Shown here in pieces: positions 1 through 64,000 of a stretch of 64,000 nucleotides of DNA. The notes below the pieces were generated by a model. The model was not told where the DNA came from. It worked only from the letters and a program-made list of their open reading frames with translations, and did no database searches. Source of the stretch: Salinimicrobium tongyeongense (GTDB lineage Bacteria > Bacteroidota > Bacteroidia > Flavobacteriales > Flavobacteriaceae); contig NZ_CP069620.1 of assembly GCF_026109735.1 (NCBI RefSeq), positions 2,976,001-3,040,000 of the forward strand. Reading direction: 5' to 3'. A program made the position numbers and the translations under genes. The stretch's first letter is position 1. Each line of letters begins with the position of its first letter.

Positions 1-91
1 ACAGCGGGATGAGCCGGTCATAATCTTCATTGGTGAGTTTTTCTTCTGCGACGGTGTAAATCACATTTTGCTCCACCTGGATAGAAATCAT
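1..91 (-). CDS. STAS/SpoIIAA-like protein, N-terminal 30 codons only (runs off left edge)
   Basis: A minus-strand reading frame starts with ATG at 91-89 and stays open to the window edge. The visible start, MISIQVEQNVIYTVAEEKL, followed by TNEDYDRLIPL, has the pattern of SpoIIAA-like STAS-fold proteins, where an opening beta strand is followed by a helix that begins with a Thr-x-Glu-Asp-Tyr segment. Such proteins are small cytosolic domains of unknown or lipid/regulatory role. The gene is cut by the window edge, so the family assignment rests on about 30 residues and is tentative. It diverges from the MFS transporter downstream. Confidence 0.55.
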   Translation of the reverse strand, partial: MISIQVEQNVIYTVAEEKLTNEDYDRLIPL

Positions 92-275
92 AGTTTGGTT
101 TTTTTACAATTTCGAAAGAAAACCACATATGGGCAACCCAATAAAAGGCTTCGCGAGTTAAGCTCTTGTTAATCTATGCTTAAGAAATGTTAAGCGGTTT
201 TTCCTGAAAAAAGTAGTGCGAAGGGGCTTTCAGCATTCAAAAATTCCCCTCATCTTTGCCTTTTTTAAGAGGTAT

Positions 276-1415
276 ATGGAATCCCGCAAAAAGCAACGCA
301 TCGCACTTAGTGCCTTCTTTTTTATGTCGGGTTTTGCTTTTTCAACATGGGCTTCCCGCATTCCCACCATCAAAACACAATTTGACCTGAACGAAGCCCA
401 GCTGGGCAACCTCCTGCTGGCCATGCCGGTGAGTTCGCTCATTGGGCTGCCAATTTCGGGCTGGCTGGTTTCCAGGTTTGACAGTAGGAACCCCCTCATT
501 GTGGCTTATTTTTTCTTCGCGGTAGGGCTGGTGATGATAGGAAGTGCGTCAAATATGCTGCTCCTGGTGATGGGGATTTGTGTTTTTGCATTTAGCATGC
601 GCATCCTGAACATCTCCATGAACACCCAATCGCTCACGCTCCAAAAATTATTTCCGCGGAAGATTTTGGGCTCCTTTCACGGCCTTTGGAGCACCGGCGG
701 ACTCGTGGGAGTGCTTTTCTCTACCTTACTTATTAAACTGAACCTTTCCATGCAGCTGCATTTTTGGATAGTAGCCGGCATAGGAATCTTACTGGGAGTT
801 TTTTCTTACTCATTTTTACTGCGGAAAGACCGCGCTACCGGCGGCAATAAACTGCGGCTGGGAAAACCCGATAAATTTATACTGTACCTGGGGCTGCTCA
901 TCTTTTTTGCCTCTTTGTGCGAGGGCGGGATGTTTGACTGGAGTGGCGTGTATTTTAAAGAAGTGGTGAAAGAAGAAATTTTCACTTTGGGCTACCTCAT
1001 TTTTATGACGTTTATGGCACTCTCACGCTTCTTTTCTGACAGGCTTATAGAAAAGTTGGGAATGCCCCGAATGTTCCTGCTAAGTTCTTCCCTTATATCT
1101 TCGGGAGTGCTTTTAATGATCCTGCTCCCTTACTTTTGGCCGGCACTTATAGGGTTTAGCCTGGTAGGGGTTGGGGTGGCGGCTATCATCCCGATGATCT
1201 TTAGCCTGGCGGGAACTTCCAAAAAATATTCGGCGGGAATGGCTATTTCTATCATTACTACCTACGGAATTGTGGGCATGTTGCTGGGGCCGCCCTTAGT
1301 GGGGTACATTGCCCACCTCTTTAACCTCAAAGTTTCTTTTCTGCTGTTCCTTTTTGCCGGTCTCCTCTTTATCCCGGTGTCACAGCTTTTCTTCAGGTTT
1401 AAGCAGGAAGAGTAG
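276..1415 (+). CDS. MFS transporter (YbjJ-like, 12 TM)
   Basis: This is an integral membrane protein of about 380 residues with regularly spaced hydrophobic segments, typical of a 12-helix major facilitator. The N-terminal part (GFAFSTWASRIPTIKTQF, then a loop with SGWLVSRFDSRN after the second helix) resembles the YbjJ/fucose-permease-like branch, in which the first helix carries a WA(S/T)R(I/T)P signature and the loop 2-3 motif is G-x-L-x-x-R-x-G/D-x-R. The substrate cannot be told from sequence. An in-frame GTG at 216 would add 20 residues, but ATG at 276 has a purine-rich stretch (taagagg) just upstream and matches the family's usual start, so it is preferred. It stands alone between the divergent STAS-like gene and the VOC gene. 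Confidence 0.85.
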   Translation: MESRKKQRIALSAFFFMSGFAFSTWASRIPTIKTQFDLNEAQLGNLLLAMPVSSLIGLPISGWLVSRFDSRNPLIVAYFFFAVGLVMIGSASNMLLLVMGICVFAFSMRILNISMNTQSLTLQKLFPRKILGSFHGLWSTGGLVGVLFSTLLIKLNLSMQLHFWIVAGIGILLGVFSYSFLLRKDRATGGNKLRLGKPDKFILYLGLLIFFASLCEGGMFDWSGVYFKEVVKEEIFTLGYLIFMTFMALSRFFSDRLIEKLGMPRMFLLSSSLISSGVLLMILLPYFWPALIGFSLVGVGVAAIIPMIFSLAGTSKKYSAGMAISIITTYGIVGMLLGPPLVGYIAHLFNLKVSFLLFLFAGLLFIPVSQLFFRFKQEE

Positions 1416-1605
1416 AAGAGATCTTATTCAGAAAAAAAACTTCAGTTTTTGGCATTTTTGAGAGTTAAGGCTTTATGCTGCTTTTAGCAGAAGCAGAGTT
1501 TAACTTTTGTATCTTATCTTTAGGGAAGTATTAGTGGCTATAAATTTATACCGGCGGCACAAAGTGTGGAAAACTTTTGGCAGGCCGGGACAAAAAGATG
1601 GAAAG

Positions 1606-2106
1606 ATGTCAAACAATAAAGATTATAAAGTTCCGCCTTCAACCCGTATTGGGCACGTACACCTCAAGGTGTCAAACCTTGAGAGGTCGCTGTTGTTCTA
1701 CAACGGGCTGCTGGGGTTTGAGGTGACACAGCGCATGGGCGATGCAGCTGTATTTTTGTCGGCAGGCGGTTACCACCACCATATAGGCCTAAACACCTGG
1801 CACAGTAAAGGAGCGCCCGAAGCTTCAAAAAGAGGGGTGGGCCTGTACCACACGGCCATAGTCTATGAACATAGAAAAGAACTGGCACAGGTGCTAAAAA
1901 GGCTAATTGATGCAGAATATCCCTTAACAGGCGCGGCAGATCACGGGGTGTCGGAAGCACTTTACCTCAATGATCCCGATGGAAATGGAGTGGAACTTTA
2001 TTACGACCGCGCAAGGGAACACTGGCCCCGCAAAAAAGACGGCTCGCTTGAAATGTATACCCGGGCCCTGCATTTAGACCATTTGCTGGCCGAGCTGAAC
2101 AATTAA
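1606..2106 (+). CDS. VOC-family (glyoxalase/extradiol dioxygenase-like) protein
   Basis: A protein of about 166 residues carries two beta-alpha-beta-beta-beta units of the vicinal oxygen chelate fold. The first unit opens with IGHVHLKVSNLERSLLFYNG and continues to GFEVTQRMG; a second unit has GVGLYHTAIVYEHRKELAQV and ends LNDPDGNGVELYYDR. Candidate metal ligands are His in GHVHL, His in LYHTA and Glu in GVELYYD. The layout matches CatE-like dioxygenase/glyoxalase paralogues, but the substrate is unknown. The frame is open back to 1507, yet the first 33 codons look like leader sequence and ATG at 1606 gives the family's normal start. Its stop overlaps by 4 nt the stop of the convergent rhodanese gene. 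Confidence 0.85.
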   Translation: MSNNKDYKVPPSTRIGHVHLKVSNLERSLLFYNGLLGFEVTQRMGDAAVFLSAGGYHHHIGLNTWHSKGAPEASKRGVGLYHTAIVYEHRKELAQVLKRLIDAEYPLTGAADHGVSEALYLNDPDGNGVELYYDRAREHWPRKKDGSLEMYTRALHLDHLLAELNN

Positions 2107-2618
2107 TTCCCTACAGGGTAACCTTTATCTATCCAGTCAACTTTGATATTATCGCGCAGGTTGAGCAACTGGTGGCTGGTGAAATTCATTTCGTTGAGCA
2201 GGGCAAAAGCAGGGCGAACATTAGGGCAGATGTCAAAAGGACAGCAGCCGCAGTAGATCACGATATCACTGTCTTTTGGCAGCCTTTCCAGTTCTTTTTT
2301 GAGGGTGTTGAGGCCTTCTTTTTCTCCCGAAGGGCCGGTGTCTCTAGATCCCGGGATGATCCCGCCGGCACCCAGGCTAATAATGACCAGGCTGTCTTCT
2401 GAAGACTGAAGTACTTGTGCAAGCTCTTTTGGTTCCAGAAGCTGCTGTTGCGTCCAGGGTTCCTGCTGAATTTGTGTTTTGGCTTTTTCAGTGTGTTTTT
2501 CCACAAGCTCATTATCTGCTACTGCAGATTTTTCAGTCTGGTTTTTACAGGCTGAAGTAGTTAGGAAAATCAGGCAGATTGCGGGATAGAAGAATTTTTT
2601 AAAGATGTTATTTTTCAT
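2103..2618 (-). CDS. Rhodanese-like domain lipoprotein
   Basis: A 171-residue protein begins with a lipoprotein signal (basic KNNIFKKFF, hydrophobic core, then lipobox TSAC at about residue 24), so it should be exported and lipid-anchored. After a charged linker, residues 65-171 form a rhodanese-like domain with an active-site loop centred on YCGCCPFDICPN, where the first Cys after Tyr is the expected sulfur-carrying residue. The loop is unusually rich in Cys (four within 10 residues), which could mean metal binding or disulfide chemistry rather than simple sulfur transfer. It converges on the VOC gene with a 4-nt overlap of stop codons. Confidence 0.8.
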   Translation of the reverse strand: MKNNIFKKFFYPAICLIFLTTSACKNQTEKSAVADNELVEKHTEKAKTQIQQEPWTQQQLLEPKELAQVLQSSEDSLVIISLGAGGIIPGSRDTGPSGEKEGLNTLKKELERLPKDSDIVIYCGCCPFDICPNVRPAFALLNEMNFTSHQLLNLRDNIKVDWIDKGYPVGN

Positions 2619-2713
2619 TCCGAAGAAAGTATTTATGAAAGCTTGAGTAGGAAAAAGTGTTTTTTCAGGAACATTAGAAAGTTGAATTTTTTAAGCATAA
2701 TAGCCGTAAGGCG

Positions 2714-3235
2714 TTACCACAGGCTCCCAACTTCCTTTTTGATGTACGCCAGGCCTGTTTCGCTTGGCGGTTGCTGATCTATTAGGGAATTTGCGATTTG
2801 TTGTCGCAGGTCATTTGCCGAAGTGATCTCTTCCCGGCCTGCAATTTTCCTGATATTGTTTATCGTGGCATTTTTAGAGGCCTTGATCACATTCCAGCAC
2901 GCTTCACTAATATAGATTTGCTGCGCCAGGTTGTGCTCAAATTCCTGTTCTATAGATTTAATGAGCAGGCTGGCGTAATCTTCTTTCTCACTTCCTGAAG
3001 GTTTTACCCTTACAAGGAGGTTGCCCGGGGCAATGCGCTCCAGGAAAAGTGCCATTCTCTCGTAAGCCTGCAGCCTTAATGGCAGGGCCTGTTTTTGAGC
3101 TTCCCTGTGAAGCAAATACCGCCGCCGCCGTTCTTCGTTGCGGGTGTGCAGGTTGAAAAAATAGAAGGCTATCACGCCCACAACCACTGCCGGTAAAAGA
3201 TAGAACAGCAGTTCTAAAATGGAATCTTCTGTCAT
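2714..3235 (-). CDS. Conserved Bacteroidota protein with one N-terminal membrane helix (DUF7935-like)
   Basis: A 173-residue protein starts with a single hydrophobic helix (about residues 8-27, ending in FYFFNLHTRNEERRRR), which positions a soluble mostly helical domain on the cytosolic side. The body contains a segment LPLRLQAYERMALFLERI followed by a P-G-N-L-L-V-R motif, a pattern I associate with an uncharacterised Bacteroidota family (DUF7935). No catalytic motif is evident. It lies 7 nt downstream of the glutamate-synthase-like gene on the same strand and is probably cotranscribed with it. Its function is unknown. Confidence 0.7.
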   Translation of the reverse strand: MTEDSILELLFYLLPAVVVGVIAFYFFNLHTRNEERRRRYLLHREAQKQALPLRLQAYERMALFLERIAPGNLLVRVKPSGSEKEDYASLLIKSIEQEFEHNLAQQIYISEACWNVIKASKNATINNIRKIAGREEITSANDLRQQIANSLIDQQPPSETGLAYIKKEVGSLW

Positions 3236-3242
3236 TGGTCAA

Positions 3243-4862
3243 CTATTGATCGGCTACCGAAGTGTCTTCAGTTTCTACCTCTTTCACATCGGTTTCTTTA
3301 CCTTTTCTGTACGAGCCGCCTAAGTTAGGACATCCTGCCAAAGTAGCAACAGAATCAAAAGGAACTTTTGACTTGTTGTACATGAAAGTTTCGGCTAAAG
3401 TTTTTGCAATGAACCTGTCGCCCAGGTTAATTTCCACATCATCCATAGTGAACTGGCAGGGGTGTTCATATCCGCAGGCGTGGGTGATCTCCAGCAATTC
3501 TTTTCTGAAATTATTGAAGTAGTAATTCACCCTTTCCGACTTGTCTTTGACGTTGATCCCCGCCTGTAGCCAACGGTTTTGCGTTGCCACTCCTGTTGGG
3601 CAGGTGTTGGTGTGACAGGACTGCGCCTGAATACACCCCACGCTGAGCATGGCTTCACGGGCCACATTAATGCAGTCAACCCCCATGGCGAAAGCCATAG
3701 CCGCTTTAGCAGGAAATCCAAGTTTGCCGCTTCCTATAAATACGATATGGTTGGTGAGGTCTCTCGCCTGAAAGATCTTGTAGACATCGGTAAAGCCGTA
3801 GATCCAGGGCAGGGCCACATGATCGGCGAAACTTGGCGGGGCCGCCCCGGTTCCGCCCTCACCGCCGTCGATGGAAATAAAATCGGGTCCGCGGTTGGTC
3901 TCGGCCATAATACTTGCCAGTTCCCGCCATTCATCGAGTTTACCAATAGCGGCTTTTATTCCTACCGGAAGGCCGGTTTCTTCCGCAATCTCTTCTATCC
4001 AGTCTACCAGCTCCTGCATGTTGCTAAAAGTGCTGTGAGCGGGTGGGGACAGCACGTCTTTTCCCATGGGAACATGCCTTATTTCTGAAATTTCCCTGGT
4101 GATCTTGGAGGCAGGCAGAACGCCGCCCTTTCCGGGTTTGGCACCCTGCGAAAGTTTAATTTCAATAGCTCTTACACTGGGGTATTCCTTTACCAGCTTT
4201 ACCAGTTTTTCCATAGAGAAATTTCCGTTTTCATCCCGTATTCCAAAGTAGCCGGTGCCAATCTGGAAGACAATATCGGCTCCTTTTTTGTGATAAGGAG
4301 ATAAACCGCCTTCGCCGGTATTGTGGTAAGCATAGGCTTTCTTACAGCCCAGGTTGAGGGATTCTATGGCCCGGGCAGAAAGGGAACCAAAGCTCATGGC
4401 AGAGACATTAATGACCGAAGCCGGCCTGAAAGGTCGCCGGCGCTTGTGATATTCGCCCATCACCTTTGCACAGGCCACAAAATATGGATCTTCCCTGTTG
4501 ATGTGCTTGTTGGGCATATAATACGGCACCACCGCATTATTGATAAAGACGTAATTCACGGCATTGATGTCCTGATCTGTCCCAAAACCTTCATAATTAT
4601 TGACATTTTTGGAAGATGCATAGACCCAGCCGCGTTCTATGCGGTTGAAAGGGAGTTCTTCCCGGTTCCCGGCCACAATGTACTGTCGCAATTCGGGGCC
4701 AATGCTTTCTAGCATATACCTGAAATGCCCCACCAAAGGAAAATTGTGGAGGATGATGTGCTTTTTATTGATAAAAACATCATAAATAACCACTAAAAAT
4801 ATGAAGATTAGGAGCCACATCCACCAGGAGATATTTCCCAGGAAATCGAAAATATTTTCCAT
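3243..4862 (-). CDS. FMN-binding glutamate synthase family protein (membrane-anchored)
   Basis: A 539-residue protein is made up of one N-terminal transmembrane helix (about residues 10-32) and a large TIM-barrel domain related to the synthase domain of glutamate synthase. Recognisable parts are VSAMSFGSLS near residue 150, KLSQGAKPGKGG, the glycine-rich IDGGEGGTGAAP flavin region, and the Cys cluster CIQAQSCHTNTCPTGVATQ, which in GltB carries the 3Fe-4S cluster. It lacks the amidotransferase and C-terminal GXGXG domains of true GltB, as is normal for this stand-alone family of unknown substrate. The frame is open to 4964, but ATG at 4862 gives the usual start just before the membrane helix. 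It diverges from the helicase gene. Confidence 0.88.
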   Translation of the reverse strand: MENIFDFLGNISWWMWLLIFIFLVVIYDVFINKKHIILHNFPLVGHFRYMLESIGPELRQYIVAGNREELPFNRIERGWVYASSKNVNNYEGFGTDQDINAVNYVFINNAVVPYYMPNKHINREDPYFVACAKVMGEYHKRRRPFRPASVINVSAMSFGSLSARAIESLNLGCKKAYAYHNTGEGGLSPYHKKGADIVFQIGTGYFGIRDENGNFSMEKLVKLVKEYPSVRAIEIKLSQGAKPGKGGVLPASKITREISEIRHVPMGKDVLSPPAHSTFSNMQELVDWIEEIAEETGLPVGIKAAIGKLDEWRELASIMAETNRGPDFISIDGGEGGTGAAPPSFADHVALPWIYGFTDVYKIFQARDLTNHIVFIGSGKLGFPAKAAMAFAMGVDCINVAREAMLSVGCIQAQSCHTNTCPTGVATQNRWLQAGINVKDKSERVNYYFNNFRKELLEITHACGYEHPCQFTMDDVEINLGDRFIAKTLAETFMYNKSKVPFDSVATLAGCPNLGGSYRKGKETDVKEVETEDTSVADQ

Positions 4863-5047
4863 ACAAACCGCTTTAATTCCTAAAAAATCAAAAGTTAGCT
4901 TATAAAGCAGCTCCTCCAAAATAAATTCTTTTAAAATATTCGTAAAATAGTTTTTCAGCAGCAATTTGCCGGGGCTAAAAAGATATGGATACAGGGTTCT
5001 TATTTTGCCTCATTTTAGCTATTTTCACCCCTTAAAAGAAGTTACTA

Positions 5048-7378
5048 TTGGAATCTTACTTAGCCGAATTGAATGATGCCCAGCGGGCCCCGGTATTGCA
5101 AAAAGATGGCGCTATGATAGTTATTGCAGGAGCGGGGTCTGGGAAGACGCGGGTGCTTACTTATAGAATTGCTTACCTTATGAGTAAAGGAGTTGATGCC
5201 TTCAATATCCTTTCATTAACTTTTACCAATAAGGCAGCACGGGAAATGAAAACCCGAATTGCAAAGATTGTTGGGAACAGCGAGGCCAAAAACCTCTGGA
5301 TGGGTACCTTTCATTCCATCTTTGCCAAGATGCTCAGGTTCGAGGCCGATAAACTTGGATACCCTTCCAATTTTACCATTTATGACACCCAGGATTCCCA
5401 GCGACTTATTTCAGCAATTATCAAGGAAATGGGGCTCGATAAAGACGTGTACAAGTACAAGCAGGTCTATTCCCGTATCTCGTCTTATAAGAACAGCCTC
5501 ATCACGGTAAAAGCCTACTTTCAGAATCCTGAATTAATGGAAGCCGATGCAATGTCTAAAAAGCCAAGGCTGGGGGAAATTTACAGGGAATATGTAGATC
5601 GCTGTTTTAAGGCAGGAGCCATGGATTTTGACGACCTGCTGCTTAAGACCAACGAGCTGCTCAACCGTTTCCCCGATGTGCTTCAGAAATACCAGAACCG
5701 ATTCAGGTATATTCTGGTAGATGAGTACCAGGATACCAACCACTCGCAGTACCTTATTGTAAAGGCCCTTTCAGATAAATTTCAGAATATATGCGTGGTG
5801 GGCGATGATGCGCAGAGTATCTATGCTTTTCGTGGTGCAAACATCAATAACATTCTCAACTTTCAGAAAGATTACGACAACGTACAAACCTATCGCCTGG
5901 AGCAGAATTACAGGTCTTCCAAAAATATTGTCGAGGCGGCCAATTCGATTATAGAAAAGAACAAAACACGGCTTGAAAAGGTGGTGTGGACGGCAAATGA
6001 AGACGGCCCCAAGATCGTGGTAAACCGTTTGCTTACCGATGGGGAAGAAGGACGCTTTGTGGCAGGGTCTATTTTTGAGAACAGGATGGAGCACCAAATG
6101 AAGAACGGCGATTTTGCCATTTTGTACCGCACAAATGCACAGAGCCGGGCCATGGAAGATGCCCTTCGGAAAAAAGATATCCCTTACCGGATTTATGGCG
6201 GACTCTCCTTTTACCAGCGCAAGGAAATTAAAGATGTGCTGTCTTATCTAAGACTGGTGATAAACCCTAAAGATGAGGAAGCGCTTAAGCGGGTTATCAA
6301 CTATCCGGCGCGGGGAATTGGACAAACCACGATAGACAGGCTTACCATTGCCGCCAATCACTACAAAAGGTCAATTTATGAGGTTATTGAAAACCTTGAC
6401 AGGATTGACCTGAAGATCAACCGGGGCACCAAAAGTAAGCTGGAGAACTTTATCAACATGATCAAGAGCTTCCAGATCATGAATGAAAACTCTGATGCCT
6501 TTACCATTGCTGAAACTGTTGCCAAGAAAACCGGACTTTTACAGGAACTGAAAAAAGACGGTACCCCTGAAGGTATTGCCAGGATAGAGAATATCGAGGA
6601 GCTGCTTAACGGGATAAGGGATTTTGTGGAAGGACAAAAAGAACTGGCCGATGCCACCGGTTCCCTTACTGAATTCCTGGAAGATGTGGCCCTGGCTACC
6701 GATATGGATAAAGATTCGGGTGACGACGACCGCGTTGCCTTGATGACCATTCACCTTGCCAAAGGCCTCGAATTCCCTTATGTGTATATTGTAGGAATGG
6801 AGGAAGACCTCTTCCCTTCGGCGATGAGTATGAACACCCGTTCTGAGCTTGAGGAGGAACGCAGGCTGTTTTATGTGGCGCTTACCAGGGCCGAAAAGAA
6901 AGCTTTTCTTACCTACACCCAATCGAGGTACCGTTGGGGAAAGCTCGTAGATGCCGAACCCAGCAGGTTCATCGAGGAAATAGACGACAAGTACCTGGAG
7001 TTCATGATTCCGCAGGATGACTATAAGTACAAACCCCTTATTGATACCGATATTTTTGGGGAAGTTGATAAAAGTAAATTCCGCCAGACCAAACCTGTGA
7101 ACGGCACTCCGCCGCCCTCTCATAAACCTACCGAAGAACAGCTGCAGAAACTGAGAAAATTAAGGCCGGCAACTTCTCCCGAAGCTTCGGCTTCAACCGG
7201 GGAGGTCATTAAGCTCATGGCCGGTGATGAAGTAGAGCACATGCGTTTTGGTAAAGGAAAAGTATTGAGCATAGAAGGAGTGGGACAGGATAAAAAAGCT
7301 GAGATCAACTTTGAAACGGGAGGCATAAAAAAACTACTGCTGCGTTTTGCCAAACTTAAATTGCTCAACCAGGGTTAA
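5048..7378 (+). CDS. pcrA: UvrD/PcrA-type ATP-dependent DNA helicase (TTG start)
   Basis: This 776-residue superfamily 1A 3'-5' helicase acts in repair and in displacing proteins from DNA. Visible motifs in order are the Q-motif (LAELNDAQRAPV, residues 5-16), Walker A GAGSGKT (about 28-34), TFTNKAAREM (Ia), DEYQDTN (Walker B, motif II), VGDDAQSIYAFRGA (III), LEQNYRSS (IV), MTIHLAKGLEFPYVY (V) and VALTRAEKKAFLTY (VI). The C-terminal tail ends in a Tudor-like VRFGKGKV-type segment (MRFGKGKVLSIEG), typical of PcrA/UvrD. The only start that keeps the Q-motif is TTG at 5048; the first in-frame ATG would remove the Q-motif. aaaagaag just upstream can serve as a ribosome site. Confidence 0.95.
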   Translation: MESYLAELNDAQRAPVLQKDGAMIVIAGAGSGKTRVLTYRIAYLMSKGVDAFNILSLTFTNKAAREMKTRIAKIVGNSEAKNLWMGTFHSIFAKMLRFEADKLGYPSNFTIYDTQDSQRLISAIIKEMGLDKDVYKYKQVYSRISSYKNSLITVKAYFQNPELMEADAMSKKPRLGEIYREYVDRCFKAGAMDFDDLLLKTNELLNRFPDVLQKYQNRFRYILVDEYQDTNHSQYLIVKALSDKFQNICVVGDDAQSIYAFRGANINNILNFQKDYDNVQTYRLEQNYRSSKNIVEAANSIIEKNKTRLEKVVWTANEDGPKIVVNRLLTDGEEGRFVAGSIFENRMEHQMKNGDFAILYRTNAQSRAMEDALRKKDIPYRIYGGLSFYQRKEIKDVLSYLRLVINPKDEEALKRVINYPARGIGQTTIDRLTIAANHYKRSIYEVIENLDRIDLKINRGTKSKLENFINMIKSFQIMNENSDAFTIAETVAKKTGLLQELKKDGTPEGIARIENIEELLNGIRDFVEGQKELADATGSLTEFLEDVALATDMDKDSGDDDRVALMTIHLAKGLEFPYVYIVGMEEDLFPSAMSMNTRSELEEERRLFYVALTRAEKKAFLTYTQSRYRWGKLVDAEPSRFIEEIDDKYLEFMIPQDDYKYKPLIDTDIFGEVDKSKFRQTKPVNGTPPPSHKPTEEQLQKLRKLRPATSPEASASTGEVIKLMAGDEVEHMRFGKGKVLSIEGVGQDKKAEINFETGGIKKLLLRFAKLKLLNQG

Positions 7379-7432
7379 GTAATTGTTATTGTTTGGGTTG
7401 GGTGTTTTCTTCTTCTTATTTTTAAATAAAAA

Positions 7433-7645
7433 ATGATAAGAGAAGGCACAGCAGTAAAATGGAAGTGGGGCAAGGGTACAGCTTACGGAAAAGTGAAGAA
7501 CACTTTTGATCACGAAATTACGCACACTATCAAAGGTACAAGGGTGACCCGCAAGGGAACCCCCGGAAATAAAGCCTTGTTCATTCAGCAGGAAAACGGG
7601 AATGAAGTTCTAAAACTCGAAAGTGAGGTGGAAAGAAATGACTAA
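7433..7645 (+). CDS. DUF2945 (HVA1/Tudor-like) small protein
   Basis: A 70-residue protein matches the DUF2945 family in layout: an opening VKWKWGKGTAYGKV, where a short SH3/Tudor-like barrel begins, then a central basic strand pair (KGTRVTRKGTPGNKALFIQQENG) and a final VLKLESEVE. Members are widespread small proteins of unknown molecular role, and some fungal relatives are labelled hypervirulence-associated. It follows the helicase by 54 nt on the same strand and may share its transcript, but nothing links the functions. Confidence 0.85.
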   Translation: MIREGTAVKWKWGKGTAYGKVKNTFDHEITHTIKGTRVTRKGTPGNKALFIQQENGNEVLKLESEVERND

Positions 7646-7715
7646 ATTTCTCTAAAACCCTTACAAAAAGGCGTCGATTTTTTGTAATTTTTGAAGCATT
7701 TAAACCAGAAGAACT

Positions 7716-8336
7716 ATGGCAGAATTAATCAGGATCTACGAAGAGAACCCAAATCCCAAAGAAATTAAAAGAGTAGTAGAAGCTTTAAAAGACGGTGCCT
7801 TAATCATTTATCCTACAGATACCGTTTACGGTTTGGGGTGTGATATAACCAATAATGCCGCTCTTGAACGTATTGCGCAGCTCAGGGGAGTGAAACTTGA
7901 AAAGGCCAATTTTTCTTTTATCTGTGAAAACCTGAGCAACCTTTCCGATTATGTGAGGCAGATAGATACCCAGACTTTCAGAATTCTAAAAAGAAACCTT
8001 CCGGGGCCGTATACTTTCATTCTTCCCGGAAATAATAACCTGCCGGCAGTTTTCAGAAAGAAAAAGACGGTGGGGATACGCATTCCCGATAATAATATTT
8101 GTCGGGCGCTTGTGGGAGGCCTTGGCAATCCTATAGTCTCCACTTCAATTCGAGATGATGATGAGGTTCTGGAATACACCACAGATCCCGAACTTATTCT
8201 TGAAAAATGGGATAAACAGGTTGAAATTGTGATAGATGGGGGGTATGGGGATAATACACCTTCTACCGTGATAGACCTTACCACACCCGAACCTGAAGTG
8301 ATCAGGGAAGGTAAGGGCAGTATTGAAATCCTTTAG
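7716..8336 (+). CDS. Threonylcarbamoyl-AMP synthase (YrdC/Sua5 family)
   Basis: A 206-residue YrdC-domain protein makes threonylcarbamoyl-adenylate from Thr, bicarbonate and ATP, the first step of t6A37 formation on ANN-decoding tRNAs. Family signatures are GALIIYPTDTVYGLGCDITN (residues 28-47), LRGVKLEKANFSFIC (a variant of the KxRxxxP binding region, here R-G-V-K-x-x-K), PGPYTFILPGN and the ending SNTIIDLT-like PSTVIDLT. There is no C-terminal Sua5 domain, so this is the short form. It stands 70 nt after the DUF2945 gene and is followed by a strong bidirectional terminator. Confidence 0.9.
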   Translation: MAELIRIYEENPNPKEIKRVVEALKDGALIIYPTDTVYGLGCDITNNAALERIAQLRGVKLEKANFSFICENLSNLSDYVRQIDTQTFRILKRNLPGPYTFILPGNNNLPAVFRKKKTVGIRIPDNNICRALVGGLGNPIVSTSIRDDDEVLEYTTDPELILEKWDKQVEIVIDGGYGDNTPSTVIDLTTPEPEVIREGKGSIEIL

Positions 8337-8380
8337 AGAACTGCGGCCGGGACCATTAAGTTTTTGAAAAAAAAGCGATA

Positions 8381-8422
8381 AATAAAAAGAGGCTGTCCAA
8401 AACAGGACAGCCTCTTTTTATT
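8381..8422. terminator. Bidirectional intrinsic terminator
   Basis: A perfect 18-bp inverted repeat (arms 8381-8398 and 8405-8422, loop 8399-8404) with a GC-rich core GGCTGTCC and A/T runs on both outer ends lies between the convergent YrdC and metalloprotease-like genes. The symmetric A and T tracts let it stop transcription from both sides. Confidence 0.93.
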
Positions 8423-8441
8423 ATTTGCTTAAACTTTTTTC

Positions 8442-9566
8442 TTATTCAAAAATATCTCCAAATACGGCGATAAAAGCTTCGTGGGCCTCCTGCTGAGAAA
8501 GGATATGCCCTTTCTTTTGCGCGCTGGTTGCCAGTTCATACCCAAGGCGGGCTGCTTCCATTCTTTGAAGTGGCGTACCGTGGTGCCCGCTGCTGGCAAA
8601 GCTGCAGTCTCCAATGTTGAAAAACAGCTCAAAGAACTGCTCCACTCTTTTCCAGTTGTAGGTTGCACCTCTTTTATGCGTCATATAGTATGCAGCTAAA
8701 AAGTCGGCTTCCAGTTCGGTAAGGCGGGTAGCGGCTGCCGGGTCTTCGTCTGCACCGTTGGGGTACCATTCAGCATAGTTATTGAACTGGATCTCGTGGG
8801 CCCACTCATGAGCTAAAATCCCGGTCCATACAATGTCTTCTGCAATCCCGGTATTGGCAAGTACTGATGTTATCCCATCTCCAATTACGATAAGGTCTCC
8901 TGTTGTAGCGAAACCGTCCATGGCAAAATACGGGCTTTCAGGAAGCACAGGAGAAGCTTCATTGATGGCAAGAAGCTGGTCGGCAATTGCGTATGCATCT
9001 TCTCTTGTTTCTACGTTTACACCAACGATCATGTATAGATCGGCGAGTTTTTCACGATCGTTCAAACTTGCAGTATGCTGCCCGTTCACCCTGATCTCAC
9101 CAGGCATTCCCCAGAATTTTTCAAGCTCACGTACTCTTTTTCTCACAAAATTGGTGTATTGACCTTCATCTCCAAAATATTGTTCAGAAGTATCGAGGTA
9201 CGCCATATAGAAGCTCAGGTCAAGGTAGAGGGAGTAGTAGGTTAACGCCAGCGGGTCTGAAAAGAAGGGCTGGATCACCTTATTAATTTCCTGATTGAAA
9301 GCTGTGGGTGCACATTCAGATGGCGCTACAGCATCCATTTTAAATACCTCATTCCTTAAATTGTGACCGGCATAAGCAACAGGCTCAAGCTTAAAATCGG
9401 GATTGAGCGTAGCGTTTGCACTTAGCGTTCGTGCCGACTGAACTGCGTTCACGCCTGCAGCATCGACATTCATAATTTCTTCTACTTCGTGCTCTTTTTC
9501 ACACGAAATACTCATGAACCCGGCGCACAGCGTAAGCAGGGCAATCTTGTTGAAATTTTTCAGCAT
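8442..9566 (-). CDS. Zinc-metallopeptidase-like lipoprotein (HExxH)
   Basis: A 374-residue exported lipoprotein has a signal peptide and lipobox SISC at about residue 22. The C-terminal half contains HEWAHEIQ (HExxH, about residue 255), followed 35-40 residues later by ELEADFLAAYYMTHKRG, in which the Glu of ELEAD is a good third zinc ligand, as in M48-like and neutral zinc metallopeptidase families. A conserved GHHGTPLQRMEAARLG segment near the end resembles the S-x-H-P-x-x-x-R motif seen after the catalytic site in peptidases of this type. The N-terminal 200 residues are unassigned. The gene has its own terminator; the substrate is unknown. Confidence 0.8.
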   Translation of the reverse strand: MLKNFNKIALLTLCAGFMSISCEKEHEVEEIMNVDAAGVNAVQSARTLSANATLNPDFKLEPVAYAGHNLRNEVFKMDAVAPSECAPTAFNQEINKVIQPFFSDPLALTYYSLYLDLSFYMAYLDTSEQYFGDEGQYTNFVRKRVRELEKFWGMPGEIRVNGQHTASLNDREKLADLYMIVGVNVETREDAYAIADQLLAINEASPVLPESPYFAMDGFATTGDLIVIGDGITSVLANTGIAEDIVWTGILAHEWAHEIQFNNYAEWYPNGADEDPAAATRLTELEADFLAAYYMTHKRGATYNWKRVEQFFELFFNIGDCSFASSGHHGTPLQRMEAARLGYELATSAQKKGHILSQQEAHEAFIAVFGDIFE

Positions 9567-9661
9567 AATTTTAGTTTAGTTTGATTTTTATTAGGTGCTG
9601 AAGCTAATAAAAAAATATTATTATAAGTCTAATTTGCTGAAGATTAATTTGTTAAAAATAA

Positions 9662-9686
9662 AAAACCCGGCTCTAAGCCGGGTTTT
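9662..9686 (-). terminator. Intrinsic terminator of the OmpA-family gene
   Basis: An 11-bp inverted repeat (AAAACCCGGCT, 3-nt loop, AGCCGGGTTTT) lies 24 nt past the OmpA-family stop codon, with T-rich sequence following in the minus-strand direction. Confidence 0.9.
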
Positions 9687-9709
9687 CAAAAGTATGGTTA
9701 TGGGTTTGC

Positions 9710-10543
9710 TTACTTTGCAGTCTGCATTCCTTCTTCAATAAGGTTGTAGAACTGATCAAGTTTTGGAAGAATCACAATACGGGTTCTTCTGTTCTTGGCC
9801 CTACCTTCAGCAGTTTCGTTTGAAGCTACAGGAACGTAGTAACTTCTACCCGCAGCAGTCATTCTTTGTGGCTGAACACCAAACTCTTCCTGCAATACGC
9901 GAACTACAGAAGTTGCTCTCTTAACAGAAAGGTCCCAGTTATCCTGAAGTACGGCATTTCTGATAGGCTTGTCATCGGTGTGACCTTCTACCATAAATTC
10001 AATGTCAGGACGGTTTTTCACAACAGTAGCCACTTTTCCAAGTACTTCTTTAGCACGGTCAGATACATTGTATTTTCCGCTTTCAAAAAGAAGTTTGTCA
10101 GAAATAGAAACATAAACAACGCCTTTTTCAACATTGATCTGAATATCTTCATCACTCATGTTTCCAAGAACACCTTTAAGGCTGGTAACCAAAGCAAGTG
10201 TTACAGAATCTTTTTTGGTGATGGCATCCTGCATACGCTGGATCTTGATATCCTTTTCCTTAATACTTTCCAAAGAGCGTTCAAGGTTTTCGGCTTCTTT
10301 CTTTGACAAAGTAGCAAGATCTCCAACGTTGTTCAACAGCGCAGTATTTTGGTTGCTCAACTGGCTAATTTGTTGGTTCAATCTTTCTTTTTCGTCTAAA
10401 CAGGAGTTAAGTTTAACCGTGGCTGTGTTCAACTTGTCCTGAGTCTCCTTTTGTTGAGCTTCAAGCTCGGCATATTTCTTCTGAGAAACACAGGAAGAAA
10501 AAAGGAGCGCAGCAGTTGCCGATAAAAGCATGAATTTTTTCAT
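9710..10543 (-). CDS. OmpA-family peptidoglycan-binding lipoprotein
   Basis: A 277-residue lipoprotein has signal peptide and lipobox SSC at residue 17, a coiled-coil segment (residues 20-105, rich in Glu/Gln/Lys with heptad-like Leu) and a C-terminal OmpA domain (about 140-255). The OmpA domain shows EGHTDDKPI and LSVKRATSVVRVL, with the final GKNRRTRIVILPK-like AKNRRTRIVI; the Asp of HTDD and the Arg of NRRT are the expected diaminopimelate-binding residues. It should sit in the outer membrane facing the periplasm and tether it to peptidoglycan. The combination coiled coil plus OmpA is common in Bacteroidota. It has its own promoter and terminator. Confidence 0.92.
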   Translation of the reverse strand: MKKFMLLSATAALLFSSCVSQKKYAELEAQQKETQDKLNTATVKLNSCLDEKERLNQQISQLSNQNTALLNNVGDLATLSKKEAENLERSLESIKEKDIKIQRMQDAITKKDSVTLALVTSLKGVLGNMSDEDIQINVEKGVVYVSISDKLLFESGKYNVSDRAKEVLGKVATVVKNRPDIEFMVEGHTDDKPIRNAVLQDNWDLSVKRATSVVRVLQEEFGVQPQRMTAAGRSYYVPVASNETAEGRAKNRRTRIVILPKLDQFYNLIEEGMQTAK

Positions 10544-10576
10544 AATTCTTAATTGTGTGATTAAATGTTAACGTTT

Positions 10577-10607
10577 CAAAAATACAAAATCTAAGGTCAT
10601 TCCGAAA
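10577..10607 (-). promoter_or_regulatory. Bacteroidota-type promoter for the OmpA-family gene
   Basis: On the minus strand TATTTTTG (10584-10577) fits the TAnnTTTG -7 element, and TTTC (10607-10604) lies 19 nt upstream at the -33 position (consensus TTTG). This predicts a leader of about 25-30 nt. Confidence 0.65.
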
Positions 10608-10633
10608 TTTAAACAGTACATAATTAAAATAAT

Positions 10634-11625
10634 TTAAAGTCTCTTAAATTCCTTCTTTCCCTGTAGATAATATCCAAATACAACGGACAGATTGTTATAA
10701 TATTTTGTCTTTTTTGATGATGTCCTTCTTTTTCTCCACATTTTTCGTGCCTTTTTGTAAAACTGGAAATGCGCTTTTACAATGGCTGCTGTGTGTGAGG
10801 GCTTTAGCTGAAACAGGAATTTCACCCCCGCCAGTCCGTCCAGAAGTAAACGTAGAAATATTATGAGGAAAACTTTGTCTTGCGGGGCATTTTTCACCAC
10901 CGTAAACAGGCTGTTCCTAAAATTTAGAAAGGTCTTGTGCGGGTGCATGGCATTCAAAGTGCCTCCTCCCAGATGGTAAACCTTAGAGGCGCCCACTGCT
11001 TTTACTTTGAGGCCGCTATTGTGAAGCCGCCAGCAAAGGTCTATTTCTTCCTGGTGGGCAAAAAAATCTTCGTCGAACCCACCTGCCTCAAAAAAGGCAT
11101 TTTTACGTATCACCATACAGGCCCCGGTAGCCCAGAAGATCTCCCTGGTATCGTCATACTGCCCCCTGTCCTGCTCAAGCGTGTCAAAAATACGGCCGCG
11201 GCAGTAGGGGTAGCCCATGGCATCTATATACCCCCCGCAGCCCCGGCGTACTCAAAAAAGTCTTTTTTCCGGTAGTTTAAGATCTTCGGCTGGAGGGCAG
11301 CCAGCTGTTTATCCTGCTCCATTTCAGCCAGCAATGGCCGTAACCATCCTTCAGTTACCTCTACATCGCTGTTGAGGAGCACAAAAATGTCTTCTTTCAG
11401 GTGTTGAAGGGCGTCATTATAGCCTTTGGCAAACCCGCCGTTAGTTTTATTCTGAATAAGCTTTACCTGCGGAAAACCTTTCCGAAGAAATGGCACCGAC
11501 TCATCGGTAGAGGCATTATCGGCTACATACACGGTGGCTTCAGGAGAATTTTGAACCACCGAAGGCAGGAACTGCTGCAATAAAGCTTTTCCGTTCCAGT
11601 TAAGAATGACCACTGCTACTTTCAC
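10634..11625 (-). pseudogene. Family-2 glycosyltransferase, split by a -1 frameshift in a G6 run
   Basis: The 5' part (11625-11224) encodes a GT-A nucleotide-sugar-binding half: VAVVILNWNGKALL at the start, ADNASTDES, NGGFAKGYNDAL and LLNSDVEVTEGWL with the NSD metal-binding motif. It ends at a TAG right after AGAAGG. The 3' part (frame of 11218-10634) continues with GYPYCRGRIFDTLE, GACMVIRKNAFFEAGGFDEDFFAHQEEIDLCWRL-type acceptor motifs and a helical tail. Adding one G to the G6 run at 11236-11231 (minus strand) joins both as AAGGYIDAMGYPYC, giving about 330 residues, the family's usual length. Either this copy is inactivated, it is a slippery/phase-variable tract, or it is a sequencing error. 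The natural product would be a sugar transferase for cell-surface glycans. Confidence 0.85.
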
Positions 11626-11672
11626 AGGTGCAAATTAAAGAAAATTATAAGGTTGAGGCTTTACGGGGTTTC

Positions 11673-11687
11673 AAAAATGGCATTTTT
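11673..11687. repeat. Dispersed palindrome AAAAATGGCATTTTT (copy a)
   Basis: A 15-nt perfect dyad (odd centre) overlaps by one base the stop codon of the HsdR_N-like gene and lies between two same-strand genes. Other copies occur at 14105, 18071, 30873, 32901, 41798, 48451 and 58016, with a variant in the 54863 terminator. Confidence 0.85.
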
Positions 11688-12130
11688 TAAGCCCATTCCG
11701 GAAGGTCGGGCAAAAAGTGATATTTCTCGGCTTTATAGTCTAACCGGCAAAAATAGTGCTTAAGCCCATTGGTGACCATCAGGTAATCGGCCTGCAGGGC
11801 CAGGTTATAACGCGCAATCTGGTCAAAGGTGTCCTGGCTAATAGGGACAGAGGCCGCCTTACATTCTACCACCAGGTGAATATCACCATTGGGTTTATAG
11901 GCCAGCACATCATACCTTTTTATAAGGTCGTGCAGCTTCACCTGTTTTTCAACATTGAGCAGGCTCTTCGGAAATTTCTTTTCCTGAAGAAGAAACTGCA
12001 CCACGTGCTGGCGCACCCATTCTTCGGGCGTGAGCAAAACAAATTTTTTCCGAAGCTCATCAAAAACAGCTATTTTATTTTCGCTATTTTTGAGCCGAAA
12101 TGAGTACCGGGGGAAGTTTAGTGAATGCAT
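11687..12130 (-). CDS. Stand-alone HsdR_N / PD-(D/E)XK-like protein
   Basis: A 147-residue protein corresponds to the N-terminal nuclease-like domain of type I restriction R subunits (HSDR_N) with nothing attached. The catalytic pattern is KRYDVLAYKPNGDIHLVVECKA: Asp, then Glu-x-Lys in VECK, followed by the QIARYNLALQADYLMVTNG segment typical of the family. No hsdM or hsdS gene is nearby, and this solitary form is often found next to holA in Flavobacteriia, so a housekeeping role is more likely than restriction. A TTG at 12136 would add two residues; ATG at 12130 is preferred. It diverges from holA. Confidence 0.82.
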   Translation of the reverse strand: MHSLNFPRYSFRLKNSENKIAVFDELRKKFVLLTPEEWVRQHVVQFLLQEKKFPKSLLNVEKQVKLHDLIKRYDVLAYKPNGDIHLVVECKAASVPISQDTFDQIARYNLALQADYLMVTNGLKHYFCRLDYKAEKYHFLPDLPEWA

Positions 12131-12133
12131 GCC

Positions 12134-12141
12134 CAAAAGTA
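12134..12141 (-). promoter_or_regulatory. -7 promoter box immediately before the HsdR_N-like gene
   Basis: Minus-strand TACTTTTG fits TAnnTTTG and lies only 3 nt before the chosen ATG, which would give a leaderless or nearly leaderless transcript. No convincing -33 element was confirmed. Confidence 0.4.
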
Positions 12142-12190
12142 AGATTTTTTCAGAAGAAACTTCTTTTAGTCCCTCTCCAAAACCAGCTTT

Positions 12191-13195
12191 ATGGATGACG
12201 TAAAAAATATAGTGACTGCCATTAAAAAAGGGGATATTAAACCCATTTATTTTTTAACGGGAGAAGAGCCGTATTTTATTGATAAGATTTCAGATTATAT
12301 TGAAGACCACGTGCTGCCCGAAGAAGAAAAGGGCTTTAACCAGATGGTACTCTATGGGCGCGATGTGAGTGTTGATGATATTATTGGCAATGCCAAGCGT
12401 TTTCCCATGATGGCCGAGCGGCAGGTGATTATTGTTAAGGAAGCCCAGGACCTTTCGCGTAGCATTGAGCAACTCCTGCCTTACGCCGAAAATCCGCAGC
12501 CCACCACCGTGCTGGTCATTAATTACAAGTACAAAAAACTCGACAAGCGCAAAAAGCTGCACAAGGCGATTGCCAAAACCGGCGTGATCTACGAAAATAA
12601 AAGGCTGTATGAGAACCAGGTGGTAGACTGGATCCAGAAAGAGATGCACACGCGCGGCTACCAAATGGCCCCCAAGGCCGCTCAAATGCTGCTGGAGTTC
12701 TTGGGCAATCAGCTGGATAAGATCGATAATGAACTGAAGAAACTTCAGCTTATTGCCCCAAAAGGAACCAGCATTACGCCCGAGCTTATCGAAGAAAATA
12801 TAGGAATAAGTAAAGATTTCAATATTTTTGAGCTGCGAAAGGCAATTGGGACTAAAGACAACCTGAAGGCACACCGAATTATCAACTATTTTTCGCAGAA
12901 CGAGAAAGACCATCCTATGGTGATGACCGTGGGAATGTTGTTCAGTTTCTTTGTGCAGTTACAGCAGTACCACGCCCTTAAAGACCAGTCTGAAGCCAAC
13001 GTGGCCCGGGCACTAAAAGTCAACCGTTTTTTTGTGAAAGACTATGCCACTGCTGCCCGAAATTACAACATGAAGAAAGTGAGCAGTATTATTTCCTATT
13101 TGCGGGAAGCCGATGTGAAGAGCAAGGGGGTAGGAGCAGCCAACGTACCACAGGCTGACCTTTTGAAGGAACTGCTTGTCAAAATTATCAATTAG
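12191..13195 (+). CDS. holA: DNA polymerase III delta subunit
   Basis: A 334-residue clamp-loader subunit opens the beta sliding clamp. Typical features are IKPIYFLTGEEPYFIDKISDYI at the start (the degenerate P-loop region of the AAA-like domain), LYGRDVSVDDIIGNAKRFPMM, RQVIIVKEAQ, and the family segment LEFLGNQLDKIDNELKKL in the middle, followed by a helical C-terminal domain (MVMTVGMLFSFFVQL) that forms the collar. The length is normal for Bacteroidota HolA. The downstream menA start codon lies 2 nt after the stop, so the two genes are probably cotranscribed. Confidence 0.93.
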   Translation: MDDVKNIVTAIKKGDIKPIYFLTGEEPYFIDKISDYIEDHVLPEEEKGFNQMVLYGRDVSVDDIIGNAKRFPMMAERQVIIVKEAQDLSRSIEQLLPYAENPQPTTVLVINYKYKKLDKRKKLHKAIAKTGVIYENKRLYENQVVDWIQKEMHTRGYQMAPKAAQMLLEFLGNQLDKIDNELKKLQLIAPKGTSITPELIEENIGISKDFNIFELRKAIGTKDNLKAHRIINYFSQNEKDHPMVMTVGMLFSFFVQLQQYHALKDQSEANVARALKVNRFFVKDYATAARNYNMKKVSSIISYLREADVKSKGVGAANVPQADLLKELLVKIIN

Positions 13196-13196
13196 T

Positions 13197-14099
13197 ATGG
13201 CAAATTTAGATACCTGGGTAAGTGCGGCAAGGTTAAGAACGCTTCCGCTTTCCATTTCGGGGATTTTAGTTGGGAGTGCTATAGCCGTGGCCCAGGATGA
13301 ATTCAACTTCGTGATCTTTGCACTGGCATTGGCCACCACCCTTGGGTTGCAGATACTTTCTAACTTTGCCAACGATTATGGCGATTTTGTAAAAGGTACC
13401 GACAATGAAGAGAGGGTGGGGCCGCAACGTGCCCTTCAAAGTGGAATGATGACACGGGAGGAAATGTTCTGGGGAATGATCGTTACCGGCATCATTACCT
13501 TTCTTTTTGCCGTTACCCTTATTTATCTGGCTTTTGGCACCCGCAGCCTGTTCTACGGGCTGGTGTTCTTGGCATTGGGGATTGGGGCCATAGCAGCAGC
13601 AGTAAAGTATACAGTGGGAGATTCGGCTTACGGATATAGAGGTTTGGGCGACGTGTTTGTGTTCGTGTTCTTCGGACTTGTTGCAGTGTACGGGAGCTAT
13701 TTTCTCTACGCCATGGAATGGGACTGGCGGGTATTTTTGCCGGCCGCCACTATTGGGTTTCTAAGTGCCGGCGTGCTCAACCTTAACAATATGAGAGACC
13801 GCGCTGCCGATGCCAAAGCCGGAAAGAACACCCTGGTGGTTAAAATTGGAGATGCCCATGCAAAGCATTACCACTATTTTCTCCTGCTGGCAGCCTTTGC
13901 CTGTATGATACTTTATTCGGCTTTTTCTTTTACAGGTATAGACGATCTCCTGTACCTCATAGCTTTTGTGCCGCTTTTGCTTCACCTTAAAAGGATCATG
14001 GAGAACAAAAACCCCATACTGCTCGATCCCGAACTTAAAAAACTCGCTTTAGGCACTTTTTTACTGGCTGTCCTTTTTGGGGTTGGCCAAATATTATAA
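13197..14099 (+). CDS. menA: 1,4-dihydroxy-2-naphthoate polyprenyltransferase
   Basis: A 300-residue UbiA-superfamily membrane enzyme attaches the polyprenyl chain to 1,4-dihydroxy-2-naphthoate in menaquinone synthesis. Both Mg-diphosphate motifs are present: NFANDYGDFVKGTDNE (N-D-x-x-D-x-x-x-x-x-D, about residues 63-78) and NNMRDRAADAKAGKNT (second Asp-rich motif, about 197-212). Eight to nine hydrophobic helices are visible. ATG at 13197, 2 nt after the holA stop, gives the normal MenA start; a longer in-frame start inside holA is less likely. It heads a menA-UPF0173-menC-CPBP-menE cluster. Confidence 0.93.
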   Translation: MANLDTWVSAARLRTLPLSISGILVGSAIAVAQDEFNFVIFALALATTLGLQILSNFANDYGDFVKGTDNEERVGPQRALQSGMMTREEMFWGMIVTGIITFLFAVTLIYLAFGTRSLFYGLVFLALGIGAIAAAVKYTVGDSAYGYRGLGDVFVFVFFGLVAVYGSYFLYAMEWDWRVFLPAATIGFLSAGVLNLNNMRDRAADAKAGKNTLVVKIGDAHAKHYHYFLLLAAFACMILYSAFSFTGIDDLLYLIAFVPLLLHLKRIMENKNPILLDPELKKLALGTFLLAVLFGVGQIL

Positions 14100-14103
14100 G
14101 CCT

Positions 14104-14120
14104 CAAAAATGCCATTTTTG
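14104..14120. repeat. Dispersed palindrome CAAAAATGCCATTTTTG (copy b)
   Basis: A 17-nt perfect dyad with central C starts 5 nt after the menA stop codon, in the 70-nt gap before the UPF0173 gene. Confidence 0.85.
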
Positions 14121-14169
14121 GAAGGTCTTTCGGGCAGGATTTCGTATTTTGTTTTGAAAATATCACATT

Positions 14170-14850
14170 ATGAAAATTACTCATTACGCACACAGCACTT
14201 TTGCAATAGAAGTTAAGGGAATCCACCTTTTGGTAGACCCATTCATCTCGGGTAACGAGAAGGTGAAAGGGAAAGTGAATATTGATGACCTCAGGGCCGA
14301 TTACATCCTGCTAACCCATGCGCATCAGGATCACACGCTGGATGCCGAAGCCATTGCCAAACGTACCGGCGCAGTGATCATCAGTAATTTTGAAATTGCT
14401 ACTTATTACGAAAACAAGGGGCTGGAAGTACATCCTCTTAATCACGGCGGAAAATGGAGCTTTGATTTTGGAACCGTAAAGTATGTAAATGCCATTCATA
14501 CCAGCTCTTTCCCCGATGGCAGTTACGGCGGCCAGCCCGGCGGATTTGTCATTGAAGGCGAGCACAAAAACATTTATATTGCCGGTGACACCGCCCTTAC
14601 AATGGATATGAAGCTCATCCCCATGCACACCAGTCTCGACCTGGCCATTCTGCCTATTGGCGATAATTTCACCATGGGGGTAGACGACGCCATTATTGCC
14701 AGCGATTTTGTGCAGTGCGACAAGATTCTGGGCTGCCACTATGATACTTTTGGCTACATTGAAATTGACCATGAAGAGGCAAAAAGGAAATTCTACGAAA
14801 AAGGGAAAGACCTTATGCTGCTTGAGGCAGGAGAAAGTATAGAACTTTAA
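14170..14850 (+). CDS. UPF0173-type metallo-beta-lactamase-fold hydrolase
   Basis: A 226-residue MBL-fold protein of the UPF0173 family, conserved for its HAHQDHTLDAEAIA metal motif (HxHxDH, about residues 49-54), a leading ITHYAHSTFAIEV strand, IAGDTALTMDMKLI with the bridging Asp and a terminal GCHYDTF metal-binding His. The reaction is unknown; relatives include UlaG-like lactonases and N-acyl phosphoethanolamine hydrolases. Its position inside the menaquinone cluster is shared by other flavobacterial genomes as far as I recall, but no direct role in the pathway is established. Confidence 0.88.
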   Translation: MKITHYAHSTFAIEVKGIHLLVDPFISGNEKVKGKVNIDDLRADYILLTHAHQDHTLDAEAIAKRTGAVIISNFEIATYYENKGLEVHPLNHGGKWSFDFGTVKYVNAIHTSSFPDGSYGGQPGGFVIEGEHKNIYIAGDTALTMDMKLIPMHTSLDLAILPIGDNFTMGVDDAIIASDFVQCDKILGCHYDTFGYIEIDHEEAKRKFYEKGKDLMLLEAGESIEL

Positions 14851-14859
14851 ACAACATAG

Positions 14860-15894
14860 GTGCAGGCAGGTTATCACAAGTATATTCTGAATTTTAAACG
14901 CCCCAGCGGTACTTCCCGGGGCGTTCTTACGCAAAAGGAAACCTGGTTCCTTATTCTGAAGCAAAACGGAAATACAGGAATTGGAGAGTGCGGCATTTTA
15001 AGAAGCCTTAGCTACGACGATCGTCCGGGCTATGAAGAAAAGCTGAAGTGGGTGTGCGAGAACATAGGCATGGGCAAAGAAAAGCTCTGGGAGGAACTTC
15101 GCGAATTTCCCAGCATACAGTTTGGGGTAGAAATGGCCTTCAGGTCTTTAGGGGCACAGGATCCGTTTCTTTTATTTCCTTCGGAATTTACTTCCGGAAA
15201 TGCTTCCATGGCAATCAACGGACTCGTTTGGATGGGGGAGGAGCAATTCATGAAAGAGCAGATTGTTCAGAAGATCGAAGAGGGCTTCAGGTGTATCAAA
15301 CTGAAAATTGGCGCTATAGATTTTGAAACCGAAATAAAGTTGCTAGGCTTCATCAGGCGGGAATTCACTTCCGAAGAAATGGAAGTAAGAGTAGATGCCA
15401 ACGGGGCTTTTAAACCTTCCGAAGCATTAGAAAAACTGAAGCGTCTCAGTGAGCTGGAACTCCATAGCATAGAACAGCCCATCAAACAGGGCCAGCCTGA
15501 AGAAATGGCCGTTCTTTGTGAAAAAACGCCTTTGCCTATTGCCCTCGATGAAGAATTGATTGGCGTAACAACATTTTCTGAAAAAAAAGCGCTGCTGGAA
15601 AAAATTCAGCCTCAATATGTCATTTTTAAGCCCAGCCTCATTGGCGGGATTAAGGGCACAAATGAGTGGATTGAGCTTAGCGGCGACCTAAATATTGGCT
15701 GGTGGATTACCAGTGCGCTTGAAAGTAACGTGGGCTTAAATGCCATTGCACAGTACACTTACAGGCTTAACAATCCTATGCCGCAGGGGCTTGGCACAGG
15801 AGCTTTGTACACCAATAATTTTGAGGCCCCTCTTGAAGTGGAGCATGGAAAATTGTGGTACCGCCCCAACAAAAGCTGGAATTTTAATCTATAA
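14860..15894 (+). CDS. menC: o-Succinylbenzoate synthase (enolase superfamily)
   Basis: A 344-residue enolase-superfamily member dehydrates SHCHC to o-succinylbenzoate in menaquinone synthesis. Visible landmarks are FKRPSGTSRGVL near the N-terminus (capping domain), the catalytic Lys in CIKLKIGAIDFETE (KxK motif, about residue 148), metal ligands RVDANGAF, EQPIKQG and ALDEELIG, and the later KPSLIGGI with a second Lys. The proposed start is GTG at 14860, the only one that retains the family's N-terminal YHKYxLxFKxPSGTSRG stretch. It is 9 nt after the UPF0173 stop and 8 nt before the CPBP gene, so clearly in an operon. Confidence 0.92.
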   Translation: MQAGYHKYILNFKRPSGTSRGVLTQKETWFLILKQNGNTGIGECGILRSLSYDDRPGYEEKLKWVCENIGMGKEKLWEELREFPSIQFGVEMAFRSLGAQDPFLLFPSEFTSGNASMAINGLVWMGEEQFMKEQIVQKIEEGFRCIKLKIGAIDFETEIKLLGFIRREFTSEEMEVRVDANGAFKPSEALEKLKRLSELELHSIEQPIKQGQPEEMAVLCEKTPLPIALDEELIGVTTFSEKKALLEKIQPQYVIFKPSLIGGIKGTNEWIELSGDLNIGWWITSALESNVGLNAIAQYTYRLNNPMPQGLGTGALYTNNFEAPLEVEHGKLWYRPNKSWNFNL

Positions 15895-15902
15895 CAACAA
15901 CT

Positions 15903-16847
15903 ATGTTCATACAACAGGCATTTAAGGCCAAGACCGACTGGTGGCGCTATGTAATAGGGCTAATCATCATTTTTTTAGGATGGCAGCTCTTTGGGGCCAT
16001 ACCCTGGTTTGGTGCCATAATTCTCGAGGCCGGCCCCGATGTGCTTACCTTATCACAGGGAGAATTGATGAGGGTGCTCGACTCCAATCTCAATTTTTTC
16101 CTCTTGCTGCTGTCTTTTGCCGTTGGCCTGGCTGCCCTGTTTTTTGTGGTGAAGTTCCTGCATCAGCAAAAGATCAAAGACGTGACCACTTCACGCAGAA
16201 AAGTAGACTGGGGCAGGTTTTTCTTTGGTTTCAGCATTGTGGCTGTGTTTACGGTTGTTACCACGCTCATTGACTATAACATGCAGCCCGAAGACTACCT
16301 GTGGAATTTTGACATGGTTCCTTTTCTCATTCTCGCAGCTATTGCCCTAATCATGGTGCCGCTGCAAACAAGCTTTGAAGAATACCTTTTTCGCGGGTAC
16401 CTCATGCAGGGAATTGGGGTGCTGGCTGGCAACAGGTGGCTGCCCCTGGTCATTACTTCGGTGATCTTTGGAGGCCTTCACCTGTTCAATCCTGAAGTGG
16501 AAAAAATGGGGTACATTATTATGGTGTACTACATTGGGACCGGATTCTTGCTCGGAATCATGACCCTCATGGATGAAGGCATGGAACTGGCACTGGGTTT
16601 TCACGCCGGGAACAACCTTGTGGGTGCCCTATTGGTCACAGCCGACTGGACTGCGTTTGAAACCAACTCGGTATTAAAAGATGTATCCGATCCTCAGGCC
16701 GGAATTGACGTTCTTTTGCCCATTGTAATTGTATATCCGGTGTTCCTGTTTTTAATGGCCAAAACTTACCGATGGAACAACTGGAAGGAAAGGCTTTTTG
16801 GAAAGGTACCTAAACCAGAACCCATAAACTATTCCGAAGAAATTTAG
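15903..16847 (+). CDS. CPBP-family intramembrane metalloprotease (CAAX-like)
   Basis: A 314-residue multi-pass membrane protein (about eight hydrophobic helices) with the CPBP/Abi motifs: FEEYLFRGYLMQG (EExxxR, about residue 159), a second motif FGGLHLFNP with metal-binding His, and FHAGNNLVG (HxxxN) near residue 240. It is predicted to be an intramembrane glutamic/metal protease; substrates are unknown. It is embedded between menC and menE, with a gap of only 8 nt from menC, which ties its expression to menaquinone synthesis. Confidence 0.9.
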   Translation: MFIQQAFKAKTDWWRYVIGLIIIFLGWQLFGAIPWFGAIILEAGPDVLTLSQGELMRVLDSNLNFFLLLLSFAVGLAALFFVVKFLHQQKIKDVTTSRRKVDWGRFFFGFSIVAVFTVVTTLIDYNMQPEDYLWNFDMVPFLILAAIALIMVPLQTSFEEYLFRGYLMQGIGVLAGNRWLPLVITSVIFGGLHLFNPEVEKMGYIIMVYYIGTGFLLGIMTLMDEGMELALGFHAGNNLVGALLVTADWTAFETNSVLKDVSDPQAGIDVLLPIVIVYPVFLFLMAKTYRWNNWKERLFGKVPKPEPINYSEEI

Positions 16848-16898
16848 TTTTTCTGAACAATTCGTTAACTTTAGCATTTGATCGTTAAATATGACGAA

Positions 16899-18002
16899 AT
16901 GATGCAAACCAAATTCAGCTTACCCGAAACCCATCCCGAATTCAGGCTAAACGGGCTCCACTATAGCAATGAAGACCTGGCCGCTGTGGCTTACAGCCTC
17001 ATAAAAGAAGGCGAGCCCTATGAAGGCCAGGCAGGAAATTTTCTTTTAGACTGGCTCAACGATAAGGAATATATTGAGGTGAAGACTTCAGGTTCTACAG
17101 GGCCTCCAAAGAGAATTCCTATTAAAAAACAGCAAATGGTCAACAGTGCCCGGGCCACGGGAAAATATTTTGAGCTGGGGCCGCGCACTACCGCATTGCA
17201 CTGCCTTCCGGTGAATTTTATTGCAGGGAAAATGATGCTGGTACGGGCTATGCTGCTGGGCTGGAAGCTGGATCTTGAACTTCCCAAAGCCAATCCGTTA
17301 GACCGCATTTTCAAGACCTATGATTTTTGTGCCATGACGCCTTTTCAGCTGGATAATTCCCTTAGCCGGCTGCACCTTATCAAAAAACTGATCGTTGGCG
17401 GCGGGGCTGTATCGGGCAACCTGCGCAATCTCGTGCAGGGGATCAATACCGAAGTTTACGAAACTTACGGCATGACCGAGACAGTCTCTCACATTGCAGC
17501 CCGCCATATAAATTCAAAGGCCAAAAAGGCAGAAGAACCGCTGCCGTTTACCACGCTTCCCAATGTAAAAATTGATGTAGATGACCGCAGCTGCCTGGTG
17601 ATCGAAGCCCCGCAACTCACCGATGACCGGCTGGTAACCAATGATGTGGTGGAACTTATTTCTGAAAACAGCTTTGTGTGGAAAGGCAGGATAGACAACC
17701 TCATCAATTCGGGGGGTGTGAAGCTGCATCCCGAAGAGATTGAAGCCAAGCTGGCGCCAATCATTGCCCACAGGTTCTTTATCACTTCCCTGCCCGATGC
17801 GGCACTGGGCGAAAAGCTGGTTTTGATGGTAGAAAGTCAGTTTTCAGAAGTGGCGCTCAACAACCTTGAAAGGGAGATTAGGGCCTGCAGAAAGCTGGGG
17901 AAATATGAGATCCCGAAGAAGATCTATTTCGTTGAAAAATTCGAGGAAACGGCCAATGGCAAGATCCATCGCGCCAACACCCTTAAAAGCAGGGTCGATT
18001 AA
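16899..18002 (+). CDS. menE: o-Succinylbenzoate-CoA ligase (short MenE)
   Basis: A 367-residue acyl-adenylate-forming enzyme (ANL family) of the compact type found in Bacteroidota; classical MenE is 450-490 residues. It shows the phosphate-binding loop TSGSTGPPKRIPIKKQQM (about 67-84), YETYGMTETVSHIA (adenine/substrate motif), the hinge DNLINSGGVKLHPEEIEAKL, and the catalytic Lys near the C-terminus in ANGKIHRA. A TTG at 16878 is possible, but ATG at 16899 or 16902 gives the more natural start. It is the last gene of the men cluster and is followed by an intrinsic terminator. Confidence 0.9.
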   Translation: MMQTKFSLPETHPEFRLNGLHYSNEDLAAVAYSLIKEGEPYEGQAGNFLLDWLNDKEYIEVKTSGSTGPPKRIPIKKQQMVNSARATGKYFELGPRTTALHCLPVNFIAGKMMLVRAMLLGWKLDLELPKANPLDRIFKTYDFCAMTPFQLDNSLSRLHLIKKLIVGGGAVSGNLRNLVQGINTEVYETYGMTETVSHIAARHINSKAKKAEEPLPFTTLPNVKIDVDDRSCLVIEAPQLTDDRLVTNDVVELISENSFVWKGRIDNLINSGGVKLHPEEIEAKLAPIIAHRFFITSLPDAALGEKLVLMVESQFSEVALNNLEREIRACRKLGKYEIPKKIYFVEKFEETANGKIHRANTLKSRVD

Positions 18003-18027
18003 TTTTTCTTCGGAAGCTGTTTACTAA

Positions 18028-18054
18028 AAAAGTCGGGACCAAATCCCGACTTTT
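18028..18054 (+). terminator. Intrinsic terminator of the men cluster
   Basis: Inverted repeat AAAAGTCGGGA / TCCCGACTTTT (11 bp, 5-nt loop) followed by a T-rich run lies 26 nt after the menE stop and serves transcripts from both sides. Confidence 0.92.
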
Positions 18055-18070
18055 ATTTTACTGAAGTGTC

Positions 18071-18085
18071 AAAAATGGCATTTTT
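18071..18085. repeat. Dispersed palindrome AAAAATGGCATTTTT (copy c)
   Basis: A perfect 15-nt dyad whose right arm contributes two bases of the M1 peptidase stop codon (18084-18086). Confidence 0.85.
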
Positions 18086-19727
18086 AAGCCTGCTTCAGGT
18101 TTTGACGTTTTATGTAGAACTCATCTTCCTGCACCTGTACTGCTTCAGGAGAATTTACCTGCTGTTCAAGTTTTTGCCATTTTTCCGTAGGATAGAGGCG
18201 AAGCTCTTTTCCGTCAATAACAACATCTATCGGCATATCAAAGCCTTCAACATCAGCCTGCCACCTGTAGAGAATGCGGCCTTTTTTCTGCTTAAACTGC
18301 AATTCAGGCAGAGCGGCATACCTCAGGTACTGGTCAAAAACAGGCTGCAGGTCGTACTTTATGGCAGCGTTAAAGAAATCTTCGGTCGTTTTGGTGCTAA
18401 TGATCTTATGGCGATTACTTTCAGTATAATCTTTTAGGGTTTTCCACCACAAATCGTCGTTATTATAGATATTTCTAATGGTGTTTAGCAGGTTGGCGCC
18501 CTTGTAGTACATATCGCCAGAGCCTTCACTGTTCACGCCATACGTGCCAATGATCTTTGTGCTGTTGGCAATGTTGTTCCTTATGCCCTGCAGGTAATCG
18601 AGGGCTTCCTGTTTACCCCAGCGGCATTCAATGTAAACTGCTTCAGAATAACTGGTGAAGCCTTCATGGATCCACATATCGGCAATATCTTTTGCCGTAA
18701 TGCTGTTGCCAAACCACTCGTGCCCAGATTCATGGATGATGATAAAATCCCATTTAAGGCCCACGCCCGTGCCGCTTAAATCCCTGCCCAAATACCCCAT
18801 TTGGTACTCGTTGCCATAGGCCACGGCACTTTGGTGCTCCATGCCCAGGTAAGGGGTTTCCACCAGTTTAAAACCGTCTTCTTCGAAGGGGTAAGCCCCA
18901 AATTTTTCGTAGAAGCAGTTCATCATAAATTTCACTTCTTCAAACTGTTTTTTGGCCTTTTCGAGGTTGTAGGGCAGCACGTAATAATCGAGGTCGAGAT
19001 GGCGGAACCTGTCTTTAAAATGAACATAGTTGCCAATATTCACCACAATGTTGTAGTTGTTGATGGGGTTGTTCACCTTCCAGTTCCAGCGGGTATAGCC
19101 GTTGTCGAGGATTTCCTTTCCGAGGAAACGCCCGTTAGACACGTTCATGAGGTCGTTGGGAACAGCGATTCCAATAAGGGCTTCTTCGGGTTCATCGCTC
19201 TGGTGGTCTTTGTTTGGGTACCAGAGGCTGGCTCCCGTTCCCTGAACCGCAACCGCGATCCATGGATTGCCCTGCCGGTCTTTTTCGAAGACAAATCCGC
19301 CGTCCCAGGGGGCATTTTTGGCAACTATCGGATTTCCGGAGTAATAGAACAGGATAGAGTCTACCGCATTTTTTTCTACCTGCGGAATTAAATCGATAAA
19401 AACAGCATCATGCCGCCGCTTATACTCCATTTTTTTTCCGCGGAAGACAACAGAATCTACTTTCATGTTCCTGAAGAGGTCTACCTGCATTACGGGCAGG
19501 TCTTCTTCAGCCTTAAAACTGATCCCGTTATACCCTGAAATGAACTTCTTTTCGGGCACCACTTTTACCTGCAGGTTGTACTTCAAAACATCATATGCGC
19601 GTTGGGGCCTTAAAGACCCGCGCAGGGTATCGGCTTCGGTGAATTGAGATTTATTGCTAAGCACCTGGCCCTGTAGGGGTACAGCTGCAAGAAGTAGAAT
19701 AAAAATAAAGGAGGTGAAAAATCGCAT
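18084..19727 (-). CDS. M1-family metallopeptidase (secreted aminopeptidase-like)
   Basis: A 547-residue exported protein with an N-terminal signal peptide (residues 1-20) followed by a gluzincin M1 fold. The exopeptidase motif appears as YLGMEHQSAVAYG (GxMEN variant with H replacing N), and the zinc site is HESGHEWFGNSITAKD...WIHEGFTSYSE, i.e. HExxH with the third ligand Glu 18 residues downstream. The length is shorter than classical PepN because the C-terminal helical domain is reduced. It should cleave N-terminal residues from peptides in the periplasm. The carboxylase gene lies 12 nt upstream on the same strand. Confidence 0.9.
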   Translation of the reverse strand: MRFFTSFIFILLLAAVPLQGQVLSNKSQFTEADTLRGSLRPQRAYDVLKYNLQVKVVPEKKFISGYNGISFKAEEDLPVMQVDLFRNMKVDSVVFRGKKMEYKRRHDAVFIDLIPQVEKNAVDSILFYYSGNPIVAKNAPWDGGFVFEKDRQGNPWIAVAVQGTGASLWYPNKDHQSDEPEEALIGIAVPNDLMNVSNGRFLGKEILDNGYTRWNWKVNNPINNYNIVVNIGNYVHFKDRFRHLDLDYYVLPYNLEKAKKQFEEVKFMMNCFYEKFGAYPFEEDGFKLVETPYLGMEHQSAVAYGNEYQMGYLGRDLSGTGVGLKWDFIIIHESGHEWFGNSITAKDIADMWIHEGFTSYSEAVYIECRWGKQEALDYLQGIRNNIANSTKIIGTYGVNSEGSGDMYYKGANLLNTIRNIYNNDDLWWKTLKDYTESNRHKIISTKTTEDFFNAAIKYDLQPVFDQYLRYAALPELQFKQKKGRILYRWQADVEGFDMPIDVVIDGKELRLYPTEKWQKLEQQVNSPEAVQVQEDEFYIKRQNLKQA

Positions 19728-19739
19728 TTTTGAAAGGTA

Positions 19740-21368
19740 TTAGGTCTGGATCACACCCAGGTTAAAGTCTTTTTCGATAGGAGCATTATTGGCGGCTTCA
19801 ATTCCTGTAGAAATCCATTTCCTGGTGTCCAGGGGATCTATTACCGCATCGGTCCATAAATGGGCGGCAGCGTAATACGCTGAAGTCTGCCTGTCGTACC
19901 TGGCTTTGATCTCGTCAAAAACTTTTTTCTCCTTTTCGGCGTCTACTTTTTCACCTTTTTTCTCCATGGCTGCAGTTTCAATCTGGGCCAACACTTTAGC
20001 GGCCTGGGTGCCGCCCATCACGGCAAGTTCGGCACTGGGCCAGGCGAAAATGAGGCGGGGGTCGTAAGCTTTTCCGCACATGGCGTAATTTCCGGCCCCG
20101 TAAGAGTTTCCAATGATCACTGTAAATTTTGGGACCACCGAATTACTTACGGCATTTACCATTTTTGCCCCGTCTTTGATAATGCCGCCATGTTCGCTCT
20201 TGCTGCCCACCATAAATCCGGTGACATCCTGAAGAAAGACCAGCGGAATTTTCTTCTGATTACAATTGGCTATGAAGCGGGTGGCTTTATCGGCCGAATC
20301 TGAGTAGATGACCCCGCCAAATTGCATCTCTTTTTTGGCACTTTTGACAATCTTGCGCTGATTGGCCACTATACCCACGGCCCAACCGTCTATTCGGGCG
20401 TAGGCGGTGATGATGGTTTGCCCGTAACCTTCCTTGTACTCCTGGAATTCAGAATTATCTACCAGCCTGGCAATGATCTCGCGCATATCGTACTGTTCGT
20501 TGCGCTGCTTTGGGAGGATCCCGTAGATATCTTCCGGATCTTTTGCAGGTTTCACCGGGTCTTTGCGGTTGTAGCCGGCCTTGTCGTTATCCCCAATCTT
20601 ATCTATAAGCCCTTTAATGGTATTGAGGGCGTCTTTATCATCTTTGGATTTATAATCGGTAACGCCGCTAATTTCACTGTGGGTGGTAGCGCCACCCAGG
20701 GTTTCATTGTCGATAGATTCGCCAATTGCGGCTTTTACGAGGTAACTTCCGGCCAGGAAGATGCTTCCGGTTTTATCTACAATAAGGGCCTCATCACTCA
20801 TTATTGGCAGGTAAGCCCCGCCGGCAACACAACTTCCCATCACGGCAGAGATTTGAGTAATGCCCATGCTGCTCATAATGGCGTTATTTCTAAAGACCCT
20901 TCCGAAGTGTTCTTTATCGGGGAAGATCTCATCCTGCATGGGGAGGTAAACCCCGGCCGAATCTACAAGGTAAATGATGGGCAGGCGGTTTTCAATAGAT
21001 ATTTCCTGTGCGCGCAGGTTCTTTTTTGCGGTAATGGGAAACCAGGCACCGGCTTTTACGGTGGCGTCATTAGCCACCACGATACATTGTTTGCCAGAGA
21101 TCTTTCCAATCTTCACCACCACGCCGCCACTGGGGCAACCGCCGTGTTCCCTGTACATGCCGTCTCCTGCAAAAGCCCCAATTTCAATAGCTTCCCGGGC
21201 ATCGTCAAGCAAATAATCTACCCTTTCGCGGGCGGTCATTTTGCCTTTGGCGTGGTGTTTTGCAATGCGTTTTTCGCCGCCGCCCAACTTTACCTCCTTG
21301 AGGCGCCGCTTAAGCTCTGATACTAAAAGTTTGTTGTGGTCTTCGTTCTTGTTGAATTCAATATCCAT
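19740..21368 (-). CDS. Acyl-CoA carboxylase carboxyltransferase (beta) subunit
   Basis: A 542-residue biotin-dependent carboxyltransferase that transfers CO2 from biotin to an acyl-CoA; the layout best fits methylcrotonyl-/propionyl-CoA carboxylase beta chains. Key regions are KGKMTARERVDYLLD at the start, HGGCPSGGVVVKIGK, the first oxyanion-hole GSCVAGGAYLPIMSDEAL, then the C-terminal crotonase half with PLVFLQDVTGFMVGSKSE and GNSYGAGNYAMCGKAYDPR. The biotin carboxylase subunit is not in the window. The M1 peptidase gene follows after 12 nt, so the two are likely cotranscribed although the functions are not obviously linked. Confidence 0.92.
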   Translation of the reverse strand: MDIEFNKNEDHNKLLVSELKRRLKEVKLGGGEKRIAKHHAKGKMTARERVDYLLDDAREAIEIGAFAGDGMYREHGGCPSGGVVVKIGKISGKQCIVVANDATVKAGAWFPITAKKNLRAQEISIENRLPIIYLVDSAGVYLPMQDEIFPDKEHFGRVFRNNAIMSSMGITQISAVMGSCVAGGAYLPIMSDEALIVDKTGSIFLAGSYLVKAAIGESIDNETLGGATTHSEISGVTDYKSKDDKDALNTIKGLIDKIGDNDKAGYNRKDPVKPAKDPEDIYGILPKQRNEQYDMREIIARLVDNSEFQEYKEGYGQTIITAYARIDGWAVGIVANQRKIVKSAKKEMQFGGVIYSDSADKATRFIANCNQKKIPLVFLQDVTGFMVGSKSEHGGIIKDGAKMVNAVSNSVVPKFTVIIGNSYGAGNYAMCGKAYDPRLIFAWPSAELAVMGGTQAAKVLAQIETAAMEKKGEKVDAEKEKKVFDEIKARYDRQTSAYYAAAHLWTDAVIDPLDTRKWISTGIEAANNAPIEKDFNLGVIQT

Positions 21369-21583
21369 TTATAAGATCTAAAAGTCGTTGTGGTTACACA
21401 TCTACCCTCTAAAAAGCTGTGTAGATTTATCAATGGTCGCTAAAATACAAAAACCCTGCAACTAAAAATCCTTATAAAAACATATAAAAATGCGATCTTT
21501 GTCATAGAAGAGGTCATTTTACAATACTACTTTTACGGCCTTTTGGCAAAGACTGCCACAACACTAATTACTCGCTGCACAAG

Positions 21584-21763
21584 ATGGGAATGAATAAGAA
21601 CACGATTTTTGGATGGGCATCATTTTGCATGCTCCTTATAGGTATTGCCCTGGTTTTACTCGGGGTACTCAAGTACAGGGACCACGCAATTGGCTTCTCT
21701 ACCGTAGGCATTGGCTTCTTTGTAATGTCTTGGGCTTTTAATGCTTTAAAGGGAAGGGTTTAA
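21584..21763 (+). CDS. CAL67264-type small membrane protein (59 aa)
   Basis: A 59-residue ORF (ATG at 21584, TAA at 21761) encodes MGMNKNTIFGW followed by two hydrophobic helices (about residues 10-28 and 35-52, with LLGVLKYRDH between) and ends AFNALKGRV. The start, the two-helix layout and the NALKGRV end match the CAL67264 membrane protein family first seen in Gramella forsetii and conserved in Flavobacteriia. Its function is unknown. It stands alone, with 215 nt of upstream sequence. Confidence 0.85.
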   Translation: MGMNKNTIFGWASFCMLLIGIALVLLGVLKYRDHAIGFSTVGIGFFVMSWAFNALKGRV

Positions 21764-21919
21764 AAATGGTATTTTCTCCCGGGATTTTTCCTGAAGAAAT
21801 CGGAAACAAAAAACCTAACAGATCAAACCATAACTTTTTGAACTGAAGATTCATCCTGTCTTTTTTGAAGCAACCTTCAGTAGCAGGTATTTTGGCCTGG
21901 CAGAGCTTTGGGCTTTGAT

Positions 21920-22588
21920 TTAAAAGGAAAATCCGAAACCAATATTGGCGATCAAGCCTTTAAAAATTATATCTGCCGAAGCTAATTCTTCTTCAAAATC
22001 GTAAATATCCCTCTCTGTGGTGCCATCGGGATACCTCACCTGGTAATCTATGGTTTTGGGAAGAGAGGAGAAGGAGTAGCCAATTTCTGGCCGAAAGTAG
22101 AACAGGCCGCCCAGCTTTGCACCCAGTTTTACATTGAAGGAACTGTGGTTGTAATCAATATACCCGGTGCCATTCATGCCGTTTTCATTGACATCTGTCT
22201 GGCCTTCAAATTTCATTTGGCCATAGCTCACGCCTGCATAGAGGCCTTTTCCTGCTTTAAAAATATAGTAATTTAATCCGCCTTCAATGTAGGAGTAACT
22301 TAGATCTGTAGTTTCGGTGTTACCAGATTCTTCTTCAGATAAAAACCAATCAGATTCTATGGTCGAATAATCCAAGCTTACAGAAAGCCTGTCGTTTAAA
22401 AGCGGGGTTACGTATTCCACATTTCCGCCCACGATGTTTGGAAACCCTATTTTTACCCCCAGGCGTATTGGTCTTACCTTATAATCCCTTTCTTCCGGCA
22501 GCCGCTCCTGCGCCTGTGTAAAACCGGTGTGAAAAAGCAAAGTAGCCAGGGCTAAAAAGAAGAGTGGGGTGGTGGTAAATACTTTCAT
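21920..22588 (-). CDS. Outer-membrane beta-barrel protein
   Basis: A 222-residue protein with a clear signal peptide (residues 1-26, ending TGFTQAQ) and a run of alternating hydrophobic/polar strands (VGGNVEYVTPLL, LSVSLDYSTIESDW, LNYYIFKAGKGLYAGVSYGQMKFEG, FRPEIGYSFSS) ending in an aromatic strand IANIGFGFSF. The terminal Phe and strand pattern match 8-stranded outer-membrane porin-like/PorT-like proteins. No specific function can be given. It is isolated from its neighbours. Confidence 0.75.
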   Translation of the reverse strand: MKVFTTTPLFFLALATLLFHTGFTQAQERLPEERDYKVRPIRLGVKIGFPNIVGGNVEYVTPLLNDRLSVSLDYSTIESDWFLSEEESGNTETTDLSYSYIEGGLNYYIFKAGKGLYAGVSYGQMKFEGQTDVNENGMNGTGYIDYNHSSFNVKLGAKLGGLFYFRPEIGYSFSSLPKTIDYQVRYPDGTTERDIYDFEEELASADIIFKGLIANIGFGFSF

Positions 22589-22689
22589 GGCGCAAATATT
22601 ATGTTACTTCTGAAAGATATCTCATTAAAAATGAGGCTGCAATACCCATAAATAAGTAATTTTAAAGGAATTCAAATTCAGTTCATTCT

Positions 22690-23160
22690 ATGGAAAAAAT
22701 GAAAGAAAGCCTGGTGAAGCATTTAAAAGGGGGCGAAGCCTTTATGCCGATAGAAAAGATGATTGAAAAAATACCTTTTTTGGAACTTGGGAAAAGACCG
22801 GCAGGTTTACCTTATTCGTTTTATGAGCTTTTTTCTCATATTCGATTTACCCAAAAAGATATTCTTGATTATTGTACACAGGCAAATTATGAAGCCCCCG
22901 AATGGCCGCAAGATTACTGGCCAGCAAATTCAAGGCCCAATGATGAGAAGGCCTGGAAGGAGCTGGTAGACGTTTATTTCAGGGAGAGGGATATGCTGGC
23001 CACACTTATACTTTCCGAAGAAAAAGATCTTATGGACACTGTGCCTTCAGGTAAAAAACATACGCTGTTAAGGGAAGTTCTGCTGGTTATTGAGCACACG
23101 ACCTATCACAGCGGGCAGCTTTTAATTCTCTTAAGGCACCTGGGGCTTCATTCGTCCTGA
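22690..23160 (+). CDS. DinB-family protein
   Basis: A 156-residue four-helix-bundle protein of the DinB/YfiT-like superfamily, which includes metal-dependent thiol transferases. The likely metal-binding His are in ELFSHIRFTQ (about residue 55) and in the pair VIEHTTYHSGQLL (HxxxH, about 137-141), spaced as in the family. Whether it is a bacillithiol-dependent transferase is only a guess, though a bacillithiol gene (bshB1) is in the same window. It is separated from ettA by 113 nt. Confidence 0.85.
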   Translation: MEKMKESLVKHLKGGEAFMPIEKMIEKIPFLELGKRPAGLPYSFYELFSHIRFTQKDILDYCTQANYEAPEWPQDYWPANSRPNDEKAWKELVDVYFRERDMLATLILSEEKDLMDTVPSGKKHTLLREVLLVIEHTTYHSGQLLILLRHLGLHSS

Positions 23161-23273
23161 AAATATTCCGAAGCAGGCATAAAATCAATTCTAAAATTAT
23201 GATATTTGTCTGTTAGAATAAACCGGGAGTTCTGTGCCAGAACCTCGAAATAATAAACTGAAAACAGCATTTT

Positions 23274-24962
23274 ATGGCAGATGATAAGAAAGTAATTTTC
23301 TCGATGTCGGGAGTTACAAAGACCTACCAGTCAGCAAATACGCCGGTACTCAAGAATATTTACCTGAGTTTCTTTTACGGGGCAAAAATCGGGATTCTTG
23401 GTCTCAACGGTTCGGGAAAATCGACCTTGCTCAGGATTATAGCAGGGGAAGAAAAGAATTACCAGGGAGATGTGGTGTTTGCACCAGGCTATTCGGTGGG
23501 ATACCTTGAACAGGAGCCAAAACTTGATGACGAAAAGACGGTACTTGAAGTGGTAAAGGAAGGAGCAGCCGAGACCGTAGCCATTCTTGAAGAGTACAAC
23601 AAGATCAACGATATGTTTGGTCTTCCCGAAGTCTACGAAGATCCCGATAAGATGCAGAAGCTTATGGACAAGCAGGCTGCCTTGCAGGACCAGATTGATG
23701 CCAGCAATGCGTGGGAACTGGATACCAAACTCGAAATTGCCATGGATGCGCTTAGAACGCCCGATCCTGATAAGAAGATTGGGGTACTTTCGGGAGGGGA
23801 ACGAAGAAGGGTAGCATTGTGCCGCTTATTGCTTCAGGAGCCCGATGTATTACTTCTGGATGAGCCTACCAACCACCTTGATGCCGAATCGGTACTGTGG
23901 CTGGAGCAACACCTTCAGCAGTATAAAGGAACGGTGATTGCCGTAACGCACGACCGTTATTTCCTCGATAATGTAGCCGGATGGATCCTTGAACTTGACC
24001 GGGGGGAAGGAATCCCATGGAAGGGGAATTATTCTTCATGGCTTGATCAAAAAGCCAAACGCCTTGCCCAGGAGCAAAAACAGGCGAGCAAACGCCAGAA
24101 GACCCTGGAACGGGAGCTGGAATGGTCAAAAATGGCACCCAAAGGCAGGCAGGCAAAGCAAAAAGCACGTTTGAACAATTACGACAAGCTGCTTAGCCAG
24201 GATCAAAAACAAATGGACGAACAGTTGGAGATCTATATTCCCAACGGCCCGCGTTTGGGAACAAACGTAATTGAGGCCAAAGGGGTGAGCAAGGCTTTTG
24301 ATGACAAGCTCTTGTACGACGATCTTAATTTTAAATTACCGCAAGCCGGAATTGTTGGAATTATCGGACCAAACGGTGCCGGTAAAACCACGATCTTCAA
24401 GATGATCATGGGAGAAGAAAAACCCGATAAAGGTACTTTTGAAGTGGGGGATACCGCAAAGATCGCCTATGTAGACCAGAGCCACACCAATATTGATCCT
24501 GAAAAGACCATTTGGCAGAACTTTAGCGATGAGCAGGAGTTGGTGCTTATGGGTGGCCGCCAGGTGAATTCGAGAGCTTATCTAAGCAGGTTTAACTTCA
24601 GCGGAAGTGAGCAGAACAAGAAGGTGAGCAAATTGTCTGGTGGGGAGAGAAACCGCCTGCACCTGGCCATGACCCTCAAAGAAGAAGGCAACGTGCTGCT
24701 TCTGGATGAGCCTACCAACGATCTTGACGTAAACACCCTGCGAGCCCTGGAAGAAGGTCTTGAAAATTTTGCAGGTTGTGCGGTGATCATCTCCCACGAC
24801 CGCTGGTTTATGGACAGGGTTTGTACCCATATCCTCGCATTTGAAGGCAATTCTGAAGTGTATTTCTTTGAAGGCAGCTTCTCTGAATATGAAGAGAACA
24901 AAAAGAAACGCCTTGGGGATGTCACTCCAAAAAGGATTAAATACAAAAAGCTGGTACGCTAA
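23274..24962 (+). CDS. ettA: ABC-F energy-dependent translational throttle protein
   Basis: A 562-residue soluble protein with two ABC ATPase domains and no membrane domain. The first has GLNGSGKSTLL (about residues 45-55), signature LSGGERRRVALCRLL and LLLDEPTNHLDAESV; the second has GPNGAGKTTIF, LSGGERNRLHLAM and LLLDEPTNDLDVNTL. The linker between them (KQASKRQKTLERELEWSKMAPKGRQAK region) is the P-site tRNA-interaction motif typical of EttA, which gates the ribosome's entry into elongation according to energy state. The length is the same as in E. coli. It is followed by a strong terminator. Confidence 0.95.
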   Translation: MADDKKVIFSMSGVTKTYQSANTPVLKNIYLSFFYGAKIGILGLNGSGKSTLLRIIAGEEKNYQGDVVFAPGYSVGYLEQEPKLDDEKTVLEVVKEGAAETVAILEEYNKINDMFGLPEVYEDPDKMQKLMDKQAALQDQIDASNAWELDTKLEIAMDALRTPDPDKKIGVLSGGERRRVALCRLLLQEPDVLLLDEPTNHLDAESVLWLEQHLQQYKGTVIAVTHDRYFLDNVAGWILELDRGEGIPWKGNYSSWLDQKAKRLAQEQKQASKRQKTLERELEWSKMAPKGRQAKQKARLNNYDKLLSQDQKQMDEQLEIYIPNGPRLGTNVIEAKGVSKAFDDKLLYDDLNFKLPQAGIVGIIGPNGAGKTTIFKMIMGEEKPDKGTFEVGDTAKIAYVDQSHTNIDPEKTIWQNFSDEQELVLMGGRQVNSRAYLSRFNFSGSEQNKKVSKLSGGERNRLHLAMTLKEEGNVLLLDEPTNDLDVNTLRALEEGLENFAGCAVIISHDRWFMDRVCTHILAFEGNSEVYFFEGSFSEYEENKKKRLGDVTPKRIKYKKLVR

Positions 24963-24981
24963 GTATTAGCACGATTTTTAT

Positions 24982-25023
24982 AATATCCATTATTAACTGA
25001 AGCTTCAGTTGATAATGGATATT
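24982..25023. terminator. Long inverted-repeat terminator between ettA and the response regulator
   Basis: Arms 24982-25002 and 25003-25023 form a 21-bp stem with one T-G mismatch and no unpaired loop (centre AAGCTT), with T-rich sequence after it. It sits between two convergent genes. Confidence 0.8.
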
Positions 25024-25034
25024 TTTTTATTGAT

Positions 25035-25621
25035 TTATAACCGGTTGGAAAGTACAAACCTTATCAATTCCCCTTTTTTGTTGAGCTGAAGCTTTTCTTT
25101 GATATTCTTCACATGCGTATCTACGGTAAATTTGGAGATACAGAGTTCTTTTCCAATAACTTTGTTGGTCTTGTAGCAAGGGATTGCAGGATCTCCACCT
25201 CACGTTTGCTCAGTTTTTCGGTTACTGAAGTATCCTGTGCGGGCTGAATGTAATTTTCACGGTTTTTTAGTGCCAGGTTGAGGGTGGTGAGTAACTGCTG
25301 ATTGTTGAATGGCTTCAGAATATAGGCATAGGGGCTAACTTCTTCGGCATGCTCCATGACCTGCGGATTGGAATAGGCTGTAAGGAAAATGACCGGCCCG
25401 TGTTGATCAAGTTGATGAAATTTCTGAATGATCTCAATACCATTCATTCTGTCCTGCAGGTTGATATCGCAAATTACCCCACTAAAGCTCTCATGCTGCA
25501 GGCTTTCAATGGCCTTATCTACATTTGAAGAAATAGAGACTTCGTAAGAATTCTTTTTTAGAAAAATCCGCAAGCTTTCGGCGATAATGATTTCATCTTC
25601 AATGATCAGGATTTTATTCAT
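25035..25621 (-). pseudogene. LuxR/NarL-type response regulator, frameshifted within the HTH
   Basis: The 5' part has an intact receiver domain: KILIIEDEIIIAES at the start, phospho-acceptor Asp in VICDINLQDR (about residue 52), the switch Thr in VIFLTAYSN and Lys in YILKPFNN. The HTH begins EKLSKREVEILQSLAT, then the frame shifts at 25170-25174: the original frame ends 14 codons later, while another frame continues TNKVIGKELCISKFTVDTHV...KNIKEKLQLNKKGELIRFVLSNRL to a stop at 25035. Family spacing (LATGxTNK) suggests 4 nt, or at least 1 nt, is missing. As read, the protein lacks its DNA-recognition helix. It is 30 nt downstream of the sensor kinase gene. Confidence 0.85.
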
Positions 25622-25651
25622 AAGCAGTTAGGTTTAAGAACGCGGTGAAAC

Positions 25652-28600
25652 TTAACATTTAAATCGGATAACAATATGGGCTCCTGCGGGTACCTTCAGG
25701 ATCTCGAGGTTGCCCTTTAACTGTCGCGCCAGGTTTTCTACAAGATTAAAGCCCAGGGAATTTTCATCTTTGAAATTATCAGGGATTCCTATGCCGTTGT
25801 CTTTATAATCTAGCCTTATGAGTTCGCCTTTCCGGGAAAGGGAAATTTCGATCTTCTTGTTGTGGTCATTATGGTCCGGAAAAGCATGTTTCAGCGAATT
25901 GGTAACCAGTTCATTGATAATAATGCCCAGGGGGGTGATACATTTTTTGTGTACTTCCAGCACTTCCAGGTTAAAATCTAAATATACCCCCTCGTCCATA
26001 AAGCTCACGAGTTCCCTGGCGAGGCTGGAGACGAATTCATCCAGCTTAAAATTTTCACCAGGTTTTTTGGCACCTAACAAATCGTGAATGGCAGCAATGG
26101 TAAACAGCCTGTTTTGAGCCGCCTGAAGGTTATTCCTGGCCAATTCATCCTGAATAGTCTCTTTTTGGATATCGAGCAAACTGGCAATGAGCTGGAGGTT
26201 GTTCTTTACGCGGTGGTTGAGTTCCTGCATCAAAAAAGCAATGTTGTTTTTTTGCTCTTTTGCCAGGTGCATGGCCTCACTTAGATCGTGATTTGTTTTC
26301 CTGAGCTCGGCAGTGCGGCCTTCCACCATTTGGTGAAGGCGCAGGTTCTCAGCTTTTTTCAGGTTGTACCTGTACAGGTAAATCCCGGTGATAAGCAGTA
26401 GGAAGAAGAGAATGGCAAAAGCCCTGAACCAGGCAGTTTTATACCAGGGGGCTTTTATGGTTAGCACGAGGGAATCTGGTGCTCCCCATTGCAAATCATT
26501 GTTGCTGCCTTTTACCAGGAAGGTGTACGTGCCGGGGTTGAGGTTGGTGTAAGTGGTACTGCGTTCTTTGGTTACCGGGCGCCAGTCTTTATCAAAACCC
26601 AGCATCTTAAACTGGTAAGTGTTCTTCTGCGGAAGCAAAAAATTAAGTGCCGTGAATTTAAAGGTAATTACGTTCTCATCGTGTTCAAAAGAAAGTGTGT
26701 CGGTATAAATAACATTACGTTTAATGGGCGTTCCAAAGAGCTCTACCTCTTCAATAATCGTTCTTCCGGCGTGGGTATTTACAGGTATACTGTCGGCATG
26801 GAATTTATTGTAGCCGTTCATACCCCCAAAATACAGGTAGCCCAGGCTGTCTTTATAAGCGGCCTTGCCATTGAATTCGTTGTTCTGTAGCCCGTCCTGT
26901 TCTGTAAAGTTGGTAAAAGTTTCAGTTTCCCGGTCAAATTTTGAAAGTCCGCGGTTTGTACTTACCCAAATATCGTTGTTATTATCGGTGAGCACGCCGT
27001 AGATAAAATCATTTGGCAGCCCCGGCTGTTCCAGGTAAGAAGTGATTTCGTCTGTCTGCAGATTGAGCCTGTTAAGACCCTGGGCAGTGCCAACCCAGAG
27101 GTTGTTCATTTCGTCCTGGGCAATACTAAATACCCTGTCGTTGCTAAGTGATGCTTCGGAATTTTTTTTATGGGAATATTTCCGGGTTTCGTTGCCCGAA
27201 ATTCTATAGAGCCCGTCATCGGCTCCCAGCCAGATGGTCCCGTCTTTGCCAATGAACGAAGCGCGCGACCTGTGAAGGTCCCTGCCGTTGATCTTTACCG
27301 GATGAGCCTTCAGGGTTTGCGGGTTAACCGTATATATTCCGCTGGCCCAGGTGCTTACCCACATACTGTCTTTAGACAGCGGAATGATCTCGGCCACATC
27401 CCGGTCAGGGATCCCGGTAAGTGGCGTAACCTCTCTAAAATGGTCTTTTTGGCGGTTGTATTTCTCGAGCCCCTGGTCAAATCCGCCTCCCCAAATTTGC
27501 CCCTGCGAATCTTTCACCAGCGTATACCCCAATTTATTGGTGCGGTATAGATCGTAGGTTCCCAACTCCAAATCGTGTTTCACAAAGCCTATGGCAGTAG
27601 CCATCCAGAGGGTTTGGCCTTCCCTCAAAAAGTTGAAGATGCTTATAAAATCTTTTTCCGGTTCATTTTTTAGTTCAATGCGCTTCGGAATAAATTTTTG
27701 GCGGGCCGGGTGATAGTAGAACATGCCCTTTCCCTGTGATCCCATCCACACGCCCCGGCTGGCATCCTGTTTTATCTGAAGTATTTCTACTGGTGAGAAT
27801 ACTTCCTTTTCAAAACCTGCCAGCACCACTGGTTTAAATTCATAAGTATGTTTATTGAGAAACTTCAGGCCCTTTGTGCCGCCCAGCAGGTAGTAATCTT
27901 TGTTCCAGTCAAAGAAACAGCGTATGCCCGATTCCTGTTGGGGTTCCCCAATAAGCTCCAGGCCTTCCGAAGAGAAAGAGTACTCAAAAAGCCCTTTTTG
28001 ACTCCCTATTAAAATGTTATTATCGGCTGTTTTCTGAAATGCGTGCACCGGATTATTGTCCAGCAAATCGAATTCAGGCATATCTGCAACCTTCATTTCC
28101 TGAAGGTCAAGCTTCAGTATACCATTAAAGTAGGTGCCCAGCCAGATGTTTTCTTCGGAATGATTGATGAGGCCCAGCACGTAATCATTGGCCGCCGGGT
28201 TGGGCAGGGGAAGGATGCTAACCTCACCTGACCGCCTGTCAATAAGAATGCAGTTTTTGAGCGTGCTTGCCAGCAAATACCGGCTGTTGACTTCAAAAAT
28301 GCCGTGGGTAAAACTGAGGGAAGCATCGGCGGCAATTTTTTCGTGCTCCCTATAATGGATAAACCTGTCCTGCGACGGAATATAGGCCTGCACCGAATGG
28401 GTATTGGTACCCAGCCACAGCGTGTCGTTCCTGTAAAGCAGCCCGCGGATGTGATCATCGGTAAGGCCGGTGTTTCCATCGGCACCCTGGGAATAGGTGT
28501 GCATGTTATAACCGTTAAACCTGTTGAGCCCGTCTTCGGTGCCTGCCCACAGGTAGCCATTTTCATCAAAATCAAATTGCAGAACATTGAGTTGGGAGAG

Positions 28601-28720
28601 GTCCTGCTTCTGGGCTATTTGCGAAACCCGAAGCGTGTCACCGGTAGGTAACTCCAAATTTTGCGCCCAGCCGGCACAGGTAATAAAGGCAATAAAAATT
28701 AGATGTAAAGTTTTCCCCAT
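25652..28720 (-). CDS. Reg_prop/Y_Y_Y periplasmic-sensor histidine kinase (HisKA_2 type)
   Basis: A 1022-residue membrane kinase: signal peptide (1-20), a two-beta-propeller sensor made of Reg_prop repeats (recurring LWAGTEDGLNRFNG, LWVGTAQGLNRLN, IWVSTNRGLSKFD patterns), a Y_Y_Y domain (about 690-755, YQFKMLGFDKDW to GTYTFLVKGSNND), one membrane helix (about 768-788), a coiled coil, then HisKA_2 with phospho-acceptor His in MQELNHRVKNNLQLI and a HATPase domain (INELVTNSLKHAF N-box, YKDNGIGIPD G-box). Such sensors in Bacteroidota often respond to polysaccharide or periplasmic cues. Unlike classical hybrid systems, it has no receiver or AraC domain and passes phosphate to the separate regulator gene downstream. 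Confidence 0.92.
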   Translation of the reverse strand: MGKTLHLIFIAFITCAGWAQNLELPTGDTLRVSQIAQKQDLSQLNVLQFDFDENGYLWAGTEDGLNRFNGYNMHTYSQGADGNTGLTDDHIRGLLYRNDTLWLGTNTHSVQAYIPSQDRFIHYREHEKIAADASLSFTHGIFEVNSRYLLASTLKNCILIDRRSGEVSILPLPNPAANDYVLGLINHSEENIWLGTYFNGILKLDLQEMKVADMPEFDLLDNNPVHAFQKTADNNILIGSQKGLFEYSFSSEGLELIGEPQQESGIRCFFDWNKDYYLLGGTKGLKFLNKHTYEFKPVVLAGFEKEVFSPVEILQIKQDASRGVWMGSQGKGMFYYHPARQKFIPKRIELKNEPEKDFISIFNFLREGQTLWMATAIGFVKHDLELGTYDLYRTNKLGYTLVKDSQGQIWGGGFDQGLEKYNRQKDHFREVTPLTGIPDRDVAEIIPLSKDSMWVSTWASGIYTVNPQTLKAHPVKINGRDLHRSRASFIGKDGTIWLGADDGLYRISGNETRKYSHKKNSEASLSNDRVFSIAQDEMNNLWVGTAQGLNRLNLQTDEITSYLEQPGLPNDFIYGVLTDNNNDIWVSTNRGLSKFDRETETFTNFTEQDGLQNNEFNGKAAYKDSLGYLYFGGMNGYNKFHADSIPVNTHAGRTIIEEVELFGTPIKRNVIYTDTLSFEHDENVITFKFTALNFLLPQKNTYQFKMLGFDKDWRPVTKERSTTYTNLNPGTYTFLVKGSNNDLQWGAPDSLVLTIKAPWYKTAWFRAFAILFFLLLITGIYLYRYNLKKAENLRLHQMVEGRTAELRKTNHDLSEAMHLAKEQKNNIAFLMQELNHRVKNNLQLIASLLDIQKETIQDELARNNLQAAQNRLFTIAAIHDLLGAKKPGENFKLDEFVSSLARELVSFMDEGVYLDFNLEVLEVHKKCITPLGIIINELVTNSLKHAFPDHNDHNKKIEISLSRKGELIRLDYKDNGIGIPDNFKDENSLGFNLVENLARQLKGNLEILKVPAGAHIVIRFKC

Positions 28721-28898
28721 ACTTTTCCCTGAGCTCTAAAACTAAGTATTTTTAAAAGGAATTTATAAAATATTTATGAAAATTCTTCTTTTGAATTATT
28801 GAAATACAAGCTGTTGCATTTTTCCGAAGTAAAGTAAAAGCAAAGAAGATTTTCAAAAAAGGCGTTTTTCAATGATCATCTGAAGTTCAATAATGAAA

Positions 28899-28922
28899 AA
28901 ACCCGCTTTTTTTAGCGGGTTT
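28899..28922 (-). terminator. Intrinsic terminator of the MBL lipoprotein gene
   Basis: Inverted repeat AAACCCGCT / AGCGGGTTT with a T6 loop (plus strand) lies 26 nt past the stop of the gene at 28948, followed by a T-run in the minus-strand direction. Confidence 0.88.
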
Positions 28923-28947
28923 AAATTTTGAAATCTAATGTGAAAAA

Positions 28948-29748
28948 TTAAGATTCATCTTCGGGGTACCAGTTGGCCAGCACCACTTCTACCTCGCTGT
29001 TGCCTTGGTTTACCAGTTGTTTGAATTTATCAACATCGGCTTTTCCATCCTGTCCGCGAAAGTGGTACGGATATACTTTTTCGGGTGCAAATTCTATCAC
29101 GGCATCTGCGGCTGCATCAACCGGCATGGTGTAAGGCAGGTTCATTGGCACCAGCGCAAGATCTATGTTTTCGAGCTTTCTCATTTCCGGGATGTCTTCG
29201 GTGTCTCCGGCTATGTAAAGTCTTTGTCCGTCTTTTTCAAGAACATATCCGTTGCCGCGGCCTTTGGGGTGAAATTGTTTGGCCTCTTCGCGCAGGTTGT
29301 ACATGGGAATGGCTTCAATAGCAATCCCGTTTTGGCTTATATTTTCTCCGTTGTTCATCACTTTGATCTTTGTGGCTAAAGAATCGGGCAGCTCATCTTT
29401 TACGGCCTGCGGGGCAATTACTGGCGTGTCGCCAAGGTTCAGGGCAGCCAGGGTTTCGGCACTCATGTGATCTCCGTGTATGTCGGTCACCAGCACAAAA
29501 TCAGCTTCATCCATACCTGCAAATGCTTCGGCGCCTCCCACCGGGTCTAAGTAAATGGTGGTTTCGCCCCAGTTGATCACGGCAGTGGCATGCGAAATGG
29601 GATTGATGTCTATTTGGGCAGTATCTGTAGCGGCGGCTGTTTCTCCTTCCAGCACGTCTTCTCCCGTAACGGCGGGAATTTCGCGGTTTTCATTTTTACA
29701 TGATAAGAGCGAACCGGCCAGCATGGCGAATAGTAAAATACGTTTCAT
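28948..29748 (-). CDS. Metallo-beta-lactamase-fold lipoprotein
   Basis: A 266-residue lipoprotein (lipobox LLSC, residue 17) with a low-complexity linker rich in Glu/Ala/Thr followed by a UlaG-like MBL domain: PISHATAVINWGETTIYLDPVGG, metal motif DIHGDHMSAETL (HxDH; the first His of the usual HxHxDH is replaced, reading T-D-I-H-G-D-H), IAGDTEDIPEM and a terminal YPYHFRGQDG metal His. Related in fold to UPF0173 at 14170 but a different subgroup. It is probably periplasmic or surface-attached; the substrate is unknown. Confidence 0.85.
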   Translation of the reverse strand: MKRILLFAMLAGSLLSCKNENREIPAVTGEDVLEGETAAATDTAQIDINPISHATAVINWGETTIYLDPVGGAEAFAGMDEADFVLVTDIHGDHMSAETLAALNLGDTPVIAPQAVKDELPDSLATKIKVMNNGENISQNGIAIEAIPMYNLREEAKQFHPKGRGNGYVLEKDGQRLYIAGDTEDIPEMRKLENIDLALVPMNLPYTMPVDAAADAVIEFAPEKVYPYHFRGQDGKADVDKFKQLVNQGNSEVEVVLANWYPEDES

Positions 29749-29811
29749 AAAATTCAGTTTCCAATAAAGCTAATGAAAACTGAAGCTTTCTCCCTTAAAT
29801 TTAATACTACT

Positions 29812-30270
29812 TTAAGAAAGCGGAAGTTCCATTTTAATGTCGCCGCGGGCATAAGGATTGTTCTCCCCAATGGGAATTTCCCTGAACCCGTACTTTTTGT
29901 AGATGTGAATGGCGTTTTCCAGCTTTCGGTTAGAATAAATAATGAGCTTTTCCCAGGCTTTGTTCCTGGCAAAATTTAGCGTGTGCTGCATTAGTTTTTG
30001 TCCCACTTTCTTTCCTCGGGCATCGGGCCTTACCGCCATTTTTGTGAGTTCAAAAACCCCTTCGTCCATTTTCATCAAAGCCACCGTACCAAGGATTTTC
30101 TGGTTTTCACGGGCAAAAAAGATGTTGCCTCCCGGTTCAATAATGTATTTTTCCGGCTTTCCCAAAACTTCTTCATCATGAGGTTCTACCCAAAAATAAT
30201 GTTCCAGCCATTCAATATTAAGTTGCCTGAAATCTTCGGCATACTGTTGTTCAAAAGATATAATTTCCAT
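29812..30270 (-). CDS. GNAT-family N-acetyltransferase
   Basis: A 152-residue GNAT protein. The acetyl-CoA loop is VRPDARGKKVGQKLMQHTL (motif A R/Q-x-x-G-x-G/A: A-R-G-K-K-V-G), followed by the beta5 region WEKLIIYSNRKLENAIHIYKKYGFREI (motif B). The start codon immediately follows the DUF1622 stop, so it is the last gene of the hutI-hutG-DUF1622-GNAT run. The acceptor substrate is unknown. Confidence 0.87.
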   Translation of the reverse strand: MEIISFEQQYAEDFRQLNIEWLEHYFWVEPHDEEVLGKPEKYIIEPGGNIFFARENQKILGTVALMKMDEGVFELTKMAVRPDARGKKVGQKLMQHTLNFARNKAWEKLIIYSNRKLENAIHIYKKYGFREIPIGENNPYARGDIKMELPLS

Positions 30271-30621
30271 TTAGTCTCCAATTTCCCGCTTTTGCCAGGG
30301 CCATTTCCCCTCAAGCTCCACCTGCAAAGAAAGGCTTAAAAAAGTTCTTATGAGCACAATTACGCCAAGTACAAGCACATTGTTCATTGTGGGGTCTGTA
30401 CTCACCGTGGCAATAATATCGCCGGCCACCAGGAATTCGAGACCCAGTAAAATGGCCTTTCCCAAATCGTGGCGAAAGGTGCGGTAAGAGCTGCCGTCTT
30501 CGTGCCGGTCAAAAAAGTAGCGCCAAAGTGCAAAAATTGGCCCTATGATCATGACCAGAACCCCGGCAACTTCAATGCCCAGCGCGGCCCATTCCACATA
30601 ATGTTGTACAGTTTCATGCAT
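30271..30621 (-). CDS. DUF1622 membrane protein
   Basis: A 116-residue protein with three hydrophobic helices (about 8-30, 53-73 and 78-98) and the family segment YRTFRHDLGKAILLGLEFLVAGDIIATV, which defines DUF1622. Its role is unknown. It overlaps the 3' end of hutG by 8 nt and abuts the GNAT gene, so it is translated as part of the same operon. Confidence 0.85.
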   Translation of the reverse strand: MHETVQHYVEWAALGIEVAGVLVMIIGPIFALWRYFFDRHEDGSSYRTFRHDLGKAILLGLEFLVAGDIIATVSTDPTMNNVLVLGVIVLIRTFLSLSLQVELEGKWPWQKREIGD

Positions 30622-31609
30622 GTGCTTTCTCTTTTAAGAAATCGGTTACTAAATAACTTAGCGCCTTTCCGGTAGGGAAATTATCGGCTGCCACAGCTTC
30701 ACAAATGTGAAGATAGCAACAATTTAGTTCTTTTGCAGCCTCCCTTAACAGCTCCCGGGCCTCATCAAGCTCAAGGCCCGAAGGCGAAACAGCGCTGCTG
30801 GGGAAGTTTGCCACCGCATCACAATCCAGTTCGAGGCCAAATTTTTTATCTTTCACAAAGTCGAGCTGCTCCAAAAATGCCATTTTTCGCTTATGCTTCG
30901 GAAGCTCTTCAAGCAGGCTGTATTGAAGTGCTTCGGAAGCATCCATTGCTTCGAAAATGTACTGCGGAGTGTAATTGCGGTGCAGGCCAAAAACAGAATA
31001 CTTCTCTAAAAAGCCATATTTGAGGGCGTAGCTAAAGCCGTTGCCGCTGTGACGGTGTTCCAGCCTTCGCAAATCGGTGTGCGCATCTATGTTCAGCACG
31101 TTGATGGCATGGACCAAAGCTTCGGCCGCACCTTTGATGTTTCCGTAGGCATTGTTATGGCCACCGCCAATGACCACAGGGAATTTCCCGGCTAAAATGA
31201 CATTTTTGACAAGTTCGCTTACTGCGGAATCCAGCTGCTCTACAAGATCGCCCAGTTTTTGCACGTAATTGGGGTCTGAAACATCAATGTTCCCGGCTTT
31301 TTGCATCACTTCGGAAGTATTGATCTCCCCCAAAAGCAGTATATTTTCTCCCGAATTAAACTGGTTTTCCTGAACATTCAGAAATGTTTTCAGAAATGCC
31401 TGCCATGCGTTTGAAGTTCCGGGGTTCCCGAAGTTTGCCCGCACGCCAATATCTTCAGGGATCCCAAAAATGACAAATCTTGCTCCCGATTTTTGTACGT
31501 CTTCAAAACTCGTGGCCACCTTAATTTTTTCTCCCAGCCTGGTTTCTCCCTGCCGGGTGGAGATCAGCTTTGAAACCTGTTTTTCAGAATAAAATTTTAT
31601 CCTATTCAT
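30614..31609 (-). CDS. hutG: Formimidoylglutamase (ureohydrolase family)
   Basis: A 331-residue arginase/agmatinase-fold protein that probably hydrolyses N-formimino-glutamate to glutamate and formamide. The manganese ligands are in VVIGGGHNNAYG (first His), NIDAHTDLR (D-x-H-x-D) and ELDCDAV (D-x-D/C-D). Its position directly after hutI supports the assignment over arginase or agmatinase. The N-terminal IFGIPEDIGVRANFGNPGT is the usual substrate-entry region. A copy of the dispersed palindrome at 30873-30887 lies inside the coding sequence and encodes part of KMAFLEQL. Confidence 0.87.
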   Translation of the reverse strand: MNRIKFYSEKQVSKLISTRQGETRLGEKIKVATSFEDVQKSGARFVIFGIPEDIGVRANFGNPGTSNAWQAFLKTFLNVQENQFNSGENILLLGEINTSEVMQKAGNIDVSDPNYVQKLGDLVEQLDSAVSELVKNVILAGKFPVVIGGGHNNAYGNIKGAAEALVHAINVLNIDAHTDLRRLEHRHSGNGFSYALKYGFLEKYSVFGLHRNYTPQYIFEAMDASEALQYSLLEELPKHKRKMAFLEQLDFVKDKKFGLELDCDAVANFPSSAVSPSGLELDEARELLREAAKELNCCYLHICEAVAADNFPTGKALSYLVTDFLKEKAHA

Positions 31610-32845
31610 TTAGAGCTTTTTTCCGTTGATGTAGACCGAGTCGATGTGGTTGGCGCCAAAGGAGTAGGGCAGGAAGCCGTAAGACGGGATCTCTTCGGTG
31701 AGGATGAGGTTTGCGGCCTTGCCCCTGGTGATACTGCCGTGGGTGTCGAGAATATCCATGGCATAAGCCGCGTTAATGGTAGCGGCATTTATGGCTTCTT
31801 CGGGGTTCATCTTCATCTTTATACAGGCCAGTGAGATCACCAGGTTCATGTTTCCGTTGGGCGTGCTTCCGGGGTTGTAATCGGTGGCCAGGGCAAGTGG
31901 CAGTCCGGCATCGAGGATTTGTCGTGCCGGGGAGTAGGGAATTCCGAGGAAAAGAGAGCAGGAGGGCAGTGCTACCGGCATGGTGCCACTGCCTTTTAAA
32001 GCCTCAATATCTTCGGGCTGCATCACTTCCAGGTGGTCTACAGAAAGGGCATTATGCGCCACTGCCGCTTTGATGCCGCCAATGGCATTGAACTGGTTCA
32101 CATGGATCTTGGGCCTGAGACCATATTTTTGCCCGGTTTCAAGGACACGGTGGGTATCTTCTACTGAAAAATAGCCTTTTTCGCAGAAAATATCCACGTA
32201 ATTGGCCAGGCTTTCTTCGGCTACTTTTGGGATCATTTCGTTGACCAGCAGGTCGAGATAACCGTCTTTATCATTCCTGTATTCGGGCGGAATGGCGTGG
32301 GCGCCCAAAAAGGTCGCTTTTACGGGCAATTTATAGTTTTCTTTCAGCTTTTTGATCACCCGCAGCATTTTGAGTTCGGCAGCAGTAGTCAAACCGTAAC
32401 CCGATTTGATCTCAATGGCCGTGGTGCCCATCTTCATCACTTCCTCCAGCCGCCTGGCCGATTGCAGGTAGAGCTCCTCTTCAGAAGTTTCCTGCAGTTT
32501 TATGGCCGAATTTACTATTCCGCCGCCTTTTTCGGCAATTTCTTCATAAGTGAGGCCGTTAATGCGGTCTATGAATTCCTGTTCTCTGTTTCCGGCGTAC
32601 ACCAGGTGCGTATGGGAGTCGATCCAGCCCGGCAGCAGGAATTTTCCGGCGGCATCTACTTCAGAAACTCCTTCAAAAGAGGGAAGATCCTGCATTTTTC
32701 CGAAGTCGGCAATTTTCCCGTCCTCCACGAGCAACCAGGCGTTGTCTATCACGGGAAGTTGCTTCATTTCGCTGCCGCTTAAAGGTTTAAGAGTTTTCTC
32801 TCTTACCTGTACGAGCTGTTTGATGTTCTTAAAGATGGTTTTCAT
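31610..32845 (-). CDS. hutI: Imidazolonepropionase
   Basis: A 411-residue amidohydrolase that opens the imidazolone ring in histidine degradation. Metal and substrate sites include GWIDSHTHLVYAGNRE (HxH metal pair), KSGYGLT, THAHAIP-like FLGAHAIPPEY and VDHLEVM (His), and ALATDYNPGSTPNGN (Asp). The frame is open upstream to 33016, but ATG at 32845 gives the normal family start; the extra 57 codons are intergenic. Its stop is directly followed by hutG. hutH and hutU are not in the window. A TATCTTTA box (32850-32857) lies just before the start, suggesting a very short leader. Confidence 0.92.
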   Translation of the reverse strand: MKTIFKNIKQLVQVREKTLKPLSGSEMKQLPVIDNAWLLVEDGKIADFGKMQDLPSFEGVSEVDAAGKFLLPGWIDSHTHLVYAGNREQEFIDRINGLTYEEIAEKGGGIVNSAIKLQETSEEELYLQSARRLEEVMKMGTTAIEIKSGYGLTTAAELKMLRVIKKLKENYKLPVKATFLGAHAIPPEYRNDKDGYLDLLVNEMIPKVAEESLANYVDIFCEKGYFSVEDTHRVLETGQKYGLRPKIHVNQFNAIGGIKAAVAHNALSVDHLEVMQPEDIEALKGSGTMPVALPSCSLFLGIPYSPARQILDAGLPLALATDYNPGSTPNGNMNLVISLACIKMKMNPEEAINAATINAAYAMDILDTHGSITRGKAANLILTEEIPSYGFLPYSFGANHIDSVYINGKKL

Positions 32846-32899
32846 ATCGTAAAGATAAAAAAGTGATGAGAACCTACAGGGCCGGCCAAAGAGGAGTCT

Positions 32900-32916
32900 C
32901 AAAAATGGCATTTTTG
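32900..32916. repeat. Dispersed palindrome CAAAAATGGCATTTTTG (copy d)
   Basis: A 17-nt perfect dyad lies in the 129-nt gap between the divergent hutI and trans-sulfuration genes. Confidence 0.85.
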
Positions 32917-32974
32917 GCAGCCCGTCTTTTTCAGTAATTATTTTTATCTTGGAGAAGAATTTTTTCCAACAATT

Positions 32975-34147
32975 ATGACTCAGAAAAAACCCGGTCTCAA
33001 TACCATTTGTACCCACGTGGGCGAGCTAAAAGACGAACAATTTAACGGGGCTGTTTCCCCGCTGTACATGTCAACTTCTTATGCGTATGAAGATGTGGAG
33101 GTGAAACGCTACCCCCGTTATTTTAACACGCCCAACCAGCAGGCACTGGCGCAAAAAATGGCCGCGCTTGAACATGGGGAAGCTGCGCTTATCTTTGGCA
33201 GCGGAATGGCTGCGGTAAGCACTTCGCTTTTTGCCTTTTTACAGAAGGGAGATCATGTGGTGCTGCAAAAAACGCTCTATGGCGGCACGACTAACCTGGT
33301 GGTTGAGGAATTTGAGAAATTTGGCATCGAATATTCCTTTGCAAAAGATCTTTCTGCGGAAGCTTTTGAAAACGAGCTTAGGGAAAACACGAAAGTGGTC
33401 TATATTGAAACCCCGTCTAACCCCTTACTTACGGTGACTGATATTGAAGCCGTGGCAAAGCTCGCAAAAAAGCGGGGGCTGGTGAGTATGATCGATAATA
33501 CGTTTGCTTCGCCCGTAAACCAGAACCCGATCGATTTTGGGATTGATGTGGTGATACATTCGGCTACAAAATACATGGGCGGGCACAGCGATATTCTTGC
33601 CGGAGCCGTGATCTCTTCGGAAGAAAAAATCGACAGGATCTTTCAGCTGGCCAAGAATTTCGGCGGAAGCCTTAGCGACTACACCGTATGGCTCCTGGAA
33701 CGCAGCCTGAAGACCATGGGGCTAAGGGTGAAGGCACAGAATGAAAATGCACAAAAACTGGCCGAATACCTCGAAAAGAATGAGTGGGTGAAGAAGGTCT
33801 ATTATCCCGGATTGGCTTCTCATGAAGGGCATGAACTGGCAAAGAAACAAATGCACGGGTTTGGCGGAATGCTGTCTTTTGAACTGAAAGATCTAGATTC
33901 TCAGGCGTTCATGAAGTACCTGAAGCTTATCAAACCCTCTATGAGCCTTGCCGGGGTAGAGTCGACCATTCTGTCACCTGCCAAAACTTCCCACGCCCTA
34001 CTAACTGCCGAAGACCGCGCAGCACAGGGAATAAGTGATAAGCTGATGAGATTTTCGGTAGGTATCGAAGAAGCCGAAGACCTTATTGCCGATATTGAAC
34101 AGGCCCTGGAGGAAACGAGGAAAGATAAGGTTGATGTACGGCTGTAA
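32975..34147 (+). CDS. Trans-sulfuration-family PLP enzyme (methionine gamma-lyase / cystathionine gamma-lyase-like)
   Basis: A 390-residue fold-type I PLP enzyme of the Cys/Met metabolism family. Landmarks are YPRYFNTPNQQALAQKMAALE at the substrate side, GSGMAAVS before the cofactor, SMIDNTFASPVNQNP (Asp to pyridine N), and the Schiff-base Lys in HSATKYMGGHSDILAG (about residue 203). The conserved terminal motif RFSVGIEEAEDLIADIEQAL is present. The exact reaction (gamma-lyase or gamma-synthase) cannot be resolved from sequence. It stands alone, with the IS copy 1 repeat cluster starting directly after its stop. Confidence 0.9.
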   Translation: MTQKKPGLNTICTHVGELKDEQFNGAVSPLYMSTSYAYEDVEVKRYPRYFNTPNQQALAQKMAALEHGEAALIFGSGMAAVSTSLFAFLQKGDHVVLQKTLYGGTTNLVVEEFEKFGIEYSFAKDLSAEAFENELRENTKVVYIETPSNPLLTVTDIEAVAKLAKKRGLVSMIDNTFASPVNQNPIDFGIDVVIHSATKYMGGHSDILAGAVISSEEKIDRIFQLAKNFGGSLSDYTVWLLERSLKTMGLRVKAQNENAQKLAEYLEKNEWVKKVYYPGLASHEGHELAKKQMHGFGGMLSFELKDLDSQAFMKYLKLIKPSMSLAGVESTILSPAKTSHALLTAEDRAAQGISDKLMRFSVGIEEAEDLIADIEQALEETRKDKVDVRL

Positions 34148-34148
34148 T

Positions 34149-34205
34149 GTTTAGTGCTCAGTGTTCAGTATTCAGTGCTCAGTGGTCAGTGCTCAGTGAT
34201 CAGTT
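34149..34205. repeat. Degenerate 10-bp reiteration (cagtgNtcag) before IS copy 1
   Basis: The 57-nt stretch repeats a decamer of the form CAGTGNTCAG (variants gctcagt, gttcagt, attcagt, ggtcagt, gatcagt) about five to six times. The same word family recurs at 52141-52170 and 52453-52483. Confidence 0.8.
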
Positions 34206-34245
34206 TGTACGTCCCTGATATAGGTTGACCATAAAATCAACTTAC

Positions 34246-34644
34246 ATGAAGTCAAATATTCGATTGCTCAGTAAACATCGGAAGTTCTCCGATGAGTTCA
34301 AAAGACAAATTGTGAATGATTATGAAAGTGGCAGGTACAGTGTATTTCAACTGTCTAAGCTTCACGGAATGTCACGGTCTATGATCTATAACTGGATTCA
34401 TAAATTTTCTACCTTTAACGAGAAAGGTTATAGAGTTGTAGAAATGAAAGACAGTAGCAGTAAAAAGATGCAAGAGCTGGAGGCCAAAAACAAGGAACTG
34501 GAAGCAGCTTTAGGGCGTAAACAGATACAGTTGGATTATTTAGAAAAGATGATCGAACTGGCTAAGTCAGAACTCGATATCGACATTAAAAAAAACTACA
34601 GCACCCCACAATCAACTGGTTCAGGAAAAACAAAGAAAAAGTGA
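34246..34644 (+). CDS. IS3-family OrfA (HTH + leucine zipper)
   Basis: A 132-residue protein with an N-terminal helix-turn-helix (KFSDEFKRQIVNDYESG to LSKLHGMSRSMIYNWIHKF, about residues 10-50) that binds the IS ends, then a coiled coil (MQELEAKNKELEAALGRKQ, about 72-105) for dimerisation. A TTG at 34225 lies upstream, but ATG at 34246 is preferred. The last codons (caaagaaaaagtga) overlap the OrfB start by 4 nt; a minus-one slip at the A5G tract could fuse OrfA and OrfB, as in the family, although the slippery heptamer is imperfect. Confidence 0.88.
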   Translation: MKSNIRLLSKHRKFSDEFKRQIVNDYESGRYSVFQLSKLHGMSRSMIYNWIHKFSTFNEKGYRVVEMKDSSSKKMQELEAKNKELEAALGRKQIQLDYLEKMIELAKSELDIDIKKNYSTPQSTGSGKTKKK

Positions 34645-35483
34645 GTTATTCCATGAATCAATTCTATGAAGGCATTGGGATCAGTAAACAAGCTGTCCAT
34701 CAATATGCTAGAAGACAAAGAATTTTTGATCATCGTTTGATGGAATTAATGTCTGAAGCTGATGATATTCGTAGAGATCATCCTGGTTGTGGGGTGGAAA
34801 AAATGTACTATACTTTAAAGCCTGATTTTATTGGGAGAGATCGTTTTGTAGAGACTTTTATGCAATTAGGTTATCGTCTCAAAAGAAAGAAGAATTATAG
34901 ACGCACAACCATTGCCGGTAATATCTACTATCCGAATAAAATTAAAGGAATAAAGATCAATGCACCTTCGGTAGTATGGCAAAGCGATATTACTTACTAT
35001 CGGGTAGGAGACAAATTTTATTATGCAGTATTTATAATTAATGTTTACACCAAGAAAATAGTCGGTTATGAAGTCTCTGATCATATGAGAGGGACAGCAA
35101 ATTTAAAAGCTTTGAAGATGGCTTTAAAAGAAAACAAAGCTCCTAAGATCCATCACTCAGATCGAGGAAGCCAGTATACGTACAAATCTTATACTGAACT
35201 CTTACAATCAAATACGACCACTATAAGTATGGCCTTAAGTGCTCAGGACAATGCATACGCCGAGAGGATCAATAGAACAATAAAAGAGGAGTATCTGGAT
35301 CACTGGAAGCCACAATCCTTTAGCCAACTCAAGAACCAGGTGAACAAAGCAGTAAAAAATTATAACACCAAAAGATCCCATGATCATTTAGAGAAAAGAA
35401 ACCCTGAAGAGTTCATTAGTTATTGGTCAACCCTCAAAACAGAAGAAAGACCAATTATTACTATTTTTGATAATGAAAATTAA
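34641..35483 (+). CDS. IS3-family OrfB DDE transposase
   Basis: A 280-residue integrase-core transposase. The catalytic triad is VVWQSDITYY (first Asp), HHSDRGSQYTY (second Asp) and DNAYAERINRTIKEEYL (Glu, followed by the K/R seven residues on), as in the IS3 family. GTG start at 34641, overlapping OrfA by 4 nt. Compared with copy 2, this copy has FIINVYTKK where copy 2 has FIIDVYTKK, replacing an Asp that is highly conserved in the rve fold, and ALKENKA versus ALKQNKA. Confidence 0.9.
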   Translation: MSYSMNQFYEGIGISKQAVHQYARRQRIFDHRLMELMSEADDIRRDHPGCGVEKMYYTLKPDFIGRDRFVETFMQLGYRLKRKKNYRRTTIAGNIYYPNKIKGIKINAPSVVWQSDITYYRVGDKFYYAVFIINVYTKKIVGYEVSDHMRGTANLKALKMALKENKAPKIHHSDRGSQYTYKSYTELLQSNTTTISMALSAQDNAYAERINRTIKEEYLDHWKPQSFSQLKNQVNKAVKNYNTKRSHDHLEKRNPEEFISYWSTLKTEERPIITIFDNEN

Positions 35484-35629
35484 TATCTAAAACCGGTCAA
35501 CACTAATCAGGGAAGTTTAGAAAGTTTACTGAAAAAAGCTCCGGCTGATTAAAATAGAGAAGAGTAAATAAAAAATTTTCGTGTATTTGTGGCCAAAGAT
35601 TCACGAACAAAACAAGAAAGATTACAAAA

Positions 35630-36346
35630 ATGAAATTAGATATACTTGCCATTGGAGCGCACCCCGATGATGTGGAACTGAGTTGCTCGGCGACTCTTGC
35701 AAAAGAAATATCGCGGGGCAAAAAAGTGGGTGTACTCGACCTTACACGGGGGGAACTGGGAACCCGCGGCACGGCCGAAATAAGAGACAAAGAAGCTGCC
35801 GATGCGGCAAAGATCCTTGGGCTGGCCATGCGAGAAAATCTGGAATTCAGTGATGGTTTTTTTGTGAATAACGTATCCCATCAGCTTGAGATCATAAAAG
35901 TGCTGCGGAAGTACAGGCCCGAACTGGTTTTGTGCAATGCGATAGATGACCGGCATATTGACCATGGAAAAGGGGCAAAACTGGTAGCGGATGCCTGCTT
36001 TTTAAGCGGGCTGCGTAAAATTGAAACCATTCACAACGGAAATTCGCAGCAAGAATGGCGTCCAAAGAATGTTTTTCACTACATACAATGGAAAAACCTC
36101 ACCCCAGATGTGGTGGTAGATGTTACAGGCTTTATGGACAAGAAGTTAGCCTCTGTTAAAGCCTATCGTTCCCAGTTTTGGGACGAGAACAGTAAGGAGC
36201 CTGAAACTCCCATCTCAAGCAGTAATTTTTTTGACAGCATCACCTACAGGGCCAGGGATTTAGGCAGGCTGATTAATGTAGAATATGCTGAAGGATTTAA
36301 TGTGAACCGACATGTGGCGGTAGATTCGCTGTTTGACCTCCTGTAA
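35630..36346 (+). CDS. bshB1: Bacillithiol biosynthesis deacetylase BshB1
   Basis: A 238-residue PIG-L/LmbE-fold deacetylase that removes the acetyl group from GlcNAc-malate in bacillithiol synthesis. Zinc site: IGAHPDDVE (HPDDxE, residues 10-18) and the later DRHIDHGKG (HxxH, about 108-115). The length and the LTRGELGTRG and RSQFWDENS segments fit BshB1. The IS copy 1 is only 111 nt upstream, which could affect its promoter. The intergenic stretch upstream contains another word-like repeat (cgtgtatttgtggc...). Confidence 0.92.
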   Translation: MKLDILAIGAHPDDVELSCSATLAKEISRGKKVGVLDLTRGELGTRGTAEIRDKEAADAAKILGLAMRENLEFSDGFFVNNVSHQLEIIKVLRKYRPELVLCNAIDDRHIDHGKGAKLVADACFLSGLRKIETIHNGNSQQEWRPKNVFHYIQWKNLTPDVVVDVTGFMDKKLASVKAYRSQFWDENSKEPETPISSSNFFDSITYRARDLGRLINVEYAEGFNVNRHVAVDSLFDLL

Positions 36347-36364
36347 AAAATTCAATTTTTTTCT

Positions 36365-36395
36365 TTTGTAAAAGAAAGGAATTATACTACATTTG
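36365..36395 (+). promoter_or_regulatory. Bacteroidota promoter for tRNA-His
   Basis: TTTG at 36365-36368 and TACATTTG at 36388-36395 are separated by 19 nt, matching the TTTG-N19-TAnnTTTG primary sigma consensus of Bacteroidota. The -7 element ends 15 nt before the mature tRNA 5' end. Confidence 0.85.
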
Positions 36396-36410
36396 CATCC
36401 GATTAAAATG

Positions 36411-36484
36411 GTGGTCGTAGCTCAGCTGGTTAGAGCGCTGGATTGTGGTTCCAGAGGTCGTGGGTTCGAACCCCATCTTCCACC
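36411..36484 (+). tRNA. tRNA-His (GTG anticodon)
   Basis: Cloverleaf: acceptor GTGGTCG, D arm GCTC/GAGC, anticodon stem CTGGA/TCCAG with loop TTGTGGT (anticodon GTG), T arm GTGGG-TTCGAAC-CCCAT, 3' acceptor strand CTTCCAC and discriminator C73, expected for His. A G lies directly upstream (36410) as the His-specific G-1. The acceptor stem as read has two non-pairs (T5-T, C6-T). The CCA end is only partly encoded. Confidence 0.93.
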
Positions 36485-36487
36485 CAT

Positions 36488-36519
36488 AAAGCTTCTTGTG
36501 AAAACAGGAAGCTTTTTTT
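36488..36519 (+). terminator. Terminator after tRNA-His
   Basis: Stem AAAGCTTCTTG / CAGGAAGCTTT (one G-T pair) with a 6-nt loop and seven Ts directly after it. Confidence 0.9.
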
Positions 36520-36582
36520 GTTTAAGGGGTTTTTATAAACATCCCTTCCTTGCAGAGGGGTGGGTGAAGAGACAGAATAAAA

Positions 36583-36615
36583 AAACCTAACAGGTTTTTG
36601 AAACCTGTTAGGTTT
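36583..36615 (-). terminator. Terminator of the M28 peptidase gene
   Basis: A perfect 15-bp inverted repeat (AAACCTAACAGGTTT / AAACCTGTTAGGTTT, 3-nt loop) lies 37 nt past the M28 stop, with a long T run on the minus-strand side. Confidence 0.88.
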
Positions 36616-36651
36616 GGGTAATTATAGAAAATAAAACTTTACCAGTAACAG

Positions 36652-37680
36652 TTATTCTCCTGCTTCAGTCAAAGTTGGTTTGTCAACATAAGGCCGGGTT
36701 TCGCGGTTGGCAATTTCCCAGGCGGTAAGGAAAACAAGTTTAGCCCTTTTTTCCAGGAGGTCATATTCAATTTTATCGGGAGTATCGGTATGACGGTGGT
36801 AATCTTCATGTACTCCGTTAAAATAGAAAATGATTGGAATATCGTGTTTTGCAAAGTTGTAGTGGTCACTTCTGTAGTAGAACCTGTTTGGATCATTTTC
36901 ATCATTGAAAGTATAGTCCAGGTTGAGGTTGAGGTATTTTTCGTTTACAGCTTCGCTTAGTTCATGTAGTTCTGTACTAAGTTTGTCGCTTCCTATAAGG
37001 TAAACATAGTCACCTGCATTTTCCATGTCTTCTCCTATACGCCCAATCATATCAATATTGAGGTTGGCTACCGTGTTGGCAAGAGGGAACACAGGATTTT
37101 CAGTATAAAAACTTGAACCTACCAATCCTTTTTCTTCGCCGGTTACGTTTAAAAACAGGATAGAACGCTTAGGGCCAAACCCGTCTTCCTGGGCTTTTTT
37201 GAAAGCTTCAGCAATTTCGAGAATGGCAACCGTGCCCGAGCCATCGTCATCGGCACCATTATAGATCCTACCTTCGTCATCAATTCCCACATGGTCGTAA
37301 TGGGAGGAGATCACCAGTACTTCTTCAGGTTTACTGCTTCCTTTGATATAGGCCAGGACATTTTCGGTATCTTTTACATTTCCGCGGGTGAAATAACTTC
37401 CGGGAACTTCCTGATAATAATCATCATTGCCAATAGGAGAGGCGATATCAAGACTCTGATATTCATTTTTAAGATATTCAGCAGCTTTTTTCTGGCCAGG
37501 CTCTCCTGTTTCTCTTCCTTCAAATTCGTCACTTGCAAAGGTGTACAGGTGATCTTTTAATTCTTTGGAAGTGATGGTGCTGGCATACTCCATTGGGTTG
37601 GCTTCCGAAATGTCTCGTGACTGCTGCGCTTTACAGCCAATGAGGCTTACAGCAAGAGAAAACAATAAAACTTTTTTCAT
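36652..37680 (-). CDS. M28-family zinc metallopeptidase lipoprotein
   Basis: A 342-residue lipoprotein (lipobox LIGC at about residue 16) with an M28 aminopeptidase domain. Two-zinc-site residues appear as SSHYDHVG (His, then Asp), NGADDDGSGT (bridging Asp), NVTGEEKGLVGS (catalytic Glu-Glu), NLNIDMIGR (Asp) and RSDHYNFAKH (last His). It should release N-terminal amino acids from peptides in the periplasm. Transcribed alone, with its own terminator. Confidence 0.92.
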   Translation of the reverse strand: MKKVLLFSLAVSLIGCKAQQSRDISEANPMEYASTITSKELKDHLYTFASDEFEGRETGEPGQKKAAEYLKNEYQSLDIASPIGNDDYYQEVPGSYFTRGNVKDTENVLAYIKGSSKPEEVLVISSHYDHVGIDDEGRIYNGADDDGSGTVAILEIAEAFKKAQEDGFGPKRSILFLNVTGEEKGLVGSSFYTENPVFPLANTVANLNIDMIGRIGEDMENAGDYVYLIGSDKLSTELHELSEAVNEKYLNLNLDYTFNDENDPNRFYYRSDHYNFAKHDIPIIFYFNGVHEDYHRHTDTPDKIEYDLLEKRAKLVFLTAWEIANRETRPYVDKPTLTEAGE

Positions 37681-37847
37681 ATTAAATGTTAGGGATTAAA
37701 ATAAAGATGGCAATATAAGAGATTTCTAAGAATTCTTCCATTCCGCGCCTAATTCCAAAGCATTTTTCAATAAAGATTTCCCCGTCCTTAATTCAGAATG
37801 AGACAGAATTGTTGTATTTTTAAGTAGCTGCTTTAAAATAAAAGCCC

Positions 37848-38285
37848 ATGAAAAATGATGTTCCGGTTTCCCAGATAATGACCAAGAATATATTGCGTCT
37901 ATCGCTGTCTGACAATCTTTCGACAGCTGAATCTCTTATGAAGAAAAACCATATAAGGCACCTTCCCGTTGTAGAGAATGAGCATATAGTGGGGATGATT
38001 AGTCTTAACGACCTGCTTAGGATCTCATTTGCCGATGCAACCGATGGCGGAGGGGATGATGTTGAAACTGCGGTATATGAAATGTTCACGGTGGAGCAGG
38101 TGATGACGCAGAAGGTAGAGTATATTTCTTCAAATCACAGCGTGGCCGATGCGGCCAAATTATTTTTGGAACACGAATTTCACGCCCTGCCTGTAGTAGA
38201 TGATGATTGCCTTACCGGGATTGTGACCACTACAGATGTGATAAGGTTCTTTCTTGAAAATGAAATGACCAAAGAGACTAAATAA
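37848..38285 (+). CDS. Tandem CBS-domain protein
   Basis: A 145-residue protein made of two CBS domains (about 8-60 and 79-137) and little else. Each has the typical pattern: VSQIMTKNILRLSLSDNLSTAESLMKKNHIRHLPVVENEHIVGMIS and VEQVMTQKVEYIS...LPVVDDDCLTGIVTTTDVIRF. CBS pairs bind adenine nucleotides and usually regulate another protein. The partner is unknown. A weak hairpin (AAGTGAGAAG / CTTCTCACTT) follows at 38290-38324. Confidence 0.88.
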   Translation: MKNDVPVSQIMTKNILRLSLSDNLSTAESLMKKNHIRHLPVVENEHIVGMISLNDLLRISFADATDGGGDDVETAVYEMFTVEQVMTQKVEYISSNHSVADAAKLFLEHEFHALPVVDDDCLTGIVTTTDVIRFFLENEMTKETK

Positions 38286-38484
38286 AAAAGTGAGAAGAGT
38301 ACAGTAGGGGGATACGCTTCTCACTTATAGTGCCTTTGCAGGCAAATATTTATAACCAAAATAAATCATTTCTTAGTATAGAGAAATGTGTAGATCGTGG
38401 TTTAACCTGTATTTAACAAAAGATGTAAGAACTTTCGACAAATACAGCTAAAAAATGCCCTTTTTGAGAGGAAAGCCAAAAAAA

Positions 38485-40848
38485 TTATTCATATAACTTC
38501 CGGTTTGGAGTATTCGCCATATAGAATTTTAATTCCCCTCCCTTCATAATTTCAGCATGTTTTATGAATGGAGTTTGTAGTTGTTTCCCGTTTAGTTCTA
38601 CTTTTTCTACGAATACATTTTCTTCACTCTGATTTTGGGCGGTGACCTTAAAGGTGTTTCCGTTGTCGAGATTTATGGTAGCCTCATTAATGGCAGGGCT
38701 ACCCAGGGCATATTCTTCGCTACCTGGTGCCACGGGATAGAATCCTAAAGCACTAAAAATGTACCAGGCGCTCATTTGGCCAAAATCGTCATTTCCGCCC
38801 AAACCGTCGGCCCCGGTTTGATACTGATCCTTTAAAACCATCCTGATCTTATCCTGGGATTTCCAGGGAGTATCTGTCCAGTTATACAAATAAGCCACGT
38901 GATGGGAAGGTTCGTTACCGTGCACGTAATTTCCGATAATTCCTTCTCTCGAGATATCTTCGGTGTTTTCGAAATATTTATCGGGAAGCTCCATGGTGAA
39001 CAGGGAATCGAGGTGCTGAGAAAATCTTTCTTTGCCGCCCATCATTTCAATCATTTCAGCAGGGGCGTGAGGCACGTATAGGCTGTAGTTCCAGGCGTTG
39101 CCTTCAATAAAGCCCTGCCCATGGGTGTCTAAAGCATCAAATTCTTTCTTAAAGCTGCCGTCACTAAGTTTGGGCCTCATAAAGCCCGATTTTGGGTCGA
39201 ACACATTTTTATAATTTTCAGACCTTTTCATAAACTCTTCAAATATGTCATTTTTGCCCAATTTTTTTGCGGCCTGTGCAATGGCCCAGTCGTCATAAGC
39301 GTATTCCAGGGTTTTTGATACCGAGGCGCCATTTTTGTCCTCGGGCACATAACCCATGTCCATATAATATTGCAGGCCGTCGTAATAACCTGTTTTTGCA
39401 GTTTGCACCATCGCAGCCAGTGCCCGTTCCTGGTCAAAATTAGCATTGCCTTTTACAATGGCATCTGCAATCACCGAAACACTGTGGTAGCCTATCATGC
39501 ACCAGTTTTCATTGGCGTAGTGTGACCACACCGGCAGCATGGAATGCACACTCTGGTCGTAATGTGCCAGCATGGCTTTTACCATATCGGCATTTCTTTT
39601 GGGCTGGAGCACGTTGAAAAGCGGGTGTAAGGCCCTGTACGTATCCCAAAGGGAAAAGCTGGTGTAGTTGGTGAAACCTTCTGCCTTATGGATTCCCATG
39701 TCAATTCCCCGGTACCTTCCGTCGGTGTCCATATATTCTGTTGGCCCTAAAAAGGCGTGGTACATGGCCGTGTAGAAATTGACCATATCTTCAGGTTTTT
39801 CAGTCTCTACAATTACTTTGTTGAGCTCTTTGTTCCAGATTTCCCGGGCTTCAGTTTTTACCTGCTCAAAATTCCAATGCGGCATCTCCTTCTTCATATT
39901 CTGCAAGGCTCCTTCAGCACTAACCGGTGAGATCGCCAGTTTGATGTTCAGCTTTTCATTTGTTTTCATGTCGAAATCAAAGTACATCCTGATCTTTTCC
40001 CCGGCTATCTCCGGAAAATTCTCATCCTGGTCAAACTTCCTCCAAAATCCGTTGTAAGGCTGCCTGTCATAACGTTCCCTTCCGTAGTTGTTTATGGGTT
40101 TGCTGAAGGAGAGCGCAAAATACACTTTCCTGGTGCGGGCCCAGCCATTGGTTTGGCGATAACCGGTCACCAGAGTGTCATTTTCGACCCTCACAAAAGT
40201 CCACACATTTTTATCGTCATAATTATAAATGCCCGAAACCAGGTCTAATATAATGTGCGATTTGCCAGCTTCCGGAAAGGTGTACTGGTGCATTCCCACC
40301 CTGCTGGTAGCGGTCATCTCGGCTTTGATGTTGTAATCTTCGAGCAAGACGCTGTAGTAACCGGGTTCGGCAGTTTCGTTGTCGTGAGAAAATCTCGAAC
40401 GGTAGCCACTATCGGGATCAGCAGCTGTTCCGGGGTTAAGTTTGAGGTCTCCGGTGGTGGGCATGATGAGAAAATCCCCAAGATCTGAATGGCCGGTCCC
40501 ACTAAAATGAGTGTGGCTAAAGCCAACTATGGTCTCGTCATCGTACTGGTAACCTGCGCAGTACTTATAAACATCGGGGTTGTACTTGCCATCAACGGCA
40601 TAGGGAATGGTATCGGTGTCGGGGCTCAGCTGAATACTCCCAAATGGCAGGGTAGCCCCGGGATAGGTGTGGCCCATCTTTGCCGTACCTATCATAGGGT
40701 CCACATATTGTGCAAGATCCTTTAGCACAGTTTGCCTGTTACTACCGGTTTCACGGGCAGATGATTGCTTACAGGAGTGCAGTAAAACTGCGGAAACTAT
40801 TAAAACCCCACCCAAAAGGAGTTTTGAGCCTGACAATTTTTTTCTCAT
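38485..40848 (-). CDS. GH92 alpha-mannosidase-like lipoprotein
   Basis: A 787-residue exported lipoprotein (lipobox LHSC, about residue 26) of glycoside hydrolase family 92, calcium-dependent exo-alpha-mannosidases abundant in Bacteroidota. Family marks include YVDPMIGTAKMGHTYPGATLPFG at the N-terminus, GFSHTHFSGTGHSDLGDFLIMPTTG, GPTEYMDTDGRYRG, ENWCMIGYHSVSVIADA, and the C-terminal GLGGNDDFGQMSAWYIFSALGFYPV with the catalytic Asp pair. It is not part of a SusC/D locus here. Substrate linkage cannot be inferred. Confidence 0.93.
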   Translation of the reverse strand: MRKKLSGSKLLLGGVLIVSAVLLHSCKQSSARETGSNRQTVLKDLAQYVDPMIGTAKMGHTYPGATLPFGSIQLSPDTDTIPYAVDGKYNPDVYKYCAGYQYDDETIVGFSHTHFSGTGHSDLGDFLIMPTTGDLKLNPGTAADPDSGYRSRFSHDNETAEPGYYSVLLEDYNIKAEMTATSRVGMHQYTFPEAGKSHIILDLVSGIYNYDDKNVWTFVRVENDTLVTGYRQTNGWARTRKVYFALSFSKPINNYGRERYDRQPYNGFWRKFDQDENFPEIAGEKIRMYFDFDMKTNEKLNIKLAISPVSAEGALQNMKKEMPHWNFEQVKTEAREIWNKELNKVIVETEKPEDMVNFYTAMYHAFLGPTEYMDTDGRYRGIDMGIHKAEGFTNYTSFSLWDTYRALHPLFNVLQPKRNADMVKAMLAHYDQSVHSMLPVWSHYANENWCMIGYHSVSVIADAIVKGNANFDQERALAAMVQTAKTGYYDGLQYYMDMGYVPEDKNGASVSKTLEYAYDDWAIAQAAKKLGKNDIFEEFMKRSENYKNVFDPKSGFMRPKLSDGSFKKEFDALDTHGQGFIEGNAWNYSLYVPHAPAEMIEMMGGKERFSQHLDSLFTMELPDKYFENTEDISREGIIGNYVHGNEPSHHVAYLYNWTDTPWKSQDKIRMVLKDQYQTGADGLGGNDDFGQMSAWYIFSALGFYPVAPGSEEYALGSPAINEATINLDNGNTFKVTAQNQSEENVFVEKVELNGKQLQTPFIKHAEIMKGGELKFYMANTPNRKLYE

Positions 40849-41038
40849 TTTGATGCTGTTTCTGGACCCGTTTCATGGAAAGGAAGTAAGAAAAATTTTT
40901 AGCAGGTCCTTTTTGGTTAGACATAGGTTAGCTGAAGCACGAGGCTTCAAAGACCCGTGGTTTTTATGCTGAAAATAAAGCCAAAACATTCCGGGGCAGG
41001 TCAAAGTTACAAAAATGAGACTAAGGGCACCGGTATTT

Positions 41039-41158
41039 TTACTTTGTAAAAAGCCGATTCAGTTTTTCCTTGAGCTTAATGAGATCATCAACTTCCAGCT
41101 GGGTTTATAGCAGGCGTTTTTCCAGTTCTTCAGAAATCTGCGCCGCCTGTTCCTGAAG
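41039..41158 (-). pseudogene. Possible remnant of a helical protein C-terminus
   Basis: In the 428-nt gap after GH92 a minus-strand frame reads LQEQAAQISEELEKRLL, then an in-frame TAA, then TQLEVDDLIKLKEKLNRLFTK and a stop. The strongly coding-like helical composition on both sides of the stop suggests a decayed gene. I cannot name the parent family. Nothing else is visible in 40849-41276 apart from promoter-like AT-rich sequence before 41277. Confidence 0.35.
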
Positions 41159-41276
41159 TTTACATCAATTACACTGTGAATGTTAACGATATTTTATATC
41201 CTAACAGATATTTTTTTCAGTGCAAAAAATTACATTTAGGCAGGAAAACTAAATCCCTTTAACTAACCTGAAAAAT

Positions 41277-41744
41277 TTGAAAAAGCTGCTATCTCTTGTG
41301 CTGATGCTAAGTTTGATCTCCTGCAAGAGTTCTCATGTCGATACATTTGATCCCAGCGGAACTTATAAACTCGGGAATTTTGATCCAGAATCGGCTGATG
41401 ATATTAAAGGGTATTTCGGGGAAATCCAGGTTAAACAAATAGCTGCAGACAAGGTTGCCATGACGTTTATGATCAATAAGGGCGCACCCGCTTACAATTA
41501 TGGGGCTTTTATGGACACCTTAAGTATTGAAAATAAAGTCGCGATTTACAGAACCCCTGAATTTGATGAGTCCTGTACGATCACTTTCAGGTTTGACCCT
41601 GAAGGGGTGAAGGTACATGAGGAAACCGATAATTACAATTCAGGTTGCGGCTTTGGCCATGCCGTTGTGGCCAATGGATATTTCAAGAAGACTACTTCGG
41701 AAATTCCTGTGCTAAGAAATCCCATGACCGGAGAAGAACTCTGA
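41277..41744 (+). CDS. Hypothetical lipoprotein (TTG start)
   Basis: A 155-residue protein with lipoprotein signal KKLLSLVLMLSLISC (lipobox LISC, Cys at 16). The only start that keeps the signal is TTG at 41277. The mature part has several short beta-strand-like stretches and a pair of Cys (DESCTITF, NSGCGFG). I do not recognise the family. The upstream TACATTTA box at about 41231 resembles a -7 element. Confidence 0.7.
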   Translation: MKKLLSLVLMLSLISCKSSHVDTFDPSGTYKLGNFDPESADDIKGYFGEIQVKQIAADKVAMTFMINKGAPAYNYGAFMDTLSIENKVAIYRTPEFDESCTITFRFDPEGVKVHEETDNYNSGCGFGHAVVANGYFKKTTSEIPVLRNPMTGEEL

Positions 41745-41792
41745 AATATGTAAGCAGGCTACGTGAGTACATTAGGTATTACTCCAAAATAC

Positions 41793-41817
41793 CTTTCAAA
41801 AATGGCATTTTTGAAGG
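41793..41817. repeat. Dispersed palindrome, extended copy (copy e)
   Basis: Core AAAAATGGCATTTTT at 41798-41812 is extended to a 25-nt dyad by flanks CTTTC/GAAGG (one wobble). It lies between the convergent lipoprotein and small-protein genes. Confidence 0.85.
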
Positions 41818-41858
41818 CTGATGTTTTGTTGCAGCTTAAAGAAAAGCGGAATTTAACT

Positions 41859-42026
41859 TCAGAATTTAATCCCCCTTTTCCTCATTTCTTCGGAAAGCTT
41901 ACCGGGTATCTTGCGGCAGCTGCAATTCTTAACATGATCCAGGTGCCATTCAATACGCTGATCTATTGTTGGATTCTCGGGCATTTTGTGCTTTTCATGC
42001 CATTCTTTGTTGAGTTTTGCTTTCAT
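41859..42026 (-). CDS. Small conserved protein, 55 aa
   Basis: A minus-strand ORF (ATG at 42026, TGA at 41861-41859) encodes MKAKLNKEWHEKHKMPENPT, then DQRIEWHLDHVKNCSCRKIP and EEMRKRGIKF. This pattern (LNKxWHEKxxMPKNPTxxQRIxWHxxHxxxCxCRxIP) is a widespread small-protein family with conserved Trp-His and Cys-x-Cys, suggestive of metal binding; I recall it from many bacterial phyla as a hypothetical protein. Function unknown. The overlapping plus-strand reading frame is not coding. Confidence 0.8.
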   Translation of the reverse strand: MKAKLNKEWHEKHKMPENPTIDQRIEWHLDHVKNCSCRKIPGKLSEEMRKRGIKF

Positions 42027-42146
42027 GGCTTAAAGTCCTGTTTACTATCTATCAATTTCTTCATAAAAATAGGAAGGCGGCCGTGAGTGTTTCATGCAAT
42101 TTGTCATATTCAGAAAAATTTCAGCTGCAAAACTTCAGAATAAACT

Positions 42147-42368
42147 TTAGCTATTGACCTGCGAATTGTTTTGTTGTGGTTTTTCATCCCTAATGCCGAA
42201 TTTTTTCAGGATATCTTCCATCAAACACCATTTTGTAAGGGAAGACTGTAAAAGGTTGACGCCCACAAAGGCCGTAAACCACAGCCAGTTGATATTTACA
42301 TATACAGCCAGTAAAAGGCTGATGAGGATAAATGTACCGGCGATGCCACGTATGACTCTGTTTAGCAT
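42147..42368 (-). CDS. DUF2892 (YgaP-like) inner-membrane protein
   Basis: A 73-residue protein with two short hydrophobic helices (GTFILISLLLAVYV and WLWFTAFVGVNLLQSSL) and a leading NRVIRGIAG, which fits the DUF2892 membrane domain often fused to rhodaneses (YgaP). Here it stands free, on the same strand as the RND efflux genes and the 101-aa protein, possibly part of a metal/sulfur-stress cluster. Confidence 0.8.
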   Translation of the reverse strand: MLNRVIRGIAGTFILISLLLAVYVNINWLWFTAFVGVNLLQSSLTKWCLMEDILKKFGIRDEKPQQNNSQVNS

Positions 42369-42477
42369 AATTTCTAATGTTTATGGTTTGTTGTTCATGG
42401 TTTGTTGTTTGTTTTTGTTCAAGAAAAATTCCCGGTAAAAACATGAACTTCCCTGAGTCTTGTTTCTTGTCTCTTGT

Positions 42478-42783
42478 TTAAATTGATCTTTCAATGGGTA
42501 AGACCACTGCCCGCACGGGATTATTGGTTTCCAGTTTTTCATTGTACTCCTTCAGGTACCTGAAAAGCTGGGTTATCTTTTCCTCTTCGGTAAAGGAGAA
42601 CAACATGACAGATTCATTGCCGCCCTTATCCCCCGGAAACCAGCTCTGGGTCGCGACCAGGGAATTTCCGTTCTTGTAGCCATCAATTTCCGAAGAACTA
42701 AAGGCTTCAATATTTGCTTTTATGAACAGCTTAAGTACGTCTTTGTGGAAGGCGACTACGCTGGTAACTATTAGTAGTTTCAT
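42478..42783 (-). CDS. Small ferredoxin-like/PII-like protein
   Basis: A 101-residue cytosolic protein with alternating strand-helix pattern (KLLIVTSVVAFHKDVLKLFIKANIEAFSSSEIDG ... ESVMLFSFTEEEKITQLFRYLKEYNEKL ... VRAVVLPIERSI), resembling the ferredoxin-like fold of PII/CutA/DUF3240-type proteins. Such small proteins are often found beside CusA-type efflux pumps in Bacteroidota. The assignment is by fold impression only. Confidence 0.5.
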   Translation of the reverse strand: MKLLIVTSVVAFHKDVLKLFIKANIEAFSSSEIDGYKNGNSLVATQSWFPGDKGGNESVMLFSFTEEEKITQLFRYLKEYNEKLETNNPVRAVVLPIERSI

Positions 42784-42960
42784 TTTTTTAGTGTTTATGG
42801 TTTATTTACTAGGAGAGCATCAAGTTCTTTTTACTCCCTTTGGTCGTTAGTAATTTCCTTCTTTTCGTAATTGTTCATTTTTTTGTTGTGCATTCCTCTC
42901 CCTTCGGTCGTCGGATGCAATAAAAACGAACCAAAAAAAGGACACTTTTTTGATAGGTGT

Positions 42961-43048
42961 TTCCAATTTTGCTCCCGCAAATTGGAACCGTGCTTCCCCG
43001 GCTAAATTTTCTCCAAGGCTTCAAAAATTTTTAACGCCGGGAAAGCAC
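42961..43048. repeat. Structured palindromic element with two stem-loops
   Basis: Stem 1: TTCCAATTT / AAATTGGAA (9 bp, loop 9 nt) at 42961-42987. Stem 2: GTGCTTCCCCGGC (42990-43002) pairs with GCCGGGAAAGCAC (43036-43048) with one mismatch, and its 33-nt loop contains a further AAATTTT/AAAATTT pairing. It lies in the 510-nt gap downstream of the RND gene. The rest of that gap holds repeated ctccctttggtcgt-like words and no convincing ORF. Confidence 0.75.
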
Positions 43049-43129
43049 TACACTTACAAAAAAGAAACTACACGACATGTTCAGTATTTCATATTGTTCT
43101 TTCATTGTTGCTACACTTTCCGCCTCCTC

Positions 43130-43290
43130 CTGACACTTCGGGATAGGGCAGGGGTAAAGCAGAAAGAGATCTTATCTCAGTCATCCCACACCCCCGCCTC
43201 TCCTAAAGGGAGAGGAGCTTTAGGGGAATTTGGAATTTGGTGCTTGGAATTTGGTACTTTTAAAACCACTGTCCACAATTCCTAACTCCT
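43130..43290. repeat. Low-complexity word repeats downstream of the RND gene
   Basis: The stretch contains GGAATTTGGTGCTTGGAATTTGG-like reiteration (period about 14), cctaactcctaactcataactc-type repeats and an inverted ctcctaaagggagagg. Similar wording recurs at 47935-47965. No coding potential. Confidence 0.7.
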
Positions 43291-43293
43291 AAC

Positions 43294-46200
43294 TCATAAC
43301 TCTGCACTCGACACCTCAGTTTCCCGTTTCTCAATAAGCTCAGTATTCTCCCTATCCACATACTTCTTCCTTTCGATCATATAATACACCAACGGCACTA
43401 CTAAAAGCGTCAGAAAAGTGGAAACAATCGTTCCTCCCATCAGCGAGATGGCCAGTCCCTGGAAAATCGGGTCGAACAGGATTACAAAAGCTCCGATCAC
43501 TACCGTACCTGCAGTCAACAGGATAGGAGTGGTCCGCACGGCTCCGGCTTCGATCACGGCCTGCTTCAAAGGAATTCCGTCTTCCAGTCGCAGGTTCACG
43601 AAGTCAATGAGCAGCACCGAGTTCCGCACCATGATCCCGGCCAGGGCGATCATTCCAATGAAGGAAGTGGCGGTAAAGAAAGCGCCCATGATCCAGTGGC
43701 CAAGTACGATCCCGATCAGGGATAGCGGAATGGCCACCATCATCACAATAGGAGCTTTGAAGTTCTGGAACCAGCCTACGATGAGGATGTAAATGATCAC
43801 AATCACTCCCAAAAATGCAATTCCGAGGTCACGGAACACCTCCAGGGTGATCTGCCATTCGCCATCCCATTTCACCGTGTAGTCATCTTCATATTCCGGC
43901 TGCCCCATATATAGGTCACTGATCTCATAACCTGCAGGCAATTCGATCTCCTTCAGTTTTTCTTCCATTCCGAGGATAGCGTAAACCGGACTTTCCAGTT
44001 CTCCCGCCATGTCGGCCAGCACATACACCACGCGCTTCTGATTCTTCCGGTAGACGCTCTTATCCCTGATCACTTCTTTTGGCTCTACCAGGTCGGCAAT
44101 AGGAATCATTTGTCCCTTTTGGGAAGCGATGTTGATCTGCATGATATCCTGTACAGAGGATTTCTCCTCTTCATCCAAAGTCAACACGATCCCTACCCGC
44201 TGGGTAGCTTCCTCATCATACAACTGCGTAATGGCTCTTTCTCCCAAAGCAGAATTCAGCGTGTAAACGATCTGCTGAGGTGCGATCCCGTACAACATCG
44301 CCTTTTCCTTATCTATCTCAAATTCATATTCTTTTTGATCGGCTTCTACCATCCAGTCGATATCCACCACGTCATCAGTGTTGTGAAGTATGGTCTGTAT
44401 GCTGTCTGCCAGTGCGATCTGAGTTTCATAGTCAGGTCCGTAGACTTCCCCGACTATGGTGGACAACACAGGAGGTCCGGGCGGAACTTCCACCAGCTTG
44501 ATATTGGCTCCATATTTTTCTCCTATGGCCTGAATATCGGGACGCAGCAGTTTTGCAATATCGTGGCTCTGCAGGCTACGGTCTCCTTTCGGCAGCAGGT
44601 TCACCTGAATATCGGCAGTGTTGCTCGCTCCACGCAGGTCATAGTGACGTACGAGTCCGTTAAAAGTAATTGGCGCAGAAGTACCAATGTATGTCTGGTA
44701 ATTCACTACCTGCGGACTCTGGTTCAGGTATTGACCTACCTCTTTGGTCACTACGGCTGTACGCTCCAAAGTTGTTCCTTCGGGCATGTCGATCACCACC
44801 TGGAATTCATTCTTGTTATCAAAAGGCAGCATCTTCACCGCCACATCTTCCGTAAAGAACAGGGCTACAGATCCTAATAACAGGAAGGCAGTAAAGCCAA
44901 GGAATCCCCAGCGGATCTTCTTATTGTCTATAAGCGGCTCCTCAAAGCGCCTGTAGATGCGATAGATCATCGAATCCTCGATACCTTTTTCAGCTTCTTT
45001 TACAGGCTTTCCTTTTTTCTCTTTTTCACGCAGGAAGATGTAACCCAAATATGGTGTTATCGTAAGTGCCACAAACAGTGACAGGATCATCGCGATAGAA
45101 GCTCCAATCGGCATCGGGCTCATGTAAGGTCCCATTAATCCGCTTACGAATGCCATTGGCAGTACCGAAGCGATCACCGTAAATGTCGCCAGGATAGTAG
45201 GGTTTCCTACCTCGTTAATGGCATAGAGTGCGGCCTGTTTGAAGGGCAGGCGCTTCATCTTAAAGTGCCGGTGCATGTTCTCGGCAATAATGATCGAGTC
45301 ATCCACCACAATACCTGTAACAAATACCAGGGCAAAAAGGGTGATCCTGTTCAGGGTGTAATCGAGCATATAATAGCTGAGCAGCGTAAGGGCAAAGGTG
45401 ATAGGTACCGAAAGGAATACTACCAGTCCGCCGCGCCAACCCATGGCCAGCATCACAACAAGGGTCACAGCTATGATCGCGCCTATAAGGTGCAGCAATA
45501 ATTCTCCTACTTTGTGCGAAGCGGTTTCGCCGTAGTTACGGGTCACTTCCACGTGTACATCTTCAGGAATAAGGTTTGTTTGCAGGTGTTCCACTTTTTC
45601 CAGGATCACATCGGCGATCTTCATCGCATCAGCTCCCTTGCGTTTGGCTACAGATAAAGTTACGGCAGGATATTCTGCGGGATAATTTTCCGAAGTATCT
45701 GTTGCTTGTCCATATCCAAAGGTCACGTATGACTTTGGGATTTCCGGCCCGTCCTGAACCATTGCAATTTGCTTCAGGTAAACCGGCTGATTGTTATTCA
45801 CACCCACGATAAGGTTCTCCACATCCTGCGGAGATTCAAGAAAGCTTCCGGTGCTTACCAGAACTTCGCTGTCGTTTCGGTCAAAACTTCCGGAGGAAAG
45901 CTGCTGATTGGAAGCCTGGATCTTTTCAGCAACCCCTAGCATATCCACTCCGCTGGCAGCCATCCTGTCTTTGTCGAGCACCACGCGCAGCTGCCTGTTA
46001 CGGCCGCCAATGGTTTTTACAATAGAAACATCTTCCACCTTTTCGATCTCGTGGCGCAGCTCATTGGCAATTTGGCGCAGCTGGTAATCATCATAATTTT
46101 CGCTCCACAGCGTAAGCCCCAGTACGGGCACATCGTCAATAGCCCGGGTCTTCACCAGCGGCTGGGTAACATTCGGCGGGAACTGGTCCATATTCTTCAT

Positions 46201-46551
46201 GAGCTCGTTGTAGAGCTTCACATAAGAACGTTCAATATCCTCGCCCACGTAGAACTGCACGATCAACATCCCCTGTTCTTCCATGGAGGTAGAGTAGACG
46301 TACTCCATACCCGGAATATTCGAAACCATCTTTTCCAGGGGCTTGACAATGCGCTGTTCCACCTCGGTAGGGCTGGCACCCGGGTAACCTACAAAAATGT
46401 CGGCCATGGGCACGTCGATCTGCGGCTCTTCCTCGCGCGGAATTAAGAACGACGCATAAACTCCCACGATCATGAATACGATCATGAGCAGCACCGTCAG
46501 TTTCGAATTTATAAAGCCTTTGGCAATCTTGCCTGCTAATCCTTCTTTCAT
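43294..46551 (-). CDS. RND efflux transporter permease (AcrB/CusA superfamily)
   Basis: A 1085-residue inner-membrane proton antiporter with the RND layout: TM1 (GFINSKLTVLLMIVFMIVGVY), a periplasmic loop, TM2-6 cluster (LVVMLAMGWRGGLVVFLSVPITFALTLL, FALVFVTGIVVDDSIIIAENMHRH with the proton-relay Asp pair), a second loop, and TM7-12 (MIALAGIMVRNSVLLIDFVNLRLEDG). The VVDDSIIIAEN sequence fits the HAE/CusA-type group. The frame is open to 46644 through a repeat element; ATG at 46551 is the natural start. It pairs with the adaptor and TolC genes upstream. Substrate (drugs or metals) is undecided; no Met triad for copper could be confirmed. Confidence 0.92.
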   Translation of the reverse strand: MKEGLAGKIAKGFINSKLTVLLMIVFMIVGVYASFLIPREEEPQIDVPMADIFVGYPGASPTEVEQRIVKPLEKMVSNIPGMEYVYSTSMEEQGMLIVQFYVGEDIERSYVKLYNELMKNMDQFPPNVTQPLVKTRAIDDVPVLGLTLWSENYDDYQLRQIANELRHEIEKVEDVSIVKTIGGRNRQLRVVLDKDRMAASGVDMLGVAEKIQASNQQLSSGSFDRNDSEVLVSTGSFLESPQDVENLIVGVNNNQPVYLKQIAMVQDGPEIPKSYVTFGYGQATDTSENYPAEYPAVTLSVAKRKGADAMKIADVILEKVEHLQTNLIPEDVHVEVTRNYGETASHKVGELLLHLIGAIIAVTLVVMLAMGWRGGLVVFLSVPITFALTLLSYYMLDYTLNRITLFALVFVTGIVVDDSIIIAENMHRHFKMKRLPFKQAALYAINEVGNPTILATFTVIASVLPMAFVSGLMGPYMSPMPIGASIAMILSLFVALTITPYLGYIFLREKEKKGKPVKEAEKGIEDSMIYRIYRRFEEPLIDNKKIRWGFLGFTAFLLLGSVALFFTEDVAVKMLPFDNKNEFQVVIDMPEGTTLERTAVVTKEVGQYLNQSPQVVNYQTYIGTSAPITFNGLVRHYDLRGASNTADIQVNLLPKGDRSLQSHDIAKLLRPDIQAIGEKYGANIKLVEVPPGPPVLSTIVGEVYGPDYETQIALADSIQTILHNTDDVVDIDWMVEADQKEYEFEIDKEKAMLYGIAPQQIVYTLNSALGERAITQLYDEEATQRVGIVLTLDEEEKSSVQDIMQINIASQKGQMIPIADLVEPKEVIRDKSVYRKNQKRVVYVLADMAGELESPVYAILGMEEKLKEIELPAGYEISDLYMGQPEYEDDYTVKWDGEWQITLEVFRDLGIAFLGVIVIIYILIVGWFQNFKAPIVMMVAIPLSLIGIVLGHWIMGAFFTATSFIGMIALAGIMVRNSVLLIDFVNLRLEDGIPLKQAVIEAGAVRTTPILLTAGTVVIGAFVILFDPIFQGLAISLMGGTIVSTFLTLLVVPLVYYMIERKKYVDRENTELIEKRETEVSSAEL

Positions 46552-46564
46552 ATTTTTAATATCA

Positions 46565-46646
46565 ATTTGGGCGTGCCCCGCCTTCGCTTTGGCTTCGGCG
46601 GGTCGGGCTTTCGGCGCTACTCGGTAGCTGCCTCTATCCCTCACGC
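46565..46646. repeat. GC-rich intergenic repeat element between adaptor and permease genes
   Basis: This about 80-nt stretch is markedly GC-rich against the AT-rich flanks and contains dyad-like gccccgcc...ggcgggtcgggc plus ctactcggtagctgcctctatccctcacgc. It is the kind of intergenic repeat that recurs in Bacteroidota genomes. It leaves an open frame into the RND gene but is not part of the protein. Confidence 0.6.
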
Positions 46647-46651
46647 AGGTC

Positions 46652-47734
46652 TTACTCCTTTACACTAACTTTGGCTCCGTTGAACAATTTTCTGTCTGCC
46701 GAAACTATATAGGCCTCATCAGGATTTAATCCGCTAAGCACCTCTACCTGGTCTCCGTATGTTCGTCCCAGCCTAAGCCACCTTAACATGGCGGTGTTCT
46801 GCTGACTCACGGTATAAACTCCTTTCAGGTCTCCGCGGGTCACGATGGCCTCTGTGGGGATCATCACCGCCTCAGCAGTGCTTTCCTGCTTCTCCACCGG
46901 AAACCTCACTGTCGCATACATCCCCGATTTCAGATCGGCTTCGGTGTCTTCAAGAGCCACTTTCACTAAATATTGTCCGCCGGTATTACTTGCCGAAGTA
47001 CTTACTTCGGCCACCGTACCGGGAACCTCCTGTTCAACAGACTTCACGATCACGTCCACTTTAGTTCCTGTTTCTATCTTCGAAATATTCGATTCCGGAA
47101 CTCTCGCAGTCACCTCAAAATTCCCCGGTGCCTCTATGGCTAAAAGCGGCTGACCCGGATTGGCCATAGTGCCTTTTTCGGCAAATTTGTTGGTGATGAC
47201 TCCGCTGAAAGGAGCACGTATGTTCACGTAAGCGAATTGTGAATTCACCTCATTTCTCATTTGTTTGGCTGCCTCCAGGCGGGCCTGCGCCATCTCGAAC
47301 CGGGCGGTCTGGTCATCCATCTCCTTTTGGGAAGCCGACTGCTCCTCGTAAAGTGCCTTGAAACGCTCGTAATCTTTTTTTGCGTTCTTGTAGGCGGCTT
47401 CAGCTTCGGTGATACCCGCATTGACCTGGGCGCGTTTCGCCTGCAAGTCGGCATTGTTGATGGATACCAGCAGCTGACCTTTATTCACCTTATCTCCCAC
47501 ATTCACATGGATGTCATCAATAAAACCCATCATGCGGGTGCTGAGGTTGGCGCTGTTCACCGCTTCAATTTTTCCGCTGGCAGTGAGAAATCTGTCTCCC
47601 GCCCCTGTGGGTGTTTCAACCTGCACGGGCACTACGGGACCTTCATTCACCGCCTGCTTTTTATCATCGCCTCCACAGCTCGTCGCGAATAATCCCAGGG
47701 AAGCTAATGCTAGTGTGTATATGGTTTTTTTCAT
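46652..47734 (-). CDS. RND efflux periplasmic adaptor (membrane fusion protein) lipoprotein
   Basis: A 360-residue HlyD/AcrA-type lipoprotein (lipobox TSC at about 20): beta-barrel and lipoyl halves (LSTRMMGFIDDIHVNVGDKVNKGQLLVSIN; YVNIRAPFSGVITNKFAEKGTMANPGQPLLAI), a coiled-coil hairpin (about 85-150) that contacts TolC, and a C-terminal membrane-proximal domain. It should link the RND permease to the outer-membrane channel across the periplasm. Confidence 0.93.
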   Translation of the reverse strand: MKKTIYTLALASLGLFATSCGGDDKKQAVNEGPVVPVQVETPTGAGDRFLTASGKIEAVNSANLSTRMMGFIDDIHVNVGDKVNKGQLLVSINNADLQAKRAQVNAGITEAEAAYKNAKKDYERFKALYEEQSASQKEMDDQTARFEMAQARLEAAKQMRNEVNSQFAYVNIRAPFSGVITNKFAEKGTMANPGQPLLAIEAPGNFEVTARVPESNISKIETGTKVDVIVKSVEQEVPGTVAEVSTSASNTGGQYLVKVALEDTEADLKSGMYATVRFPVEKQESTAEAVMIPTEAIVTRGDLKGVYTVSQQNTAMLRWLRLGRTYGDQVEVLSGLNPDEAYIVSADRKLFNGAKVSVKE

Positions 47735-47737
47735 CTT

Positions 47738-47996
47738 TTTTGGTTCAAGGTTTAATGTTTAATGTTCAAGGTCTGTTCAATTCAAAATTCAAGGTTCAGG
47801 ATTCAAGATTGACTTCTAACTTCGTAGTTCTACCTTCGTATTTCATAGGGGGGAGAAGGGTGTTCTTGTTTTATTCTCTTTTTCGTTTTGCCCCGCCCTA
47901 AAGGGAACCGAAAAAGCATTTTTAGAGTGATATTGGAATTTGGTGCTTGGTGCTTGGAATTTTCCAGTTCACTGTCCTCCGTCCTCTGTCCACTCT
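47738..47996. repeat. Low-complexity word repeats between TolC and adaptor genes
   Basis: The 262-nt gap holds reiterations of ttcaaggt/ttcaagat/ttaatgtt words (47745-47807), acttcgtagttctaccttcgtattt, and ggaatttggtgcttggtgcttggaatttt (47935-47963, sharing wording with 43225-43257). No ORF is supported. Confidence 0.7.
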
Positions 47997-49313
47997 TTAC
48001 TCCACACTCTCAGTTAAAAACTCTAAATATGCTACTGCATAGTTATATTCATAAACCGTCTGATAATACTCCAGTTGTTTTTCTGAAAACTGCGTTTCAG
48101 CACCTAAAAGATCTGTTGTTTTTTCAAGGCCTTGCTCGTATCGGTTGTTTCTTATTCGCAGGGATTCTTTGGATTGCTCCAGTGCCAGGCTGGTGAGCTG
48201 CAGCTTGTTCTCTGCATCCTCCAAGGCACGCACGGCGCGATTCAATTCCAGCTGACTTTGTTGTACGTGTTGTTCCAGTTCCAGTGCTGCCTGTTTATAT
48301 TCGGCTTTTGACTGCTGGGTCTTTCCGAAGCGTTTGCTGCCGTCAAAGAGGTCCCAGGTCAAAGCGACTCCGGCAATATATCCGTTGGCGTCCCCCTGGA
48401 AGAGCTTATCGTCATACAGCTCATAGCTTCCAAAGGCATTAAGGCGAGGCAAAAATGACATTTTTGAGGCCGTGTACATTTTCTTTCGCGCATCGGCTGC
48501 CAGTTCCATGGCTTTGATGTCGGCACGGTCACCGGGCAGGGCAGGAGCGTTAACTGCATACATCTCCACGTTCAAAGAATCCTTTGGCAGCAACACCACA
48601 TCTTTTGATTCGCCCATGAGGAACATGAGGTAATCGCTCGCGTTTTGCACGTTGCTCCTTGCGTATTGTAGCTGGTTGTTCACTTCGGTCACGCGGACTT
48701 CCACGGCCAGCACATCCGATCGCTGCAGGTAGCCCTGCTTGAAGTTATTTTCGGCCAGTCTCAGGTTCGCCTGGGCTGTTTCCAGCGCCTGCCCCAGTAC
48801 ACTTACCGCTTTATGGGCGAGCTGCAGCTGCATATAGGCTTTTTCGGTTTCGAGTTTCATGTGGTCCCCGGTGCGAACACTTTGCAGCTCGGTGGCCTGC
48901 ATCTTGTTCTTCGCAGCGCCACGCTCCCAGAATCCGTCAAGGTTCACCAGCGGTTGCTGAATTTCCACCTTCGTAGCGAAATTGTCAATACGGTCGGGAT
49001 CATTGAGCCGTGCCGGATCGAAATCCATTTGAGTGACACGCTCCTGGTTCAGTTTGGAACCAAAGGCCATAAGCGGATTATTGGTGGTCATCCCGGTGTG
49101 GGAGACGCTTATGTTGGGTAAAAAGACTGCGTTGGTTTGCCGGTACTGTGCGCGGGCTGCCAAAAACTCCTGTTGGGAGATCTTGAGCTGCCTGTTGTTC
49201 TCCTGCACTCTTTCCAGCACCTCTTCCTTACCTATAGAAAGCATTTCCTGGGCCTGCAGGAGCAAACCAAAAAACAGTGCGGGTAGAAAGAATAGGGTTC
49301 TTGTTCTCTTCAT
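47997..49313 (-). CDS. TolC-family outer-membrane efflux channel
   Basis: A 438-residue exported protein (signal peptide 1-21 ending LLLQAQ) of the outer-membrane efflux protein family, with two internally similar helical repeats: ERVQENNRQLKISQQEFLAARAQYRQTNAVFLPNISVSHTG in the first, and ADIKAMELAADARKKMYTASKMSFLPRLNAFGSYE in the second. A palindrome copy (48451-48465, with one central change) lies inside the SFLPRLNAF coding region. First gene of the efflux operon, 262 nt before the adaptor. Confidence 0.9.
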   Translation of the reverse strand: MKRTRTLFFLPALFFGLLLQAQEMLSIGKEEVLERVQENNRQLKISQQEFLAARAQYRQTNAVFLPNISVSHTGMTTNNPLMAFGSKLNQERVTQMDFDPARLNDPDRIDNFATKVEIQQPLVNLDGFWERGAAKNKMQATELQSVRTGDHMKLETEKAYMQLQLAHKAVSVLGQALETAQANLRLAENNFKQGYLQRSDVLAVEVRVTEVNNQLQYARSNVQNASDYLMFLMGESKDVVLLPKDSLNVEMYAVNAPALPGDRADIKAMELAADARKKMYTASKMSFLPRLNAFGSYELYDDKLFQGDANGYIAGVALTWDLFDGSKRFGKTQQSKAEYKQAALELEQHVQQSQLELNRAVRALEDAENKLQLTSLALEQSKESLRIRNNRYEQGLEKTTDLLGAETQFSEKQLEYYQTVYEYNYAVAYLEFLTESVE

Positions 49314-49332
49314 CTTTTAATTTTTGATGAAG

Positions 49333-49399
49333 CAAAAGTACCCTTAGAGAAGGCGGTGGTCAGTAACTTTTGTTACCTACCAGTGTAGCATTTGTTACA
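49333..49399 (-). promoter_or_regulatory. Promoter and tandem dyad operator of the efflux operon
   Basis: On the minus strand TACTTTTG (49340-49333) fits the -7 consensus. Upstream of it are two dyads: GTAAC-TTTT-GTTAC at 49363-49376 (perfect) and TGTAGCATTTGTTACA at 49384-49399 (near-perfect), with centres 22 nt apart. This places a repressor- or activator-type site at and above the -33 region; the -33 TTTG itself is not recognisable. Confidence 0.6.
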
Positions 49400-49587
49400 G
49401 AAGGGTGGGTGACAGTGAGGAAGACATTGCAAGTTTGATGTTCAAAAATAATAAGTCTTCATCTGCCTTTACTAAGAAAAGTATGGCTTTTTAAAGCTGC
49501 GACCTTATCTACTCAGATAGACTGGAGTAGATTCTGAAACTTGTGGTGAATCCTGTCTGTGCTTTAGACATTATTCTGGATATTTAT

Positions 49588-51078
49588 CTATTTATTTATT
49601 TCTCTTACTCCTCTTCTAATTAAGAATTTTATGATTGGATTCTGAACTTGATATGTCTTAGCACCGTTTTCAGTCTCACCGACGTAATGTACTAAGCCAT
49701 AATTTTGAACAATCTTGATATAGCTTATTGCGGTGGGTGTACTCACCTTTGCTACATCAATATAATCCTTTGTTTTAATCTCCTCATTACCGATTTTGAG
49801 AATTCGATTCACATTAACCAAAATATCCTCTTTTGAACCTTTTTTGCTAGGAAATACCGCATAAAATTCAAAGTCTTTACAATATGTTAATTGCCCTTCT
49901 TGAATTGCTTCTTTTGAAATGGTAGAGGCTTCTGAATTTATATTGTTTTGAGTATCGTAAACCACTGATAGTTGTCGAAATAGGTATCTTGGAGAGTTAT
50001 CACTTAATTCTATTAGATCATTAATATCGGATTCAGAAAAAATGTCGCTCAGTTGTACCCTATCATTGCTGAAGTGTTTTATACGTTTTGAGAGTATCTC
50101 TTTCAGTTTTTTATAGGACCAATTAATGTTGAACGGCTTGATTTTATCAAATCTTACCCCTAGTTCATCAAAATCACTTTTTGTAGCATCCCATAGTCCA
50201 ATCACTATAGAGTAATTCTCAGATAACAATATAGTGGTGTCAGTTAAAAGTTCTTTTAGAAATGTTGTAATTGAGTCAATTCCTTGCCCAAGTTCAATAT
50301 ATTCATCAGCTCTATCGAAAAGAATAGTGGTTGTCTTAAATCCAGATTTATTAATAATTTTAGCCAAATCAAACCAAATGAGTTTAAGGGCCTTGGCATC
50401 TTCTAAAAATTCACTTGGGTTGTCAGATTTATTTATAGTTTCAAGTTCAATTTCCGGTAAGTAGTTTTTATACAAACCACTGGGATTAGTATCAGGAAGT
50501 CCAAATGACTTGCGTACAAAATCTGAAGCTAATTCGAGGCCACCTCCAATCAAAAGATTTATAGGCTTATGAAATATCTGGTTGTAAATATTTTTTAGCC
50601 TATTACGGGATTTATACTGAGTTGCCTTGTTGTAGTATTCTTCATACTCACGGATACTCAGACTCTTAAAAAATTCCGCTATTACAAATGCCAGTTTTTC
50701 TTTATCCTTTTTGTTTAATCTTTTAAGAAGATTGGGGTTTTTAGAAAGAGTTGCACAAAACAGTTTAACTGTTTCTGTAATCATTAGTTTAAGAAAATGC
50801 TTCTTGTTGTTTTTTACAGGAATACCTTCGAAATCATCTATAAGGACTGCAAATACGTAGTTTTCTTCTAATTCTCGTTTAAGCTTGTAAATAAGAGCTG
50901 TTTTTCCTATTCCTCGTGCACCTATAATGAATCTACTTCTATTTTCAATAATGTCCGAACGAAGACTATTGTAGTTATTGGGATAAATAAAAACGTCGTC
51001 AAGGAACTTTCTTTCTTGTTCAGCAGAAAAAGTTGAAAATGGATTTTTTTTAAAATTCAGTCTTTCGTATAACTCCAT
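49588..51078 (-). CDS. AAA/STAND-like P-loop NTPase with C-terminal winged helix
   Basis: A 496-residue AT-rich gene. The start LNFKKNPFSTFSAEQERKF has the NPF element of ExeA/Orc-like ATPases. Walker A GARGIGKTAL (about 53-62), Walker B TTTILFDRADEYIEL (about 250-264), sensor 1 SIVIGLWDATKS, sensor 2 SPRYLFRQL (about 369). The C-terminal 100 residues (NRILKIGNEEIKTKDYIDVAKVSTPTAISYIKIVQNYGLVHYV) form a likely winged helix. It best fits P-loop ATPases of the Sll1717-like type. No partner gene is obvious, codon usage is AT-richer than its neighbours, and a mobile-repeat region follows, all hinting at transfer; a role in defence is possible but unproven. Confidence 0.75.
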   Translation of the reverse strand: MELYERLNFKKNPFSTFSAEQERKFLDDVFIYPNNYNSLRSDIIENRSRFIIGARGIGKTALIYKLKRELEENYVFAVLIDDFEGIPVKNNKKHFLKLMITETVKLFCATLSKNPNLLKRLNKKDKEKLAFVIAEFFKSLSIREYEEYYNKATQYKSRNRLKNIYNQIFHKPINLLIGGGLELASDFVRKSFGLPDTNPSGLYKNYLPEIELETINKSDNPSEFLEDAKALKLIWFDLAKIINKSGFKTTTILFDRADEYIELGQGIDSITTFLKELLTDTTILLSENYSIVIGLWDATKSDFDELGVRFDKIKPFNINWSYKKLKEILSKRIKHFSNDRVQLSDIFSESDINDLIELSDNSPRYLFRQLSVVYDTQNNINSEASTISKEAIQEGQLTYCKDFEFYAVFPSKKGSKEDILVNVNRILKIGNEEIKTKDYIDVAKVSTPTAISYIKIVQNYGLVHYVGETENGAKTYQVQNPIIKFLIRRGVREINK

Positions 51079-51454
51079 GTTCTTTAACTAATTTTATCTA
51101 ACGATCTGGCTATTTATTTCCTTTAGCGCGATCATGTTTTACGCACAACATTTTACAGTTTTCGCGTTTGGTTTCTGGTTTTCCACTCAGTGTATAATCG
51201 TTATTTCTTTTTAAAGAGGGTAACGATACACTGGCGCTTCTGTAAAATTATTAAAATTCTGTTAAGGAGCAGCTACGGGAAACCGTAAATAAAATGAACA
51301 ACGATCAGTTAACCAATGAACAGGAAATAGACAGTAAACTTTAGACAGTAAACGGTAGTTGTAAAGAAGCCCAATAACCAAGCCCCAAATTCCAAAGCGG
51401 AATTTAAAGATGAAGTAAAAAATTTCCAGGTATTAAAGAGATGGCAAAATAAAA
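51079..51454. other. Gene-free 376-nt stretch upstream of the NTPase gene
   Basis: No convincing ORF or RNA. It contains the short dyad TACGG-GAAA-CCGTA at 51274-51287, tagacagtaaacgg-type word repeats and an aagccccaaattccaaagcgg stretch akin to the intergenic wording elsewhere in the window. Confidence 0.6.
51272..51290. promoter_or_regulatory. TACGGNNNNCCGTA dyad upstream of the NTPase gene
   Basis: TACGG-GAAA-CCGTA, flanked by AAAT on the right. It shares core and spacer length with the longer dyad at 52048-52067, each about 150-200 nt before a minus-strand start codon. Confidence 0.4.
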
Positions 51455-51478
51455 AAGCCTTCCGAAGTAGGAAGGCTT
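51455..51478 (-). terminator. Terminator of the PEGA lipoprotein gene
   Basis: Perfect 9-bp stem AAGCCTTCC / GGAAGGCTT with a 6-nt loop and a T run on the minus strand, 23 nt past the stop codon. Confidence 0.9.
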
Positions 51479-51500
51479 ATAAAATTAAATACTTCTATAA

Positions 51501-51899
51501 CTATCTGGTACCAGCAACTTCTTTTTGCTGTATCAAAGCAGCGTTCACTGCATCCTGATCCAGTTTATTCCAGTTACCTGTAGCTGCATCAATCACCACC
51601 GGAATTACACCACCTAGAACGTCAAGAACTACCCATCCTGCACCTACTTTAGTGTTTACCACTCTGGTCACTGAATCAAAACCATTTTTTCTAAATTCAA
51701 TGGTATAGGATTTGTCAGCTTTCAAATTCAATTCTACCGGAGTAACTCCCATTTTAAATCCGTTTACATAGACTTCAGCACCATCGGGATCTGAACTTAA
51801 AGTAAGAGGATGAGTTTTTTTGCCAAATAACGTAGCACAACTGGTGAAAGTCATACCTATAAATAATAAGGCAAAAAGTGATAATAAAATTCTTTTCAT
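51501..51899 (-). CDS. PEGA-domain lipoprotein
   Basis: A 132-residue lipoprotein (lipobox TSCA, about residue 20) with one PEGA domain: LTLSSDPDGAEVYVNGFKMGVTPVELNLKADKSYTIEFRKNGF (about 32-75), followed by a glycine-rich hydrophobic segment (VGAGWVVLDVLGGVIPVVIDAATG). Such proteins are probably surface- or wall-associated; specific function unknown. Confidence 0.85.
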   Translation of the reverse strand: MKRILLSLFALLFIGMTFTSCATLFGKKTHPLTLSSDPDGAEVYVNGFKMGVTPVELNLKADKSYTIEFRKNGFDSVTRVVNTKVGAGWVVLDVLGGVIPVVIDAATGNWNKLDQDAVNAALIQQKEVAGTR

Positions 51900-52047
51900 A
51901 ATAATGAATTGGTTTAGTTTCCCTACTCATAGGCTTTTCGGGTATCGCCCGTTTTTTATGTGGGTCTTCTCCACAAAAATAATGAGAAGATTTTGTAGGG
52001 ATAATCCTCCTAAAGAAATGCTAATTTATCACAAATTTTTGTAAAGC

Positions 52048-52067
52048 ATTTACGGAAAACCGTAAAT
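52048..52067. promoter_or_regulatory. ATTTACGG-AAAA-CCGTAAAT dyad upstream of the PEGA gene
   Basis: A perfect 8-bp inverted repeat with a 4-nt spacer, 149 nt upstream of the PEGA start codon, in an AT-rich stretch. A shorter version with the same spacing is at 51274-51287. Confidence 0.5.
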
Positions 52068-52123
52068 ATATAATTTCGAAATCATGTTTTTTAAGCAACA
52101 GTCAGTATGATCTTAGAAAGTGG

Positions 52124-52354
52124 GATCTGCGGGGAAAAGTGATCAGTGGTCAGTGATCAGTGTTCAGGAATAAAAATCTCTTTGTGCTCTTTGCGGATGA
52201 GCTTTGCGGCCTTTGCGTGAAATTAGGCGGTAAGACTTTAGACGGTCGTAAATTAAAATTTCTCAGTCGCGAAAAGGCTCCTTCAAAATGACATTTTTGG
52301 CACCTTTTCTTTGTGCTCTTCTTTTTTGACTTTGAGAGCTTTGTGTGAAACCTT
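52124..52354. repeat. Long direct repeat, copy R1 (uninterrupted)
   Basis: About 231 nt starting gatctgcggggaaaagtgatcag and ending gctttgtgtgaaacctt. It matches R2 (52438-52483 plus 53797-53982) over its full length with scattered differences. It contains CAGTG decamers, CTTTGCG reiterations and a degenerate palindrome copy (CAAAATGACATTTTTG). Confidence 0.85.
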
Positions 52355-52437
52355 GTTCTCGATACAAATCGCCCCTGCTCTCGCAGGTTCGGATTTACTC
52401 GAACTGTCGGGTTTGGTTGTTCTGCGAATATCTGCGT

Positions 52438-52483
52438 GATCTGCGGGAAAAAGTGATCAGTGGTCAATGATCAGTGTTCAGGA
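52438..52483. repeat. Long direct repeat R2, left part (interrupted by IS copy 2)
   Basis: Matches the first about 46 nt of R1 up to tgttcagga, where IS copy 2 begins. The missing remainder continues at 53797. Confidence 0.85.
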
Positions 52484-52523
52484 TGTACGTCCCTGATATA
52501 GGTTGACCATAAAATCAACTTAC

Positions 52524-52922
52524 ATGAAGTCAAATATTCGATTGCTCAGTAAACATCGGAAATTCTCCGATGAGTTCAAAAGACAAATTGTGAATGATTA
52601 TGAAAGTGGCAGGTACAGTGTATTTCAACTGTCTAAGCTTCACGGAATGTCACGGTCTATGATCTATAACTGGATTCATAAATTTTCTACCTTTAACGAG
52701 AAAGGTTATAGAGTTGTAGAAATGAAAGACAGTAGCAGTAAAAAGATGCAAGAGCTGGAGGCCAAAAACAAGGAACTGGAAGCAGCTTTAGGGCGTAAAC
52801 AGATACAGTTGGATTATTTAGAAAAGATGATCGAACTGGCTAAGTCAGAACTCGATATCGACATTAAAAAAAACTACAGCACCCCACAATCAACTGGTTC
52901 AGGAAAAACAAAGAAAAAGTGA
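52524..52922 (+). CDS. IS3-family OrfA, copy 2
   Basis: 132 residues, identical in protein sequence to the copy 1 OrfA; one silent difference is seen (aattctcc here, agttctcc in copy 1). HTH domain, then coiled coil. It overlaps OrfB by 4 nt. Confidence 0.9.
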   Translation: MKSNIRLLSKHRKFSDEFKRQIVNDYESGRYSVFQLSKLHGMSRSMIYNWIHKFSTFNEKGYRVVEMKDSSSKKMQELEAKNKELEAALGRKQIQLDYLEKMIELAKSELDIDIKKNYSTPQSTGSGKTKKK

Positions 52923-53761
52923 GTTATTCCATGAATCAATTCTATGAAGGCATTGGGATCAGTAAACAAGCTGTCCATCAATATGCTAGAAGACAAAGAA
53001 TTTTTGATCATCGTTTGATGGAATTAATGTCTGAAGCTGATGATATTCGTAGAGATCATCCTGGTTGTGGGGTGGAAAAAATGTACTATACTTTAAAGCC
53101 TGATTTTATTGGGAGAGATCGTTTTGTAGAGACTTTTATGCAATTAGGTTATCGTCTCAAAAGAAAGAAGAATTATAGACGCACAACCATTGCCGGTAAT
53201 ATCTACTATCCGAATAAAATTAAAGGAATAAAGATCAATGCACCTTCGGTAGTATGGCAAAGCGATATTACTTACTATCGGGTAGGAGACAAATTTTATT
53301 ATGCAGTATTTATAATTGATGTTTACACCAAGAAAATAGTCGGTTATGAAGTCTCTGATCATATGAGAGGGACAGCAAATTTAAAAGCTTTGAAGATGGC
53401 TTTAAAACAAAACAAAGCTCCTAAGATCCATCACTCAGATCGAGGAAGCCAGTATACGTACAAATCTTATACTGAACTCTTACAATCAAATACGACCACT
53501 ATAAGTATGGCCTTAAGTGCTCAGGACAATGCATATGCCGAGAGGATCAATAGAACAATAAAAGAGGAGTATCTGGATCACTGGAAGCCACAATCCTTTA
53601 GCCAACTCAAGAACCAGGTGAACAAAGCAGTAAAAAATTATAACACCAAAAGATCCCATGATCATTTAGAGAAAAGAAACCCTGAAGAGTTCATTAGTTA
53701 TTGGTCAACCCTCAAAACAGAAGAAAGACCAATTATTACTATTTTTGATAATGAAAATTAA
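52919..53761 (+). CDS. IS3-family OrfB DDE transposase, copy 2
   Basis: 280 residues with an intact DDE triad (WQSDITY, HHSDRGSQY, DNAYAERINR) and the conserved Asp in FIIDVYTKKIVGYEV, which copy 1 has lost. It is therefore the better candidate for an active transposase. Differences from copy 1 are few (Asp/Asn, Gln/Glu and silent changes). Confidence 0.92.
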   Translation: MSYSMNQFYEGIGISKQAVHQYARRQRIFDHRLMELMSEADDIRRDHPGCGVEKMYYTLKPDFIGRDRFVETFMQLGYRLKRKKNYRRTTIAGNIYYPNKIKGIKINAPSVVWQSDITYYRVGDKFYYAVFIIDVYTKKIVGYEVSDHMRGTANLKALKMALKQNKAPKIHHSDRGSQYTYKSYTELLQSNTTTISMALSAQDNAYAERINRTIKEEYLDHWKPQSFSQLKNQVNKAVKNYNTKRSHDHLEKRNPEEFISYWSTLKTEERPIITIFDNEN

Positions 53762-53796
53762 TATCTAAAACCGGTCAACACTAATCAGGGAAGTTT

Positions 53797-53982
53797 AGGA
53801 ATAAAGATCTCTTTGCACTCTTTGCGGCATCTTTGCGTTCTTTGCGTGAAGTTAGTCGGTAGACTTTAGACGGTCGTAAATTAAAATTTCTCAGTCGCAA
53901 AAATGCTCCTTCGAAATGACATTTTTGGAACCTTTTCTTTGTGCTCTTTTTTTTTGACTTTGAGAGCTTTGGGTGAAACCTT
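53797..53982. repeat. Long direct repeat R2, right part
   Basis: Continues R1 from aggaataaa to gggtgaaacctt. The last bases reach into the stop codon of the downstream GNAT gene (TAA read from 53983-53981). Confidence 0.85.
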
Positions 53983-54547
53983 ACTTCACTAAAAAATCTT
54001 TTTCCAGTAAAGAATAAATCTCGCTGTCAAGGAACTTTCCATTGTAGTAATAATTCTCCCGGAAGTAAGCCTCCTTCATAAAACCTATTTTTAAGAGGAG
54101 GGCGCGGGAGGTTTCGTTGGCGGGATTGATATTGGCTTCGATGCTGTGCAGCCCGAGCTCGTTAAACCCAAAAGAGATCACTTCACGCATGGCTTCTTTC
54201 ATATAGCCGTGGCCCCAGTAGTCGGGGTGAAGAGTGTAGCCGATCTCTGCCCGGGCATTGGTCCTGTCGATCTTCCTTAAAATGATATCTCCCATATAGT
54301 TCCCGGATACAGCTGCCGTGATCGCCCAGAAAAATCCGGTTTTCTTTTCAAAGCTCTTCAGATTTCTGCGGATAAAAGCTTCGGAAGTCTCTATATCCTC
54401 ATGTTTATCTGAATCCATGAACTTCATCACATCCTCATTAGACCGCAATTGCTGCAGCGCAGCCGCATGCTTCAACTCCTGCTTCCGAAGAAAGAGCCGA
54501 GATGTCTTCAGCTCCGGGAATTCCTGAAAATACTGCTCGTTGATCAT
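53981..54547 (-). CDS. RimJ/RimL-type GNAT acetyltransferase
   Basis: A 188-residue acetyltransferase: TSRLFLRKQELKHAAALQQL at the start, IGYTLHPDYWGHGYMKEAMREVISFGFNELGLHSIEANINPANETSRALLLKIGFMKEAYFRENYYYNGKFLDSEIYSLL in the middle and end, matching ribosomal-protein/amino-acid N-acetyltransferases of the RimJ/RimL group. Its stop lies in the border of repeat R2. Substrate unknown. Confidence 0.9.
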   Translation of the reverse strand: MINEQYFQEFPELKTSRLFLRKQELKHAAALQQLRSNEDVMKFMDSDKHEDIETSEAFIRRNLKSFEKKTGFFWAITAAVSGNYMGDIILRKIDRTNARAEIGYTLHPDYWGHGYMKEAMREVISFGFNELGLHSIEANINPANETSRALLLKIGFMKEAYFRENYYYNGKFLDSEIYSLLEKDFLVK

Positions 54548-54663
54548 AGGAGGATAAAGATAAGGTTAATCTGATTTTGAAGATGGGAGGATTTGAAGGT
54601 TTGAAAATGAAAATAATCGGGTTTGAGTTAAAGGCACCAGTGGCCATTTTAATTGTATAGCGT

Positions 54664-54697
54664 ATATTGAATATTGAATATTGAATATTGAATATTT
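54664..54697. repeat. Short tandem repeat of attgaat (7-bp unit)
   Basis: tattgaat is reiterated four times (gtatattgaatattgaatattgaatattgaatatttta). It lies in the 365-nt gap between the GNAT and nrdA genes; the only other content there is the 54721 repeat fragment and the nrdA terminator. Confidence 0.85.
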
Positions 54698-54720
54698 TAT
54701 AATGTAGAGGCAGGAAGCAG

Positions 54721-54761
54721 AGATTTTTCAGTCGCTAAAAGGCTCCTTCGGAAAGACATCA
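54721..54761. repeat. Third, partial copy of the R1/R2 repeat core
   Basis: agatttttcagtcgctaaaa followed by ggctccttcggaaagacat resembles the 52257-52296 and 53885-53920 parts of R1 and R2 (tctcagtcgc-aaaa-ggctccttc). Confidence 0.7.
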
Positions 54762-54862
54762 ACTTCATAAATTTCACTAGTGCAGGCATCAAATTCCAGG
54801 CTTTTTTACTGTATACAATATAATTGATAAGGTAATTATGAAGACCTTTAAGATGCTGCTTT

Positions 54863-54905
54863 TAAAAATTCCTTCTGAAAATGCCATTTTCAGAAGGAAT
54901 TTTTA
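54863..54905 (-). terminator. Terminator of nrdA built around the dispersed palindrome
   Basis: Arms 54863-54883 and 54885-54905 form a perfect 21-bp stem around a single C; the centre is AAAATGCCATTTT, the same core as the dispersed palindrome, with T-rich outer ends. Confidence 0.9.
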
Positions 54906-54912
54906 GAAACAC

Positions 54913-56607
54913 CTACGCCTCGCAGCTGGAGCAGCTTACAATATTTGATACAAATTCCTTGGAAACGCTTTGGCTTCTTTGGTAGTACAATGTTTTTACA
55001 CCTAGTTTCCAGGCTTCAATCAGTAGCTTGTTCACCTCTCTCACCGGAAGCCCTGCCGGGATGTTCAGGTTTAAACTCTGCGCCTGGTCTATAAACTTCT
55101 GGCGTACGGAGGCCTGCTGGATGATCTCTAACTGGCTTATCTCCTTAAAGGTCTTAAAAACGTCTTTTTCTTCCTGGCTTAAACTATTCAGGTGCTGCAC
55201 GCTGCCGTGGTGCAGCATGATGCTCCTCCAGGTATCCTCATTGTCCAGCCCTTTTTCCTGAAGGAGCTCTTTCAGGTACTTGTTCTTCCGCATAAAGTTC
55301 CCTTTTGCAAGCCCCGCCTTAAAATAATTACTGCTGAAAGGCTCAATTCCCGGCGATGTCTGCCCCAGAATGGCCGAAGATGAGGTAGTGGGCGCAATGG
55401 CCATCAAAGTGGTGTTCCTGAGCCCGTAGCCTTTAAGCATTTCTGGTTCGCCGTAAATGGTGGCCAGCTCCCTGCTCGCCTTGGTGGCTTTAGTGCTAAT
55501 GTCTTCAAAGATCTTATGGGTAAGGCCCTTGGCACGCATGCCTTCAAACGGGATCCTGTTCTTCTGCAAATAAGAATGCCAGCCCATGGCTCCCAAACCA
55601 AGCGCACGGTGATTCTTTGCAAATCGGTTTGCCGAAGACAGGTAGTAATTGCCTTCGGTCTTTGCAATAAATTCCTGCAGCACGCCATCTAGAAAATACA
55701 CGGCCAGTTTTACGGCTTCAGTATCTTTCCACTCGTCATATAATTCGAGGTTCATTGAAGAAAGGCAGCAAATAAAAGATTCTTCTTCGGTAGAAGGCAA
55801 AGCGATTTCTGAACACAGGTTACTGGAATGTATGGTGAGGTTCCTGTCTTTGTAGACCTGCGGCTTAAACCTGTTCACGTTGTCTTTGAACAAAATATAA
55901 GGCAATCCTTTTTGCTGGCGGCTTTCCAGGACTTTCGCCCAAATCTCGCGCTTTTCCATGTCGCCGTCAATCATTTCCTGCATCCAGTAATCGGGCACAC
56001 ACACGCCGTTGAACAAATTCTGAATGGGATTCCCAATGTTTTTGATCTCGAGGAATTCTTTAATATCGGGGTGGTCAATATCGAGATAGGCCGCAAAGGC
56101 GCCCCGGCGCACGCCACCCTGTGAAATGGTGTCCATCGCGGTATCAAAGAGCTTCATGAAACTGGTGGCCCCGCTGCTTTTCCCATTGTCGGTCACGGCG
56201 CTGCCACGGCCTCGCAGTTCCCCGAAATACCCCGAAGTTCCGCCGCCAATCTTGGTTTGCATGATCACCTCGCCAAGCTTATGGGTAATGCCTTCAATAT
56301 TGTCGGGCACGTATACATTAAAACACGAAATAGGCAGCCCGCGCTCGGTTCCCATATTTGCCCAAATGGGGGAGCTAAGGCTCATCCAGCCGCGCTCTAT
56401 CATTTCGATAAATGCTTCGGCCAGCTCGGGTTTGTACAATCTCCTGGCAGCAGCATTGGCAATACGTTCAATGGCCGATTTCACGGTTTCACCTTTCAGC
56501 AGATAGCCGCGGTTAAGAATTTGCTGGCTCTCGTCGTTTAGCCACCAGAGTCTTTCGTTCCTGGTTTCGTCGCCAATCAAAGGCTGGGCTTGTACATTAG
56601 TTGTCAT
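54913..56607 (-). CDS. nrdA: Class I ribonucleotide reductase alpha subunit (short form, no ATP cone)
   Basis: 564 residues; classical NrdA is 750-800. The N-terminal ATP-cone (activity site) is absent; the sequence starts directly with the ten-stranded barrel region (MSLSSPIWANMGTE). Catalytic residues: first redox Cys in LPISCFNVYV, IHSSNLCSEIALP (Asn, Cys, Glu of the radical site), then FICCLSSMNLE (second redox Cys). The C-terminal CSSCEA tail provides the Cys pair that is re-reduced by thioredoxin/glutaredoxin. It converts NDP to dNDP, using a radical from NrdB. Without an ATP cone, overall dATP inhibition must be absent or be supplied elsewhere. It follows nrdB after 36 nt. Confidence 0.93.
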   Translation of the reverse strand: MTTNVQAQPLIGDETRNERLWWLNDESQQILNRGYLLKGETVKSAIERIANAAARRLYKPELAEAFIEMIERGWMSLSSPIWANMGTERGLPISCFNVYVPDNIEGITHKLGEVIMQTKIGGGTSGYFGELRGRGSAVTDNGKSSGATSFMKLFDTAMDTISQGGVRRGAFAAYLDIDHPDIKEFLEIKNIGNPIQNLFNGVCVPDYWMQEMIDGDMEKREIWAKVLESRQQKGLPYILFKDNVNRFKPQVYKDRNLTIHSSNLCSEIALPSTEEESFICCLSSMNLELYDEWKDTEAVKLAVYFLDGVLQEFIAKTEGNYYLSSANRFAKNHRALGLGAMGWHSYLQKNRIPFEGMRAKGLTHKIFEDISTKATKASRELATIYGEPEMLKGYGLRNTTLMAIAPTTSSSAILGQTSPGIEPFSSNYFKAGLAKGNFMRKNKYLKELLQEKGLDNEDTWRSIMLHHGSVQHLNSLSQEEKDVFKTFKEISQLEIIQQASVRQKFIDQAQSLNLNIPAGLPVREVNKLLIEAWKLGVKTLYYQRSQSVSKEFVSNIVSCSSCEA

Positions 56608-56643
56608 GGTAATTTCAGTTTTAATTCGGGAATTCGGGCTTAC

Positions 56644-57618
56644 TTAAAACAGGTCGGCTGCGGTAATACTTTTATCGTGCTTGGTGTAATCTACCGGCCT
56701 TCGGGCAAAGAAATCGTCAAGGCTGTTGGCAAAGACCTCTTCCTCAAACCACAGCATGGGTTGATAATCTACTGCGCTCACGTTGTAGATCTTAGACATC
56801 CCAATGCTCTTTAAACTGTCATCTACGCGGAATTTCATAAAATCCATCAGGTTCTTTTTGTCGATATTCTCCAGTTTTCCGTTCTCGAAGATCCAGTCGA
56901 GGATCTCAGCTTCAACTTCTATGGATTTTTTCACGCTGTTAGTTAATTTCTGAATCATTTCTTCATCAAAATACTCGGGGTATTCTTCCCTAATCTGGTT
57001 GATGATATAGATACCGGCATTGGCGTGAATTTGCTCATCAACCGATGTCCACGCAATAATATTGCTGATGTTCTTCATCACACCTTTAAATCGGTTGAAC
57101 GAAAGCACGATGGCAAACTGGCTGAAGAGGGAGACATTTTCAATAAGGATAGAAAAGAGGATGAGCGAAGACACGTAATCTTTATGGTCTTTTGCCCGGG
57201 TGTGTTCCAGGGCTTCAGATAAATACCTGATTCGGCTTTTAATGGCCGGCACTTCAATGACCTTTGCAAATTCGTTGTTGTAGCCCAAAACCTCAAGAAG
57301 CCTTGAATACGCCTGCGAATGCCTGAACTCACATTCGGCAAAGGTACTGCCAAGGCCGTTGAATTCGGGTTTTGGAAGGTGCTTGTAAAGGTCGCCCCAA
57401 AAAGATTTTACCGCCACTTCAATTTGCGCAATGGCCAGTAAACTCTTTCTCACCACATCTTTTTCACCGTCTGAAAGATAGGAGTGAAAATCCTGAACAT
57501 CGGCTGTGAAATCTACTTCAGAATGTACCCAAAACGCCTTGTTTATGGCATCGGTAAAATCCAGGACCCCGGGATATTCAAATGGTTTGTAGTTTATTCT
57601 CTTTTCAAAAATGCTCAT
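56644..57618 (-). CDS. nrdB: Class I ribonucleotide reductase beta subunit
   Basis: A 324-residue diiron/dimanganese-type radical protein. Metal ligands visible: AQIEVAVKSFWG (Glu at the position where E. coli has Asp84), FAECEFRHSQAYSRLL (Glu-x-x-His and the radical Tyr), LFSILIENVSLFSQFA (Glu), SVDEQIHANAG (Glu-x-x-His). C-terminal TAADLF tail binds the alpha subunit. No N-terminal ATP cone. First gene of the nrdB-nrdA operon and directly controlled by the cobalamin riboswitch upstream. Confidence 0.93.
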   Translation of the reverse strand: MSIFEKRINYKPFEYPGVLDFTDAINKAFWVHSEVDFTADVQDFHSYLSDGEKDVVRKSLLAIAQIEVAVKSFWGDLYKHLPKPEFNGLGSTFAECEFRHSQAYSRLLEVLGYNNEFAKVIEVPAIKSRIRYLSEALEHTRAKDHKDYVSSLILFSILIENVSLFSQFAIVLSFNRFKGVMKNISNIIAWTSVDEQIHANAGIYIINQIREEYPEYFDEEMIQKLTNSVKKSIEVEAEILDWIFENGKLENIDKKNLMDFMKFRVDDSLKSIGMSKIYNVSAVDYQPMLWFEEEVFANSLDDFFARRPVDYTKHDKSITAADLF

Positions 57619-57746
57619 AACCTATTCATTTTGATTAAACAAAAGCCTAAAAAATAACCAATGGAAGAGAAGACAAGGGCCCCGAAATAAGACAGGCCAA
57701 TCTGTAGAATTCCATGACAATTACTTTTTATGCGAAAGCAAAGTCA

Positions 57747-57851
57747 TCGATCTGAAAAAGGTACTCTGGCTTGTAACCTAATGATTACTGACAGTTGCGC
57801 AACAGCTCATGATTTTCACATGATTCCCCTCCTAGAAAATATCCAGATCAA
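57747..57851 (-). promoter_or_regulatory. Cobalamin (B12) riboswitch upstream of nrdB-nrdA
   Basis: On the minus strand the core reads GGGGAATCATGTGAAAATC, ATGAGCTGTTGCGCAACTGTC, then AAGCCAGAGTACC, which fits the conserved GGGAA...GTGnAAATC...CTGTnnCGCAACTGT...AAGnCAGnnnACC pattern of the cobalamin aptamer. An 8-bp P1 stem closes it (TTGATCTG at 57851-57844 with CAGATCGA at 57754-57747, one G-T pair). The nrdB ATG is 128 nt further on; a downstream hairpin candidate ACTTT...AAAGT lies between. Binding of B12 should lower nrdBA expression. Confidence 0.9.
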
Positions 57852-58236
57852 CTATTCAATGTAAAATTAGAAAGAAACAGGCAGCAAACTTTTAGAGCCG
57901 CGTTTACTTATCAACACAGTTTTTCACAACGTCAGATTTTAAAAATATAGATACAAAGCTTTGCCGGCAGCGGGTTTGCTGTAAATGAAGTTGTTATGCT
58001 TCAGCAAGGGGTGCCAAAAATGGCATTTTTAAAACTGATTTCTGCGGAAGGATTCCGGTGGTTTCAGAAATCCCAAAAATTTCAGCAAAAACTGAAGCAG
58101 CATTGTAAAAAAAGAAAATTTTGTACGCCCAGGTGCCATTTTTTACATTTTGCGAAGTAATCAAAGCCTGGAAAAGCATCCTGCCCTTCAGCAGTAATAT
58201 TTTTACTGAAAAAGGCAGGATTTTTTGGCATTTTTT
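57852..58236. other. Gene-free stretch between the riboswitch and pntB 3' end
   Basis: No ORF or RNA is supported here apart from a palindrome copy at 58016-58030 and AT-rich sequence that likely contains the nrdB promoter (57852-57960 region). An inverted piece tgctgaagcataacaac/aagcagcat-like wording near 58000-58110 is too weak to call. Confidence 0.5.
58016..58030. repeat. Dispersed palindrome AAAAATGGCATTTTT (copy f)
   Basis: A perfect 15-nt dyad between the divergent-facing nrd leader and the pntB 3' region. Confidence 0.85.
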
Positions 58237-59622
58237 CTATTCAGAAAAGAGTTTGAGCTGGTCTACCAGGCTGGTGAGGCTGTTTTTTGCGTCTCCAAAG
58301 AGGAGGAAGCAGTTTTCCAGCTCAAAAAGGCCATTTTGCACCCCTGCATAACCGGTGTCCATGCTCCTTTTCATCACCACCACTTTTTTGCTGAGGTAAG
58401 ATTTGATAATAGGCATGCCATACACAGGGCTTTCCTCGTCATTTTCGGCCGCAGGGTTTACCACGTCATTGGCACCAATAATGAGCGTGAGGTCGTAAGA
58501 TTCCATGTCTTCATTAACCTCGTCCATTTCTTTGAGATGGGCGTAGTCGATGTTGGCTTCGGCAAGCAGCACGTTCATGTGGCCCGGCATTCTCCCGGCC
58601 ACCGGGTGAATCACAAAATCTACCTGAATTTCCCTGGCTTCGAGCAACTGCTGCAACTGCCCGCACAGGTGTTGCGCCTGCGCCACGGCCAGGCCGTAGC
58701 CGGGCACAATGGCGATCTTTTTGTAGCAGGTGAGCTCATAGGCCAGTTCGGGGATCGCAATTTCCTGGATATGCTGTTCCCGTACAGCCCCGGTTGCCGC
58801 CGCTTTTTTGAAGTTGCCCGAGAGCACTTTCAGAAAAGACCTGTTCATTGCCCTGCACATTAAGAGCGTGAGCAAAGTGCCCGCTGCGCCCACCAAAATT
58901 CCGCCTACAATCATCACGTAGCTGTGGTAAACGAGTCCGGCGAAGGCGGTGGCGATTCCGGTAATGGAATTCAGGAAAGAAATGACCACGGGCATATCGG
59001 CACCACCAATGGGCGTAACCAGGAGGAACCCGTAAGCCAAAGCCGAGAACGCAAGAATGTAAACGGCCACTTCCAGGCTTATTATTCCCGGGTTGACAAG
59101 CACTAAAACGGGCAGGAGCAAAAGGAGCACTAAAGTGGCCCATTTAAGGACAACCAAGCTGCTGCTGTTCACTTTCAGGTTTTTCCCCGATAATTTAAAA
59201 TAGGCGGTGATACTTCCGGTCACTGCGGTGCCACCGGTACAAATTCCGGCAAAGAGGCAGAGCTGCACGAGGGCCGGGGCAGGATTTTGTGAGGCTTCCA
59301 CAATTCCTATTAATAAGGCGCAGGCCCCACCGGTAGCGTTGAACAGGGAAACCATCTGGGGCATTTGGGTCATTTCTACTCTGCCTGCCACTTTTTTGCC
59401 CACAATGCTGCCGGCAAAGACCGCGAAAGAGAGCACGTAAAGATTGCCGGCGGGCATGTTGGAAGTAATTCCCGATGTTAGGCTAAGAACGAGTGCCAGG
59501 ATCATGCCCGAGGCAGCTATAAGGTTGCCCGATTTTGCCCTTTTTGGCGAGCTCATAAATTTAAGGCCCAGCAAAAAGGATGAGATGGAAACCAGGTAAC
59601 CCAGGAGGTAAATATTTTCCAT
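58237..59622 (-). CDS. pntB: NAD(P) transhydrogenase beta subunit
   Basis: 461 residues: about eight to nine membrane helices in the first 280 residues (proton channel domain dII) followed by the NADP(H)-binding dIII domain (KKIAIVPGYGLAVAQAQHLCGQLQQLL; VIHPVAGRMPGHMNVLLAEANIDY; IIGANDVVNPAAEND). It couples hydride transfer from NADH to NADP+ with proton movement. Start overlaps the pntAB stop (TAATG), showing translational coupling. Confidence 0.95.
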   Translation of the reverse strand: MENIYLLGYLVSISSFLLGLKFMSSPKRAKSGNLIAASGMILALVLSLTSGITSNMPAGNLYVLSFAVFAGSIVGKKVAGRVEMTQMPQMVSLFNATGGACALLIGIVEASQNPAPALVQLCLFAGICTGGTAVTGSITAYFKLSGKNLKVNSSSLVVLKWATLVLLLLLPVLVLVNPGIISLEVAVYILAFSALAYGFLLVTPIGGADMPVVISFLNSITGIATAFAGLVYHSYVMIVGGILVGAAGTLLTLLMCRAMNRSFLKVLSGNFKKAAATGAVREQHIQEIAIPELAYELTCYKKIAIVPGYGLAVAQAQHLCGQLQQLLEAREIQVDFVIHPVAGRMPGHMNVLLAEANIDYAHLKEMDEVNEDMESYDLTLIIGANDVVNPAAENDEESPVYGMPIIKSYLSKKVVVMKRSMDTGYAGVQNGLFELENCFLLFGDAKNSLTSLVDQLKLFSE

Positions 59623-59915
59623 TATTTATTCTTTTTTTTGGAATTGAACATGCGCAGCATCTTTGAGGTGATAAAAAAGCCGCCCGAGATATTTAAGGTG
59701 CCCAGGAAAATGGCCAGCCCGCCAATAAACAGGTTTAGATAATCTGTTGGGTCTATATGCAGCATCATAAGAATGGCTCCCACCACAATAACACCGCTAA
59801 TGGCATTTGAGCCCGACATTAAGGGGGTGTGTAAAACGGCAGGAACGTTCGAGATGATCTCGACGCCCAGGAAGACTGAAAAAACTATGATATAAATAAG
59901 AGTAATGGTTTCCAT
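59622..59915 (-). CDS. pntAB: NAD(P) transhydrogenase subunit alpha part 2 (membrane segment)
   Basis: 97 residues with three hydrophobic helices (ITLIYIIVFSVFLGVEII, NAISGVIVVGAILMML, LNLFIGGLAIFLGTLNISGGFFI). The VPAVLHTPLMSGSNAISG motif is the conserved dII helix stretch. It is the alpha2 piece of a three-subunit transhydrogenase and its stop is overlapped by the pntB start. Confidence 0.93.
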   Translation of the reverse strand: METITLIYIIVFSVFLGVEIISNVPAVLHTPLMSGSNAISGVIVVGAILMMLHIDPTDYLNLFIGGLAIFLGTLNISGGFFITSKMLRMFNSKKKNK

Positions 59916-59918
59916 GGT

Positions 59919-61034
59919 TTAGATATTTTTTAAATGATGTTGCAAACTCCTGTGTACAATAGTTCCATTCTCTATCACCGAACAGGCCTTTAACAGGTGA
60001 TCTTCTGTGCGCTTGGAAGTGCACATGTGATGTATGAAATTGTAGAAGTTGTTGGAGAGCAGGGCCGATGCCGAAACAGGCAGCTGCCGCGATAAGCAGG
60101 AATCCCCAAGAATTTTGACCTGCTGGTGTTGCAGCAATTTTCCGCTGGAGCTTAGTTCGCAGTTGCCTCCCTGTTCGGCGGCCAGATCAATGATCACGGC
60201 ACCGGGCAGCATATTGTCAACGGCAGGTCTATCTATGAGCACAGGAGCCTGTTTTCCAGGGATATTTGCAGTGCAAATCACCATTGAGGCGGTTCTTAAA
60301 TGTTTTTCTATGAGGGCTTTTTGTTTGCGTTGATATTCTGCCGTCTGGTCTATTGCGTATCCCCCTGCGGTTTCAGATTCAGAACTGCCATAAACCTCAA
60401 TAAATTTTGCGCCAAGGCTTTTTACGGCTTCCCCCGCACTTGTACGAACATCAAAAGTCTCTACCACGGCCCCCAGCCTTCTTGCGGTGGCTATAGCCTG
60501 TAAGCCGGCCACTCCGGCACCCAGCACCAGCACCTTTAAAGGCCTTAAAGTACCGGCGGCAGTGGTGAACATGGGGATGCTTTCAGAAAGCAGCTCGGCA
60601 GCTTTTAGCACTGCTTTGTAGCCGTTAAGGGAAGCCATTGAGGAGAGCACATCCATCTTTTGCGCGATGGTGGTGCGCGGAAGAAGATCGAGGCTGCTTA
60701 CCGAAATTCCGGGTTTGAGGTAAACCTCCGTTCGCCCCGGGAAATATCCGAAGTTATAGATGCCCAGGAACTCACATTCCTGCCCAATTTCCTGCCCCTC
60801 ATAAACCGAATTAAGGGAAGTGATGAAATTAGCTTCAGAAAAAATTTTATGGGCCGGCCTGGCTGTGGCTCCTGCTTCTCTGTATTCCTGGTCAGAAATA
60901 TTGACCTGTCTTCCAAAACCGGGTTCAAAAAGTACATTGATGCCAAAGTCTTTAATAAGCCGCTTTACTTCTTTGGGGAGCAGGCATACCCGCGTTTCAA
61001 AAGCCGGTTCTTTTATTAAACCTATTGTTTTCAT
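59919..61034 (-). CDS. pntAA: NAD(P) transhydrogenase subunit alpha part 1 (NAD-binding)
   Basis: 371 residues of the dI domain, related to alanine dehydrogenase: GLIKEPAFETRVCLLPKEVK at the start, EPGFG..ISDQEYREAGA, FPGRTEVYLKPG, then the Rossmann motif VLVLGAGVAGLQAIATARRLGA (GxGxxG) and ETAGGYAIDQTAEYQRKQ mobile loop. ATG at 61034 is preferred to the 12-codon upstream extension. The pntAB gene starts 3 nt after its stop. First gene of the operon, diverging from the NtrC-type pair. Confidence 0.93.
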   Translation of the reverse strand: MKTIGLIKEPAFETRVCLLPKEVKRLIKDFGINVLFEPGFGRQVNISDQEYREAGATARPAHKIFSEANFITSLNSVYEGQEIGQECEFLGIYNFGYFPGRTEVYLKPGISVSSLDLLPRTTIAQKMDVLSSMASLNGYKAVLKAAELLSESIPMFTTAAGTLRPLKVLVLGAGVAGLQAIATARRLGAVVETFDVRTSAGEAVKSLGAKFIEVYGSSESETAGGYAIDQTAEYQRKQKALIEKHLRTASMVICTANIPGKQAPVLIDRPAVDNMLPGAVIIDLAAEQGGNCELSSSGKLLQHQQVKILGDSCLSRQLPVSASALLSNNFYNFIHHMCTSKRTEDHLLKACSVIENGTIVHRSLQHHLKNI

Positions 61035-61284
61035 TAGTGAGTGAAAAAAATTAAGTGCACAGGAAAACAAAACCCGTACCCCGAAGAGGAGGGAAGCTGC
61101 ACGTGTTTTTTAATGCGTTGAGAACAAGAGCTCCTGAAGCCGGGATTATTATTTCTTCGGAAGGGCTGCCGGTTCATTTTTTCCCTGACGGGGAGATTTG
61201 AACCAGCTTTGCAGCGAAATAAATCGTACCGGAAACGCGATTTTTACAGGGGGTACAGATCTTCTTTCCTGCTTTTAAAAATCT

Positions 61285-61292
61285 TATCTTTG
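61285..61292 (+). promoter_or_regulatory. -7 promoter box for the kinase/regulator pair
   Basis: TATCTTTG matches TAnnTTTG 30 nt before the kinase ATG (61322). No good -33 TTTG is visible at the expected distance. Confidence 0.5.
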
Positions 61293-61321
61293 ATGATTTA
61301 TCCCTGTTTATATTTTTTAAG

Positions 61322-62419
61322 ATGCCCGGTACCATTTCAACCAAAATAGAGCTTCAGGAAAGGATCAAAGAGCTCAGCTGTTTGTATGAAATATCTTCAG
61401 TAATTCGCGATCACGAAGGCGAGATTTCAGCCACGCTGGAGAAGATTTCGGAGGTTTTGAAACAGGCCTGGAGATTTCCTGAAGACGCCGTAGTAGAATT
61501 GAAACTCAACGGTTTTCAGCACAGCACCGGAAAAATTCCGCAGAAAAATGTGGCGCAACAGGCTTTCATTTACACTTTTAGCGAAGTTAAGGGTGCCATA
61601 AAGATCTATTATCCGCAGGAGAAACACAGGGAAACGGCCTTTTTGCCTGAAGAACAAAAGCTGCTCGAAAAAGCCGCCCATGAGGTAGGCTCCTTTTACG
61701 AAAAAATAAAGCAAAAGGAACAGGAAGAGCTGTTAAGGCGCAGCATTCACCGCAACGACCGCCTGGCTATTTTGGGTGAAATTACCGCCGGCATAGCCCA
61801 CGAGCTCAACACGCCTTTGGGCAACATTCTGGGGTTTGCCGAACTCATTAAAGAGCGGGCAGAGAATTCACAGACCAAGAAGGATATTGGCAAAATAATC
61901 AAAGCTGCAATCTACTCGCGGGAAGTGGTGAAAAAACTGATGTTCTTTGCCTGTGAAATTCCGCAGGAGATGAAGATCATCAAAATCCAGCCCATTGTGG
62001 CACAGGCGCTTTCGCTGCTAAAACCCAACTTTAAAAAAGCTGGCGTAGAATGCCATTTTAGAGTGGCAGATAAAGGGATTGAAGCACAGCTGGACCCCAT
62101 TCAGCTCACCCAGGTGTTGTTCAACCTTTTGATTAATGCGCTGTATTTTTCGCCCCAGGGTTCTGCCATTGAAGTAAAACTGTACAGGAATGAGGCCAGC
62201 CTGTACATTGAGATCGCCGATGAGGGCCCGGGGATTAAGGAAGAGCTGAAATCGAAGATCTTTGAACCTTTTTTCACCACCAAACCCATAGGCGATGGTT
62301 CTGGGCTCGGTCTAAGTGTGGTGCACGGCATTATTAGAAGCCACAAAGGCAACATAGTGGCGCTAGACAACCAGCCGCAGGGAAGCATTTTTCAAATAAG
62401 TATACCTCTTAGAAATTAG
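61322..62419 (+). CDS. Sensor histidine kinase of the NtrC-activator type
   Basis: 365 residues without membrane helices. An N-terminal sensing region (1-140, PAS/GAF-like: ELSCLYEISSVIRDHEGEI), a coiled linker (KEQEELLRRSIHRNDRLAILG), then HisKA with phospho-His in AGIAHELNTPLGNILGF (about residue 160) and HATPase with LFNLLINALYFSP (N), DEGPGIKEEL (G1), FEPFFTTKP (F) and GSGLGLSVV (G2). It is a cytosolic kinase whose partner is the response regulator 3 nt downstream. Confidence 0.92.
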   Translation: MPGTISTKIELQERIKELSCLYEISSVIRDHEGEISATLEKISEVLKQAWRFPEDAVVELKLNGFQHSTGKIPQKNVAQQAFIYTFSEVKGAIKIYYPQEKHRETAFLPEEQKLLEKAAHEVGSFYEKIKQKEQEELLRRSIHRNDRLAILGEITAGIAHELNTPLGNILGFAELIKERAENSQTKKDIGKIIKAAIYSREVVKKLMFFACEIPQEMKIIKIQPIVAQALSLLKPNFKKAGVECHFRVADKGIEAQLDPIQLTQVLFNLLINALYFSPQGSAIEVKLYRNEASLYIEIADEGPGIKEELKSKIFEPFFTTKPIGDGSGLGLSVVHGIIRSHKGNIVALDNQPQGSIFQISIPLRN

Positions 62420-62422
62420 AAT

Positions 62423-63748
62423 ATGGCACTTCATAAAGAAAACGTACTCATTGTTGATGATGATTATGACATGCTCGAATTGATTCATCGCAACCTTAGC
62501 GCGCTGCATTTTCACACCTACCGGGCAATCTCTGTAAAAGAGGCCATAGAGATCCTGAAGTCGTCGCGGATTGACCTTCTCATCACCGATTTGCAAATGC
62601 CGGGAGTGAATGGGATCGAGCTCATAAAATACGCCGATGAACACTATCCGAAAATGCCAAAACTGGTCATCACCGGATTCCCTTCGGTAGATGGGGCTAT
62701 TTCGGCCATACGGTCTGGCGCGCTTGATTACCTTGTAAAGCCTTTCACCCAGGCCGAACTAAAATCGGCTATTGAGAAAAGCCTTCAGCATAGAAGAAGC
62801 GAAACCACCCACATTAAAAAAGAGAAGCCGGTGACCAGTGCTTATGCCGGGATGATAGGTTCTTCGGAAAGTTTCGAGGAAATGATAGACGTTATTGAGC
62901 GGGTAAAGGATAACCGGGCGACCATACTTATACAGGGCGAAAGCGGAACAGGGAAGGAGCTGGTGGCGCGGGCAATACATTATAAAGGCGCTTATGCGGC
63001 CAACCCCTTTATTGCGGTAAACTGCGGCGCCATTCCCGAAAACTTACTGGAATCTGAATTGTTCGGGTACGTAAAAGGGGCGTTTACAGGAGCAGGAGGT
63101 TCGCGGCAGGGGTTCTTCCAGGCAGCGGCAGGCGGAACCATCTTTTTAGACGAAATAGGAACGGCGCCCGCAAATGTGCAAACCAGTCTTTTGAGGGTTT
63201 TACAGGAAAAAGAAGTGAGAAGGATTGGGGCGCAGAAGTCAGAGAAAATTGAGTTGCGAATTATCGCCGCGACCAACAGCGATCTTTACCAGATGGTGGA
63301 AAAAGGCAGTTTTAGGCAGGACCTCTATTACCGGCTTAATGTAGTGAACATCACCACCCCGCCGCTAAGGGAAAGAAAAGAAGATATACTTCCCCTGGTT
63401 CAGAATTTCATTAAAAAATACGGAGTTGAATACAAGAAACCCTTTGCTGGCATAAGCGATAAGGCCATTGAACTGCTCACCAGGTATTCCTGGCCGGGCA
63501 ACATCAGGGAGCTTGAGAATGTAGTGCAGCGGGCCATTATTTTGTGCGATAAAAATATAGATGTGGAAGAAATTCCGAAGCATATAAAATTAGCCGAACC
63601 TGCTGCGGTAGCTGATGTGCAAAAATCTTTGAAGGAAGCAGAGCGGGAGCATATTCAAAAGGTGCTGGCTTCGGTAGATGGCAACAAGACCAGGGCCGCA
63701 GAAATCCTTCAGATTGACCGCAAGACCCTACGGCAAAAGCTGAAGTAA
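62423..63748 (+). CDS. Sigma-54-dependent response regulator (NtrC family)
   Basis: 441 residues: receiver domain (phospho-Asp in LLITDLQMPGVNG, about residue 56; Lys in YLVKPFTQ), central AAA+ domain with Walker A GESGTGKELVA, GAFTGA loop within YVKGAFTGAGG, Walker B GGTIFLDEIG, sensor 2 RKEDILPLV region, and a Fis-type HTH at the end (GNKTRAAEILQIDRKTLRQKLK). It should activate sigma-54 promoters; its targets are unknown but the neighbouring pnt operon is an obvious candidate. Confidence 0.95.
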   Translation: MALHKENVLIVDDDYDMLELIHRNLSALHFHTYRAISVKEAIEILKSSRIDLLITDLQMPGVNGIELIKYADEHYPKMPKLVITGFPSVDGAISAIRSGALDYLVKPFTQAELKSAIEKSLQHRRSETTHIKKEKPVTSAYAGMIGSSESFEEMIDVIERVKDNRATILIQGESGTGKELVARAIHYKGAYAANPFIAVNCGAIPENLLESELFGYVKGAFTGAGGSRQGFFQAAAGGTIFLDEIGTAPANVQTSLLRVLQEKEVRRIGAQKSEKIELRIIAATNSDLYQMVEKGSFRQDLYYRLNVVNITTPPLRERKEDILPLVQNFIKKYGVEYKKPFAGISDKAIELLTRYSWPGNIRELENVVQRAIILCDKNIDVEEIPKHIKLAEPAAVADVQKSLKEAEREHIQKVLASVDGNKTRAAEILQIDRKTLRQKLK

Positions 63749-63825
63749 ATTCGGCATTTTTGAGGGGGAGTCATTAAGGTGGCGGGCAGTTTTTTTCTTC
63801 CGAATTAACTTTCAGCAATAAAAAA

Positions 63826-63847
63826 GGGTCTGCCAGCCGGCAGACCC
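63826..63847 (-). terminator. Terminator of the right-edge small ORF
   Basis: 9-bp GC-rich stem GGGTCTGCC / GGCAGACCC with a 4-nt loop and a T run on the minus strand, 21 nt past the stop at 63869. Confidence 0.88.
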
Positions 63848-63868
63848 CAAAAAGAGCTAATTAAACTT

Positions 63869-63982
63869 CTAAACTTTCGACTTTCTTTTTTTCAACTTTT
63901 TTTCCTCGAGTTTCCTTTGGATTTTCTCCTGCTTTTTAGCTTTCAAATCTATGCTTGAAGGTCTTAAATTTCCTTTTTTCAT
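63869..63982 (-). CDS. Small basic ORF, 37 aa
   Basis: ATG at 63982 to TAG at 63869 encodes MKKGNLRPSSIDLKAKKQEK followed by a run of Lys/Arg/Glu (QRKLEEKKLKKRKSKV). It is short and very Lys-rich, so it could be a ribosome- or RNA-associated small protein, but no family is recognised. A strong terminator follows directly, which supports it being a real transcription unit. Confidence 0.55.
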   Translation of the reverse strand: MKKGNLRPSSIDLKAKKQEKIQRKLEEKKLKKRKSKV

Positions 63983-64000
63983 GATTTTGGTTTAAAAATT

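Follow-up and report, generated by a model that had tools for sequence, protein, structure and literature searches.

An operon predicted to encode a class Id ribonucleotide reductase, nrdBA, is preceded in Salinimicrobium tongyeongense by what is probably a complete cobalamin riboswitch, which would repress the operon when B12 is plentiful. The region was analysed as part of a stretch of 64,000 nucleotides (the window), and the features of the proposed switch are collected in Table 1. We infer that the aptamer controls the expression of nrdBA. The least certain step is the level of control: given the folding of the start region across related leaders and the fact that no terminator-like site was found, we hold with moderate confidence that repression would act on translation.

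Table 1. Features of the nrdBA operon and its leader (positions in the window)
Feature	Position	Strand	Remarks
Promoter-like element TAATTTTA	57862-57869	(-)	10 nt before P1; by eye
Cobalamin aptamer, AdoCbl-II type	57747-57851	(-)	closed by P1; Rfam 39.8 bits
P1	57851-57844 / 57754-57747	(-)	UUGAUCUG pairs with CAGAUCGA; ends at 57851 and 57747
P4	57823-57807	(-)	aptamer helix; pair changes among 25 leaders
L5 stretch	57805-57794	(-)	UUGCG at 57802-57798
P6a	57788-57773	(-)	short extra hairpin, 16 nt; pair changes among 25 leaders
P13 hairpin	57716-57745	(-)	directly after P1; loop L13 CGCAUAA at 57734-57728
Putative alternative helix, 5' strand	57710-57733	(-)	L13, 3' strand of P13 and the bases after it
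Putative distal arm X (anti-P13), 3' strand of the alternative helix	57645-57666	(-)	duplex test against shuffles
nrdB start region	57616-57647	(-)	hairpin able to mask the AUG; constrained folding, mixed in the window
nrdB, class Id type small subunit	56644-57618	(-)	324 aa; PF00268; signature E67-K71-W74
nrdA, large subunit	54913-56607	(-)	564 aa; 36 nt after nrdB

The cobalamin aptamer

The initial annotation had proposed a cobalamin aptamer on the minus strand, and comparison with the Rfam models confirms this assignment at the level of sequence. A match to AdoCbl-II (RF01689) was obtained with cmscan at 57847-57751 (-), over the cut-off of 36.5 bits and with an E-value of 1.3e-7 for the 1.6 kb searched, and it covers the full length of the model (1-81). 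It is one of three Rfam matches over cut-off in the 64 kb of the window, while RF00174 reaches 28.2 bits at the same site, under its own cut-off. The ends originally given to the element are exactly those of P1, for whose duplex 3% of shuffles do as well in the window, and ≤5% in 12 of the 25 leaders described below. As had also been anticipated, the aptamer is compact: a single short hairpin, P6a, is left in the peripheral domain, aligned to RF01689 as a 20-nt local insert. The original coordinates hold the complete aptamer but stop short of the expression platform, P13/L13 included, the spacing from the aptamer to the nrdB start (57618) being 128 nt.

The 25 leaders comprise that of the window, 21 from the 80 named nrdB loci and three of five loci found in a pattern search, the other two of which were redundant (the locus of the window itself, and L126, which duplicates L013); the 25 leaders are related to one another, so that tests on them are not independent. 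In their alignment both sides change at 11 of the 18 pairs of P4, P6a and P13 (shuffled mean 7.0), and 94.8% of the cells are paired, compared with 82.4% in shuffles. The covariation score is 0.380 against 0.149 shuffled, a value that none of 500 shuffles reaches and that drops to 0.050-0.128 when the partner is slid by 1-3 columns. The segment from P6 to P3 has two lengths among the same leaders.

Upstream of P1, TAATTTTA resembles what we take to be the consensus of the flavobacterial -7 promoter element. A separate motif, TGTkrATAA, is located at 57916-57908 (-), upstream of nrdB. In the 450 nt upstream of nrdB it is found in the sense orientation in 65 of 81 regions (the window and L010-L089) and in the antisense orientation in four, with control values of 4% in shuffles and 1 of 80 in a segment 1 kb further up. 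This motif, which presumably is DnaA-box-like, occurs with and without the riboswitch, and many of the loci are close relatives.

The nrdBA operon

The target had been annotated as a class I nrdBA operon, which holds, and it can be placed further as a predicted class Id (dimanganese-type) rather than class Ia reductase. The closest PDB chains to NrdB, 8dq4 (E 1.5e-158) and 6cwo (E 2.2e-158), match over the whole length and are, we take it, class Id small subunits of Flavobacterium johnsoniae. NrdA scores 729.7 bits with the NrdE-prime model TIGR02510 and is also matched by PF02867, and a Pfam scan at E 0.001 reported no ATP-cone in either NrdA or NrdB. The class Id signature consists of a glutamate as first metal ligand, a lysine at +4 and a tryptophan at +7 (PMC6754362), and all three residues are found in NrdB (Table 1). 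Its closest named relative, from Salinimicrobium profundisediminis, is 95% identical.

Two further elements were observed in the vicinity. About 1.2 kb downstream of nrdA, at 52503-53761 (+), there are ORFs of 139 and 280 aa that by eye look like an IS3-type transposase pair. A DUF805 RNA motif (RF03081) was detected at 51979-51915 (-) with 51.6 bits, just over the cut-off, and also at L010 5826-5891, with 57.0 bits.

The P13 hairpin, its predicted kissing loop and the putative alternative helix

In the window, CGCA of L13 is complementary to UGCG of L5 over four pairs. A script seeking such a stem, run with no shuffle control, found P13 in all 25 leaders, with 7-12 pairs enclosing CGCA; of the seven pairs of P13 that were counted, four are invariant among the leaders. 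The core of the L5-L13 contact is likewise invariant within the nrdB leaders, so that no covariation is seen there; in the btuB leader, from elsewhere in the genome, L5 carries UCCCG and the corresponding hairpin CGGGA, both loops having changed together (by eye). L5 can thus form a predicted kissing-loop contact with the downstream hairpin.

The 3' strand of P13 also takes part in a second putative pairing. The duplex 57733-57710/57666-57645 is equalled in stability by only 0.5% of spacer shuffles in the window; the alternative helix is more stable than the spacer-shuffle mean in 25 of 25 leaders (mean z -2.4) and lies at ≤5% of 200 shuffles in 19 of them. Where one strand differs, the opposite strand differs correspondingly, for instance in L021 (by eye). 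As predicted structures, P13 and the alternative helix are mutually exclusive.

This exclusion, and the position of UUUUGUUU after arm X in the window, could also suit an activating switch, in which the alternative helix and the U-rich stretch would terminate transcription without B12 and the B12-bound P13 would prevent termination. Such a design is known from the Alkalihalobacillus halodurans cobT riboswitch, according to PMC10653944. An activating switch is nonetheless very improbable here: the base of the alternative helix is A-U rich, no terminator was recognised, and the association with NrdJ described below is better fitted by repression of the class I enzyme through B12.

Folding of the nrdB start region and the level of control

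Each leader was folded twice, once with P13 enforced and once with the 5' strand of this hairpin kept from pairing. When 20 coding nucleotides were included, blocking P13 opened positions -15 to +3 of nrdB in 23 of the 25 leaders (mean +0.183, shuffles +0.014), and with 40 coding nucleotides it did so in 21 (+0.145, shuffles +0.009); in both settings the opening beat 95% of 60 spacer shuffles in 18 leaders. The AUG itself opened in 19 and 18 leaders, respectively. In the window the AUG opens in the two settings (0.15 to 0.24 and 0.21 to 0.56), but -15 to +3 is nearly unchanged (0.34 to 0.40 and 0.36 to 0.35), and in a folding run with shorter 5' context -8 to +6 closes instead (0.59 to 0.35). 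No or opposite opening effects were obtained in some settings for L036, L037 and L084. The modelled folding thus supports closure of the start region across the leaders and is mixed for the window itself. A direct duplex between arm X and the start region was also considered and discarded; it beat 95% of shuffles in only two of the 25 leaders, and the step from X to the start therefore rests on ensemble accessibility.

A consensus scan, which is not final, found no terminator-like site from the aptamer to nrdB (57747-57618), and terminator-based models were ranked lower for this reason. Precedents can be cited for a mainly transcriptional repression, in which the B12-bound leader would end transcription early (intrinsic or Rho-type) and masking of the start would be secondary. 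According to PMC10653944 the Priestia megaterium metE riboswitch uses P13 and an antiterminator formed from the 3' side of P13, and PMC4991794 describes the control of Streptomyces nrdABS as transcriptional. The result of the scan, however, and the 18 leaders in which start-region opening beats spacer shuffles speak against this alternative, which we regard as unlikely.

In the translational repression that we favour, adenosylcobalamin would dock L5 on L13 and fix P13; arm X would then be free, and the nrdB start region would fold shut. Without B12, X would pair with L13 and the 3' strand of P13, so that the start region would be open and the class Id enzyme made. The cell would in this manner switch between NrdJ, which depends on B12, and the manganese enzyme of class Id.

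Reductases and B12 genes of the genome

A B12-dependent class II enzyme, or an anaerobic alternative, had been predicted elsewhere in the genome (one contig, 3.51 Mb). The former was found: PF02867 detects two large reductase subunits, the class Id NrdA and an NrdJ that scores 486.4 bits with the NrdJ_Z model TIGR02504 (cut-off 399.95). The latter was not, since a search of the genome with PF13597 gave no NrdD. A second small subunit detected by PF00268 is an orphan NrdB of 320 aa (L121 4998-5960; G000:C1 about 1475000), 65% identical to its S. profundisediminis counterpart, in which the metal-ligand motif ISRDEGVHCDF has become VARDKGVQSGF. In two relatives the equivalent neighbourhood, near a dGTPase gene, holds nrdB together with a large nrdA (815 and 830 aa), which is absent beside the orphan NrdB; judging by length and N-terminus, we call the lost nrdA/nrdB pair a presumptive class Ia reductase. 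With no NrdD, no other large subunit and an orphan NrdB of altered motif, NrdJ and the riboswitch-led nrdBA appear to be the only complete reductases of the genome.

Searches with RF01689 and RF00174 gave two cobalamin riboswitches in the genome, that of the nrdB leader and one of 80.5 bits that precedes a btuB-type TonB-receptor gene. Genes for a binding protein, a permease and an ATPase (btuFCD-like) are located at the same locus in the opposite direction, the gene names being readings of the sequences; the B12 transport genes to which the initial annotation had pointed are thus candidates at the only other cobalamin riboswitch found. The sole marker of B12 synthesis searched, cobB (TIGR00379), was not found in the genome, whereas a cobalamin adenosyltransferase (PF01923) is present, a combination consistent with import of B12 and its conversion to adenosylcobalamin.

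It could also be the case that the same repression responds to methyl- or aquocobalamin, an explanation that differs from the one given above only in the ligand. Compact class II cobalamin aptamers preferring these forms exist, and the two lengths of the P6-to-P3 segment would be compatible with such a preference. On the other hand, NrdJ uses adenosylcobalamin (TIGR02504 model description) and the adenosyltransferase is at hand, which makes adenosylcobalamin the better candidate and a different ligand rather improbable.

Association of the riboswitch with NrdJ in Bacteroidota

The first sample consisted of 54 loci, namely 50 of the 80 named nrdB loci, the window and L122-L124; G241, in which a large subunit of class Id was not seen, and G301, which duplicates L013, were left out. 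The named loci were tested for the riboswitch with Rfam and L122-L124 by pattern search. NrdJ over the cut-off was found in all 25 genomes whose locus bears a riboswitch, and in two (L071 and L073) of the 29 without it (Fisher p 4e-13, kinship ignored). The nrdB tree provides four independent pairs for this comparison; on average 3.9 of them agree with the association, and none ever contradicts it (p 0.125). Eight of the 21 named positives (L015, L021, L022, L024, L025, L032, L034 and L037) fall below the Rfam gathering cut-off, with E ≤3.3e-4. A model, R1, was built from the 25 leaders, whose own R1 scores prove nothing since they are the sequences it was built from. Among the 30 further named loci R1 gave no match near nrdB, and two matches with E 0.7-0.9 about 1.9 kb upstream.

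A further 391 genomes of the phylum were screened for a second sample; a class Id-like nrdB at E 1e-60 was found in 31, and riboswitches were sought in flanks of about 1.5 kb. Among the 18 loci with at least 70% identity, one (G463) has the riboswitch and NrdJ, and 17 have no riboswitch, three of these with NrdJ (G754, G713 and G701); three of these 17 loci were searched with Rfam, the remainder with R1 alone. Thirteen loci had 42-46% identity, and 11 of them were examined upstream, all with Rfam, leaving out G758 and G805 (NrdJ present). An upstream AdoCbl-II over the Rfam cut-off was found in four, all with NrdJ, and NrdJ is also present in four of the seven without a riboswitch. In both samples together, all 30 riboswitch-bearing loci, including five of five from the second, are in NrdJ genomes, as are nine riboswitch-less loci. 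At E 0.001, RF01689 matches 103 of 199 genomes across the family, 11 of them over the cut-off; these counts were set aside, as that search does not tell which gene comes after the match.

Other observations concern individual loci. The phylum includes GC-rich genomes with a more divergent nrdB (42-44% identity): at L164, L165, L166 and L168 an AdoCbl-II match that exceeds the Rfam cut-off precedes this gene by 270-520 nt, and NrdJ is present in all four. The distance from nrdJ to the class Id nrdA is at most about 4 kb in L024, L025 and L028 (G411, G412 and G415), where the two genes share a contig and run in opposite directions. Robertkochia marina has, besides an NrdJ of 851 aa, a second NrdJ_Z match of 642 bits in a frame of 576 aa (L127; G403:C9:398521-400179).

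History of nrdBA and its leader

The NrdB of the window shares 89% identity with its counterpart in Zunongwangia atlantica and 76% with the one in S. sediminilitoris, while for NrdJ the order is reversed (49% and 93.5%, respectively). A single Salinimicrobium clade is rejected by the nrdB tree (p-AU 0.001, the group having been chosen after seeing the tree). From these opposite identities and the tree, nrdBA seems to have moved between genera (54913-57618 compared with L011, L026, L135 and L136). A transfer of the whole cassette, leader plus operon, was considered and not retained: the gene identities speak for it but those of the leader do not, being 82.6, 80.9 and 74.4% to three other loci of the genus Salinimicrobium and 73.3-77.8% to those of Zunongwangia, Christiangramia, Robertkochia and Gramella.

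Implications

A wider reading, plausible if a little short of probable, is that of a Bacteroidota-wide B12 switch of class Id reductases by translational relay, in which one distal arm, exchanging with a kissing hairpin, would alternately open and close the nrdB start. With the other class I reductase lost in S. tongyeongense, B12 alone would then pick cobalt or manganese radical chemistry for the synthesis of DNA precursors. This would provide a clear, testable case of an essential enzyme being swapped in response to a vitamin that is apparently imported by the cell and not synthesised. If the reading is true, removing nrdJ from a strain whose only reductases are NrdJ and the class Id enzyme is predicted to make added B12 inhibitory. 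Moreover, the pairing with NrdJ would make the B12 dependence of DNA precursor supply readable from genomes, and it would connect B12 scarcity with the manganese reductases of class Id, a recently described group.

Comparison with known systems

In the titles and abstract openings searched, we found no B12 riboswitch on a class Id reductase and none in front of an nrd operon of flavobacteria; the distribution of nrd riboswitches with NrdJ in Bacteroidota and a terminator-less relay acting on a start codon at a distance of about 100 nt were not found in the literature searched either. Individual parts of the system have close counterparts. The aptamer meets the Rfam AdoCbl-II model (RF01689) over its full length and differs from it by the extra hairpin P6a. 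NrdB resembles the class Id proteins of F. johnsoniae (6cwo and 8dq4) in its whole-length match and its E-K-W signature, although most of the Flavobacterium-labelled class Id loci examined are without a riboswitch, L021, L025 and L032 being those with one.

Kissing-loop control of P13, with exchange of its 3' strand, is described for P. megaterium metE and A. halodurans cobT in PMC10653944. The L5-L13 contact and the competition for the 3' strand of P13 proposed here are of the same kind. The metE and cobT riboswitches act on terminators, whereas in the window the consensus scan, not final, found no terminator competing with P13 as in cobT, and the start codon lies 103 nt beyond P13.

The Streptomyces precedent invoked in the initial annotation is a documented one: in S. 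coelicolor a B12 riboswitch controls the class Ia reductase operon nrdABS beside NrdJ (Borovok 2006, as described in PMC4991794). Both systems have a B12 riboswitch directly before a class I operon and NrdJ in the same genome. That of S. coelicolor, as described there, concerns a class Ia enzyme of the Actinobacteria and acts on transcription, whereas that of S. tongyeongense concerns a predicted class Id enzyme of the Bacteroidota and probably acts on translation.
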